Shown here piece by piece: positions 1 through 35,428 of a DNA stretch of 35,428 nt. The number at the start of each line of letters is the position of its first letter. The first letter of the stretch is position 1. The position numbers were made by a program, and so were the translations under genes. Under the pieces are notes generated by a model. It was not told the DNA's origin. It did no database searches and saw only the letters and a program-made list of their open reading frames with translations. The DNA comes from a virus, in IMG/VR virus record IMGVR_UViG_3300044633_001408, positions 1 through 35,428 of that record. One strand, given 5' to 3'.

Positions 1-192
1 GTTGCCGGGTGCGACCAACGTGCCTGCTGTGTTGGTAGGTGCTTCTGCCGACTCGACCGACTCGTCAAAAGATCCTGACTTGATAATCAGGCTGATGGCG
101 GTCGCATTCGCCTGAATCACGCCGTTTGCCGTGATTGGAGTCAGCAGTACGGTGCCACCTTTGAACGTTTGCGGATTGCCTTTTATGGCCAT
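1..192 (-). CDS. major tail protein, N-terminal part cut by the window end
   Basis: The ATG is at 190-192 and the frame is open to base 1, giving 64 residues that begin MAIKGNPQTFKGG. The same residues are encoded again at the right end of the window (from 35428 downward), where the gene continues to a stop at 34992. Joined, the protein is about 151 residues. Its place between tail-completion genes and tail-assembly chaperones is where siphoviruses keep the major tail (tube) protein, so the call rests on position more than on motif. The gene starts 12 bases after the stop of the preceding gene. The two copies differ at five bases, all silent third positions. Confidence 0.7.
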   Translation of the reverse strand, partial: MAIKGNPQTFKGGTVLLTPITANGVIQANATAISLIIKSGSFDESVESAEAPTNTAGTLVAPGN

Positions 193-203
193 AGTGATGT
201 CCT

Positions 204-581
204 TTAGCTGGGCGTGATCTTGAAATCGACATTGAATCCAAAGCACCAGACATTCGCCTGGCCAGTTTCCGACGGGGTCGCAAAGTCATCCGGCTCAGCA
301 CTGACCACAATCAGTCCTGGACAGGTGAAAGCATAAAGCAGCGTGATAGCATTAAATCCATTCTCGTAGGCTGCGACAGGGTCCGTGTCAAGCATGTCAA
401 ACTTGTATCTGTGGGTGTCCATGATCAGGCCAACGTTTGCGTAGTCTCTGGAAAAGCCCATAGGCCGATAAACTGCCACGGGCGGGTCATCTGACGCCGG
501 AGCATATTCCAGCCAAAGGGCGGGAAGTGTGCCGCGATTGGCTGACCAGTAATCGGCGATCATCTTCGGAAGATTGTTCAT
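204..581 (-). CDS. probable tail completion / tail terminator-like protein
   Basis: A 125-residue protein starting MNNLPKMIADYW. I recognise no diagnostic motif. Its place directly after the HK97 gp10-like and head-closure-like genes and directly before the major tail gene is where siphoviruses encode the tail terminator, which caps the tail tube. The size, the amphipathic N-terminal helix followed by beta-rich sequence, and the context fit that role. Its start overlaps the stop of the upstream gene by 4 bases, so translation is probably coupled. The function is inferred from synteny only. Confidence 0.6.
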   Translation of the reverse strand: MNNLPKMIADYWSANRGTLPALWLEYAPASDDPPVAVYRPMGFSRDYANVGLIMDTHRYKFDMLDTDPVAAYENGFNAITLLYAFTCPGLIVVSAEPDDFATPSETGQANVWCFGFNVDFKITPS

Positions 582-946
582 GCTGGCACCGCCAGTGACG
601 GTTTGCGTCTCACCAGGCTAACTTCCGTATGGTGCCCAGACAGGCCGGGGTATCGCACAGAATCCACCTGTCCGGTGAATGTCACTCCATAATCCGAAAC
701 GATCTTCAACCAGAACTTGGTTTCAATAGGTTGGGCGTACTCTTTGGGCAGATAGACGATGTATCGACCTTGCGTCTGCTCAAAATTGCCATCCTCCACG
801 TAGCGATAGCTCGACTTTTGATCCACCCGGCATCGAGTCGATCCCAGTTTTGAAAGCGTTTGCGTGGCCTGATTAAACTGGCCTTGCCCGTTGGTTTCTT
901 GATAGATCGTTGCGGTGGCGTTGAGCAGGTGTGATGGCAGGCTCAT
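578..946 (-). CDS. head-tail joining (head closure) protein
   Basis: A 122-residue, beta-rich protein: ATIYQETNGQGQFNQATQ near the N terminus, then an arginine/glutamine-rich central strand region, and GVTFTGQVDSVRYPG near residue 100. This resembles phage head-tail joining (stopper) proteins of the Phage_H_T_join type, which bind the connector and close the portal channel after packaging. It overlaps both neighbours by 4 bases within the head-completion operon. The call combines weak family resemblance with strong synteny. Confidence 0.65.
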   Translation of the reverse strand: MSLPSHLLNATATIYQETNGQGQFNQATQTLSKLGSTRCRVDQKSSYRYVEDGNFEQTQGRYIVYLPKEYAQPIETKFWLKIVSDYGVTFTGQVDSVRYPGLSGHHTEVSLVRRKPSLAVPA

Positions 947-1353
947 GACGTACCTGCTTTCTTCATCGCGTTGGAAATGACCTGCTTAATCCAAGGCAAG
1001 CACTTTTCAAACGATGGTTGCAGGAATGGTCTAGCGGGAAGGTTTCCACCTTCTGCTTTGGTGCCAAATTCGTGGACTCGACCATAGACCATCAAGTCTT
1101 TTGGGCCTACTCTGGCTGACAGCTTGTCGTTTGCCAATTGATAGCCAATCGAGACCCGCAGGTTTCCAGTCTGTTTGTGCGGTGGTTCACCGGCTGGAGA
1201 TGGTTGACCAGGGAAAGCGCCGGAGACGCTCAGCGTCTTTTTGGTGGTCGAATCCACTTTGATTGCTGAGCGTTCAATGGCTTTGACCAGCTCCCTGTGA
1301 ACAGACTGGCTGTACTTGTCGCCACGCCAAGTCATTTTGACATTTGTAGCCAT
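943..1353 (-). CDS. HK97 gp10-like head-tail/tail completion protein
   Basis: A 136-residue protein with the typical features of HK97 gp10-like proteins: a basic N-terminal helix with a KAIERSAIKVDSTTKK stretch, a PHKQTGNLRVSI segment, and the conserved C-terminal block GRVHEFGTKAEGG followed by LPARPFLQPSFE. These proteins act at the head-tail interface during virion completion. It lies 4 bases after the upstream connector gene and overlaps the head-closure gene by 4 bases. Family assignment is confident; the exact structural role is not. Confidence 0.85.
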   Translation of the reverse strand: MATNVKMTWRGDKYSQSVHRELVKAIERSAIKVDSTTKKTLSVSGAFPGQPSPAGEPPHKQTGNLRVSIGYQLANDKLSARVGPKDLMVYGRVHEFGTKAEGGNLPARPFLQPSFEKCLPWIKQVISNAMKKAGTS

Positions 1354-1357
1354 AGCA

Positions 1358-1912
1358 TCACCCTGCGGAGTAAACGCGATAAGGTTGGATCAGGGTGGAA
1401 ATGTAAGGTGGCAAGCCCTTCATAAAGGCCGTATTGAGCGTGTAACTGTAATCGCCTATGGATTCTGAGGATGCCACAGAGGATTTATTTTGCATGTCCA
1501 GCATCCAGGTCATCACCGCACCAATCAGCATGTCTTGTGTGTTCTGGTCGAGACCGTCGCTCGTGTAGGTGACCACAATATTTGAGATGCCGGGATCCCA
1601 GCCAAGGAGCTGATTCCAAAAGCCTTTATTTTGTCTTGTCAAGCGTCCTTCAGCGTCCCAGTGCAGAGCGGTTACATCCAAGGTGTTGCCATTGGAGACC
1701 ACAGAAGTGACTGCGGAAACTGGCGTTGCTGTCAGCCATAAATAAGTTTGATTCTTTCCGGTAAACGTTTGCGTTTTTGTGCCCGACGAAATCTCGCGGC
1801 CCAATGCCTGAACCAGATAAGTCTCAGCCGCGTTTGCCAATGCCTTCAATGGACCAGGGGCCAAGTTAGCAAGTTGCGGGTACATATAAGTGACTTGAAG
1901 GCTGATGGGCAT
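1358..1912 (-). CDS. head-tail connector (adaptor, gp6-like) protein
   Basis: A 184-residue protein. Helical segments at both ends (LKALANAAETYLVQALGREI near residue 30; QDMLIGAVMTWMLDMQNK near residue 130) flank a beta region with VTYTSDG. This layout is typical of gp6/gp15-type adaptors that form a ring below the portal. It is the first gene after the major capsid gene, 71 bases downstream of its stop, as in HK97-like phages. Called from position and helical pattern. Confidence 0.7.
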   Translation of the reverse strand: MPISLQVTYMYPQLANLAPGPLKALANAAETYLVQALGREISSGTKTQTFTGKNQTYLWLTATPVSAVTSVVSNGNTLDVTALHWDAEGRLTRQNKGFWNQLLGWDPGISNIVVTYTSDGLDQNTQDMLIGAVMTWMLDMQNKSSVASSESIGDYSYTLNTAFMKGLPPYISTLIQPYRVYSAG

Positions 1913-1983
1913 AATAATCGCCTGACGGATAAAAAGATGGGATGGGCCACAACGGGAGAATCATGACCCATCCCCTGCGGGGC

Positions 1984-3426
1984 TTACTTGCTCTTCAGCA
2001 CGCGGATTGCGTTAGGCTGAACCACACGGCCACCACGACGGGCACGAAGCACGAACTCGTAGGAGCCGTTTTTATATGCCGGTTGATCGTTGACCTTGAT
2101 GGTCGGAGAGACGCGGTCGAGCATGTAGTAGGCGGACTTCCAGTCAGCATAGTACAGAGGCAGTGTGCCAGCCGTAGCCGACAGGCTCGGGACGTTCTCA
2201 CTGATGATGATCGGTCGGCCCAAAAGGCTTCCGTTGGCCCATGTGGTTCCACCACCAGGTGTGGCACCGATGAAGCCGTAGTTTGGCAGGAACAGAGGGC
2301 GAGACTGACCGTCAACCAGTCCAGCAATGGCGCCCAGCGTGGCTGAGTTCATCAACCAGGCACCCTCAGTTCTGAACTGCTGAGGGGTCTGGTAGAACAT
2401 GTTGATAAGGTCTTGGTACGTGATCACAGCGCCTGTCGTGGTCGCAGTGATCTGAGTGACAACACTCGATTCGGTCAGGCCATAAGGCTGGCTGGAACCA
2501 GAACCGGAGATGATGGCGAGGTCAGTGGCCACAGCCAGCGACTTTTGGAAGATGTCGGGAATCAGTGTGGAAAGGCCGTAAGCGTTGTCTTCCAAAAGAC
2601 TGATCGAGAACAGGCCATAGGCCCAGACTTCATTAACGTTGATGTCGATTTGCTCGACTGTCAGGTTTGAGCCTTGATCGGTCGGGCTGGCAGGTGTTTC
2701 ACCGCCCCACGACACGGTCACAGGATAAGCAGGATACTTGGTATCTGTGGTCTTGACCCGTGGGAATCGCGTTGTGAGCGTGGTTGTCGGGATGGTGCGA
2801 ACCGCGTCCTGAAGCATGCCCGCCTGTGGAGGCGTCATGATCAGTTCGGACCACTGGATCGGAACCAGAGCCGCACCACCACCAGCCGTACCAGCGGCAA
2901 CACCTTCGGTGAAAGCCTTGCGGACAATCTCACCAGCGCCCGCGTAATCACGGCCACCGGATCGCATGAACTTCAGGATTTCCCGCTTGTAAGCAGGGGT
3001 ACAAGCCTTTTCGATTGTGTCGAGCGAGTAGCCTTCAGCCAGGTAGGCTTCAACGGTTTCGCCTTTAGGTTCGATCTCTGGGCGGAACGCCTTGTTGACC
3101 AGTCCTGGGTGAACCATGCCAGGCTGTGGGTAATGCCCGCCAGCAGGAGTGGACTTCACATCGTAAACGTGACCAGGGCGATTGGAGGCAGGAACCTGTC
3201 CAGCCCACTGATCGTTCTGCTCGATGCTGGCTTTCAAAATGGCCACGGTGTTTTCGCGTTCTGTGGCCTTGGTCACAGCTTCATTGATTTCGCCCAGGCG
3301 AGCTGTCGCCCGACCCATTTCGGCCACCTCGTCAACGGTGTGGCCTTGCTTGTTAACGAGTTCCGAAGCACGAGCCTTAAGGGCGGTGGCTTCGGATTGC
3401 AACTGTGCAATCTCAGAGTTCTGCAT
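1984..3426 (-). CDS. major capsid protein, HK97 fold, with N-terminal scaffolding domain
   Basis: About 480 residues. The N-terminal 70 residues form a charged coiled coil (EIAQLQSEATALKARASEL), like the delta scaffolding domain removed by the prohead protease. The remainder matches HK97-type capsid proteins: a helix-rich middle with GTAGGGAALVPIQWSELIM, then PYGLTESSVV, and a C-terminal AYKNGSYEFVLRARRGGRV strand. I chose the ATG at 3424-3426 because AAAAGG precedes it at a usable distance. The frame is open upstream to a GTG at 3486, but a likely promoter lies so close to that codon that its only purine-rich stretch would fall at the transcript start. Unusually, the protease gene is separated from this gene by about 6.7 kb of fibre and lysis genes. 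Confidence 0.9.
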   Translation of the reverse strand: MQNSEIAQLQSEATALKARASELVNKQGHTVDEVAEMGRATARLGEINEAVTKATERENTVAILKASIEQNDQWAGQVPASNRPGHVYDVKSTPAGGHYPQPGMVHPGLVNKAFRPEIEPKGETVEAYLAEGYSLDTIEKACTPAYKREILKFMRSGGRDYAGAGEIVRKAFTEGVAAGTAGGGAALVPIQWSELIMTPPQAGMLQDAVRTIPTTTLTTRFPRVKTTDTKYPAYPVTVSWGGETPASPTDQGSNLTVEQIDINVNEVWAYGLFSISLLEDNAYGLSTLIPDIFQKSLAVATDLAIISGSGSSQPYGLTESSVVTQITATTTGAVITYQDLINMFYQTPQQFRTEGAWLMNSATLGAIAGLVDGQSRPLFLPNYGFIGATPGGGTTWANGSLLGRPIIISENVPSLSATAGTLPLYYADWKSAYYMLDRVSPTIKVNDQPAYKNGSYEFVLRARRGGRVVQPNAIRVLKSK

Positions 3427-3504
3427 GCTTCGGTAACCTTTTCTTCGGGCTAAGGATAAGTTCATGGCCTGCCCGTTAAGGGCCACGAATAAAGATCTTC
3501 CTAC

Positions 3505-3533
3505 ATTATCACTTGACTTTGTGATTATGCAAG
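3505..3533 (-). promoter_or_regulatory. candidate promoter of the capsid gene
   Basis: On the minus strand, CTTGCA (3528-3533) and GATAAT (3505-3510) are separated by 17 bases, just after the papain-like gene. The layout resembles the candidate promoters of the portal, protease and small-terminase genes. This is a pattern reading only; no transcription start is known. Confidence 0.4.
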
Positions 3534-4316
3534 CAGTGGAGGTAAATTGTTTGGGTCAGTCACCGTAGCACTCACGCAGTAGGCGTCCCATCCACGACCT
3601 TCCACGTTTCTCTCGGTAATCCAGCAGTAGCCATTCCAGCCCCACTGGGTTCCCCACGAGTTTTGCATCAGGATCGCCCATTTGTTGTTGGCCATCCTCT
3701 TCATTCCCATCCCACCTGTGACAGCATGGTTGTGTGAGCCAGCTCGGTTGCCTGGGACTCCATCCTTGTCGAGCGTGTTGAAATTGGCGTTGACCGGAAC
3801 ACTGAAATTGAATGGCATTCTGAGCTGGGCTGCGATACATAAATCGTTGAATGTGTTGAGCCTGTAGCCAATCTCGATCTTGAACCGCTTGGCGTCAGTT
3901 CTGGCTGACTCAGGAATCCGTGAAGGATTAATTGTTGCATACGGAACCAGTGGCTCAGAGCAAGTACCTTTGTTTTCAAGGTAGACAAGAGCTTCTGCAA
4001 TATTCGATCCAACATCCCAGCCATTGCAAAGATCAGCATAGACGAGCCAAGGACTGAGAGGGACATGAGCAGCACCAGACACGTAGCGAGCGATTTCCAA
4101 GCTGGATGCCGCTGCATGGCCATTGCAAGCCCCTTTGCCGTTCTGGTCTTTAATCTTGACCGGATACTTTGGGTCGTCCCTTAGGTCAAATTCTTCCCAT
4201 TCGCTTTCGGGAATATCTGGGAGTTGCTTGCCAGTGGCCAGCATGAGCCTAGATTCATGGCTTCCCAAGTATCTTAGCTCGCCGTCAGGTGTCACCCAGC
4301 CAAGCAGATTGCTCAC
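3525..4316 (-). CDS. papain-like (C1 family) cysteine peptidase
   Basis: A 263-residue protein with the full papain catalytic set in order: oxyanion-hole glutamine in KDQNGKGACNGHAAA (Q58), nucleophile C64, histidine in RAGSHNHAVTGG (H197), and asparagine in MQNSWGTQWGWNGYCWI (N219). It is about the size of a mature C1A peptidase with a short propeptide, and I see no signal peptide. It overlaps the upstream thioredoxin-like gene by 4 bases and ends the run that begins with holin-like proteins. A role in lysis or breakdown of the host envelope is therefore plausible, in place of the missing peptidoglycan hydrolase. A role in virion maturation is an alternative. Fold and catalytic residues are seen; the biological role is inferred. 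Confidence 0.85.
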   Translation of the reverse strand: MSNLLGWVTPDGELRYLGSHESRLMLATGKQLPDIPESEWEEFDLRDDPKYPVKIKDQNGKGACNGHAAASSLEIARYVSGAAHVPLSPWLVYADLCNGWDVGSNIAEALVYLENKGTCSEPLVPYATINPSRIPESARTDAKRFKIEIGYRLNTFNDLCIAAQLRMPFNFSVPVNANFNTLDKDGVPGNRAGSHNHAVTGGMGMKRMANNKWAILMQNSWGTQWGWNGYCWITERNVEGRGWDAYCVSATVTDPNNLPPLLA

Positions 4317-4807
4317 TTGATCACCTCCACCAGCTTGATGATGTCAGCCTTGGTCTGAGGACTCGTAGACTTGACGATCTTTCCGGCCTGATCCTGAAGT
4401 ATGACGGTCGGTAAACCTATCTGACCAACGGTTTGCTGAAACCCGAGTCGATCTATGTCCGCTTCCCCTGCGATGTACGAGCGATACTGTATCCCACGCG
4501 ATTCTAGCAACTTGCGGATCTCTGGGTCGGTACGCCATGCTTGTTGCTCCGGTTTGGATTCATCCACAACAACCGAAAACCACTTGATACCACTGACTGG
4601 TTGAGGCTTTTCGTCCTCATCAGGAACTGGTGGCGGGACAGGTCGAACACCACCCTGTTCGATGGCGATGACACTTCCACTGGACTTGCCCACAAAGTAG
4701 GTAAATCCAGCGTGGCTAAACACTACCCGTTCCTCGACTGCTGGCGGTACCAGAGTCGAGGGAACGGGCTGTTGTGCAAGCAGAACTGCGATCAGAAGAC
4801 TGATCAA
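4313..4807 (-). CDS. secreted thioredoxin-like protein without CxxC
   Basis: About 164 residues. A hydrophobic signal-peptide-like N terminus (LISLLIAVLLAQQ) is followed by a proline-rich linker (RPVPPPVPDEDEKPQP near residue 70) and a thioredoxin-fold segment ending QIGLPTVILQDQAGKIV, with the typical cis-proline (LPT). The CxxC active site is absent, so it is not a classical oxidoreductase. I prefer a TTG start at 4805-4807, because GGGAGG lies 7 bases upstream and the start overlaps the preceding stop. An in-frame ATG at 4820-4822 lacks a ribosome site. It overlaps the papain-like gene by 4 bases. Its job in the lysis block is unknown. Confidence 0.6.
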   Translation of the reverse strand: MISLLIAVLLAQQPVPSTLVPPAVEERVVFSHAGFTYFVGKSSGSVIAIEQGGVRPVPPPVPDEDEKPQPVSGIKWFSVVVDESKPEQQAWRTDPEIRKLLESRGIQYRSYIAGEADIDRLGFQQTVGQIGLPTVILQDQAGKIVKSTSPQTKADIIKLVEVIK

Positions 4808-4992
4808 AGTCCGACCTCCCATTGAACAGATTTAAGCTGTGCCTGAATCGACTCTTCTCGTTGGTTCATCGCAGCTTTGACGCTGGATTCGTCGATGCTC
4901 ACCAGCTCGCCGTTGGCCAGCTTGGAGAGCAGTTCGCGGATCACCTCCACGATAATTGGTGTTAACAGGCGGATGATGATCTTGCTGATCAT
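4804..4992 (-). CDS. small protein with amphipathic N-terminal helix, unknown
   Basis: A 62-residue protein beginning MISKIIIRLLTPIIVEVIREL and ending with a polar tail (MNQREESIQAQLKSVQW). The first 22 residues could insert in or lie on the membrane. The frame runs upstream, but the ATG at 4990-4992 overlaps the stop of the preceding gene in an ATGA junction, the pattern used throughout this operon, so the long version is unlikely. It sits among holin-like and secreted proteins; a role in lysis is possible but unproven. Confidence 0.55.
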   Translation of the reverse strand: MISKIIIRLLTPIIVEVIRELLSKLANGELVSIDESSVKAAMNQREESIQAQLKSVQWEVGL

Positions 4993-5219
4993 TTGGCATC
5001 CTCGACTGGCTGAAGATAAATCAACCTTGGCCCAAACAGCCTTGGTTTGACGATTAACGCTCTTGGTGGTCGTGGCTTGCCGTTGATTGGTCGGGGAGGC
5101 AGGAATTGAACCTTGACCTCTTTTTGCTCGACTGTGGTGGTCGTTGTGGTCACTGTCTGCTTTGGACATTGGCCAGACTGACAGGATTGAGCTGTGTAGA
5201 TCATGAACTCTGCGAACAA
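4989..5219 (-). CDS. small proline/threonine-rich protein, possibly envelope-associated
   Basis: A 76-residue protein with a TTG start at 5217-5219, preceded by AAGG six bases upstream. The N terminus is short and moderately hydrophobic with two cysteines (SCQSGQC). A threonine run (TVTTTTTTVEQ) and a proline/arginine-rich tail follow. Proline-rich small proteins in lysis blocks are sometimes spanins, but there is no clear lipobox or membrane helix, so I do not assign that role. It is the first gene after the hairpin-rich spacer 5220-5360. Confidence 0.5.
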   Translation of the reverse strand: MFAEFMIYTAQSCQSGQCPKQTVTTTTTTVEQKEVKVQFLPPRPINGKPRPPRALIVKPRLFGPRLIYLQPVEDAK

Positions 5220-5250
5220 GGATCACCTTACCTCTCTTGGGTTTAGGGTA

Positions 5251-5346
5251 TGTTCCCGAAACAGATTTCGGGAACACTTGTCAACCATTTTGCTGACGTC
5301 AGGAAAATGGTAACCGTCTCGCCTGTCCTCTCGACGGTGAGACGGT
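5251..5346. repeat. three consecutive inverted repeats in a 141-base spacer
   Basis: The first repeat is a perfect 11-base stem around a 4-base loop: arms 5251-5261 (TGTTCCCGAAA) and 5266-5276. The second pairs CCATTTT near 5285 with AAAATGG near 5304 and encloses the palindrome TGACGTCA. The third pairs ACCGTCTC (5313-5320) with GAGACGGT (5339-5346). None is followed by a clear run of T on the minus strand, so they are not standard terminators. They separate the membrane-protein genes from the secreted-protein genes and may set relative expression or RNA stability. Confidence 0.6.
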
Positions 5347-5360
5347 AGGCGGGGAGACTG

Positions 5361-5546
5361 CTACTTCTTCAGGTCTCTCAGAGACCTGCGGTAAGCTGCT
5401 ACGGCGTAGATGATTGCGGCAGCAGCATACATGGTTTGCGGAATCGAAGGGTCGATCGAACTGCCTTGCACGGCTTTATCTGTGACGACCTGGGCCACAG
5501 GTACGATCCATCCATAGTCGGGGTTGATGACATCCTCGATACGCAT
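5361..5546 (-). CDS. small protein with one membrane-like segment
   Basis: A 61-residue protein starting MRIEDVINPDYGW, with a hydrophobic C-terminal stretch (MYAAAAIIYAVAAY) followed by a basic tail. Start ATG 5544-5546 is preceded by AAAGGG at good distance and lies 5 bases beyond the upstream stop. The end of the gene contains a perfect palindromic hairpin (5370-5388). Located in the holin-like cluster; possibly a further lysis or membrane protein. Confidence 0.5.
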   Translation of the reverse strand: MRIEDVINPDYGWIVPVAQVVTDKAVQGSSIDPSIPQTMYAAAAIIYAVAAYRRSLRDLKK

Positions 5547-5550
5547 GTCA

Positions 5551-5772
5551 TCAGCCCTTTGGTGCTGGTGGCGTTTGGCCAGAGTTGAGATAGATAAGCG
5601 TTTGGGCGATCCCGAACGCCAGCGCCATGCCCAATGGGCTGGTGGTTGCAATAATCGAGTCAAGGTGTTGACTCAAAACGCCAAGTGCCGTCACAGTTCC
5701 TGCAAGAGCCATGCGAATGATGATCGCTCTGGCTTGCTGGGCGTTGATTTGTCCAATCCAATCCGTGTTCAT
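5551..5772 (-). CDS. holin-like small membrane protein
   Basis: A 73-residue protein starting MNTDWIGQINAQQ, with two hydrophobic segments (IIIRMALAGTVTALGVL around residues 17-33 and PLGMALAFGIAQTLIYL around 46-62) and a short charged tail. Two closely spaced membrane segments in a protein of this size fit a class II holin. The ATG 5770-5772 has AAGGGGG 5-7 bases upstream and overlaps the stop of the previous gene as ATGA, so the longer frame to 5799 is unlikely. A second small two-helix protein precedes it. Role inferred from topology and position. Confidence 0.55.
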   Translation of the reverse strand: MNTDWIGQINAQQARAIIIRMALAGTVTALGVLSQHLDSIIATTSPLGMALAFGIAQTLIYLNSGQTPPAPKG

Positions 5773-5975
5773 TTCGACCCCCTTGGTACTGTAAAACAAT
5801 GTCCTAGAACGATTCCCACTCCGAGAGCAAAGCTGAGACTGTGCTGATTAACTTCCCAGATTGCTTCGCTCCAGGTTGTGCCGCCGCTTTGCCACTTGAT
5901 CAGATCAACCAACAGCAGCACGATTGCAACTGTGATCAACACGACAAAGTTCTTGGCGGCAGCACTGAAAGTCAT
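5769..5975 (-). CDS. holin-like small membrane protein
   Basis: A 68-residue protein with two predicted membrane segments: FVVLITVAIVLLLVDLIKW (about residues 10-28) and SFALGVGIVLGHCF (about 48-61). Size and topology fit a holin or antiholin, and it is paired with a second protein of the same type. Its ATG overlaps the stop of the upstream gene (TGATG). Which of the two would be holin and which antiholin cannot be told from sequence. Confidence 0.55.
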   Translation of the reverse strand: MTFSAAAKNFVVLITVAIVLLLVDLIKWQSGGTTWSEAIWEVNQHSLSFALGVGIVLGHCFTVPRGSK

Positions 5976-6553
5976 CAGATTGGCCCGTTAGCTGTTCCGT
6001 TGGATGTGCCATTGCCGTTATTGACAGGCCAGAGAGGTGGCAGGGATGCAAAGAACTCGCCCACCGTAGGGACAGCCTGAGTACCAGCCTGAACAGCCTG
6101 AACCATGCTATAAAACAAGCTCCAGATTGAGTCGCGATAAGCGATTGCGGCATCACCTTCAGACTTGTAGGTCGTGATGTTGCTCAGTGTCCAGCTTGTG
6201 GCTGAGAGGATGCTATCGTATTGCTTTACGGATACCGCTTGATCAAGAAATGAGCCGATGCCGTTACCGATTTCGGTAAGTCGCTGAATGACGTATGCTT
6301 GCTGTTCTTCGGCTGTCAGATCAACGACTATATATATGTCGGTCACGGTAAAACCGTTAACTGAAAAATGCTGGTCAAGTCGCTGCGTGGCAGGGTTGTA
6401 CGATGGGATGGGCGATGGAATGTACGGGTAATAGCCGTATGTGGCTAAACTCGCATCGTCGAGGGCGTTAAAATTGCTGACAGTCGTGAATGACTGTGGT
6501 AGCCACTGTGGGCCGGAGATTTGACCGTTTGGACTGACTTGGCAATATTGCAT
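5975..6553 (-). CDS. possible tail fibre accessory or assembly protein
   Basis: A 192-residue protein starting MQYCQVSPNGQISGPQWLP. The first half contains short aromatic segments (YGYYPYIPSPIPSYN) and a strand-turn region. The second half is helical (EEQQAYVIQRLTEIGNGI). This two-part layout, directly downstream of fibre and LamG genes, resembles small fibre-assembly (tfa-like) or fibre-tip proteins. The tail NGNGTSNGTANGPI is low in complexity. No family is firmly recognised. Confidence 0.45.
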   Translation of the reverse strand: MQYCQVSPNGQISGPQWLPQSFTTVSNFNALDDASLATYGYYPYIPSPIPSYNPATQRLDQHFSVNGFTVTDIYIVVDLTAEEQQAYVIQRLTEIGNGIGSFLDQAVSVKQYDSILSATSWTLSNITTYKSEGDAAIAYRDSIWSLFYSMVQAVQAGTQAVPTVGEFFASLPPLWPVNNGNGTSNGTANGPI

Positions 6554-6562
6554 GTTTGCTCC

Positions 6563-7984
6563 TTATGCGTTGGGAAATGCGGTTGTTGGTGGCGTGTAAT
6601 TTGCGGTGTAGCGAGCGTATTTGGTGACTCGAAATTCATCTATGTAGCCGTTTAAATACAATCCCGTGAAAGGCGTGCCTCTGCCACCAATTGCTATCTG
6701 AGTCGATGGAGTGTTTGTCGTTCCCGAAACAGTGCCTGCGCTGCCAACTTGCGTGCCGTTCCAATACGCTTTGACAGAAGTCCCTGACCGCACAAACGCT
6801 ACGTGATACCAAACTCCAGTTGTTGGAGCGGATGGCAGACCGTATGTACCTGAATAGTCGGTAGCCCCTACCGATATCGTGGACTCAAGCCTATACGCTC
6901 CGGCGTTGTTAAACATGTAGTATTGAAAAGCTGAGGCAGATGCTGACGCGCCACGGGCAAAGAAGAATCCAGCATAGTTGCCGCTTGTAGGGAGTGCTAA
7001 GAAATAGACAAAGCCTTCGACCGTAAAGTCGCTTGGGAACGCAAAGGCAGACGCATTGCCAGTAACTGCCAGGTAATCTCCCGTACCATCAAAATATGCA
7101 CTTGCTCCACCATACTTGCTCTGGGTTGTGCTGATCTGAGCGTTGCCTACCGCCGTCACTGCCAGTGCATTCGGCCCAGAATCCACAAAGTTTGTCGATG
7201 CGTTTGCGCCATCCATGTGCAGCAGGAGCGATGTGTAATTGTAGTAAGGGTCGGCCACCGTGGATGATGCGGTTGTTGGTAATGCTGCTGTGGGAGGCGT
7301 GAAATTGGAGACGTAGCGAGCGAATCGGGAGATACGGAAATCGTCTATGTAGCCGTTGTAAGTAAAAACACTTGATTGAGTGTCTACAAACCCGCTGATT
7401 CGCATTGCATTGTCAGTTAGATTGGCTGAAGAAGTAACGCTTGTTTGCGAGACACCATCTACGTAAAGCGTGACTGTTGTACCGTTTCTGACTAACGCAA
7501 CATGCTGCCATTGGTTTGCAACTCGACCAGTTGTAGTTGATAAAATTGTGGCATTATTTAGATAAACCAGAAACCCGCCATTGTTTTCACGTAGCATAAG
7601 ACCATTTGTGCCTGTTGCCGCTGTCCTAAAGTCGATCATTCCACGCAGAGTTGATCCAGAAGTGAGGGAATAAAACCACCCCTCAATTGTGTAATCGCCT
7701 GTGCCGAGCGCGAACACAGAATTGGCTGGTATGGTTAAACTGTCTCCAGTGCCGTCAAAGTATCCTGATGCAGCACCGAACTTGCTCTGGGTCGTTGATA
7801 TTTGGGCATTAGCAGCAGCAGTTACCGTTAAAGCCGATGGCCCAGAATCCACAAAGTTTGTCGATGCGTTCGTGCCATCCATGTGCAGCAGGAGCGATAC
7901 CGAGCTAAAATATGGGTCGCCACCTACAATTCCTCCTCCACCACCGACAGACTTTTTGCTATTGCGGATTATGTTGGCTAACAT
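6563..7984 (-). CDS. two-LamG-domain (concanavalin A-like) adsorption protein
   Basis: A 473-residue protein with two copies of a Laminin-G-like jelly roll. Each copy begins with SLLLHMDG(T/A)NASTNFVDSGP, continues with FDGTGD and a WFY- or FVYF-type strand, and ends with GYIDDFR or GYIDEFR and a YTPPT-type tail. Such domains bind glycans, and in phage tails they usually mediate attachment to host surface sugars. The domains start about 222 residues apart, with 60-base stretches at 7173-7232 and 7839-7898 identical at 58 positions, so the duplication is recent or kept alike by gene conversion. The start overlaps the fibre stop. Confidence 0.8.
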   Translation of the reverse strand: MLANIIRNSKKSVGGGGGIVGGDPYFSSVSLLLHMDGTNASTNFVDSGPSALTVTAAANAQISTTQSKFGAASGYFDGTGDSLTIPANSVFALGTGDYTIEGWFYSLTSGSTLRGMIDFRTAATGTNGLMLRENNGGFLVYLNNATILSTTTGRVANQWQHVALVRNGTTVTLYVDGVSQTSVTSSANLTDNAMRISGFVDTQSSVFTYNGYIDDFRISRFARYVSNFTPPTAALPTTASSTVADPYYNYTSLLLHMDGANASTNFVDSGPNALAVTAVGNAQISTTQSKYGGASAYFDGTGDYLAVTGNASAFAFPSDFTVEGFVYFLALPTSGNYAGFFFARGASASASAFQYYMFNNAGAYRLESTISVGATDYSGTYGLPSAPTTGVWYHVAFVRSGTSVKAYWNGTQVGSAGTVSGTTNTPSTQIAIGGRGTPFTGLYLNGYIDEFRVTKYARYTANYTPPTTAFPNA

Positions 7985-9795
7985 TAGAAATTCTGCCCTC
8001 CAACGTAACCCTGCCAGCTTGTACCACCGTCTGAGCTAAAGAATGCAAACGAGTCCGCTTTGCCTGATGTCGATGTAAGCGTTGGAGCCGTGCCACCCGC
8101 CCACTTGATCGACGAAGGCCAAGTGACTGCCCGTGCTGTTCCGTCTGCGGTGAAGATCAAGGTAAATGAGCCACCAGATCCGCTTGCAGGAGGGTTGGAG
8201 ATCGTTATTGCGGTGATTGCTGCGTTAAGGCTGACCGTGAAGATATTCGATGTTTCGAGATTCAGCGTCAGCGTTCCTGATGAGATCGTTGGGCTGGAGA
8301 CAGATTCGCTGTAGTCACGAAGTTTGGCTCGGATCAGCTCGTTATCCTGTAGATTCTGAGCGCCTGTAAAGGTGTTTGCGCCAGCGGTGATGTAACCGGA
8401 GGGGTTGCTTGTGCTATACCCGTCTGTGATGCCATAGCCTGATAGCGTTGTTGGCTTGCCTGTGATGTTCGCAAAGGTCAGGCAGGATGTCGTGGCATAG
8501 TTGCCCAATGGTTGATAAGTCGTAGATGCATTTGCGGTTGTCAAATAGAGCGTCAGGTTTGGCGTGCCTGTCAGGTTCGCATAAGTAAAGTTGGCTGTCT
8601 CAAGTTTGGCATCCAGTGCTGTTTGCAAGCCAGTCACGTTCGCGATGCTGTGCGTATGCCCCAAGACTGAGTAAGTTGCGTTGGCACTGGATATTGTTAG
8701 ATATGGAGTCAGGTTGGCCGAGGTTAAACCATCTGTGATGCCATATCCAGCGAGCGTGGTTGGCTTGCCTGTGAGGTTGGCATAGGTCAGGTTTGCGGAT
8801 GTCAAATAAGCCCCGACAGCCTGATAACGAGTGTCAGCATAGCCTTGGGTTAGAATCGAGTTGGATGTGTAGACTGGCGAAATATTGAGGTAAAACAGTT
8901 CGGCTTTATTTCGTGATGCCCTGATCTCTGTACCAGTTCTTACGCCTGAAATGACAGCGTCAGTTGTATGCTGGAAAGAAGTGTGGCTACCTGGGTTTCC
9001 TGAAAAACCGCCCAGACTTGGCCTGTTATCAAAGACCAATCCGTTGGTCATGTTGTAATCAATGCTGGAAGCCGTGTAAATATATTGGAATCCAATTGTA
9101 GACTTTAAAGCAACCTGCTGAAAACTGATACCTCTGTCAAAGCTAGAGTTAGGCCCGAATACAAGCTGGTAATCTTGGCTGTTATCCCCTGTGCCACCAA
9201 GGTTGCCTCGGAGCCGAAAATGTCCACCCTGAGCATTACCCGAGATAACTCCACCGCCAAGACTTAGAACGCTTTGGGATGTTGCGTTACTTGCTATTAT
9301 GGAGGCAAAGCCTGGTGCCGATACTACTGTAGAAAACCCTTGGGTGTTTGACGACACTAAAGAAAGGTTAAGCCCATCAGTTTCAACGCTGGTAGCAGAC
9401 TGCAATGTTCCGTTCGAGTTGTAAAGGTAGCTTCCGATTGCATAATTGTCAGGGTCGTAGTAAGTCCCCGTACCTGTTTCCTTCTCCCCTCGCAAGCCAA
9501 TATAATATCTCTTCAGGCCGTCAGCAACATATTCGCCTCTGATATAGTAATCCGTGTATCCGGGGATGTAAGGTATGCCTGTGTCAGTCAAGCCATAAGT
9601 CGTGTTCGCAAGTTTTGGCTGAAACGTATTGGCTACCGACAGCACCCCATTGCCCGTGATCGTCAGATTATCCCCAACGATGACTCCACCAAGCGTGGCG
9701 TTTGTGGCGGGAACCAGCGTTGTGCTGACGCTCCCAGATTTAGCAATGGTCAGGCTGTTTCCCGAATTCTTGCGGATGACAATCGAGTTGCTCAT
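7984..9795 (-). CDS. tail fibre-like protein with glycine/threonine repeats
   Basis: A 603-residue protein. The C-terminal half carries repeats of the type YANLTGKPTTLAGYGITDG (also FANITGKPTTLSGYGITDG), interspersed with TSANLTPYLT-like segments. This is a well-known tail fibre repeat forming an extended trimeric shaft. The N terminus (NSIVIRKNSGNSLTIAKSG) may attach to the baseplate or to the preceding BppU-like protein. The C-terminal end has a sandwich-like segment with TADGTARAVTWP. It is followed by the LamG protein and the possible assembly protein, forming a host-recognition cassette. The attachment role is inferred. Confidence 0.75.
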   Translation of the reverse strand: MSNSIVIRKNSGNSLTIAKSGSVSTTLVPATNATLGGVIVGDNLTITGNGVLSVANTFQPKLANTTYGLTDTGIPYIPGYTDYYIRGEYVADGLKRYYIGLRGEKETGTGTYYDPDNYAIGSYLYNSNGTLQSATSVETDGLNLSLVSSNTQGFSTVVSAPGFASIIASNATSQSVLSLGGGVISGNAQGGHFRLRGNLGGTGDNSQDYQLVFGPNSSFDRGISFQQVALKSTIGFQYIYTASSIDYNMTNGLVFDNRPSLGGFSGNPGSHTSFQHTTDAVISGVRTGTEIRASRNKAELFYLNISPVYTSNSILTQGYADTRYQAVGAYLTSANLTYANLTGKPTTLAGYGITDGLTSANLTPYLTISSANATYSVLGHTHSIANVTGLQTALDAKLETANFTYANLTGTPNLTLYLTTANASTTYQPLGNYATTSCLTFANITGKPTTLSGYGITDGYSTSNPSGYITAGANTFTGAQNLQDNELIRAKLRDYSESVSSPTISSGTLTLNLETSNIFTVSLNAAITAITISNPPASGSGGSFTLIFTADGTARAVTWPSSIKWAGGTAPTLTSTSGKADSFAFFSSDGGTSWQGYVGGQNF

Positions 9796-10154
9796 TCGGT
9801 CACACTCGGCAGGATTGCAAGCCCGCCCCTTATTTCATAGTCCACAGCGCCAGTATTGGAGATGAGTTTAAGGTCATACACGTAATCGCCAGCCGTGATG
9901 TTGGCCGTCTGCGATGCTGGCATGACCACAGACACAGTCCCATTGATGGCCGATGTGATCGAGATCCCGCCAGATGGCGATGTCAGGTTGGCGACCGTCG
10001 TGCCGTTGTTGCTCGTGTAGTCGGTTTTGATCTTCATCCTCAGAGAACATCCGGTCAGGTTCGTGGCCGTCCCGTTTGCCTCTTGAAACGTCAAGTACAA
10101 GGCCCAGTCGGCACCCTGTTCAATGTCGTTGATTGTGTAAAGACCTGCGCTCAT
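9792..10154 (-). CDS. BppU-like / baseplate adaptor domain protein
   Basis: A 120-residue beta-sandwich-like protein: DIEQGADWALYLTFQEANGTATNLTG, then SLRMKIKTDY, VSVVMPASQT and GDYVYDLKLIS. The pattern of a short strand, 'G.DW.L.LTF..ANGT..NLTG' and 'Y.YDL.L' resembles the N-terminal domain of upper-baseplate (BppU) proteins that link fibres to the tail tip. It overlaps both the protease gene and the fibre gene by 4 bases and opens the fibre cassette. Resemblance is from memory of the family, moderate certainty. Confidence 0.5.
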   Translation of the reverse strand: MSAGLYTINDIEQGADWALYLTFQEANGTATNLTGCSLRMKIKTDYTSNNGTTVANLTSPSGGISITSAINGTVSVVMPASQTANITAGDYVYDLKLISNTGAVDYEIRGGLAILPSVTE

Positions 10155-11017
10155 TTGGAGAGTTCCATCAGCAGTTTCAGTCGAGCCGCTTCCACCACAC
10201 CCGCTGGGACTGACTTCTTGGCCTGGTCTTCAGTCTGCTCCTCTTCAGGAGTTTCCATCTGCTCGTGCTCCGGTGTCTCTTCAGACTCGTCTTCCACCAT
10301 CTGGGACTGACTGACCAGCCCGACCAGGTTGGTGATCTCTTCTGTCACACTGGATAAGACTTCAAGCATGGCTCGCAGCTTCATTTCGTTCTTGCTGCTC
10401 AGAACCCGACCAGCCTTGAGATCAGCACCCACCATCTGGCGAGCCGATTGGAGTGCTCGCTGGACAAAGTTTTTGAATGCGGGTGGGCATGACTCCCAGC
10501 TTTTGAAAGCCATGATGCGGGCGTTATCGTTCGCGGGAATCGTCACAGGTGAAACCTCCAGAAGTTTGGCCTTCTCAATCAGGCGGATTATCTTGGCAGC
10601 TTTGAGCCTTCGCAGGTCGTCCTTGTCAGGCTTGTAACCCGCCTTCTCCCATATCTGTTCCAGCTCGTAAGGGCTGACCATGGAGGTCTGGAGTGGCTCC
10701 ATGCCCACAGACAGCTTTTTGATCACCCCGTCTCGCATAAGTGTCCGCATCTGTTTAGAGGCGTCCACAGCGCTGAACTGTCCCTTGACGTACAAGCCTT
10801 TACGATCTTCGTAGGCTTCCGTGTATTTGCCTAAAGGCTCTGTCCAGTTGTGCATGCTCCCGCCGATGAACCCGTCATCGAGGAAGTCTTTCAAGCCGTC
10901 TTTGTAACAGCCAGGCATGACGACATCGCCAGCCTTGTCCAGCGTGTAAAACGTGCTGGCGTAGCCTTCAAAGCCGCCTGAGCTGGATTTCACTGTAATG
11001 TCTGTCATCTTAAGCAT
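10151..11017 (-). CDS. prohead protease (HK97 family, peptidase U35)
   Basis: About 288 residues. The N-terminal protease domain shows the family pattern: GFEGYASTFYTLDKAGDVVMPG, the catalytic-histidine segment GGSMHNWTEPLGK, and the serine segment VIKKLSVGME. The C-terminal third is charged and acidic (EESEETPEHEQMETPEEEQ), possibly scaffold-like. The enzyme matures the capsid by cutting the scaffolding part of the capsid protein. I chose the ATG at 11015-11017, with AGGG seven bases upstream and a candidate promoter just ahead. The frame opens upstream to 11113, inside the previous gene, with no ribosome site. Confidence 0.85.
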   Translation of the reverse strand: MLKMTDITVKSSSGGFEGYASTFYTLDKAGDVVMPGCYKDGLKDFLDDGFIGGSMHNWTEPLGKYTEAYEDRKGLYVKGQFSAVDASKQMRTLMRDGVIKKLSVGMEPLQTSMVSPYELEQIWEKAGYKPDKDDLRRLKAAKIIRLIEKAKLLEVSPVTIPANDNARIMAFKSWESCPPAFKNFVQRALQSARQMVGADLKAGRVLSSKNEMKLRAMLEVLSSVTEEITNLVGLVSQSQMVEDESEETPEHEQMETPEEEQTEDQAKKSVPAGVVEAARLKLLMELSK

Positions 11018-11028
11018 GTTGCAACCCT

Positions 11029-11079
11029 GTAAGTAATAAGGTTGCAAACCAGTGTAACAAACAAAATCGACTAGCGAAA
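11029..11079 (-). promoter_or_regulatory. candidate promoter and leader of the protease / fibre operon
   Basis: On the minus strand, TTTCGC (11074-11079), a 17-base spacer ending in TGT, and TACACT (11051-11056) form an extended -10 promoter. The leader holds TTATTACTTAC (11029-11039), also present upstream of the small-terminase gene, with a shorter form before the portal gene. The same -35 hexamer and spacing occur before the portal gene. Confidence 0.5.
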
Positions 11080-11093
11080 GAAAAGTTTTGCGA

Positions 11094-11393
11094 TCAAAGC
11101 TCGTCTGATTCAAGCATCACATCTGATTGCACACCGTAATCTGTACTGACAAGCAGATTCAGGGCCACACCGTTGCCATACTTTTCTAAGTCGTCCTTCA
11201 AGAGTAAGCACTGATACGTAATTTGGCCTGTTGCCAAACATGTAGGCCCATCTGGATTTATTGAATCTTCTATCAACGTAGCCAGTTCTTCGCTTAACTT
11301 TTTGCGTCCAGTCTCCGACCAAAACACCTTGAAGTCTTCTTGAATAGACGCAATCAAATCGCCTGCACTCACAATTTCTGCAATGTTTTTCAT
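11094..11393 (-). CDS. small acidic protein, candidate immunity partner of the MuF-zincin protein
   Basis: A 99-residue acidic protein (SAGDLIASIQEDFKVFW, ETGRKKLSEELATLIEDS, ending MLESDEL). No family recognised. It starts in an ATGA overlap with the stop of the MuF-zincin gene and is followed by a new promoter, so it forms a two-gene unit with that protein. In phage MuF polymorphic toxins the gene directly after the toxin domain is often the immunity protein. Small, acidic, coupled and immediately downstream all fit, but no sequence evidence beyond this supports immunity. It could simply be a head accessory protein. Confidence 0.5.
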   Translation of the reverse strand: MKNIAEIVSAGDLIASIQEDFKVFWSETGRKKLSEELATLIEDSINPDGPTCLATGQITYQCLLLKDDLEKYGNGVALNLLVSTDYGVQSDVMLESDEL

Positions 11394-13453
11394 CGTATAG
11401 CCCCATCTAAAAAGCCGATCACCAGTTTTGACAATTCGCGAGGCATCAAGCGGACAAACTTGATTGGATCGCTGTGGAAGTTTTCAACAAGCACTGAGGC
11501 CACCTCAGGAGCGTAGTTTTCTCCTCCATATGATTTGACTTTTGCAGAGTATGACCCGTTGAGCATGGAATAATATTGCCCAGATTCCACTGTTTTTCCA
11601 TAGTCATGTGTAGCAAAAGGCATGATCAAGAACTGGTTCTTTGATACTTCCTTTGACACTTTGGCAAGTAGACCTGGCGTTCCATGAACTTTTGCGTCAA
11701 ATTCAATAGGCTTGGCTGAACCGTGATCAAACCTTTTTCCTCGATGAAGATGTGAACTACTGTATTTTGATCCATCGCCCGGCCTGAGGTCAACTTTACG
11801 AGCCAAAGAAATCGCGTGACCCAGCTCATGAGCGACTGTTGACTCAGACTTACTCCCGCCCATAGCAATGATTCCCCTTGTGGAATCGCATTGTGCGGTC
11901 TGAACTTTAGTTGCATCCACAATAACCGCCTGCACTTGCATACCAGAGAGGTCTGTTTGGCTCAAGCCTGCAACCTTTTTTAGCCGATTTTGAACACGCT
12001 CAAATGTCGTCACAGTCTCTTTTGAAGGCGACTTGTAACGATAAGTGTTTCCTCCAAACGCTTGATAATAGTCCATTTCATAAGTGCCTTGCACATCGGA
12101 CCATCCAATTTTGTCTTTGTCCTGTAACTCAAGCAGACTAAACGCGGAGTCCCGGACACCACCTAAGTACGCTTCTGAGTTCTTGTACATCAACTTATTT
12201 CGCTCAGCTTCTTCCGGTTTGGGGGCTAACTTAAGATTCGCCAACTTTTGCTTTTGTTGTTCACTTAATTCTCCTGAAGACCGCTTGTCGTGATCTGGGA
12301 AAGTATCGCCTAACGCCAATAAAGCGTCTACTTTTATGTCGCCTACACTGTAGGCTTGTACGCGGTCTAAAAGATTCTCTGTACCGGATATCCATCGGCT
12401 ACCATTCGCCTGAACAAACTCGACTTCAGCTTGCAAAATTCTTGCCTTCCCGTCTTCGATTGCTTGCTTCACCGGATCAAGTGATATTGCTGGTGCTAAT
12501 TCCTTAGGCTTGGCCACCGATATTGGTTTTGCCAAATCCGGTTTTGCTTCAGGCACGACAGGTTCAACTGGCTTATCCGGCTGGCTCCCACGGACCGTGT
12601 CATCCCATTTCTCAGGTTGATCCACATCCAGCACGCCCGCCACTGCACAACGGCAACCAGGGTGCAGGGGAGGACACTGGACCGTTGCGTAATATTCGTC
12701 TTTGCTCTGTCCGGTCGCGAACGGTGATCCCTTTTTGACCAGTCGTGGCCGACCATCCGCCATGCCGATCCGCTTGCACTCATCACAGGCATCGTCCGAC
12801 AGAATCCATTCGTAACCCGTGACCACTTCCATATCTGCCGTGCCAGCGAGATACCCATAGTTGTGTGCTCTGGCCGATTCCGTCACAGCAATCCGGCGAG
12901 CCTTGTGCCTGGCAGTCTCGGCGAAGAACTTGGAGAGTCGTTCGGTCTTCGATGCCAAAGTCTCGCCAGCCTTCTGGCCCGCGAGCAGCTCGGTTCGCAT
13001 CTGGTCCAGAATCCGTTCGGCCTCGTCTGCTGTGGCCGCCTGCATGTCGTTGATCGTGGAGGCCGCCAGCTTGATCTCATGGTTTTTAATCTGGTCATAG
13101 ACAGACTGATTGCGGATCTCCCATTGGTCCGCTTCCTTCTGACCGATCTTGATTCTGGCTCGCCTGGCGGATGCGTCAAACATGCCCACGATGTCGATCA
13201 CGAATCGCCGGATCAGTGGATCTTCCACATCATGGGTGATCTGAACGCGAATCGGTTCCGGCATCCGCTTCTGAATCGGACCCATCGCCATCGAGAACTT
13301 CGACTTATAGATGGGCTGGAGTCGCCACCAGAATGACGACAGAACCGCATACATGGAGCGATAGATACGCTCCTCGTCTTTGGCTGGCACAATCGCTCGC
13401 AGCGACGACTTAGTAGGTCGCTTCGGCTTGATTTTGACTTTGGATTTCGCCAC
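11390..13453 (-). CDS. MuF-like head morphogenesis protein fused to a zincin metallopeptidase domain
   Basis: A 687-residue protein in three parts. Residues about 95-275 are the MuF/SPP1 gp7-like head domain, with TESARAHNYG, the cysteine pair DACDEC (223-226) and CPPLHPGCRC (264-269). Residues about 280-320 are a proline/lysine-rich linker. Residues about 320-687 end in a zinc-metallopeptidase-like domain with AHELGHAISLARK (HExxH at 542-546) and a possible third ligand in NYAPEVASVLVENF (E650). MuF proteins enter the capsid through the portal region, and C-terminal enzyme domains on them are known as phage MuF toxins. The zincin could be such a cargo effector or a maturation enzyme. It overlaps the portal gene by 44 bases and the downstream small gene by 4. 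Confidence 0.85.
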   Translation of the reverse strand: MAKSKVKIKPKRPTKSSLRAIVPAKDEERIYRSMYAVLSSFWWRLQPIYKSKFSMAMGPIQKRMPEPIRVQITHDVEDPLIRRFVIDIVGMFDASARRARIKIGQKEADQWEIRNQSVYDQIKNHEIKLAASTINDMQAATADEAERILDQMRTELLAGQKAGETLASKTERLSKFFAETARHKARRIAVTESARAHNYGYLAGTADMEVVTGYEWILSDDACDECKRIGMADGRPRLVKKGSPFATGQSKDEYYATVQCPPLHPGCRCAVAGVLDVDQPEKWDDTVRGSQPDKPVEPVVPEAKPDLAKPISVAKPKELAPAISLDPVKQAIEDGKARILQAEVEFVQANGSRWISGTENLLDRVQAYSVGDIKVDALLALGDTFPDHDKRSSGELSEQQKQKLANLKLAPKPEEAERNKLMYKNSEAYLGGVRDSAFSLLELQDKDKIGWSDVQGTYEMDYYQAFGGNTYRYKSPSKETVTTFERVQNRLKKVAGLSQTDLSGMQVQAVIVDATKVQTAQCDSTRGIIAMGGSKSESTVAHELGHAISLARKVDLRPGDGSKYSSSHLHRGKRFDHGSAKPIEFDAKVHGTPGLLAKVSKEVSKNQFLIMPFATHDYGKTVESGQYYSMLNGSYSAKVKSYGGENYAPEVASVLVENFHSDPIKFVRLMPRELSKLVIGFLDGAIR

Positions 13454-14711
13454 CGTTCAGGCCCGCCATAGGTGCAGGAGCAGGAGCAGACTCAGAAACG
13501 TAATTATCGCCGTCCTCGGTTGGTTCCAGAGCGACGATCCTTCGCCCCTCGTTGCGTGTGATCAGGCCGTTTTTGTAAAGTGAAACAGCGCGATCCGCCT
13601 GAGCTTTCTGATCTTCGGCCAGTGCCTCAACGTTTGCATAATCCCACTTCAGGCACATCCGGCCTGTGGGGTCATAAAGCGGAAGTAGCACATCTTCCAG
13701 CGTCTTGGCAATCAGGTTGTGAAACGGCACCACCGCGTTGATCCACGCAGCTCTCTGAGCCTCACGATAATTGCTGTAGGTTTTGCCGGGATCAGGCAGG
13801 CCCAGCAGCATGGGCGATAATCCCATAGCGCTGGTGATCCGTGCGACAGCGTGCATATCCACGTCCTGAAGCAGCATGTCCTTGGGAGTGGTGCCAAGGT
13901 TGCTGACAGAGACTGGAGCAGAGAAGACCAGGGGCGAGCCTTGCTGGTCGATCCCAATCGACTCCATGATGGACTGCTTGAGCTGGTCCCTCTGCTTATC
14001 CTGAATCTGATTGTCACCCACAGGCGTGACCACGATATTCGTCACACCGGTGTTTTTGAGGATAGCGCCCGTGTAGCCCGCCAGCATGTTGACCAGGGCG
14101 ATCTCTCGACAGCAGGCCATCAACGGTGTATAGCCAAGCCGGTCGTTCCAACTGTCGATGCCGCGTTTGAATACGATCACCTGGTCAGGAGTGAACGTTT
14201 CGATTCGACCTGTTCCGGCAGGAATGTATTTCCACTGGGTCATCCACTTGGAGCCGTCTGTGGGGAAGTCTGGAGCCGTCTGGCGAGCATCCAGCCAGTA
14301 CAGTTCGCCGACACCACCAGAGTTTGTCTGTGCGATGTAGCTGAAAGCGGTTCCAGCACACATCAGGTCGGTGATCCACGATGAGACCAGAGCGTGGCCG
14401 GAATAGATCGGGTTTGGCTTCTTCAGGAGGTCGAGGATCGGGTGGCCTTCCAGCTCGACCTCTTCACCAAACTTCGTCGTCATGTACAACCGCATGGGTA
14501 CGGACGTAACGTTGCGAATGATCCAGTCGAGGCCTAGAGCGACCACCGGATTCTGCCTGAAGTCGCCCGCCTCACTGAGCCAGTCGAACCGTGCCGACGG
14601 TATCTGTCTGGCTCGCTGGGGGTAGATCGAACCGCCACCACCACGGCCAGAAAACAGGGTTTTCACGCCGTTTGTAAGGCCCGATATCATCTGCCCAAAG
14701 TAGTTCTGCAT
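13410..14711 (-). CDS. portal protein (HK97-type)
   Basis: A 433-residue protein with typical portal features: NPVVALGLDWIIRNVTSVPMRLY, the LKKPNPIYSGHALVSSWITDLMCAGTAF block in the wing region, and a C-terminal AGLSPMLLG-like segment (TSAMGLSPMLLGLPDPGKTYSNYREAQRA) found in portal proteins that bind the tail side. It forms the dodecameric channel for DNA entry. It follows the large terminase by 56 bases, with its own candidate promoter, and precedes the MuF gene, the classical order. Confidence 0.9.
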   Translation of the reverse strand: MQNYFGQMISGLTNGVKTLFSGRGGGGSIYPQRARQIPSARFDWLSEAGDFRQNPVVALGLDWIIRNVTSVPMRLYMTTKFGEEVELEGHPILDLLKKPNPIYSGHALVSSWITDLMCAGTAFSYIAQTNSGGVGELYWLDARQTAPDFPTDGSKWMTQWKYIPAGTGRIETFTPDQVIVFKRGIDSWNDRLGYTPLMACCREIALVNMLAGYTGAILKNTGVTNIVVTPVGDNQIQDKQRDQLKQSIMESIGIDQQGSPLVFSAPVSVSNLGTTPKDMLLQDVDMHAVARITSAMGLSPMLLGLPDPGKTYSNYREAQRAAWINAVVPFHNLIAKTLEDVLLPLYDPTGRMCLKWDYANVEALAEDQKAQADRAVSLYKNGLITRNEGRRIVALEPTEDGDNYVSESAPAPAPMAGLNGGEIQSQNQAEATY

Positions 14712-14714
14712 GGC

Positions 14715-14778
14715 GTAATAACCCTAAGCGTGTGTAATAAGTTAGACCCAATGTACCACACAAAAAGTCAAAGCGAAA
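14715..14778 (-). promoter_or_regulatory. candidate promoter and leader of the portal gene
   Basis: On the minus strand, TTTCGC (14773-14778), a 17-base spacer ending in TGG, and TACATT (14750-14755). The leader contains TTATTAC twice (14734-14740 and 14715-14721). The pattern matches the protease promoter base for base in its -35 box and spacing. The -35 box lies within the last codons of the terminase gene. Confidence 0.5.
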
Positions 14779-15925
14779 CACCCACTTTCCGGAACAAGTA
14801 ATTGAAGGCCAGCGACAGTGCGTCCACCTGGTCATCGGTCTGGCCATCCTCGCCATTGAAGTCGGCGATCTCGTCAAGGAATGAGGTGATCCAGTTTCCT
14901 TTGACGAGCACCATGCCACCTCTGGCCGCTTCCTTGGCCGATGGCATAGCGCGAGAATATTTCCCGCCCGTATGCGACTCCTCAACCACATGATATTCCG
15001 CAAGTGCCAGTCGGGTGTACTGATTGATCCGCTTTCCTGCTGAACCTGGTTCACGCTCCAACAGGACCGTCACATCCTGCCCATCGGTCTCGGCTGTCTG
15101 TCGCTGGATGGTGTCCAGCTCATCTGGTCCCCACTGACCACGAATAACGGAATCTATGTAATACTTCTGGTCAATCTTGTGCATTCGCAGACCAACAGAA
15201 TGGTCACCACCACCACTTGTGGCTGCGGTATCCCATGCCCTCACGGACAATCCTTCGCCCTTGGGTATCTCCTCGATGGAAGTGAACCAATGCCGCTTGA
15301 AGAGAGTTCCACCTGGCTCGACAAACTCACCCAAAAGTTCCTGCCTTTGCCAATCTGCGGAACCGACTGTGGAGACGCTGGAAACAAAATCTTCAGGGTT
15401 AAAGAAATTGCTCGCCGATGTGGCGTTGGTCACAGAGACATGGGCTTTCTTTACCAGATCAAACAGCCAATGCCGAGTGCCTCTGGGTGTTGATGTCATC
15501 CATGCTTGGCCAGGCGACTGCCTCAAGCGTCCAATCGCAATCAACCAAGTCTCTTCCGACATCATGGCTGACTCGTCCATCCAAACCCACCCAAGGTTGG
15601 GGCCTCGGAGCCGGTCGGGATTGTCGGCGGACCTCCAATAGATGGTTCGGTTACCTTTCAGAACCATCTCGTAATCTGATTTGTTAAACGACTCAATCAA
15701 TCCAGCAGGTCTGGCGATCTCCAAAAATGCTCTCAAGGATGCCGTTCTCAACATAGGAAAAGTAGGAGCCAGTACCATGCCTGAACTGTTTTCAGGCATT
15801 TGCAAGCACTTAATCGCACCCGCAAACGTTTTTCCTGATCCGATCCCACCGATAAAAGCCGTGAACTTATTCTGGTCGGCCCAGAATATGGCTTGCGGAT
15901 CGGTGCATTGTGTGAGGTCAAACAT
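14768..15925 (-). CDS. terL: terminase large subunit
   Basis: A 385-residue protein. Walker A is GGIGSGKT (26-33), Walker B lies in LGWVWMDESAM (111-121), and the coupling motif is TSTPRGT (144-150). The C-terminal nuclease has D232 in RAWDTAATSGGGDHSVG and the closing acidic motif DQVDALSLAF. It powers DNA translocation through the portal and cuts the concatemer. It overlaps the small subunit by 8 bases. The length is normal for a compact terminase. Confidence 0.93.
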   Translation of the reverse strand: MFDLTQCTDPQAIFWADQNKFTAFIGGIGSGKTFAGAIKCLQMPENSSGMVLAPTFPMLRTASLRAFLEIARPAGLIESFNKSDYEMVLKGNRTIYWRSADNPDRLRGPNLGWVWMDESAMMSEETWLIAIGRLRQSPGQAWMTSTPRGTRHWLFDLVKKAHVSVTNATSASNFFNPEDFVSSVSTVGSADWQRQELLGEFVEPGGTLFKRHWFTSIEEIPKGEGLSVRAWDTAATSGGGDHSVGLRMHKIDQKYYIDSVIRGQWGPDELDTIQRQTAETDGQDVTVLLEREPGSAGKRINQYTRLALAEYHVVEESHTGGKYSRAMPSAKEAARGGMVLVKGNWITSFLDEIADFNGEDGQTDDQVDALSLAFNYLFRKVGVSL

Positions 15926-16292
15926 CGGTCACAGTAGATTCGATAGCTTTTGGCTTGGGCTGTGGAACCCTCACCAGAATCCCTGTGTCTTCTGTTGTTT
16001 TTGGCGGATTCACGATGATCGTTTTCCTTCCAAACTCTTGTGGGTACTTCCGTTCAAGGAACCAGGCTGATGCCTGCCAGTCCGGTGCTGCGTTGATCTT
16101 GCCAATGTGCAGAAGTTTCGCCTGCAACTCGGATTTTTTAAGAAGCGCAACGACAACAGGATCTTGCTTTCTCCACAATTGAAACGCGCGAGTGCTCACA
16201 CCAGCCAAATTACAGGCATCTTTGATCGACAAGCCCGCCTGGACATGGCCCAGAATCTCTGGAATCAGTGCATCGCGGTTTTTTTTTGCCAT
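15918..16292 (-). CDS. terS: terminase small subunit
   Basis: A 124-residue protein with an N-terminal helix-turn-helix (GLSIKDACNLAGVSTRAFQLWRK, about residues 20-42) that binds the packaging site. The remainder is helical with a basic, proline-rich C terminus (VRVPQPKPKAIE). It overlaps the large terminase. Codons 2-5 contain a run of nine A. The ATG at 16290-16292 is preceded by AGAGG eight bases upstream. Confidence 0.8.
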   Translation of the reverse strand: MAKKNRDALIPEILGHVQAGLSIKDACNLAGVSTRAFQLWRKQDPVVVALLKKSELQAKLLHIGKINAAPDWQASAWFLERKYPQEFGRKTIIVNPPKTTEDTGILVRVPQPKPKAIESTVTDV

Positions 16293-16306
16293 CTCTTAAG
16301 CCTCTG

Positions 16307-16354
16307 GTAAGTAATAACCACGTTCATTTTAACAAACCCGCCGCATTTGCAACG
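16307..16354 (-). promoter_or_regulatory. candidate late promoter upstream of the small terminase, with inverted repeat
   Basis: On the minus strand, CGTTGC (16349-16354; TTGCAA overlaps it), a 17-base spacer ending in TGT, and TAAAAT (16326-16331), followed by the shared leader TTATTACTTAC (16307-16317). The spacer overlaps a GC-rich inverted repeat (AAACCCG and CGGGTTT) that could end transcripts of the early operon. Switch point from early to late genes. Confidence 0.5.
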
Positions 16355-16375
16355 GGTTTCTCTTCAGGCAGATTC

Positions 16376-16678
16376 TCAGAACTTCGTTTGCTTCCATTCG
16401 GCCAACTGCGGCTCCTGCCTTGCAAGCCACGGGAGAGCCGCGATGAACTTGTCTACCGTCTTGACTGACGGGCTGGTGATGCGAAACCATCCCAGATCGT
16501 CGTCCCTCATGAACAAGATCTCAATCCTCTGAGCGATGTCGTCCCACTTCGGCACGAACCGTGTGTATCCCAGATCTTGAAACAGCAAGTCAGAGAGCAC
16601 AGTCGAAACCTGTTCGGCCTGTTTCTGACTGATCTTGCCCTTACTGATCACTTCTGAAAAGTCGATATGCTGATTCAC
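16376..16678 (-). CDS. unknown early-operon protein
   Basis: A 100-residue protein with no recognised family. It has a helical, charged N terminus (SEVISKGKISQKQAEQVSTVL) and an aromatic C-terminal half (DDDLGWFRI, FIAALPWLARQEP). GTG start at 16676-16678 overlaps the upstream stop as GTGA, with GGAG upstream. It is the last gene of the early operon before the terminase genes. Confidence 0.65.
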   Translation of the reverse strand: MNQHIDFSEVISKGKISQKQAEQVSTVLSDLLFQDLGYTRFVPKWDDIAQRIEILFMRDDDLGWFRITSPSVKTVDKFIAALPWLARQEPQLAEWKQTKF

Positions 16679-16878
16679 TCATTCTCCTTGTCTTGAGACT
16701 CGACCAGGGCGATATACGCCTTGTACATCTTGTCACCCTTCAGGCCAGAGTAATCAAACTCAGCCGCCATCATCCGGAACGCCTTGTCCACAATCTGCAA
16801 TCGATTCCAAAGGCTCAGAGCAACCGCCTTGCCTTCGCTGTCTGTGAGAGCTGCGATATCATCAAGATTGATCATCAT
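16675..16878 (-). CDS. unknown early-operon protein
   Basis: A 67-residue helical protein beginning MMINLDDIAALTDSEGK. I chose the ATG at 16876-16878 because AGGG lies six bases upstream. The frame opens to 16893, overlapping the preceding gene further. Unknown function; coupled to both neighbours by overlap. Confidence 0.6.
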   Translation of the reverse strand: MMINLDDIAALTDSEGKAVALSLWNRLQIVDKAFRMMAAEFDYSGLKGDKMYKAYIALVESQDKENE

Positions 16879-17179
16879 AGTTTTCCCTGTCAAAAATGCC
16901 TTCGTATGGTGATACCATCAAGCTCTTGGTAACCTCGTCAATCGCTTCAGTGATATGCTGGATGCAGGCTGTTTTGGCTTTCTTTAGACAGTCAAATTCG
17001 TCACTCCAGTAGTCTTGATTCAACTCCTCTAAAGACATTTCTTCCGGCATGTATTTCAGACTTCCAATGCTTGCAAAATAGCTGGTGTCGTCAACCAACA
17101 ACTCGATATGCGCCCAATACTTGCCGTGGGACAGCGTCCAGCTTGTGCCATCAGTTGTGCACCATCGTTGATCAATCAT
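16862..17179 (-). CDS. unknown acidic early-operon protein
   Basis: A 105-residue acidic protein rich in tryptophan and tyrosine in the first half (RWCTTDGTSWTLSHGKYW), with a helical second half (KTACIQHITEAIDEVTKS). No known family. AAGG lies eight bases upstream of the ATG. It overlaps both neighbours. Confidence 0.6.
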   Translation of the reverse strand: MIDQRWCTTDGTSWTLSHGKYWAHIELLVDDTSYFASIGSLKYMPEEMSLEELNQDYWSDEFDCLKKAKTACIQHITEAIDEVTKSLMVSPYEGIFDRENYDDQS

Positions 17180-17540
17180 TGTGTTTGCCTTCCATATAAT
17201 GTTCGATTATTTTCCTTTGTGCCAATTTATCATCTTTTAATACTCGTTCAACATCCACCATCTCAAGAACCACGGGCACAACATCAGACATGTCGTAACC
17301 TCTTTCATAGTCTTCGTCATTAATTTGCTCTGCCTTAGAAAGCCAGAACGCTTCCGCTGCTTTATCTGTCTCGGCTTCACCCTCTTTATTCCCGCAACGA
17401 AACCTGTGTTCCATTGCAGAGATAATGCAGTGATAAATTTCATGTTTCACTCGCGGTTTCAGCCAGGCACTCAGTTCGTTGTTGGCAAAGTCGATAAACT
17501 CGCGACCACTGGCGAGCAGATAGTAATCAGGACAGCTCAT
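17172..17540 (-). CDS. unknown acidic early-operon protein
   Basis: A 122-residue acidic, mostly helical protein (LSAWLKPRVKHEIYHCIISAM; AETDKAAEAFWLSKAEQIND). No family recognised. ATGA overlap with the upstream gene; GGAG precedes the ATG at good distance. Confidence 0.6.
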   Translation of the reverse strand: MSCPDYYLLASGREFIDFANNELSAWLKPRVKHEIYHCIISAMEHRFRCGNKEGEAETDKAAEAFWLSKAEQINDEDYERGYDMSDVVPVVLEMVDVERVLKDDKLAQRKIIEHYMEGKHND

Positions 17541-17857
17541 GCATCATTCTCCATGTCAATTTGCGAAACCCTGTAAGCATGTTTCACTTTCTTGTTCTGG
17601 TGGTATCCTTGTAGATAACGATTCTGTTTCACTGCGATACCCGTCACACTCCGTTGGCCTTTGGCACTAGCCATTAGTTCGGTGATTGCTGGATAGCCAT
17701 GATTTGATGTGTTGCCGTTTGAGCGATCATCCAAGATCGCATTCGCGTGCATCCGCTCATATTCCGTGCCGATTCGCTTCAGCTCCAATAGTTGATGCTG
17801 TGGCATGACTTCCATTTCAGTTCGCGAAAACCTGATCTCAGCTCGCTTGGATTTCAT
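17537..17857 (-). CDS. unknown basic early-operon protein
   Basis: A 106-residue basic protein starting MKSKRAEIRFSRTEMEVMP and ending with a lysine/histidine-rich stretch (HQNKKVKHAYRV). It may bind nucleic acid on charge grounds alone. I chose ATG 17855-17857 with GGAG seven bases upstream. The frame continues to 17902 inside the resolvase gene without a ribosome site. Confidence 0.55.
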   Translation of the reverse strand: MKSKRAEIRFSRTEMEVMPQHQLLELKRIGTEYERMHANAILDDRSNGNTSNHGYPAITELMASAKGQRSVTGIAVKQNRYLQGYHQNKKVKHAYRVSQIDMENDA

Positions 17858-18308
17858 TTGGTTGCTCCACAGTTTCAACGATGACAAAAGCGGAATCCTC
17901 ATCGCCCCAACATTTGCGAGCCTCTCCCGAAATCACCTGACTGTCATCCTTCCAGAGCACACCCTTGAAAGCATCTTCCAGGCACCGCAACAGCTTTGTT
18001 CTATCCGGTTTCTGAGTGTGCCAGAATGGTGCTGTCGGCTTCATAATGGCTGAATTCTTGCCAGTCCGGAAATGTGCTTTAGGTCTCGCGAATGTAAACA
18101 GGACTTGCAAATTGATTGGCCCTGATGCACACCCCCAGCCTGATTCCTTCACGGCTGTGGTCGCAGCTCGCTTGCACAGCGTTTGCCACTTAGCTTTCCC
18201 TTTTGCCGTATCAACCACAACAATCCTTCCTGTCTTGCTGTGCTGAAATGCTTTTTTAGAACCTGATGGCGATGGCTTGCCAAGGATGGTAAAGGATATT
18301 GCACTCAT
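17838..18308 (-). CDS. RusA-like Holliday junction resolvase
   Basis: A 156-residue protein. The N terminus ISFTILGKPSPSGSKKAF is the strand-turn-basic motif of RusA. The catalytic region KPDRTKLLRCLEDAFKGVLWKDDSQVI holds the conserved aspartates (DRT, ED, KDD). It would resolve branched DNA formed in replication and recombination before packaging. It overlaps the HNH gene by 4 bases and the following basic gene by 20. Confidence 0.85.
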   Translation of the reverse strand: MSAISFTILGKPSPSGSKKAFQHSKTGRIVVVDTAKGKAKWQTLCKRAATTAVKESGWGCASGPINLQVLFTFARPKAHFRTGKNSAIMKPTAPFWHTQKPDRTKLLRCLEDAFKGVLWKDDSQVISGEARKCWGDEDSAFVIVETVEQPNEIQAS

Positions 18309-18787
18309 ACCATGGCTCCGTTTCGATCTAAACCTAGCCTTGATATGATATCAGGTCGATTGGCAAAGACCATTTTTGCTCGATTAAAAAAGTGTTCTTC
18401 TCCTCTTTGGAAGTCGCTGTAATTAAATCCTAGGCATAAAGCTGATGACACCATTCGGTCTTCAACTGTTCGATTAAAGAACCATTCCCAGTATGTCGTT
18501 TGAAATGGGTCATATTTAGGGTTTCCGCAATGCTCAGAGTCGATATGGCATCGGCCACAAAGTAAGTGCAAGTTCCGATATTCGTTTGATCCTCCTAGCG
18601 ATAACGGGATGATATGCGCTCGCTCCGTTTTGCTTTCTCCGTTGGTGAATCCACAAGCAAAGCAGTAATCGCCTTCTAGGAACTCGTAACTACTATCAAA
18701 CCCCTTAAACCGCCATATGGAGGTGTTAGCCCAGTAAATACGAATGTCTTTTTGCTTTGGCATATCTGATCGCTTGATTCGATTCAT
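18305..18787 (-). CDS. HNH endonuclease
   Basis: A 160-residue protein with a central HNH fold: DYCFACGF (first Cys pair), ERAHIIPLSLGGSNEYRNLHLLCGRCH (catalytic histidine, central asparagine, second Cys pair). The C-terminal segment is aromatic (TYWEWFFNRTVEDRM). Start ATG 18785-18787 overlaps the thyX stop as ATGA, with GGAGG five bases upstream. The longer frame to 18799 lacks this. It could act in packaging, homing or defence; nothing here decides. Confidence 0.8.
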   Translation of the reverse strand: MNRIKRSDMPKQKDIRIYWANTSIWRFKGFDSSYEFLEGDYCFACGFTNGESKTERAHIIPLSLGGSNEYRNLHLLCGRCHIDSEHCGNPKYDPFQTTYWEWFFNRTVEDRMVSSALCLGFNYSDFQRGEEHFFNRAKMVFANRPDIISRLGLDRNGAMV

Positions 18788-19545
18788 ACCTTCCTCCACT
18801 TCGTTTCAATCCCTTGATCCGTCACCGTGTAATCACCAAAAAGGTTTGGTGATTCGGCCTGCAACACGTCCAGAACAGCAATCGCCAGACGTTGAATCTC
18901 AGCATCCGCATGGATCGAGCCACGCAGTTCAAGGAAGTGCCTCCATGCTCTGGCGTTGCCAGTGACAAATATCTTGGTTTCAGTGCAGTTCGGCAGGACA
19001 GCGCGAGCGGTTTCCCTGATTTTCTTGCGTTTCAAAGTCTTATCTGTAATGTCAGCAAAACGCATCTCAAGAGATTCAATCATTGCTTGATATTGGCCCA
19101 AAGCCCTACCGACACACGATGCCCACCATGCACCGGATTCGCTTTCTAATGTGATGCTCGGCGGAACAACAAATGCGCAGTCCGACTCATCCACATATCG
19201 TTGGCTGAGCTGCGAATAACTCATGCCAGCACGATGCCTGACCAGCTCGTGCGTGAGTGACCGCGAGACGCCCGTGAAAATCATCGAGTAAACAGCATGC
19301 TCCAACACTGAGCCGTGGCCCACTTCCAAGATGTGGTCAATATAAGCCTGATTGCCACCTGGTCGCGGCTTGGCAAAGCTCATGTAGCACAATCGGCCAG
19401 CGATCTCCACCAGATGCTCGCTAGCGTTATCGGTGTCGCTGTTCCAGTGTTCGACGTTGTTGGCTTCCAAGAACTCGGCACAATCAAGGCTGTTGAGTTC
19501 TTGTTTGCCGACCAGGTAGACGGATGGGGCGGTAATGATTTTCAC
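18784..19545 (-). CDS. thyX: flavin-dependent thymidylate synthase
   Basis: A 253-residue protein with the ThyX signature RHRAGMSYSQLSQR (residues 103-116) and the GHGSVLEH segment (77-84), whose histidine contacts FAD. It makes dTMP from dUMP using folate and NADPH with FAD, supplying DNA precursors during phage replication. The GTG start overlaps the stop of the CsrA-like gene (GTGA). Length matches the family. Confidence 0.93.
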   Translation of the reverse strand: MKIITAPSVYLVGKQELNSLDCAEFLEANNVEHWNSDTDNASEHLVEIAGRLCYMSFAKPRPGGNQAYIDHILEVGHGSVLEHAVYSMIFTGVSRSLTHELVRHRAGMSYSQLSQRYVDESDCAFVVPPSITLESESGAWWASCVGRALGQYQAMIESLEMRFADITDKTLKRKKIRETARAVLPNCTETKIFVTGNARAWRHFLELRGSIHADAEIQRLAIAVLDVLQAESPNLFGDYTVTDQGIETKWRKV

Positions 19546-19754
19546 TTTGTTTCAACTCCGTTCGCTTTTTGTTTCGCTTCCCAAACTTCCAGCCGATCCA
19601 CTCTTACTTCAAGTGGAGCTTCAACACCAATCTTGACCTTGTCGCCCCTGATCTCAGTGACGCAAACCCTGAATTGAATGTCGCCATAGTTGATGACAAG
19701 AACTTCATTGACCTTCCTGGAAAGTACTAAGATGGCACACCTCCTTATGACCAT
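19542..19754 (-). CDS. csrA: CsrA-like RNA-binding regulator
   Basis: The core (LVLSRKVNEVLVI, TEIRGDKVKIGVEAP, EVRVDRLEVWEA) matches the CsrA/RsmA family over its full length. CsrA binds GGA motifs in mRNA leaders to control translation. Coordinates use an ATG at 19752-19754, but that ATG overlaps the upstream stop and has no ribosome site. A near-perfect AAGGAGGT lies six bases before ATC at 19731-19733, exactly where the family's ATG would stand (M-L-V-L becomes I-L-V-L). Either translation starts at ATC, or the short upstream version is used. It may control host or phage mRNAs, perhaps its own, since the site contains GGA. Confidence 0.85.
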   Translation of the reverse strand: MVIRRCAILVLSRKVNEVLVINYGDIQFRVCVTEIRGDKVKIGVEAPLEVRVDRLEVWEAKQKANGVETK

Positions 19755-20320
19755 TGTTTAAAACGCACAATCAGTGAAATCGAAGATTGATTCACTCGAA
19801 ATGCCGCTGACAGCATCGACTGGCTCCATCCACCAGCGAACAAACTGCGTATGACGTGTACGTCACTTTGACAGAGTTTTACCGTGGAAGTGTTTTGCGA
19901 GTTTTCTTTTTGTGTTACCCATCGGCAATTGCTGGGTTTGTAATCCCCATTGTTGTCGATCCGGTCGATTGTTAGGCCAACTGCATAGCCATTGCGTTTC
20001 GACCAGGACGCAAACGGTTCGTATGTACTCCACTCTGCACAGACTTGTATTCCTCTCCCTCCGTAGCGATAATATCCCCTGTTGTTTTTGTTGTTGCACC
20101 GATCTTTCATATTCCGATAAGCCCGATAAATAGGACTCTGGTATTCTCCATGCTTTGAGGCTTTTCCGTTCATGCAACCGCAAGACTGCTTTTTTCCTGT
20201 CCGGTTGTTTCGATTTACAACGCAAGAAATTCTCTCAAAAACTGTTTTACAGTGCGGACACGAGTAAACTCCAATTCGTCCGCTACCGCTACCTTTTTTT
20301 ATTTCAAGTGCCACAAGCAT
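19745..20320 (-). CDS. HNH homing endonuclease-like protein
   Basis: A 191-residue protein. An N-terminal zinc-ribbon-like section holds CPHC and CGC pairs. The central pattern RYGGRGIQVCAEWSTYEPFASW followed by GLTIDRIDNNGDYKPSNCRWVT is the common phage HNH/AP2-associated nuclease layout. The C-terminal helix-turn-helix-like segment (GGWSQSMLSAAFRVNQSSIS) probably directs DNA binding. GGAGG lies eight bases upstream of the ATG. Such genes are usually selfish inserts; it sits between a gene-free stretch and csrA. Confidence 0.8.
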   Translation of the reverse strand: MLVALEIKKGSGSGRIGVYSCPHCKTVFERISCVVNRNNRTGKKQSCGCMNGKASKHGEYQSPIYRAYRNMKDRCNNKNNRGYYRYGGRGIQVCAEWSTYEPFASWSKRNGYAVGLTIDRIDNNGDYKPSNCRWVTQKENSQNTSTVKLCQSDVHVIRSLFAGGWSQSMLSAAFRVNQSSISLIVRFKQWS

Positions 20321-20352
20321 TGCTGTAGCCTCCGTGATGCGTTTGATTTGAT

Positions 20353-20376
20353 GCCGGGAGTGGTCAAACTCCCGGC
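20353..20376 (-). terminator. strong GC-rich hairpin, possible terminator
   Basis: GCCGGGAGT (20353-20361) pairs perfectly with ACTCCCGGC (20368-20376) around a 6-base loop. It lies just upstream of the HNH gene on the minus strand. There is no T run after it, so it may slow or protect RNA and not end it. Confidence 0.4.
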
Positions 20377-20500
20377 GCGAGTATGATCAGTCAACTCCCC
20401 CTGGTATCCTTGTGAGTTCGGCAGGCTGATTGCCCACGAACAAACTCGAATCAACCAACTAGGAGTCTGTCAGCAGGCTGGATATCGTTAGCCCCTGACA

Positions 20501-20573
20501 AGCCGCCCAAGGGAATTGAACCCTTGCAAATCTCAATAACAGAGAGAACTCGAGATCTGAAACCATTTGCGAC
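20501..20573 (-). tRNA. degenerate tRNA-like element, possibly tRNA-Asn(GTT)
   Basis: Reading the minus strand as 72 bases plus a discriminator, the right half has exact tRNA spacing: anticodon loop CTGTTAT (anticodon GTT), a stem with four of five pairs, a 5-base variable loop, T arm AAGGG-TTCAATT-CCCTT, and acceptor strand GGGCGGC. The left half is poor: the acceptor pairs at five of seven positions and the D loop lacks GG. No CCA is encoded. It may be a decayed tRNA, a tRNA mimic, or chance. Confidence 0.3.
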
Positions 20574-20705
20574 AAATTGCCATCCGTGGCAGCGGTCACC
20601 ATCCATGAATCCCGTTTGACATCTGCTCATTACTGATCGCGCTCATGAAAATCGCCACAGATGCCGCCGCTATGCGTCACCGGAGTCCAAGCCTCACCAA
20701 CTCTT

Positions 20706-20951
20706 TCAGCGGCCTGACGGGATTGATTCGTCACAACACTCGTCCACTGCTGTAACCTTGGGCAAAGCCACTCGACTGGATGAGCCTCGAAAGCCTCTGA
20801 TGGCTCGGATTACGTCTAGTGCAAACCGTTCCACAACTGCCGATTCCTGATCGTCCAGAAATTCACCTGGCGAAACTGTCAGGATTGGATTTGTTTGCTT
20901 TTTGAACCTGTCCATCTCGTCGTGAATGAACTCTAAATCTGTCTTTGTCAT
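20706..20951 (-). CDS. unknown early-operon protein
   Basis: An 81-residue protein starting MTKTDLEFIHDEMDRFKKQ. Helical, mixed charge, with cysteines near the C terminus (VDECCDES). AAGGG lies upstream of the ATG at good distance. No family recognised. It is 9 bases from the upstream gene. Confidence 0.6.
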   Translation of the reverse strand: MTKTDLEFIHDEMDRFKKQTNPILTVSPGEFLDDQESAVVERFALDVIRAIRGFRGSSSRVALPKVTAVDECCDESIPSGR

Positions 20952-20960
20952 GACTTTCCC

Positions 20961-21278
20961 TTAAAATCGTGAACTTGAAGGAGTGCCAGCCCAGGCAAAC
21001 CGATTTTCCCAGTATTCGTCGCCTTCCCACCAATCTGGTGGCATCTTGCAATCGACCTCGTCAATCACTTGCCACTCTTGCCAGTCAGGGTTATCAAGCC
21101 GAATGACTGCTTTCTTGGCGTCCCGAATGGCTCGCTCGTTTTTCAGGTCGTAAAGATGTTCGGAATAGGTCTTGGCTGGAAAGGATTTCGCCAGAATCTC
21201 AGCCCCGACTTCGTCAGAACACTTGCGCTCTCTGGAATAGAGCCTTGCAAGCAAGGCCCCAATCTCTGGTGATGTCAT
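20961..21278 (-). CDS. unknown early-operon protein, tryptophan-rich C terminus
   Basis: A 105-residue protein. The helical N-terminal half (EIGALLARLYSRERKCSDEVG) is followed by a tryptophan-rich region (NPDWQEWQVIDEVDCKMPPDWWEGDEYW). It overlaps the stop of the SSB gene (TGATG), so it is probably co-translated. No family recognised. Confidence 0.6.
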   Translation of the reverse strand: MTSPEIGALLARLYSRERKCSDEVGAEILAKSFPAKTYSEHLYDLKNERAIRDAKKAVIRLDNPDWQEWQVIDEVDCKMPPDWWEGDEYWENRFAWAGTPSSSRF

Positions 21279-22006
21279 CAGAATGGCACCCCATCAACTT
21301 CATCATGTGGATCAAATGCGTGACCATTTGTGCGAGTCTGGTCAAGATGTTGCTTCATTGACCGATCCGCATCCGTTTCAATCACTCCACCACCTGGCCG
21401 AACTTGCATTCGGCCTCTCAGGTGTGGTGCGATCTCCACTGTTTTGGGAAGGTCCGATAAAGGATTAAAACCTGTGGAGCCGCCAAACGATTCGCCATCG
21501 GCCAACTTCATAAAGGCGACTAGGTAAAGAGATACGCCAATATTCTTAGTGACCTTATAGGTGGCCGGCGTCACCAGCATCTGACCGATACAACCACCGT
21601 AAATTTCGTTCCGGTTTGTGATCGGTCTACCGTGCCTGTCAATCACCATAGGTGGCTTTGATTCGCCTGTGCTGGCCGATATCACCCAACAACCTGATTC
21701 AGCATGGCCGGTCTTAAGATTGCCATCCTTGTCAACCAACTTGTCACCATCTTTGATGGCACAGTTTGTGTGCGTTGTGAGCTTTCGGAATTGTTGGCCA
21801 AAAGCAATCTCTGAGATCCGTTGCATCTCAGCAATCAGTTCCTCCGGCATCTCAGACTTTAAAAGCAAAATATTGGCCGAATAAAACAGCCTGTTTTGCT
21901 TGTACTCGTTGGGCTTGGCCTCAAAGAGATTTGGGTAGCTCAGGATGCCTTGTGGAGTCCATGTTTTGTGTCCATAAACCGAATCAATCTTGGTTGCCGT
22001 GCTCAT
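21278..22006 (-). CDS. single-strand DNA-binding protein, DUF2815 type
   Basis: A 242-residue protein. The segments TPQGILSYPNLFEAK and RLFYSANILLLKSEMPEELIAEM, together with a central GYWVI/GGCIGQMLVTPATYKV region, match the DUF2815 family of phage replication proteins, which have an OB-like fold and bind single-stranded DNA. The C terminus is acidic (DPHDEVDG), typical of SSB tails that recruit partners. ATG 22004-22006 has AGGA eight bases upstream. The open frame continues to 22114 through a repeat and hairpin leader and is not used in my reading. Confidence 0.75.
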   Translation of the reverse strand: MSTATKIDSVYGHKTWTPQGILSYPNLFEAKPNEYKQNRLFYSANILLLKSEMPEELIAEMQRISEIAFGQQFRKLTTHTNCAIKDGDKLVDKDGNLKTGHAESGCWVISASTGESKPPMVIDRHGRPITNRNEIYGGCIGQMLVTPATYKVTKNIGVSLYLVAFMKLADGESFGGSTGFNPLSDLPKTVEIAPHLRGRMQVRPGGGVIETDADRSMKQHLDQTRTNGHAFDPHDEVDGVPF

Positions 22007-22016
22007 CTGTCTGGTC

Positions 22017-22066
22017 CTTTTGAATACTGTTGAGAACTGTTCAGAACTGTTGAAGACTTTTGAATA
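22017..22066. repeat. five tandem 10-base degenerate repeats in the SSB leader
   Basis: From 22017 the sequence repeats with a 10-base period (TTTTGAATAC, TGTTGAGAAC, TGTTCAGAAC, TGTTGAAGAC, TTTTGAATAA). Ten bases is about one turn of the helix, so all copies face the same side. This is suitable for cooperative binding of a protein, or for autoregulation of the SSB through its own mRNA leader. Confidence 0.6.
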
Positions 22067-22071
22067 ACTCA

Positions 22072-22099
22072 CCTGGGCCGAAGGGAGGTTCGGCCCAGG
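22072..22099 (-). terminator. perfect 11-base hairpin between two early genes
   Basis: CCTGGGCCGAA (22072-22082) pairs fully with TTCGGCCCAGG (22089-22099) around a 6-base loop. It lies just after the stop of the 22111-22419 gene and before the SSB leader. It is a strong hairpin without a T run; likely an RNA-processing or attenuation element. Confidence 0.5.
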
Positions 22100-22110
22100 G
22101 TGCTGGAGAG

Positions 22111-22419
22111 TCACACCAATGAAGGTGCTCTGTTGGCTATCGCAGCTTTAGCGGTGCGAATAGCGTGTTCGACAAGATGTTGGCGGACAGGTGGTAATCC
22201 ATCCTCTTCCAGCCAGCACAGTTCAGACTCGATCCAGTCGAGTTTCTGGCCAGCCTCGGCAAACGTCACGTACTTAAGAAGCCAGCGAGCGTTCTCGCCC
22301 TTTTCTTTGGCTCGCTCCACACGAGCGGCCATTGCTTGCCTGACAAGTTTTTCGTATTCGTAGGAGCGGACAGCAATGTCCCGCAGCTCGGCTTTGACGC
22401 AATCGGTTTCGGTGCTCAT
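22111..22419 (-). CDS. unknown helical early-operon protein
   Basis: A 102-residue, charged, mainly helical protein (YEYEKLVRQAMAARVERAKEK; IESELCWLEEDG). Could form a coiled coil. AGGAG lies upstream of the ATG, which overlaps the previous stop. No family recognised. Confidence 0.6.
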   Translation of the reverse strand: MSTETDCVKAELRDIAVRSYEYEKLVRQAMAARVERAKEKGENARWLLKYVTFAEAGQKLDWIESELCWLEEDGLPPVRQHLVEHAIRTAKAAIANRAPSLV

Positions 22420-22643
22420 GACTTGTCTCCTAAAAGTGCTTCCGCTGATCTCAGCTCACTACCTAAAACACGATGATCTGTTGAATTACTAGTCTTAAAG
22501 GCAGTCGAGTTGAACGGGATGTAAGCCGCCCAAATGAGCGATTGAAGTTGAAGTTCCAGCAACTGCACACGGCAGGCGAGACGAGTGATGCTTTCGCCTC
22601 TGGTGTAGGAGTTGTGGTGCAACATGAATTCGGCCTTAGTCAT
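22416..22643 (-). CDS. unknown early-operon protein
   Basis: A 75-residue protein with a leucine-rich helix (ITRLACRVQLLELQLQSLIW). GGGAG precedes the ATG. It overlaps both neighbours by 4 bases. No family recognised. Confidence 0.55.
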   Translation of the reverse strand: MTKAEFMLHHNSYTRGESITRLACRVQLLELQLQSLIWAAYIPFNSTAFKTSNSTDHRVLGSELRSAEALLGDKS

Positions 22644-22954
22644 CGGTCATCTCCCATGGCCAGGCTACGAACCTTTGAGCATGAGATCATGGCTTGTGAA
22701 AGCAGAACTCTGGCTTCTTCAATCGTGGTCTGAGGACGGTCGAGCAAGTTGTTGATGGCTTGCAGGTCCTGATAGTTCAGGTCCAGCCATCGTGCTCGGT
22801 TCTCTTCACGTGACTGACGATCAAGCCTAAACCGTTCAGACAGTTCGTTGGCCATGCGCTCTTCCTCCACCTGGTGGTTGTCATAATCCCTCAGCCCGTC
22901 ACGAAGACGGGTCTGATGGTCAGCAGATAGATCTTGATCAAGTAAGACGTTCAT
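22640..22954 (-). CDS. unknown charged helical protein
   Basis: A 104-residue protein starting MNVLLDQDLSADHQTRL, highly charged and helical in the middle (EEERMANELSERFRLDRQS). I chose ATG 22952-22954 because GGAG lies eight bases upstream in a leader duplicated ahead of the next gene. The longer frame to 23017 runs through that leader. Function unknown. Confidence 0.55.
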   Translation of the reverse strand: MNVLLDQDLSADHQTRLRDGLRDYDNHQVEEERMANELSERFRLDRQSREENRARWLDLNYQDLQAINNLLDRPQTTIEEARVLLSQAMISCSKVRSLAMGDDR

Positions 22955-23210
22955 TTCGGTGACTCCAGCAAAGAGTTGTTGGGTAAATTCAGAACCAGCC
23001 ACGGACAAGACGGACAACGATTCTGGCGTTGTCTTTGGTTAATGCCTTCAACCGGCGAGCCGTATCCACTCCCATGTAATCCCGGTCATTCAAGCTGAAC
23101 CGGTTATGGGTCAGGTGCGACATCAAAGCAGCACGCTGATCAGAGTTGAGAAGTTGACGACCTTTGGGGGCTTGTGTTGCGATCATTTCGGTGACTCCAG
23201 CAAAGAGTTG
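22952..23210. repeat. 27-base direct repeat carrying a ribosome-binding leader
   Basis: The same 27 bases occur at 22952-22978 and 23184-23210. On the minus strand they read as the end of a leader with GGAG followed by ATG. Each copy places an identical translation start before a different small gene (22640-22954 and 22989-23186), a copied start cassette. Confidence 0.8.
22989..23186 (-). CDS. unknown small protein
   Basis: A 65-residue basic protein starting MIATQAPKGRQLLNSDQRA, with a short strand/helix pattern (NRFSLNDRDYMGVDTARRL) that may be helix-turn-helix-like, though not clearly. The start uses the duplicated leader. It is the first gene downstream of the repeat-rich region 23187-23514. 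Confidence 0.55.
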   Translation of the reverse strand: MIATQAPKGRQLLNSDQRAALMSHLTHNRFSLNDRDYMGVDTARRLKALTKDNARIVVRLVRGWF

Positions 23211-23514
23211 GTTAGTTTGCCACCATCTGGGTGACACGTATATTTATACCTTGCCACCTTTCTACCTTCAATACCAAAAACATAAAAATAGTAAAAAAAT
23301 TTAGAATGTATAAATATAAAGGTGTCTTTATAAAGTTAGTTCCAAAGTTAGTTTCACACCCCTTGGTTCCAAAACGTGGTGAAACTACTTCCAAAGTGGT
23401 TCCACATTTCACGAAACATCTATTTTTAATTAGTTCCAACTTAGTTCCAACTTGGTTCCAGCCTAGTTAGTTCCAACACAGGGGGGTATATATACCCCTG
23501 TTTGGAACTTGGAA
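23187..23514. repeat. AT-rich iteron region, candidate replication origin
   Basis: This stretch without a gene is AT-rich at 23280-23340, then carries GTTCCA or GTTCCAA in the same direction at 23339, 23366, 23399, 23433, 23444, 23455 and 23470. Reverse copies TTGGAAC lie at 23502 and 23509, with more inside the primase 3' end (23527). At the centre is the perfect 16-base palindrome GGGGTATATATACCCC (23483-23498), flanked symmetrically by AGTTCCAA and TTGGAACT. Repeats plus an AT-rich stretch beside a primase/helicase gene are typical of a phage origin. A multi-site operator is the alternative. Confidence 0.6.
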
Positions 23515-25494
23515 CTAACTCTCTGTTTGGAACTGGAACTTTGGATCAAGTTGATAAAAACTACATGATTTTCCAGAAGGATATTTTTCATCCCAAGTCA
23601 CAAGCTCCATCGTCGATACCATCGTTTTCAAGGCTCGGTTGACTGTGCTTTTGGTGTGACCGTTCTCCTGTAGTTCAGCTTGTATCTCTCCCCAAGCGGC
23701 TTTCCCAAAAGTCGTAAGATACTTTCTGATTGCTTCTTCCGCCGCCGCCCGTGGCTTTACCTGCTTATCATCACTGCTGTCTGATGCAGCCGTTGAATAC
23801 TCCCATCCACATTCACCCTGACGGCCTTGGATCACTGGCAAGGCGAATCTATTCCACCTAGCCTTTACGGACTTGATAGTAATGCTCTGTTCGTCGTGGT
23901 CTTCTGCTTCCATTCGGATAACATGGTCACAAGTCCGACCCATCGCCCGTCCCCATGTTTCGCCCTGGCTGTTCAAGTGGCCGACCAGAACAACAGCCAC
24001 GTTCATGTCACGAGCCAGTTCACGAAGTGGTGATGCAATTTTGGCGACCTCCTGCGGATCCACCAGAGGTCTTGAGGAAGCGGCCATCAGGGTGTCGATC
24101 ACCACCAGGCCAATCTTGTATCGCTCACACCAGAGGCGAATGATTGCGATGGTTTTGGGATCATCCAGATTTGTGAAGCCATACGGATCATTCTTTGGAC
24201 CCGTGAATATCACGTTCTCTGGGTCGATCCCAAAGGACTCGCTACACATCGCGACCTGGTCCCAGTGACTGTCAGCAGCGACAAAGAGAATCTTTGAATC
24301 AATATCCATGGAGATGCTGGTGCCGTCAGGCCACTTAAGATCATTGGACCACCTGCGACAAAGATCCATAAGCCATCTTGTTTTACCAGTCCCCTCTTTA
24401 CCTTCGACCAGGTGCAATCCACGTTTGACAAACCAGCCTACGTTGGTTTCTGGGTTGCCCCAAAGCCAAGTCCGTTCCTTCATGAGATCAAGAATGTCTC
24501 TTGCGTTGGAAGCGTCCGGCATGCCTTCAAAGAATTCAATGGGCACAGGCTCAACTGATAGTTGTGGCGGAGCTGCTCCGTTGGCCTTGGCAATCTGGAT
24601 GAGACTTCCGAACCGGATCTGCTTATCACCGTCAGTCCGTTTGAACGATCTCACCTTGACTCCACATTCGCCATCAACGTGCTTGTCATGACGTGCGGAC
24701 CATTCCTCCCAAAGTTCAGCACCCTCTTCGCCAAACTTGTGACTTAGCGCCATGCCGACAGCCAACCACTTGTCATAGTCGGCAAGTTCAGTATCCAGAT
24801 ATCCTTGAGCAAGTACCGTTTTCGCCCATTCGTAATCACTAGAGACATTGCCGATGACTTTCGACGGTTCATCCTTTGCCTTCTCTGGTCGAGTGAGTGC
24901 ACGCAAGATGGCTTGCTCTGCCGATTCAGGCAACGGGATTGGCTCCATAGGGATGGATATCCGTTTGCCTTCGCTTGGAGCACAGGCAACTTGACTCCCT
25001 TTGTCCGCCAATCCGACAAAGATTTCGATTGCGTCTCCTGACGGCAAATAAATCTTCAGCTTGCCTTCACGGTTCCAAGCCTTCATGATTGAGTCTGTGA
25101 CCACAAACCAGACGTGAGCGCCCCCCTCAGTTCTGGACACCATCGAACGTGGCCAGTCGTCTGACCCAAACAAAAGCTGTGCCGCCTCTTTCCATGCGGT
25201 CGGCAAACGCCTTGTATCCTTATCTAGAGTGTCAACGTCAATTACCACATGCCCTACAGGCTTGCATCCAATGCCAACGTTGACTCCGTTTTGAAGGTAC
25301 CTGACCAGCCGATCCTTCCATTCGTCAGTCGTGATGTTCTGCCAGGCTTCACCAGCACCAGCCATTGGACGCTTGATCTTGCCCTTCTTATCCTCGCCGA
25401 TAACGACAGGAAGTACGCCAATAGACACAAGCGCCTCGAACGCTGCAAACAAGTCGTTGCGAGCGCAGGCGTCAAAATATTCTGGCCACGACAT
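23515..25494 (-). CDS. primase-polymerase / RepA-like helicase fusion
   Basis: A 659-residue protein in four parts. An N-terminal primase-polymerase domain has VVIDVDTLDKD (D86, D88) and RTEGGAHVWF (H127). A PriCT-2-like domain spans about 218-305 (YDKWLAVGMALSHKF, FGSLIQIAKANG). A RecA-like ATPase has Walker A GKEGTGKT (365-372) and Walker B GLVVIDTLM (about 462-470). A C-terminal winged helix spans about 590-645. It would prime and unwind DNA at the phage origin. AAAGG lies eight bases before the ATG. The upstream 58-residue gene ends 4 bases before the start, and the candidate origin lies just downstream. Confidence 0.9.
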   Translation of the reverse strand: MSWPEYFDACARNDLFAAFEALVSIGVLPVVIGEDKKGKIKRPMAGAGEAWQNITTDEWKDRLVRYLQNGVNVGIGCKPVGHVVIDVDTLDKDTRRLPTAWKEAAQLLFGSDDWPRSMVSRTEGGAHVWFVVTDSIMKAWNREGKLKIYLPSGDAIEIFVGLADKGSQVACAPSEGKRISIPMEPIPLPESAEQAILRALTRPEKAKDEPSKVIGNVSSDYEWAKTVLAQGYLDTELADYDKWLAVGMALSHKFGEEGAELWEEWSARHDKHVDGECGVKVRSFKRTDGDKQIRFGSLIQIAKANGAAPPQLSVEPVPIEFFEGMPDASNARDILDLMKERTWLWGNPETNVGWFVKRGLHLVEGKEGTGKTRWLMDLCRRWSNDLKWPDGTSISMDIDSKILFVAADSHWDQVAMCSESFGIDPENVIFTGPKNDPYGFTNLDDPKTIAIIRLWCERYKIGLVVIDTLMAASSRPLVDPQEVAKIASPLRELARDMNVAVVLVGHLNSQGETWGRAMGRTCDHVIRMEAEDHDEQSITIKSVKARWNRFALPVIQGRQGECGWEYSTAASDSSDDKQVKPRAAAEEAIRKYLTTFGKAAWGEIQAELQENGHTKSTVNRALKTMVSTMELVTWDEKYPSGKSCSFYQLDPKFQFQTES

Positions 25495-25498
25495 GGAT

Positions 25499-25675
25499 TC
25501 AGCCTTTCTCTAATTTTGAGAGAGCCTGAATCGCTTCTCGCTCTTCTTTTTCGTAAGGATCAATAAAACGTGGGCCAGGCTCATCGAGCTGGCCACGGAC
25601 GGTGCCAAGTGGCAGTTCCCAAGTGAGCCCAGTTTTAACAGACTGGCTATACAGAAGTGATGTTGTTTGAATCAC
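25499..25675 (-). CDS. small acidic-tailed protein, unknown
   Basis: A 58-residue frame with a GTG start at 25673-25675 and a stop at 25499-25501. AAAGG lies eight bases before the GTG. The product begins VIQTTSLLYSQSVKTGLTW and ends in a charged helix (KEEREAIQALSKLEKG). It fills the gap between the ribbon-helix-helix gene and the primase gene within the same transcript, with gaps of 3 and 4 bases. Function unknown. Confidence 0.6.
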   Translation of the reverse strand: MIQTTSLLYSQSVKTGLTWELPLGTVRGQLDEPGPRFIDPYEKEEREAIQALSKLEKG

Positions 25676-25678
25676 AGG

Positions 25679-25855
25679 TTAAACCTTTAGTTCTTCCTGT
25701 TTAGCTTTAGGCTTATCGCTTAGCGTAACTCCTAAAGCGTTTGCCAGTATTGACTCAATGATGTGACTACGAAACTGTTCTGTGTCATATGCCTGTTTGC
25801 GAATCGCAGAATAAACAGTTGCATCGACATAGAGGATGAGCTTTTTCTTTGGCAC
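25679..25855 (-). CDS. ribbon-helix-helix-like small DNA-binding protein
   Basis: About 58 residues, with a GTG start at 25853-25855 preceded by GGAG seven bases upstream. The sequence PKKKLILYVDATVYSAIRKQAYDTEQFRSHII has a basic N terminus, a short strand (LILYVD) and two helices, as in CopG/Arc-type repressors. As first gene of the operon it probably binds the dyad in its own promoter (25901-25918) and regulates the whole early operon. The frame opens upstream to 25906 across the -10 box, so that start is unlikely. Confidence 0.65.
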   Translation of the reverse strand: MPKKKLILYVDATVYSAIRKQAYDTEQFRSHIIESILANALGVTLSDKPKAKQEELKV

Positions 25856-25896
25856 AGTTCTTCTCCGTGTTTGAGCTTTAGTTAACCGACTAAAGA

Positions 25897-25925
25897 AATA
25901 TACCAAGGTATCTTGGTACTTTCAA
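25897..25925 (-). promoter_or_regulatory. early operon promoter with dyad operator
   Basis: On the minus strand, TTGAAA (25920-25925), a 17-base spacer and TATATT (25897-25902) form a strong sigma70-type promoter. The spacer is almost filled by the inverted repeat TACCAAG-(GTAT)-CTTGGTA (25901-25918 on plus). A protein bound there would block polymerase. The likely binder is the ribbon-helix-helix-like protein encoded first in the operon, or its divergent neighbour. Confidence 0.7.
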
Positions 25926-26005
25926 CCTAAAAGGTGGCTTTTTTGCTACGAGACAAAAGATTGTTGTGGACTCGGCACTTGGCACAAACCACCTTTACTG
26001 TACAA

Positions 26006-26034
26006 TTGACTTTGGGGAAAAGACACAATAGTAT
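26006..26034 (+). promoter_or_regulatory. rightward promoter for the divergent regulator
   Basis: TTGACT (26006-26011), a 17-base spacer and TAGTAT (26029-26034): a good sigma70-type promoter facing away from the early operon. AAGGAG and an ATG follow. Inverted copies AAGGTGG (25931-25937) and CCACCTT (25989-25995) lie between the two divergent promoters and may be further operator sites. Confidence 0.65.
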
Positions 26035-26084
26035 AAAGGAGCGTAGTAACCATGATACCTATCAACTCAAACAAGGAGAGCCAC

Positions 26085-26372
26085 ATGGCCGTAACGAAGC
26101 GGCTCACATCTCTCCCAGACCGAAAAATCTCGTTTGCCGCCCCTGATGCTGTGCATGGGGCGATCAAACAGATCGTCGGTTGGGCCGAGATGAATCGCTT
26201 GGAACTGAACGGTAAGTCATTCACGGAGAAGGACTTTATAAATTCCCTCGTCGCGGGTTTTTATGCGTCTGGTCAAGACACGTGGATAGACAAACTAGAA
26301 AATAATGCTTTGGCTTTTGAGAAGCTGGTGAAACCATCACCAAAACCGAAAACCTTAAGCTCTGCAAACTAA
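26085..26372 (+). CDS. small regulator-like protein, possibly ribbon-helix-helix
   Basis: A 95-residue protein starting MAVTKRLTSLPDRKISFAAPDAV. The strand RKISFAA followed by two helices (VHGAIKQIVGWAEMN and EKDFINSLVAGFYA) fits a ribbon-helix-helix fold, less clearly than in its neighbour. I chose ATG 26085 because AAGGAG lies six bases upstream. An in-frame ATG at 26052 with AAGGAG ten bases before it is an alternative. It is transcribed away from the early operon from its own promoter, the place of a lysogeny or early repressor, so it is the best candidate regulator of the switch. Confidence 0.6.
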   Translation: MAVTKRLTSLPDRKISFAAPDAVHGAIKQIVGWAEMNRLELNGKSFTEKDFINSLVAGFYASGQDTWIDKLENNALAFEKLVKPSPKPKTLSSAN

Positions 26373-26373
26373 G

Positions 26374-26390
26374 CACCGCTTCGGCAGGTG
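26374..26390 (+). terminator. UUCG hairpin after the regulator gene
   Basis: CACCGC, loop TTCG, then GC-A-GGTG form a very stable hairpin with one bulged A, two bases after the regulator stop. No T run follows; it may protect the 3' end of the message. Confidence 0.35.
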
Positions 26391-26447
26391 ATCCGATAAA
26401 ATGGTAGAAATCAGTCCTGAATGCCTTAAAATAGGCCACTCGCGATT

Positions 26448-26489
26448 CTCTTAATCAGCGGGTTGATGGTTCGAGTCCATCAGGGGGCA
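26448..26489 (+). other. attP core: 3' half of tRNA-Lys(CTT)
   Basis: The sequence reads as the right half of a tRNA: anticodon loop CTCTTAA (anticodon CTT), 3' anticodon stem TCAGC, T arm GATGG-TTCGAGT-CCATC, acceptor strand AGGGGGC and discriminator A. The left side has no D arm or 5' acceptor, so it is not a complete tRNA. It lies about 80 bases upstream of the integrase start. This is a standard attP: after integration the copy restores the 3' end of the host's tRNA-Lys. Confidence 0.85.
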
Positions 26490-26568
26490 TTTTTCACAAA
26501 CCTTTTCAAAATAGTGTGTTATATTCCCTCTGCTTCTCCGGCAATTAACCGAAAACAGAAGGAATAAA

Positions 26569-27780
26569 ATGGTAGACTACCATTCTAGCGAATTCTTTGA
26601 ACTCATGGGACGCAAACGCAACTCTATACCGAGTTACATGTTACATAAGAAAACCGGCAGTGCTCGCACTTGCTGGGGTGATGTGACTGTGTACCTTGGC
26701 AAACATGGCACGCCTGAAAGCCTTGCCGCCTACCAGCAAACTCTGGCGCTCTTCTTTGCAACTGGGAAAATCAAACTTGAAAAGGATAGTTTGGTATCTA
26801 CCAAAGAACTCGTGGATGCGTTTTTAAAATGGGTCAAAACTCAGCACGACTTGGAGTCCACAGAACCACGCAACCATGAACTGGCGCTTCGTGGTGTGGT
26901 GGCATTGTTTGGTGGCATCCCTGCAAAGGACTTCCGAGCACCTCAGATGACTGCTGTCAGAGATATGTGGATCCTCAAGGGCAACTCCGGTACACCTCTA
27001 ACACGTGGCGTGATCACCAAGTATCAGCGCTACGTTGTCAGGTGCTTTCGGTGGGGCGTTGCCACTGAGCGTATACCCGCATCGTCCTGGGATGCTCTGA
27101 GGGCGTTGGAGAAACTAAAGAAGCGAAGGTCAGCAGCTCGTGAGCCTGAGCGGGTCAAGCCAGTCTGCTGGGAGCATGTTGTTGCAATTAAACCACATGT
27201 CTCCAGACAGGTTTGGTCGATGGTCCTGCTGATGTGGCACACCGGCATGAGACCAGGTGAAGTGGTGTTGATCACCTGGCAGGATATCGACCGATCGAAA
27301 CCGGTCTGGATCTATTCGCCCAACAAACACAAGACAGAGTATCGCGACATCGAACGACATATTGGCATCGGTAAGCAGGCGCAGGAAGTCCTTCGGGAAT
27401 GGATTGATCGACCACCAGACGTGCCGATCTTTTCACCTGCCCAAGCTGAAGAGGAGAGACGAGCAATTTTGCGAGCGAACCGGAAGACACCAGTTCAGCC
27501 TTCTCAATCGCATCGCACCGTTGCCAAGCCTGCTAAGATTGCTGGCGACGCCTACAAGGCCTCCAGCTTTGGGAAGCGCGTTGGTGATGCTGCGGAAGCG
27601 GCTGGCTTGCCAAGGTGGTCGCCAAACCGGATCCGTCACTCGTTCGCCACGCGAGTTAGATCAGAGATTGGCTTGCATGCCGCCCAGGTCGCGTTGGGGC
27701 ATCAACATGCGGATGTTACTCAAGTCTATGCGGAGAAAGACTTGGAACTTGTGGTTGAAGTTGCGGAGAAACTTGGATGA
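26569..27780 (+). CDS. int: tyrosine recombinase integrase
   Basis: A 403-residue protein with a SAM-like core-binding domain (about 70-170) and a C-terminal catalytic domain. Catalytic residues: R228 in HTGMRPGE, K255 in HKTEYRDI, R356 in NRIRHSFATR, H378 in ALGHQHADVT and nucleophile Y387 in TQVYAEKD. The first position of the HxxR box is N353 in place of H, a tolerated variant in this family. It would join attP to a host tRNA-Lys gene. AAGGA precedes the ATG; a possible -10 box TATATT lies at 26520-26525. Confidence 0.92.
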   Translation: MVDYHSSEFFELMGRKRNSIPSYMLHKKTGSARTCWGDVTVYLGKHGTPESLAAYQQTLALFFATGKIKLEKDSLVSTKELVDAFLKWVKTQHDLESTEPRNHELALRGVVALFGGIPAKDFRAPQMTAVRDMWILKGNSGTPLTRGVITKYQRYVVRCFRWGVATERIPASSWDALRALEKLKKRRSAAREPERVKPVCWEHVVAIKPHVSRQVWSMVLLMWHTGMRPGEVVLITWQDIDRSKPVWIYSPNKHKTEYRDIERHIGIGKQAQEVLREWIDRPPDVPIFSPAQAEEERRAILRANRKTPVQPSQSHRTVAKPAKIAGDAYKASSFGKRVGDAAEAAGLPRWSPNRIRHSFATRVRSEIGLHAAQVALGHQHADVTQVYAEKDLELVVEVAEKLG

Positions 27781-27805
27781 TCGTTAACCTGCGTAACATA
27801 ATTCA

Positions 27806-27822
27806 GGGGGGGGGGGGGGGGG
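27806..27822 (+). repeat. run of 17 G
   Basis: A homopolymer of 17 G follows the integrase gene by 25 bases. It could form a G-quadruplex or change length by slippage, and its exact length is hard for sequencing, so the true number may differ. Confidence 0.8.
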
Positions 27823-27883
27823 TAGTTTAGGTAAGTGTTTGTAAGGGGTAAAAAATTATTTTTAGAATCTTGTATAAATATTC

Positions 27884-27912
27884 TTGACTGTGATATCAAA
27901 GTGCGATATATT
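27884..27912 (+). promoter_or_regulatory. strong rightward promoter
   Basis: TTGACT (27884-27889), a 17-base spacer and TATATT (27907-27912), in an AT-rich stretch. It drives the small genes that start at 27964. The spacer includes GATATC, a short dyad. Confidence 0.7.
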
Positions 27913-27963
27913 CATAAGTGTAAGGCATGAACAAAACCAAGACCACTAACAGGAGTCAGTCAG

Positions 27964-28254
27964 ATGCAAACGCAACAACAAGTCAGCCTTTTGGAATTCT
28001 GGAACGCAAGCGAAGTTGATTCAATCTGGTTTGTCAGTCACGGCCATCCGGCTGGCAAGGAATTGATTCACGATACAGATACAGAAGATGCCGAAGAATA
28101 TTGCGACATCAACGAGGCAATCGAATTCTTAGGTGACCTTGATCAATATACTGGGACAGTGGAAGGCAGTACATGGGCTTGGGATGGAAACAGCGGCGAG
28201 CCATGCGACTGGAACCGAAACACCATTGTAAATCTTAAGGCGTTTGCCAAGTAA
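27964..28254 (+). CDS. unknown small acidic protein
   Basis: A 96-residue acidic protein (HDTDTEDAEEYCDINEAIEFL; ends NTIVNLKAFAK). AGGAG lies eight bases upstream of the ATG. It is first in a rightward run behind a strong promoter. Small acidic products in such places often block host or phage proteins, but I see no family to support that. Confidence 0.65.
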   Translation: MQTQQQVSLLEFWNASEVDSIWFVSHGHPAGKELIHDTDTEDAEEYCDINEAIEFLGDLDQYTGTVEGSTWAWDGNSGEPCDWNRNTIVNLKAFAK

Positions 28255-28283
28255 ATTTGACGATTGCCAAGGAGGGCAACATC

Positions 28284-28535
28284 ATGGCCGGATGGACGAT
28301 ATCACTAAATTTCATGGGCTTCGGTTTGACTGTTGCCCAACAGCCTGAAGAGCAACAATGGATTCAACAGAGCCTGTCAAACGAGGCAGGGGGCGACCTA
28401 AGGTCGAGAAGACGCAAAGGGCCGAGCGTGTTTACAAGGTTGATGAAGCGCCGGGGCGAGCCATCCGGTTCGTCTTCTCGCTCTCAGCGGCAGACCGTGC
28501 AAAAATCAGCAGGGTGGCGAAGAAGAACGGCGTGA
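28284..28535 (+). CDS. questionable small ORF overlapping the next gene
   Basis: An 83-residue frame starting MAGWTISLNFMGFGLTVAQQ, with GGAGG and eight bases before the ATG. The first 30 residues look protein-like, but the rest (arginine/serine-rich) looks like an out-of-frame reading of the overlapping gene. Either only the start is real, or a -1 frameshift or base error joins it to the next frame. Confidence 0.35.
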   Translation: MAGWTISLNFMGFGLTVAQQPEEQQWIQQSLSNEAGGDLRSRRRKGPSVFTRLMKRRGEPSGSSSRSQRQTVQKSAGWRRRTA

Positions 28536-28582
28536 TGGATTCCGAGCAAGTCCGGCGGTGGATACGTGAAGCGCCAGAGTAA
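28358..28582 (+). CDS. small basic protein with AT-hook-like motif
   Basis: A 74-residue protein starting MDSTEPVKRGRGRPKVEKT. RGRGRPK resembles an AT-hook, and the second half (FSLSAADRAKISRVAKKNGV) resembles a ribbon-helix-helix or helix-turn-helix core. It probably binds DNA. Its ribosome site is weak, so expression may depend on the overlapping upstream frame. Confidence 0.55.
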   Translation: MDSTEPVKRGRGRPKVEKTQRAERVYKVDEAPGRAIRFVFSLSAADRAKISRVAKKNGVMDSEQVRRWIREAPE

Positions 28583-28627
28583 TGTGCTCTAGTGCAATTT
28601 TGAACTCTAAAATAGTGTGGAGCTGGA

Positions 28628-28897
28628 ATGGACGATCAGATCAAGAGTTTCCAGATTTGCCCTCGTGATACTTGGGCGATCGGACACGGTCCCCGAGACG
28701 GAACGGCTTGGGGTACTGGCATACCTGCCATAACTCAGGTCCACGCAATCGGCCTGATCGAGGGCTGCTTGATACCGTATGTGAATTTCGGAGGTGGGTT
28801 ACAACCGATCACCTACGAGTTCGATTTTTTCCATTTGTTCTACGGTGAAAGACCGACCCAAGCAGATTTGGTCGCGTTTTTGGATTCGATCGACTAA
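28628..28897 (+). CDS. unknown small protein
   Basis: An 89-residue protein starting MDDQIKSFQICPRDTWAIG, with a glycine-rich, aromatic middle (FGGGLQPITYEFDFFHLFY). GGAG lies five bases upstream of the ATG. No family recognised. It is last in the rightward small-gene run. Confidence 0.6.
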   Translation: MDDQIKSFQICPRDTWAIGHGPRDGTAWGTGIPAITQVHAIGLIEGCLIPYVNFGGGLQPITYEFDFFHLFYGERPTQADLVAFLDSID

Positions 28898-28914
28898 TAC
28901 GCCTCCTGACCTGA

Positions 28915-29090
28915 TATAATCCAATCTCACACAACTGGCGAAGGCCAGAGCGGGATTGTTGGCGGGTATGTTCGCCCACCAGTGATCAGCAAAACAAGGG
29001 GGGCGCCCGGATAGCTCTGGACACGCTTTTTCAGTTGATCATTGATGGCCCGCGGTTTACGAGGTATGTGGGTTGCGGGCTAATTTATTT
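28915..29090 (+). ncRNA. candidate small RNA with promoter and terminator
   Basis: TATAAT preceded by TGA (28915-28920) forms an extended -10. The following 165 bases hold no gene but several stems: CTGGC/GCCAG (28935-28948), GGCG/CGCC (28961-28976) and the self-complementary GGGCGCCC (29001-29008). They end in GCCCGC (29048-29053) paired with GCGGGC (29075-29080) and the T-rich TAATTTATTTGTTT. These parts fit a small RNA, though the -35 box is poor. The final hairpin also serves convergent tail genes. Confidence 0.4.
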
Positions 29091-29094
29091 GTTT
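29048..29094. terminator. bidirectional terminator between convergent genes
   Basis: GCCCGC and GCGGGC form a six-base stem around a 21-base loop, followed on the plus strand by a T-rich stretch. It lies between the rightward small genes and the leftward tail genes, as expected for a shared terminator. Confidence 0.5.
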
Positions 29095-30892
29095 ATTCAA
29101 CCGTCACGTAGGTGTTTGCTGAATCCGTTGATCCGTCAGCGTGATTGACAATACAGGTCACTGTATAGATTCCTACACTGGCCCAAGTGTGGTTGATGGC
29201 TGTTCCCAGCGTGACAGAGTCAGACGATCCGTCACCCCACGAAATCGCGGCACTACTGATCCCGGTAGTCTTTCGTGTGCTGAATGCGACCGCTGTAAAA
29301 GCAACTCCAGCAGATCCAATGGCGGTGAGTTGGATACCACATGTTGGCAGGATTGATGGGATGCGTGATCCAAACGGAAGGCAAAGCATGTTTCCTTCGT
29401 TGGCGTATTCTGCGGCCCCGGTCTCTTCCGTTGGGACGACTGGGTCGCCTGAGCCGGGGTATCCTCCACCACCACCACCACTGGAGGTAGCACGCTTCCA
29501 AGGGATCTGTTCCGTAAAAGTAATATAGCCTGATGTGGATCCTGTCGAGACCTGATCAAACTTCAGGAACTTTGAACCGATGAGCGATCCGCTGGAAAAG
29601 AATTCGATATGCACATACTGCCAGTTGTTGGACGCCTGAGTGAATGAAAATGAAATTCCAATGGAATCGGCAAAACTGGCATCAACATTGAAAAGCGGAT
29701 CTGGCGGTTCGTGCATGGTCTCAAATACGCCAGCCTGACTGTAAGCCACTTCGTCAGCCACTGGCAAATCATAAGTGCCTTTCACGACTCTGTGAGGGTC
29801 TGGCAGGCTCCATGTGTTTGGTGATGGTGGCGTTGCCCGTTTGAACCAGATGGAGGCTTTTGCCTGAATATTGTATCGGTCCATGCGACCAGGGTAATTG
29901 TCGCACCACTGCTGCAAGAACCAGTGATGATAACCAGCCAACTGCAATGTTGAACCGTAAGTGGTTACGCCAGTGGTCGGATCAGTTGAGTACAAGTATG
30001 TACCTTGAATTGGCTCGTCTGGCCAAGGTGCAAAACCTGCGGCAACCACCCATTCAATATTTCCACCCCAACGATATTGGCGAGATACTGAGTTTTTAAA
30101 TATGTGATCGCCGAAATGGGCATGCCAACCGTTGGTCCTGATTCGGATACCACGTTGGCCATCAATAATCAAAAGCGTATCTGAGCCTGGCGTAATTTTG
30201 ACCTTGTTCCCCGCAGGAATCAAAGAGCCCAGATTACTCCAGTTCTGAATCGTTGGAGTTTTCCCGCTCAGTTCAATTGTGCATTTACTCAGCAATTCCA
30301 TTTTCATTGTGTGATAGATCTTGTGTTCGGTGCTATCACCGTGTGGGCCATACAAATAACTCATCCTGATTGGGCCGGCATAGCGATCAAAATTGATCGT
30401 CCCTGGCGGACTGCCCACAGGCGTGTAACCGTTGGAAACAAAGTAGTGACCACCAAATTCAGTAAGGCCCATGAACAGGTGCTCGACACCGTAAAATTTG
30501 TAACTTGTGCTTGTTGTCGGGTTCGCATATCCGGCGGGCTTATTGGCCCACCACATGACAAAATCTTTCCAATCGGTTCGACCGTAGACAACGTCCATTT
30601 CGTCGTTTGCCGTCGCGTTGATATCGAGATCGGATGTGCTTGAACTGGCTTGAAAATACCATCCAGAATATCCACGTACCTGATAGGTGTTTCCGTCATC
30701 GCCTTTCAGGATGGCCACTCGCCAGTCTTGAATATGCTTTAACGGTGTTTTGTCAGGCACAGAAGGGTTGATATAATAATTTCCGTATGCGTCCACCTGA
30801 TCAAGATAAACAAACTCCATCAATCCACCAAAACCGAATAAGCTGACTGGCCAGCCGGGGTCCGTGGGAGCGGTGCAAGAATTCGCTCTCAA
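29093..30892 (-). CDS. tail-tip or minor tail protein with PKD domain, joined by -1 slip at T9
   Basis: About 600 residues from the slip site to the stop. The body has beta-rich segments (WRVAILKGDDGNTYQVRGYSG; KFYGVEHLFMGLTEFGG) of minor tail or adsorption proteins. The C-terminal 85 residues form a PKD-like Ig fold (AAISWGDGSSDSVTLG ... SVGIYTVTCIV). The open frame reaches 30943, but no good start lies there; an internal ATG at 30818-30820 has only a weak ribosome site. It is most likely read as the extension of the upstream 101-residue gene after a -1 slip at the T9 run, giving about 700 residues. Confidence 0.6.
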   Translation of the reverse strand: MRANSCTAPTDPGWPVSLFGFGGLMEFVYLDQVDAYGNYYINPSVPDKTPLKHIQDWRVAILKGDDGNTYQVRGYSGWYFQASSSTSDLDINATANDEMDVVYGRTDWKDFVMWWANKPAGYANPTTSTSYKFYGVEHLFMGLTEFGGHYFVSNGYTPVGSPPGTINFDRYAGPIRMSYLYGPHGDSTEHKIYHTMKMELLSKCTIELSGKTPTIQNWSNLGSLIPAGNKVKITPGSDTLLIIDGQRGIRIRTNGWHAHFGDHIFKNSVSRQYRWGGNIEWVVAAGFAPWPDEPIQGTYLYSTDPTTGVTTYGSTLQLAGYHHWFLQQWCDNYPGRMDRYNIQAKASIWFKRATPPSPNTWSLPDPHRVVKGTYDLPVADEVAYSQAGVFETMHEPPDPLFNVDASFADSIGISFSFTQASNNWQYVHIEFFSSGSLIGSKFLKFDQVSTGSTSGYITFTEQIPWKRATSSGGGGGGYPGSGDPVVPTEETGAAEYANEGNMLCLPFGSRIPSILPTCGIQLTAIGSAGVAFTAVAFSTRKTTGISSAAISWGDGSSDSVTLGTAINHTWASVGIYTVTCIVNHADGSTDSANTYVTVE

Positions 30893-31194
30893 AAAAAAAG
30901 CGGTTGGCCGGTGGATTGATCTCGCTTGGCACGATAAACCCATCCAAGCGTGGCGTCTTGATTGTTCATCTCAAATGCAGGGTCGTAACCTGGTCCACCG
31001 CTTTGGGTGCTGTTTTGATAGCTGCCATCACTGGCACGGGTGACCTGCGTCCATGTGTATTGGCTCACACCGTTGACAACGGTTTTGCCCGTGACCTTGA
31101 TCAGGAATTCGCCATCACTGATTTGCTGGAGTGTCAGACCGTTGGGCGTGACACAGGCTCGCATGCCAGAGACGTTCAAAGACTTTCGGCTCAT
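30889..31194 (-). CDS. minor tail protein N-terminal part, ends at a T9 slippery run
   Basis: About 101 residues starting MSRKSLNVSGMRACVTPNG (ATG 31192-31194, coupled to the previous stop at 31196). The last sense codons are CTT TTT TTT followed at once by TGA. The next frame continues with a smooth reading into the 600-residue extension (…GQPLFFLRANSC). A TTG start at 31236 is possible but lies within the previous gene. Function: tail tip or minor tail, from position. Confidence 0.6.
   Translation of the reverse strand: MSRKSLNVSGMRACVTPNGLTLQQISDGEFLIKVTGKTVVNGVSQYTWTQVTRASDGSYQNSTQSGGPGYDPAFEMNNQDATLGWVYRAKRDQSTGQPLFF
30890..30899 (-). promoter_or_regulatory. T9 slippery site before a stop (recoding or indel)
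   Basis: On the minus strand a run of nine T is followed by GA, so the zero frame meets TGA. U_UUU_UUU is a known -1 slippery heptamer, and runs of nine are also prone to transcription slippage. One extra T, or a -1 slip, restores one long frame. An assembly error of one base would look the same. Confidence 0.55.
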
Positions 31195-31195
31195 G

Positions 31196-31705
31196 TTAAG
31201 TTGTCGGCGGTGCCGCTCCTCCAGTAACGATTGCAACCTGGGCGGTTGTGGGTATGCCTACCAAAGTAAAATCGAATGCAATCTTGGCGATGTCGTTGAC
31301 GTCGGCACTTATCTTGGCGGACGAGAAATAGCCAAAACCAGCGTAATGCACCGAACCGATTAAGACTTTGAAATAGTACCTGGGCGAAGTGAATGGAGTC
31401 GTCACACCCGAAACCGTCGGGACCACGGAGGACGGCTGGATGTATCCTTCAATGGAGCCTGAAATCGTGGTGCACTCCGACCAGCCGTCCACGAAACCGT
31501 TAAAGGCCGTTGTGGGAGCTGTGGCCACGGGCGTGTTTTGCTCAATAGACATCGTGCCGTTCAGGATCGAAGTCAAGGTGGTCGGAATTGAGCCGTCACC
31601 CGGGTCAGGTGCATAGCCAAACCATTGAAAAGAGACTCTCTGACCTGAAAGGTTCTTGAGTCCGGCACCAGTGAAAACCGTGTTCGTGTAAACGATGGCT
31701 GGCAT
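31196..31705 (-). CDS. minor tail protein
   Basis: A 169-residue beta-rich protein starting MPAIVYTNTVFTGAGLKNLSGQ. The strand pattern, with threonine/proline-rich turns and the segments YYFKVLIGSVHYAGFGYF and KIAFDFTLVGIP, fits a tail tube-like or tail-tip fold. GAGG lies seven bases before the ATG. It lies between the 400-residue tail protein and the slip-fused minor tail protein. Family not recognised. Confidence 0.55.
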   Translation of the reverse strand: MPAIVYTNTVFTGAGLKNLSGQRVSFQWFGYAPDPGDGSIPTTLTSILNGTMSIEQNTPVATAPTTAFNGFVDGWSECTTISGSIEGYIQPSSVVPTVSGVTTPFTSPRYYFKVLIGSVHYAGFGYFSSAKISADVNDIAKIAFDFTLVGIPTTAQVAIVTGGAAPPTT

Positions 31706-31714
31706 GGGTCAACC

Positions 31715-32917
31715 TCAGGTGTAAGGCCAGACGGCAGGTGTCGCCCAACTGGCATTCGGGTCGAATCCGTAGAAAAACAAGGTGGAGGCTGCGGATGTCC
31801 AGAAATCAGCGTACTGATAAACCCGGTTCAAATAACTGTCGTAGTTGTTTGTGAGCGTAAGATTTGGGTACATGCCAGCCGGTTGAAGTGTCGTATTCGA
31901 TCCGTTGCTGGTCATCATAGGAGGCCGATAAGTGGCCCAACCATAGGTCGTCTGCTTCCATGTGATGTTGGAGGAGCTGCTTGAGATGGCAGATGGTGTG
32001 ATCGGGATCAGGTTCCAGTCCCTGTCCTTAGCCGTGAAGTGGTGTGTGATCTTGTAGCCCATGATACCCAAGGGTGAGATGGCAGACTCGACGTCTGAAC
32101 CCTCGTAGAGCAGCGAGCCTGCTGGCCATTGAACTATGTCGTGTAGATTGATCTTGCCACGCAGGGACCGCATGAGCGAGAGATTTACCCGATTGGAGGC
32201 CACCCAAGGATATTCAATTGTAATTGAATCCTTTGGTTCAATAAGGGTCTGGCCTTTACTGAGCGGGTAGAGTGGCAGATATGACCAGGTGGAATTTGCC
32301 CAGGCTGTCGTGTTGGCTGGCGTGCTTGAGGTGATGATGGATAAACCATCTTTGCCAGGCGTATCCAGTGGGTACGATGAATTTGTGATGGTGCCTGTGG
32401 ATGTCCGCGTGTCCTGAATGCAATATCCAGTCCTGTCAGCGCCCATTTCCTGAAACTCACCTGTACCGTTCACGCTCACGTACGCGCAGTTGATCCCAAA
32501 CGAGTTTATTGGCTTAAGCATCCATTCCACGTCCACGATGCAGTTTCCCGCATTCTGGATGATATTCTGAGACGTTGCATTTGAGGTCCATATGCCATCG
32601 CCAGAATTTCCAGAGACAGAGTCCATGACATTCGGTGCAAAGTCATTTAATGGCTTGATGGACATCCGCTGAGCTGTCAGGCTGGGAATCAGAGAATGCT
32701 CGATCTGTTCCTTGAAAGCATACGTTGGCGATGGGGTTGATAGTGTGGCGTTTGCTGCGGCAAGGAACCGGCCAGCGGGGTCGATCAGGTTTCTGGCGTA
32801 GGTGAGCGTTTCGGTCGTGTAAGGTGCCCGCCAGCGTCCTGAGTAGGTCAGGGTGTTGGCTTCACCGGAATATCCAAAGCCATCCGTGTGAGGGATCCAG
32901 AGCGGAAAGATTTTCAT
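31715..32917 (-). CDS. tail protein, probably distal tail or tail-tip
   Basis: A 400-residue protein directly after the tape measure gene, which is where siphoviruses encode the distal tail protein. Strand-rich, with many threonine/serine/asparagine turns (SNATSQNIIQNAGNCIVD; TSSTPANTTAWANSTW) and the aromatic C terminus FDPNASWATPAVWPY. Start ATG overlaps the tape measure stop. Role from position only. Confidence 0.55.
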   Translation of the reverse strand: MKIFPLWIPHTDGFGYSGEANTLTYSGRWRAPYTTETLTYARNLIDPAGRFLAAANATLSTPSPTYAFKEQIEHSLIPSLTAQRMSIKPLNDFAPNVMDSVSGNSGDGIWTSNATSQNIIQNAGNCIVDVEWMLKPINSFGINCAYVSVNGTGEFQEMGADRTGYCIQDTRTSTGTITNSSYPLDTPGKDGLSIITSSTPANTTAWANSTWSYLPLYPLSKGQTLIEPKDSITIEYPWVASNRVNLSLMRSLRGKINLHDIVQWPAGSLLYEGSDVESAISPLGIMGYKITHHFTAKDRDWNLIPITPSAISSSSSNITWKQTTYGWATYRPPMMTSNGSNTTLQPAGMYPNLTLTNNYDSYLNRVYQYADFWTSAASTLFFYGFDPNASWATPAVWPYT

Positions 32918-34341
32918 CCGGCGAAACCTCCCAAGGCCGTTGGCGCACTTCCGGTAGCCAGCGTTGTCTTCTTCGTCACAGTGGAAACGCCGGTGTCTTT
33001 GGGTGCGGTGTTGGTCGCAATTTGTTCAAGCACGGAAAGTTGCTTGTCTGGCTTTTGAGCAAATACGCCAGAAAGCAGCGAGTTGAAGGCAGACGAGCTG
33101 GCTTTCATGCTGGTCGCAGCAGGAGCGTTCATCCCTAACGCGCCGGCATTGCTTGCTGAAGGTGTCACCGTGGCGGTGAACTTCTCCTTCATGTCAGAGA
33201 CTTGTTTGTCGTATGCCTCTTTGGATGCAGCGATGCGGGCTTTTGCAGCTTCGTTCTCTTCGGCAAGTCCCTGCTTGGCGTCGCCCATATCAGCTTTGGC
33301 GATCAGGCCAAGACTGAGTTTATTGGCGATGCCAGTCAGTGTCTCCCAGATCGAGAGAAACGTGATTGCGATATTGTTAACGATCAATCGCCATGTGTCC
33401 AAAGGGTTGGCCAGATACGCGGCCACCTGCGCGGCAAAGCCTGCAATAGAGGCCATAGCGTTGGTGAGAGCGTTCACAATCGGTTCAATCAAGGCTTCAG
33501 CCGCCAGGGCGACATACGAAAACGCGGTGTAAATGTTTTCGCCGAGCTTTTTGAATGCCCCGCCTTCGGCCACCTTCATGATGGTGTCCATGAATCGGCC
33601 ACGAAAGTATTGGAAGGCTTGCCCGACAATCAAAAGGTCTTGGCCGATCCTGGCGGATGCGGATGTGGTTTTAGTGTCTGCCGCTCTCCCAAGGTTGGCG
33701 TACCCAAATTTGGTCCTGTCAAAATCACCTTCCGCTCGCTGTGTTCTGGCCAGAAATTTATCCATGGCGTACTGCGACCGAGATTTGCCAGACGCCTGCT
33801 GCTCCTCGGCTGAAGCATCGACTCCGTACTTCCGCAGCACCTGATATTCTCCAGCCGCTGCCGCCGCCATATCGGCTCTGATCTGATTTGGGTCGGCATT
33901 GTCCTGCGATGCCACATCACCAATTCGGAGTTCCACTTTTTCGGCCAGCCCCTGAGCCATCTCTTTTGACATGCCTTGATTGGTTAAGGCTGTGACTGTT
34001 TTCAGGTAGCTGTCCAAGACTTCCGCTTGAGATCCGAGTCCTTTTGATGCCAGTGCTGCCGCAAATTTTTTGGCGGACTCTGCACTATTGCCCAAAAGCA
34101 CATCTGTTTTGGAAAGCGTTTCGTTTAAGGTGCTGGCGTTCTCAATACTGCTGCCAATGTTGCCAGCAACGGCTTGAAAAGCTCCACCGATTCCCTTGGC
34201 CATCAGGTTTCCGATAGCAACCGCACCAACCGATTTGGCAAACCCACTCACTGCTCCAAAGGCTTTGGATAGTCCAGAGGTCAAGCCCGAAAGATTGGTG
34301 CCGATCTTGACATACAGATTGGAGATTTCGTTACCAGCCAT
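32914..34341 (-). CDS. tape measure protein
   Basis: A 475-residue protein with the typical features: N-terminal glycine/alanine-rich helix (NLSGLTSGLSKAFGAVSGFAKSVG), a hydrophobic central part (NALTNAMASIAGFAAQVAAYL; FLSIWETLTGIANKLSLGL) and a charged helical end. It sets tail length as the tube polymerises around it. At about 0.15 nm per residue, the rule from other phages, the tail would be near 70 nm. It overlaps the frameshifted chaperone gene by 11 bases. Confidence 0.85.
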   Translation of the reverse strand: MAGNEISNLYVKIGTNLSGLTSGLSKAFGAVSGFAKSVGAVAIGNLMAKGIGGAFQAVAGNIGSSIENASTLNETLSKTDVLLGNSAESAKKFAAALASKGLGSQAEVLDSYLKTVTALTNQGMSKEMAQGLAEKVELRIGDVASQDNADPNQIRADMAAAAAGEYQVLRKYGVDASAEEQQASGKSRSQYAMDKFLARTQRAEGDFDRTKFGYANLGRAADTKTTSASARIGQDLLIVGQAFQYFRGRFMDTIMKVAEGGAFKKLGENIYTAFSYVALAAEALIEPIVNALTNAMASIAGFAAQVAAYLANPLDTWRLIVNNIAITFLSIWETLTGIANKLSLGLIAKADMGDAKQGLAEENEAAKARIAASKEAYDKQVSDMKEKFTATVTPSASNAGALGMNAPAATSMKASSSAFNSLLSGVFAQKPDKQLSVLEQIATNTAPKDTGVSTVTKKTTLATGSAPTALGGFAG

Positions 34342-34576
34342 GCTTATAAATCTCCTTAATTGAGTTGATCAGCTCTAACCTGGTGTGCGTTTGCAACAAC
34401 CCTGGTGGATCTGATTCAGGTGTTACAAGAGCGATGGCTTGCAGCGGTGTCAGGTCCATTACGTCCCGATAAGGCATGTGGAATTCTGTCACGAGATGGC
34501 GGATCAAGAGGTGCCAGTTGACGGGGTCGCCTGATCCGCTGGAAGGTTTGGGTCGTCTGGCCTCTTGCCGGTCCAT
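34331..34576 (-). CDS. tail assembly chaperone extension, expressed by -1 frameshift
   Basis: An 81-residue frame of which the last 71 residues are probably joined to the upstream chaperone. After the slip the reading is KPSSGSGDPVNWHLLIRHLVTEFHMPYRDVMDLTPLQAIALV. That is a plausible extension with helices, but the ATG at 34576 lacks a ribosome site and lies well inside the upstream gene. It is the 'T' part of a G/GT chaperone pair known in many siphoviruses, which binds the tape measure protein encoded next. Confidence 0.75.
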   Translation of the reverse strand: MDRQEARRPKPSSGSGDPVNWHLLIRHLVTEFHMPYRDVMDLTPLQAIALVTPESDPPGLLQTHTRLELINSIKEIYKHGW

Positions 34577-34983
34577 GCAAAGGTTGCCAGAGTGGCAAAC
34601 GCTGTCGGGTCCATTCCTTCAACCAACTTGGCCACCTGATCTTTGGTCAGTTCAGGCTGAAATTTCGCCAGCATTTCACCCACAACTGCGGTTTGCAGTT
34701 CTAATGATCGCAGAATCAGAGCCACACCGTCTTCCGAGTCGATGGCTGGTGGCCAATAGGCTCTTCGCTGACATGCCCTATTGAAGATCTCTGCTGCCAC
34801 CTGAGGAGGCATGTCACGCATGGCCTCTTTGCTCAGGTCCATCGGATTGTCTGCGAGCTTTCTTACCACAGCTTGAAGGCGAGACCTTCCGCCCAAAGTC
34901 AAAGGAGACAGGCGGTAAGTGGTCCCGCCTGACTGCACTTCCATGAAATCATCACCTAGCTCATTCAAATGAAAGACAGGCAT
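34504..34983 (-). CDS. tail assembly chaperone (G-type)
   Basis: A 159-residue protein starting MPVFHLNELGDDFMEVQSGG, with a helical body (RSRLQAVVRKLADNPMDLSKEAM; MLAKFQPELTKDQVAKLVEG) like that of G proteins, and a tail that changes frame near the end (KRPDDPNLPADQ). AAGGGG lies just before the ATG. It sits between the major tail and tape measure genes, the canonical place. The -1 slip at 34546-34552 yields the long form of about 217 residues. Confidence 0.8.
   Translation of the reverse strand: MPVFHLNELGDDFMEVQSGGTTYRLSPLTLGGRSRLQAVVRKLADNPMDLSKEAMRDMPPQVAAEIFNRACQRRAYWPPAIDSEDGVALILRSLELQTAVVGEMLAKFQPELTKDQVAKLVEGMDPTAFATLATFAWTGKRPDDPNLPADQATPSTGTS
34546..34552 (-). promoter_or_regulatory. 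programmed -1 frameshift site C_CCA_AAC
   Basis: On the minus strand CCCAAAC lies in frame as C CCA AAC, an X_XXY_YYZ slippery heptamer. A -1 slip gives CCC AAA and continues into the 34331-34576 frame to its stop. Position near the end of the first chaperone gene matches the conserved recoding in siphovirus tail genes. I did not find a clear pseudoknot by eye. Confidence 0.85.
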
Positions 34984-34991
34984 AAAACCCC

Positions 34992-35428
34992 TTAGTTGGC
35001 CAGGATGGTCATGTTGTTGGTTGTCAGGTCGCCGTGGTTGGTCAGCGACAGGTCAATGTTCACGATGTCGTTTGGATCAAGGCTGTGCTTTTGATCCGTG
35101 ATCATGAACGTGCCGATCTTGTTCATGCTCCCAACGGTGATATTGCCGGTGACATAATCACCCTTCTTGAGATTCCAGGTCGTGCCGTTGGCAAATGGTG
35201 TGGTCAGGTTGCCTTGAGAGATATACCCAGAGAGTTCCAGAGAAACCTTTTCGTTGCCGGGTGCGACCAACGTGCCGGCTGTGTTGGTGGGTGCCTCGGC
35301 TGACTCGACCGACTCGTCAAAAGATCCTGACTTGATAATCAGGCTGATGGCGGTCGCATTCGCCTGAATCACGCCGTTTGCCGTGATTGGAGTCAGCAGT
35401 ACGGTGCCACCTTTGAACGTTTGCGGAT
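34992..35428 (-). CDS. major tail protein, C-terminal part cut by the window end
   Basis: The frame is open at 35428 and ends at 34992; its 5' end is supplied by bases 1-192 across the circular junction. The protein is strand-rich (KVSLELSGYISQGNLTTP; WNLKKGDYVTGNITVGS; SLTNHGDLTTNNM), as in major tail proteins that build the tube. The GTG at 35372 is an internal valine codon, not a start. Complete length is about 151 residues when joined. Confidence 0.75.
   Translation of the reverse strand, partial: PQTFKGGTVLLTPITANGVIQANATAISLIIKSGSFDESVESAEAPTNTAGTLVAPGNEKVSLELSGYISQGNLTTPFANGTTWNLKKGDYVTGNITVGSMNKIGTFMITDQKHSLDPNDIVNIDLSLTNHGDLTTNNMTILAN
35253..35428. repeat. terminal overlap with bases 1-176 (circular genome)
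   Basis: Bases 35253-35428 match 1-176 at 171 of 176 positions. From base 50 (35302) to the end the match is exact for 127 bases. Five differences at 25, 37, 43, 46 and 49 are all silent changes in the tail gene. Continuous gene order across the ends shows that the molecule is circular or circularly permuted. Confidence 0.9.

Follow-up and report, generated by a model that had tools for sequence, protein, structure and literature searches.

The window, a 35,428-nt stretch of viral DNA spanning positions 1 to 35,428 of IMG/VR record IMGVR_UViG_3300044633_001408, carries an operon-like run of minus-strand genes comprising an HNH-type ORF (20320-19745), csrA, thyX, a second HNH ORF, and rusA. 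The features relevant to csrA are listed below from the leader downstream.

20353..20376, minus strand: strong GC hairpin GCCGGGAGTTTGACCACTCCCGGC in the leader ahead of the operon, with no T-run
20329..20333, minus strand: predicted original csrA Shine-Dalgarno (SD), the GGAGG of CACGGAGGCTACAGCA-ATG, now apparently serving the HNH gene
20312..20320, minus strand: first HNH codons ATG CTT GTG, the same as csrA codons 1-3 in empty-site relatives
19745..20320, minus strand: HNH-endonuclease gene of 191 aa with a Zn-finger-like N-terminus, HNH core, and HTH-like C-terminus, missing from sister loci
19752..19754, minus strand: incidental in-frame ATG within the HNH stop region, unconserved and CTG in five HNH-bearing relatives
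19738..19747, minus strand: extended SD TAAGGAGGTG (10/10), which shares bases with the HNH stop TAA and with an ANGGA motif of CsrA type
19727..19744, minus strand: 18-nt start-region signature GGAGGTGTGCCATCTTAG, common to unrelated AUY-start phage csrA genes
19731..19733, minus strand: predicted ATC start codon; seven relatives have ATT here and six HNH-free relatives ATG
19545..19733, minus strand: csrA coding sequence from ATC, 63 aa, stop TGA at 19544-19542, PF02599 match
18784..19545, minus strand: thyX, beginning at a GTG that overlaps the stop of csrA (GTGA, 19545-19542); Thy1 E=2.4e-52, TIGR02170 E=4.1e-46

The first-pass annotation had identified a phage CsrA homolog, and this was borne out by matches to Pfam PF02599 (E=1.7e-14, 54 bits against a gathering score of 27), to a CsrA-like PHROG (E=2.8e-13), and to solved CsrA structures (E down to 1.1e-7), including 1t3o. 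The score against NCBIfam TIGR00202 was 55.9 bits, below the equivalog cut-off of 70.1, hence the protein is a divergent member of the CsrA/RsmA family. In alignment, the strictly conserved CsrA positions L4, R6, A39, P40, and R47 were all kept, and those contacting RNA, namely L4, R6, and R47 (the Arg of the VHR/VDR motif), were invariant and also kept relative to 1t3o. Judged by its substitution pattern, csrA is under strong purifying selection, with dN/dS values of 0.02-0.16 in comparisons of the window with eight relatives, ATY and ATG copies included. The interval originally assigned to the gene, 19542-19754, is the ATG-to-stop ORF, while the likely gene is shorter, occupying 19733-19542 including the stop. 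Downstream, the second HNH endonuclease gene lies 3′ of thyX (window 18305-18799; PF14279 E=5.4e-9), so csrA-thyX has an HNH gene on both flanks.

We predict with high confidence that csrA starts at AUC, as had been proposed. The start region reads ...CAATGGTCATAAGGAGGTGTGCC-ATC-TTA-GTA-CTT-TCC-AGG-AAG..., with the ATC at 19733-19731. Its ribosome site, previously described as very strong, proved stronger than claimed, as TAAGGAGGTG gives 10 consecutive matches to the anti-SD complement, ends four bases before the ATC, and occurs once in the window against 0.05 expected. The only upstream ATG in frame (19754-19752) has no SD, in agreement with the first-pass annotation, and the triplet at this position is CTG in the five HNH-bearing ATT relatives L004, L005, L007, L008, and L014, which argues that the ATG is fortuitous. 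No ATG, GTG, or TTG was found in L014 from the upstream stop through to codon 45, nor in frame in L027, across 17 open upstream codons and the 78 codons of csrA itself. A conserved AUN codon therefore follows an extended SD at the right spacing with no canonical alternative, the window having an unconserved ATG only. A -1 frameshift from the HNH frame into csrA at CGT-TTT-AAA was also considered and rejected; read by eye, this is no proper X XXY YYZ site when taken in the HNH frame, and the csrA frame has a stop inside CGT-TTT-AAA.

Fourteen close relatives were present in IMG/VR, of which 13 retained the csrA start region and one, L015, lacked the csrA 5′ end. Alignment of these copies, suggested beforehand as a check on whether ATC is kept, gave a mixed answer, with a non-AUG codon (ATT) in seven and ATG in six. 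Recovery of the start region in 13 relatives with both codons makes an assembly error very unlikely. The six ATG relatives (L002, L003, L006, L011, L012, and L013) represent empty sites, in which a leader hairpin, CACGGAGG(C/T)TACA.., and ATG-CTT-GTN run directly into csrA, the full pattern being CATCA(A/C)GGAGG(C/T)TACA..-ATG-CTT-GT(T/G). At filled sites (the window, L004, L005, L008, and L014), the same kind of leader and an ATG-YTN-GTG run into the HNH gene, on the 3′ side of which TAAGGAGGTGTGCC-ATY-TTA-GTN runs into csrA. L007 (ATT, HNH-bearing) is cut at the leader end of the locus. Sister phages are thus polymorphic for the presence of the HNH gene at a fixed csrA start site. Since the leader, SD, and ATG-CTT-GTG of empty sites open the HNH gene in the window, the insertion would have taken the start of csrA, which was re-supplied with another. 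Placement of an HNH gene at the csrA start is, from these comparisons, very likely, and insertion on the original start would explain why the native ATG and SD are gone from csrA and a new SD is present. Unrelated hairpins occupy the place of the window leader hairpin in the relatives.

The site also varied in other ways. In L014, the HNH start GCC-ATG-TTA-GTG and the csrA start GCC-ATT-TTA-GTA flank the insertion as an imperfect direct repeat. L009, L010, and L096 (the last a different csrA allele) are HNH-free, yet have GCC-ATT-TTA-GTG behind an ordinary leader. Such a pattern could have been left by repeat recombination, or by spread of the 3′ side of a filled allele. These three loci have an ordinary CGGAGGCTACAGCC site, and the GTG at codon 3 could serve as their start instead. 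In two further alleles, L236 and L237, csrA starts with GTG behind the leader seen in the ATT alleles, so that ATG, GTG, ATT, and ATC are all represented at the csrA start site across sister phages.

The window HNH ORF opens MLVALEIKK... and ends TCA-TAA, the TAA being the first three bases of TAAGGAGGTGTGCC-ATC-TTA-GTA, after which csrA follows. Its product matched PHROG HNH families (E=1e-40 and 1.2e-39) and HTH phrog_517 (E=2.3e-5), and hence combines an HNH core with a DNA-binding module. Similarity to the HNH homing endonuclease structure 1u3e was weak (E=0.008), and searches of the protein against Pfam HNH and NCBIfam models gave no match. In the HNH proteins of relatives, an AP2-like module was detected at E values of 5.8e-7 to 3.2e-4, under the Pfam cut-off. 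The HNH gene in the window had a dN/dS of 0.29-0.33 and, considered alongside the values for csrA, both genes look maintained.

Further AUY csrA genes were identified by scanning for GGAGG, AUH, and a csrA start. A scan of IMG/VR with GGAGGTGTSYCATYTTAG returned 17 matches, all 17 of which were csrA starts. An HNH (+AP2-like) gene abuts an AUY-start csrA in L027 (ATC, HNH ending ..TKGGVPS), in L298, the L106 contig (ATT, ..KHGGVSF), and in L302/L304 (ATC, ..SQGGVPS). In all of these, the HNH C-terminus reads GGVPS or GGVSF across the csrA start and terminates at a TAG drawn from csrA codons 2-3. This overlap does not force AUY, because with ATG the overlapping HNH codon would be Cys and the stop after it would not change. 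Identity among the CsrA proteins of L027, L298, and L302 is 33-51%, whereas the HNH proteins of L027 and L302 share 59% identity, the greater likeness of the latter being as expected for a moving nuclease. An HNH (+AP2-like) gene also abuts or overlaps csrA in L250, but there ATG is kept and codon 3 is TGT (MLCLSRK). At this locus (L250:1501-1700), TGT replaces an otherwise conserved valine and could be another way of altering a nuclease site.

AUY csrA genes without an abutting HNH gene were found in L009, L010, L096, the L108 group, L303, L112, and the chromosomal loci L123, L137, and L210; such genes could represent scars left by lost insertions, or AUY starts that arose independently. The L108 group has an ATC start and a leader in common with L298 (77-84% over 79-91 bp), and lacks an intact HNH gene but has a short or truncated HNH-like ORF upstream (phrog_374 E=2.3e-12). 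L112 is ambiguous, as its csrA frame is open for 90 codons upstream and includes ATGs. Among 93 chromosomal pattern matches, three were full-length CsrA, namely L123 (Adhaeretor mobilis chromosome), L137 (Clostridiaceae MAG), and L210 (Planctomyces MAG). These have ATA or ATC behind AAGGAGG, and their open upstream frames contain no canonical start, although L123 has TTG and GTG at codons 2-3. A DNA search of annotated phage genomes gave no match, and searches of the phage collection with the L298 CsrA and L302 HNH proteins, considered at the level of protein matches, identified no cultured phage with an HNH gene on the csrA start.

All phage data are metagenomic. Unlike the ATC of the window, sampled viral csrA starts were nearly all ATG, this codon being found in 68 of the best 80 viral loci in the alignment search, alongside eight ATT (the phage family of the window), three GTG, and one locus with a replaced 5′ end. 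Restricting the best 80 to the 77 with a start-independent internal motif gave 65 ATG, 8 ATT (all from the same family), 3 GTG, and one without a 5′ end. Clustering of 97 loci at 70% yielded 33 clusters, single linkage being conservative, and an HNH gene abutted csrA in 4/8 AUY clusters compared to 1/25 others (Fisher p=0.008). This comparison is fair with respect to HNH, since the AUY genes were gathered by start-region patterns that make no mention of it. GGAGGTG was present in 5/6 viral AUY lineages and 0/31 ATG-start csrA genes with GGAGG (p=1.4e-5), a comparison partly ascertained by the search patterns and with a somewhat generous p-value, as L027, one of the five, was found by a GGAGGTG pattern.

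The SD in the window overlaps a near-consensus CsrA site, ATAAGGAGGT, that matches at 9/10 positions ACANGGANGU, the SELEX consensus for CsrA binding; the SD regions of L106 and L112 match this consensus at 10/10. CsrA self-repression through the predicted SD-overlapping site is plausible. However, GGA is present in any strong SD, and no special hairpin presenting GGA was detected (z = 0.7), the start regions of the window and L004 folding no better than shuffles.

The explanation we favor, and consider probable, is that an HNH endonuclease seated on the start codon carries a replacement SD and near-cognate start, keeping csrA translated at a reduced level. An HNH homing-type endonuclease gene would insert at the phage csrA start codon, capturing the ribosome site, ATG, and first codons of csrA for its own translation. 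Its 3′ end would bring a substitute start region, consisting of an extended SD of 10 nt, within which the HNH stop codon falls, and a near-cognate AUC or AUU six bases after GGAGG. Ribosomes ending HNH on UAAGGAGGUG, or fresh 30S subunits retained by the extended SD, would then start csrA at AUC, with initiation by initiator tRNA and a yield well below that of AUG. That the extended SD and AUY were supplied together with the HNH element is somewhat less assured, although we lean toward this origin. The low-yield model draws on S. aureus, in which conserved AUU/AUA starts with an extended SD give about 10% of AUG expression in poor medium (PMC13009471), and on IF3-sensitive re-initiation, excess IF3 lowering re-initiation after an upstream ORF (PMC2268962). 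A bolder and rather doubtful extension is that a class of phage endonucleases targets the csrA start codon and brings a portable start (extended SD, AUC/AUU, and TTA), the near-cognate codon keeping csrA translated while destroying the nuclease's own site, which would make filled alleles immune. If so, the uninserted ATT alleles L009, L010, and L096 would be homing-resistant scars.

The AUY csrA genes without HNH, whether in phages or in the three chromosomes, also fit a different history, in which the AUY start is a regulatory device, conferring low, IF3-sensitive, CsrA-repressible expression, that was selected in phage csrA before an HNH gene settled nearby. In keeping with this, SDs in several lineages overlap CsrA-type ANGGA motifs that match the SELEX consensus at 9-10/10 positions, and the S. 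aureus AUU/AUA starts, infC included, are regulatory (PMC13009471). However, in the family of the window the extended SD and ATY come together with the insertion and most empty sites are ATG, AUY clusters are enriched for abutting HNH genes, at least one case lacking HNH (L108) has a truncated HNH-like ORF upstream, and a GGA overlap comes with any strong SD. We therefore regard a primarily regulatory origin as unlikely. Translation from the in-frame ATG farther upstream (19754), by coupling to HNH termination, is improbable. It would add the seven-residue extension MVIRRCA to CsrA. This ATG lies across the end of the HNH gene, in a position that can permit re-initiation, and is the sole ATG/GTG/TTG near the start in the window, but it lacks an SD, is replaced by CTG in five HNH-bearing relatives, and has no counterpart in the open upstream frame of the AUY csrA genes L027 and L108. 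The first residues of CsrA form an RNA-binding beta strand, hence such an extension is unlikely to be neutral.

Phage group I introns commonly hold HNH genes (PMC3428280, PMC3984707), and on paper the MLVLSRK frame returns when ATGCTTGT through ATCTTAGT is deleted. Were the HNH region a self-splicing intron, the spliced mRNA would regain ATG-CTT-GTA-CTT and AUC would never be a start. This is very improbable, given that no Rfam intron match was obtained in the window region (E<=1) or in L298, L302, L300, L250, and L014 (gathering threshold), that the HNH ORF takes up almost all of the 587-nt stretch, that by inspection nearby splice points with an exon-final U and intron-final G fail to restore the frame, and that the uninserted L009, L010, and L096 still have ATT. 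A non-AUG start would be a first lesion to expect in a gene dead or dying after insertion, with ATC a lost start. Full-length ORFs, the low dN/dS between the window and both ATY and ATG copies, a maximal SD kept at the correct spacing, and recurrence in unrelated phages leave this the least probable reading of all.

A start-codon-seated HNH gene with a replacement start has partial precedents. Free-standing HNH endonucleases disrupt phage genes in the case of mobE in nrdA of Aeromonas phage Aeh1 and mobA in T4 gene 60 (PMC2988022), where, as here, an HNH gene lies inside a phage gene whose downstream part is translated separately, with regulation by overlap or coupling. In those systems the target gene is split into two polypeptides, whereas in the window the nuclease would sit on the start codon, leaving csrA whole behind a non-AUG start and extended SD. 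The ShiLan-domain HNH is a hidden, non-splicing insertion in a phage methylase (PMC11855218) that similarly has its stop at the very 3′ end of the insertion, but its reading frame differs from that of the host ORF, which continues uninterrupted around it, while csrA would be re-started after the insertion. Near-cognate AUN starts rescued by a long SD occur in S. aureus cvfC1 (AUU) and ccpN and infC (AUA) (PMC13009471); these are cellular genes with no mobile element, unlike csrA here, a phage gene whose AUC/AUU start is linked to an endonuclease insertion. The CsrA encoded by Pseudomonas, Vibrio, and other phages (PHROG 9500) belongs to the same protein family as that of the window. We found no report in the open-access literature of an HNH insertion at csrA, of AUU/AUC csrA starts, or of an endonuclease that occupies a start codon and is followed by a substitute AUC/AUU start. 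Non-AUG starts beyond GUG/UUG are rare and overlooked by gene callers, and the recurrence of AUY in one gene family of unrelated phages, together with the link to mobile endonucleases, suggests how such starts arise and persist. A selfish gene would here take the start of a regulator yet leave the regulator usable, and such loci can readily be recognized by the 18-nt signature.

Variation in the locus extended beyond the csrA start. In L002-L014 and L090-L101, the csrA C-terminal tails after EVWEAKQ exist as RNNGVVTSE, KAGIKA, RTLTNKAVS, and RNHISTETSSS versions, and the tail and following sequence swap among these few versions independently of the N-terminal part, which places csrA in a mosaic, exchangeable segment. 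In L015 (IMGVR_UViG_3300042549_003874), csrA without its 5′ end adjoins 5′ sequence of thyX, the junction being a GTTCTTG common to both, and 1.2 kb upstream there is a different csrA start.
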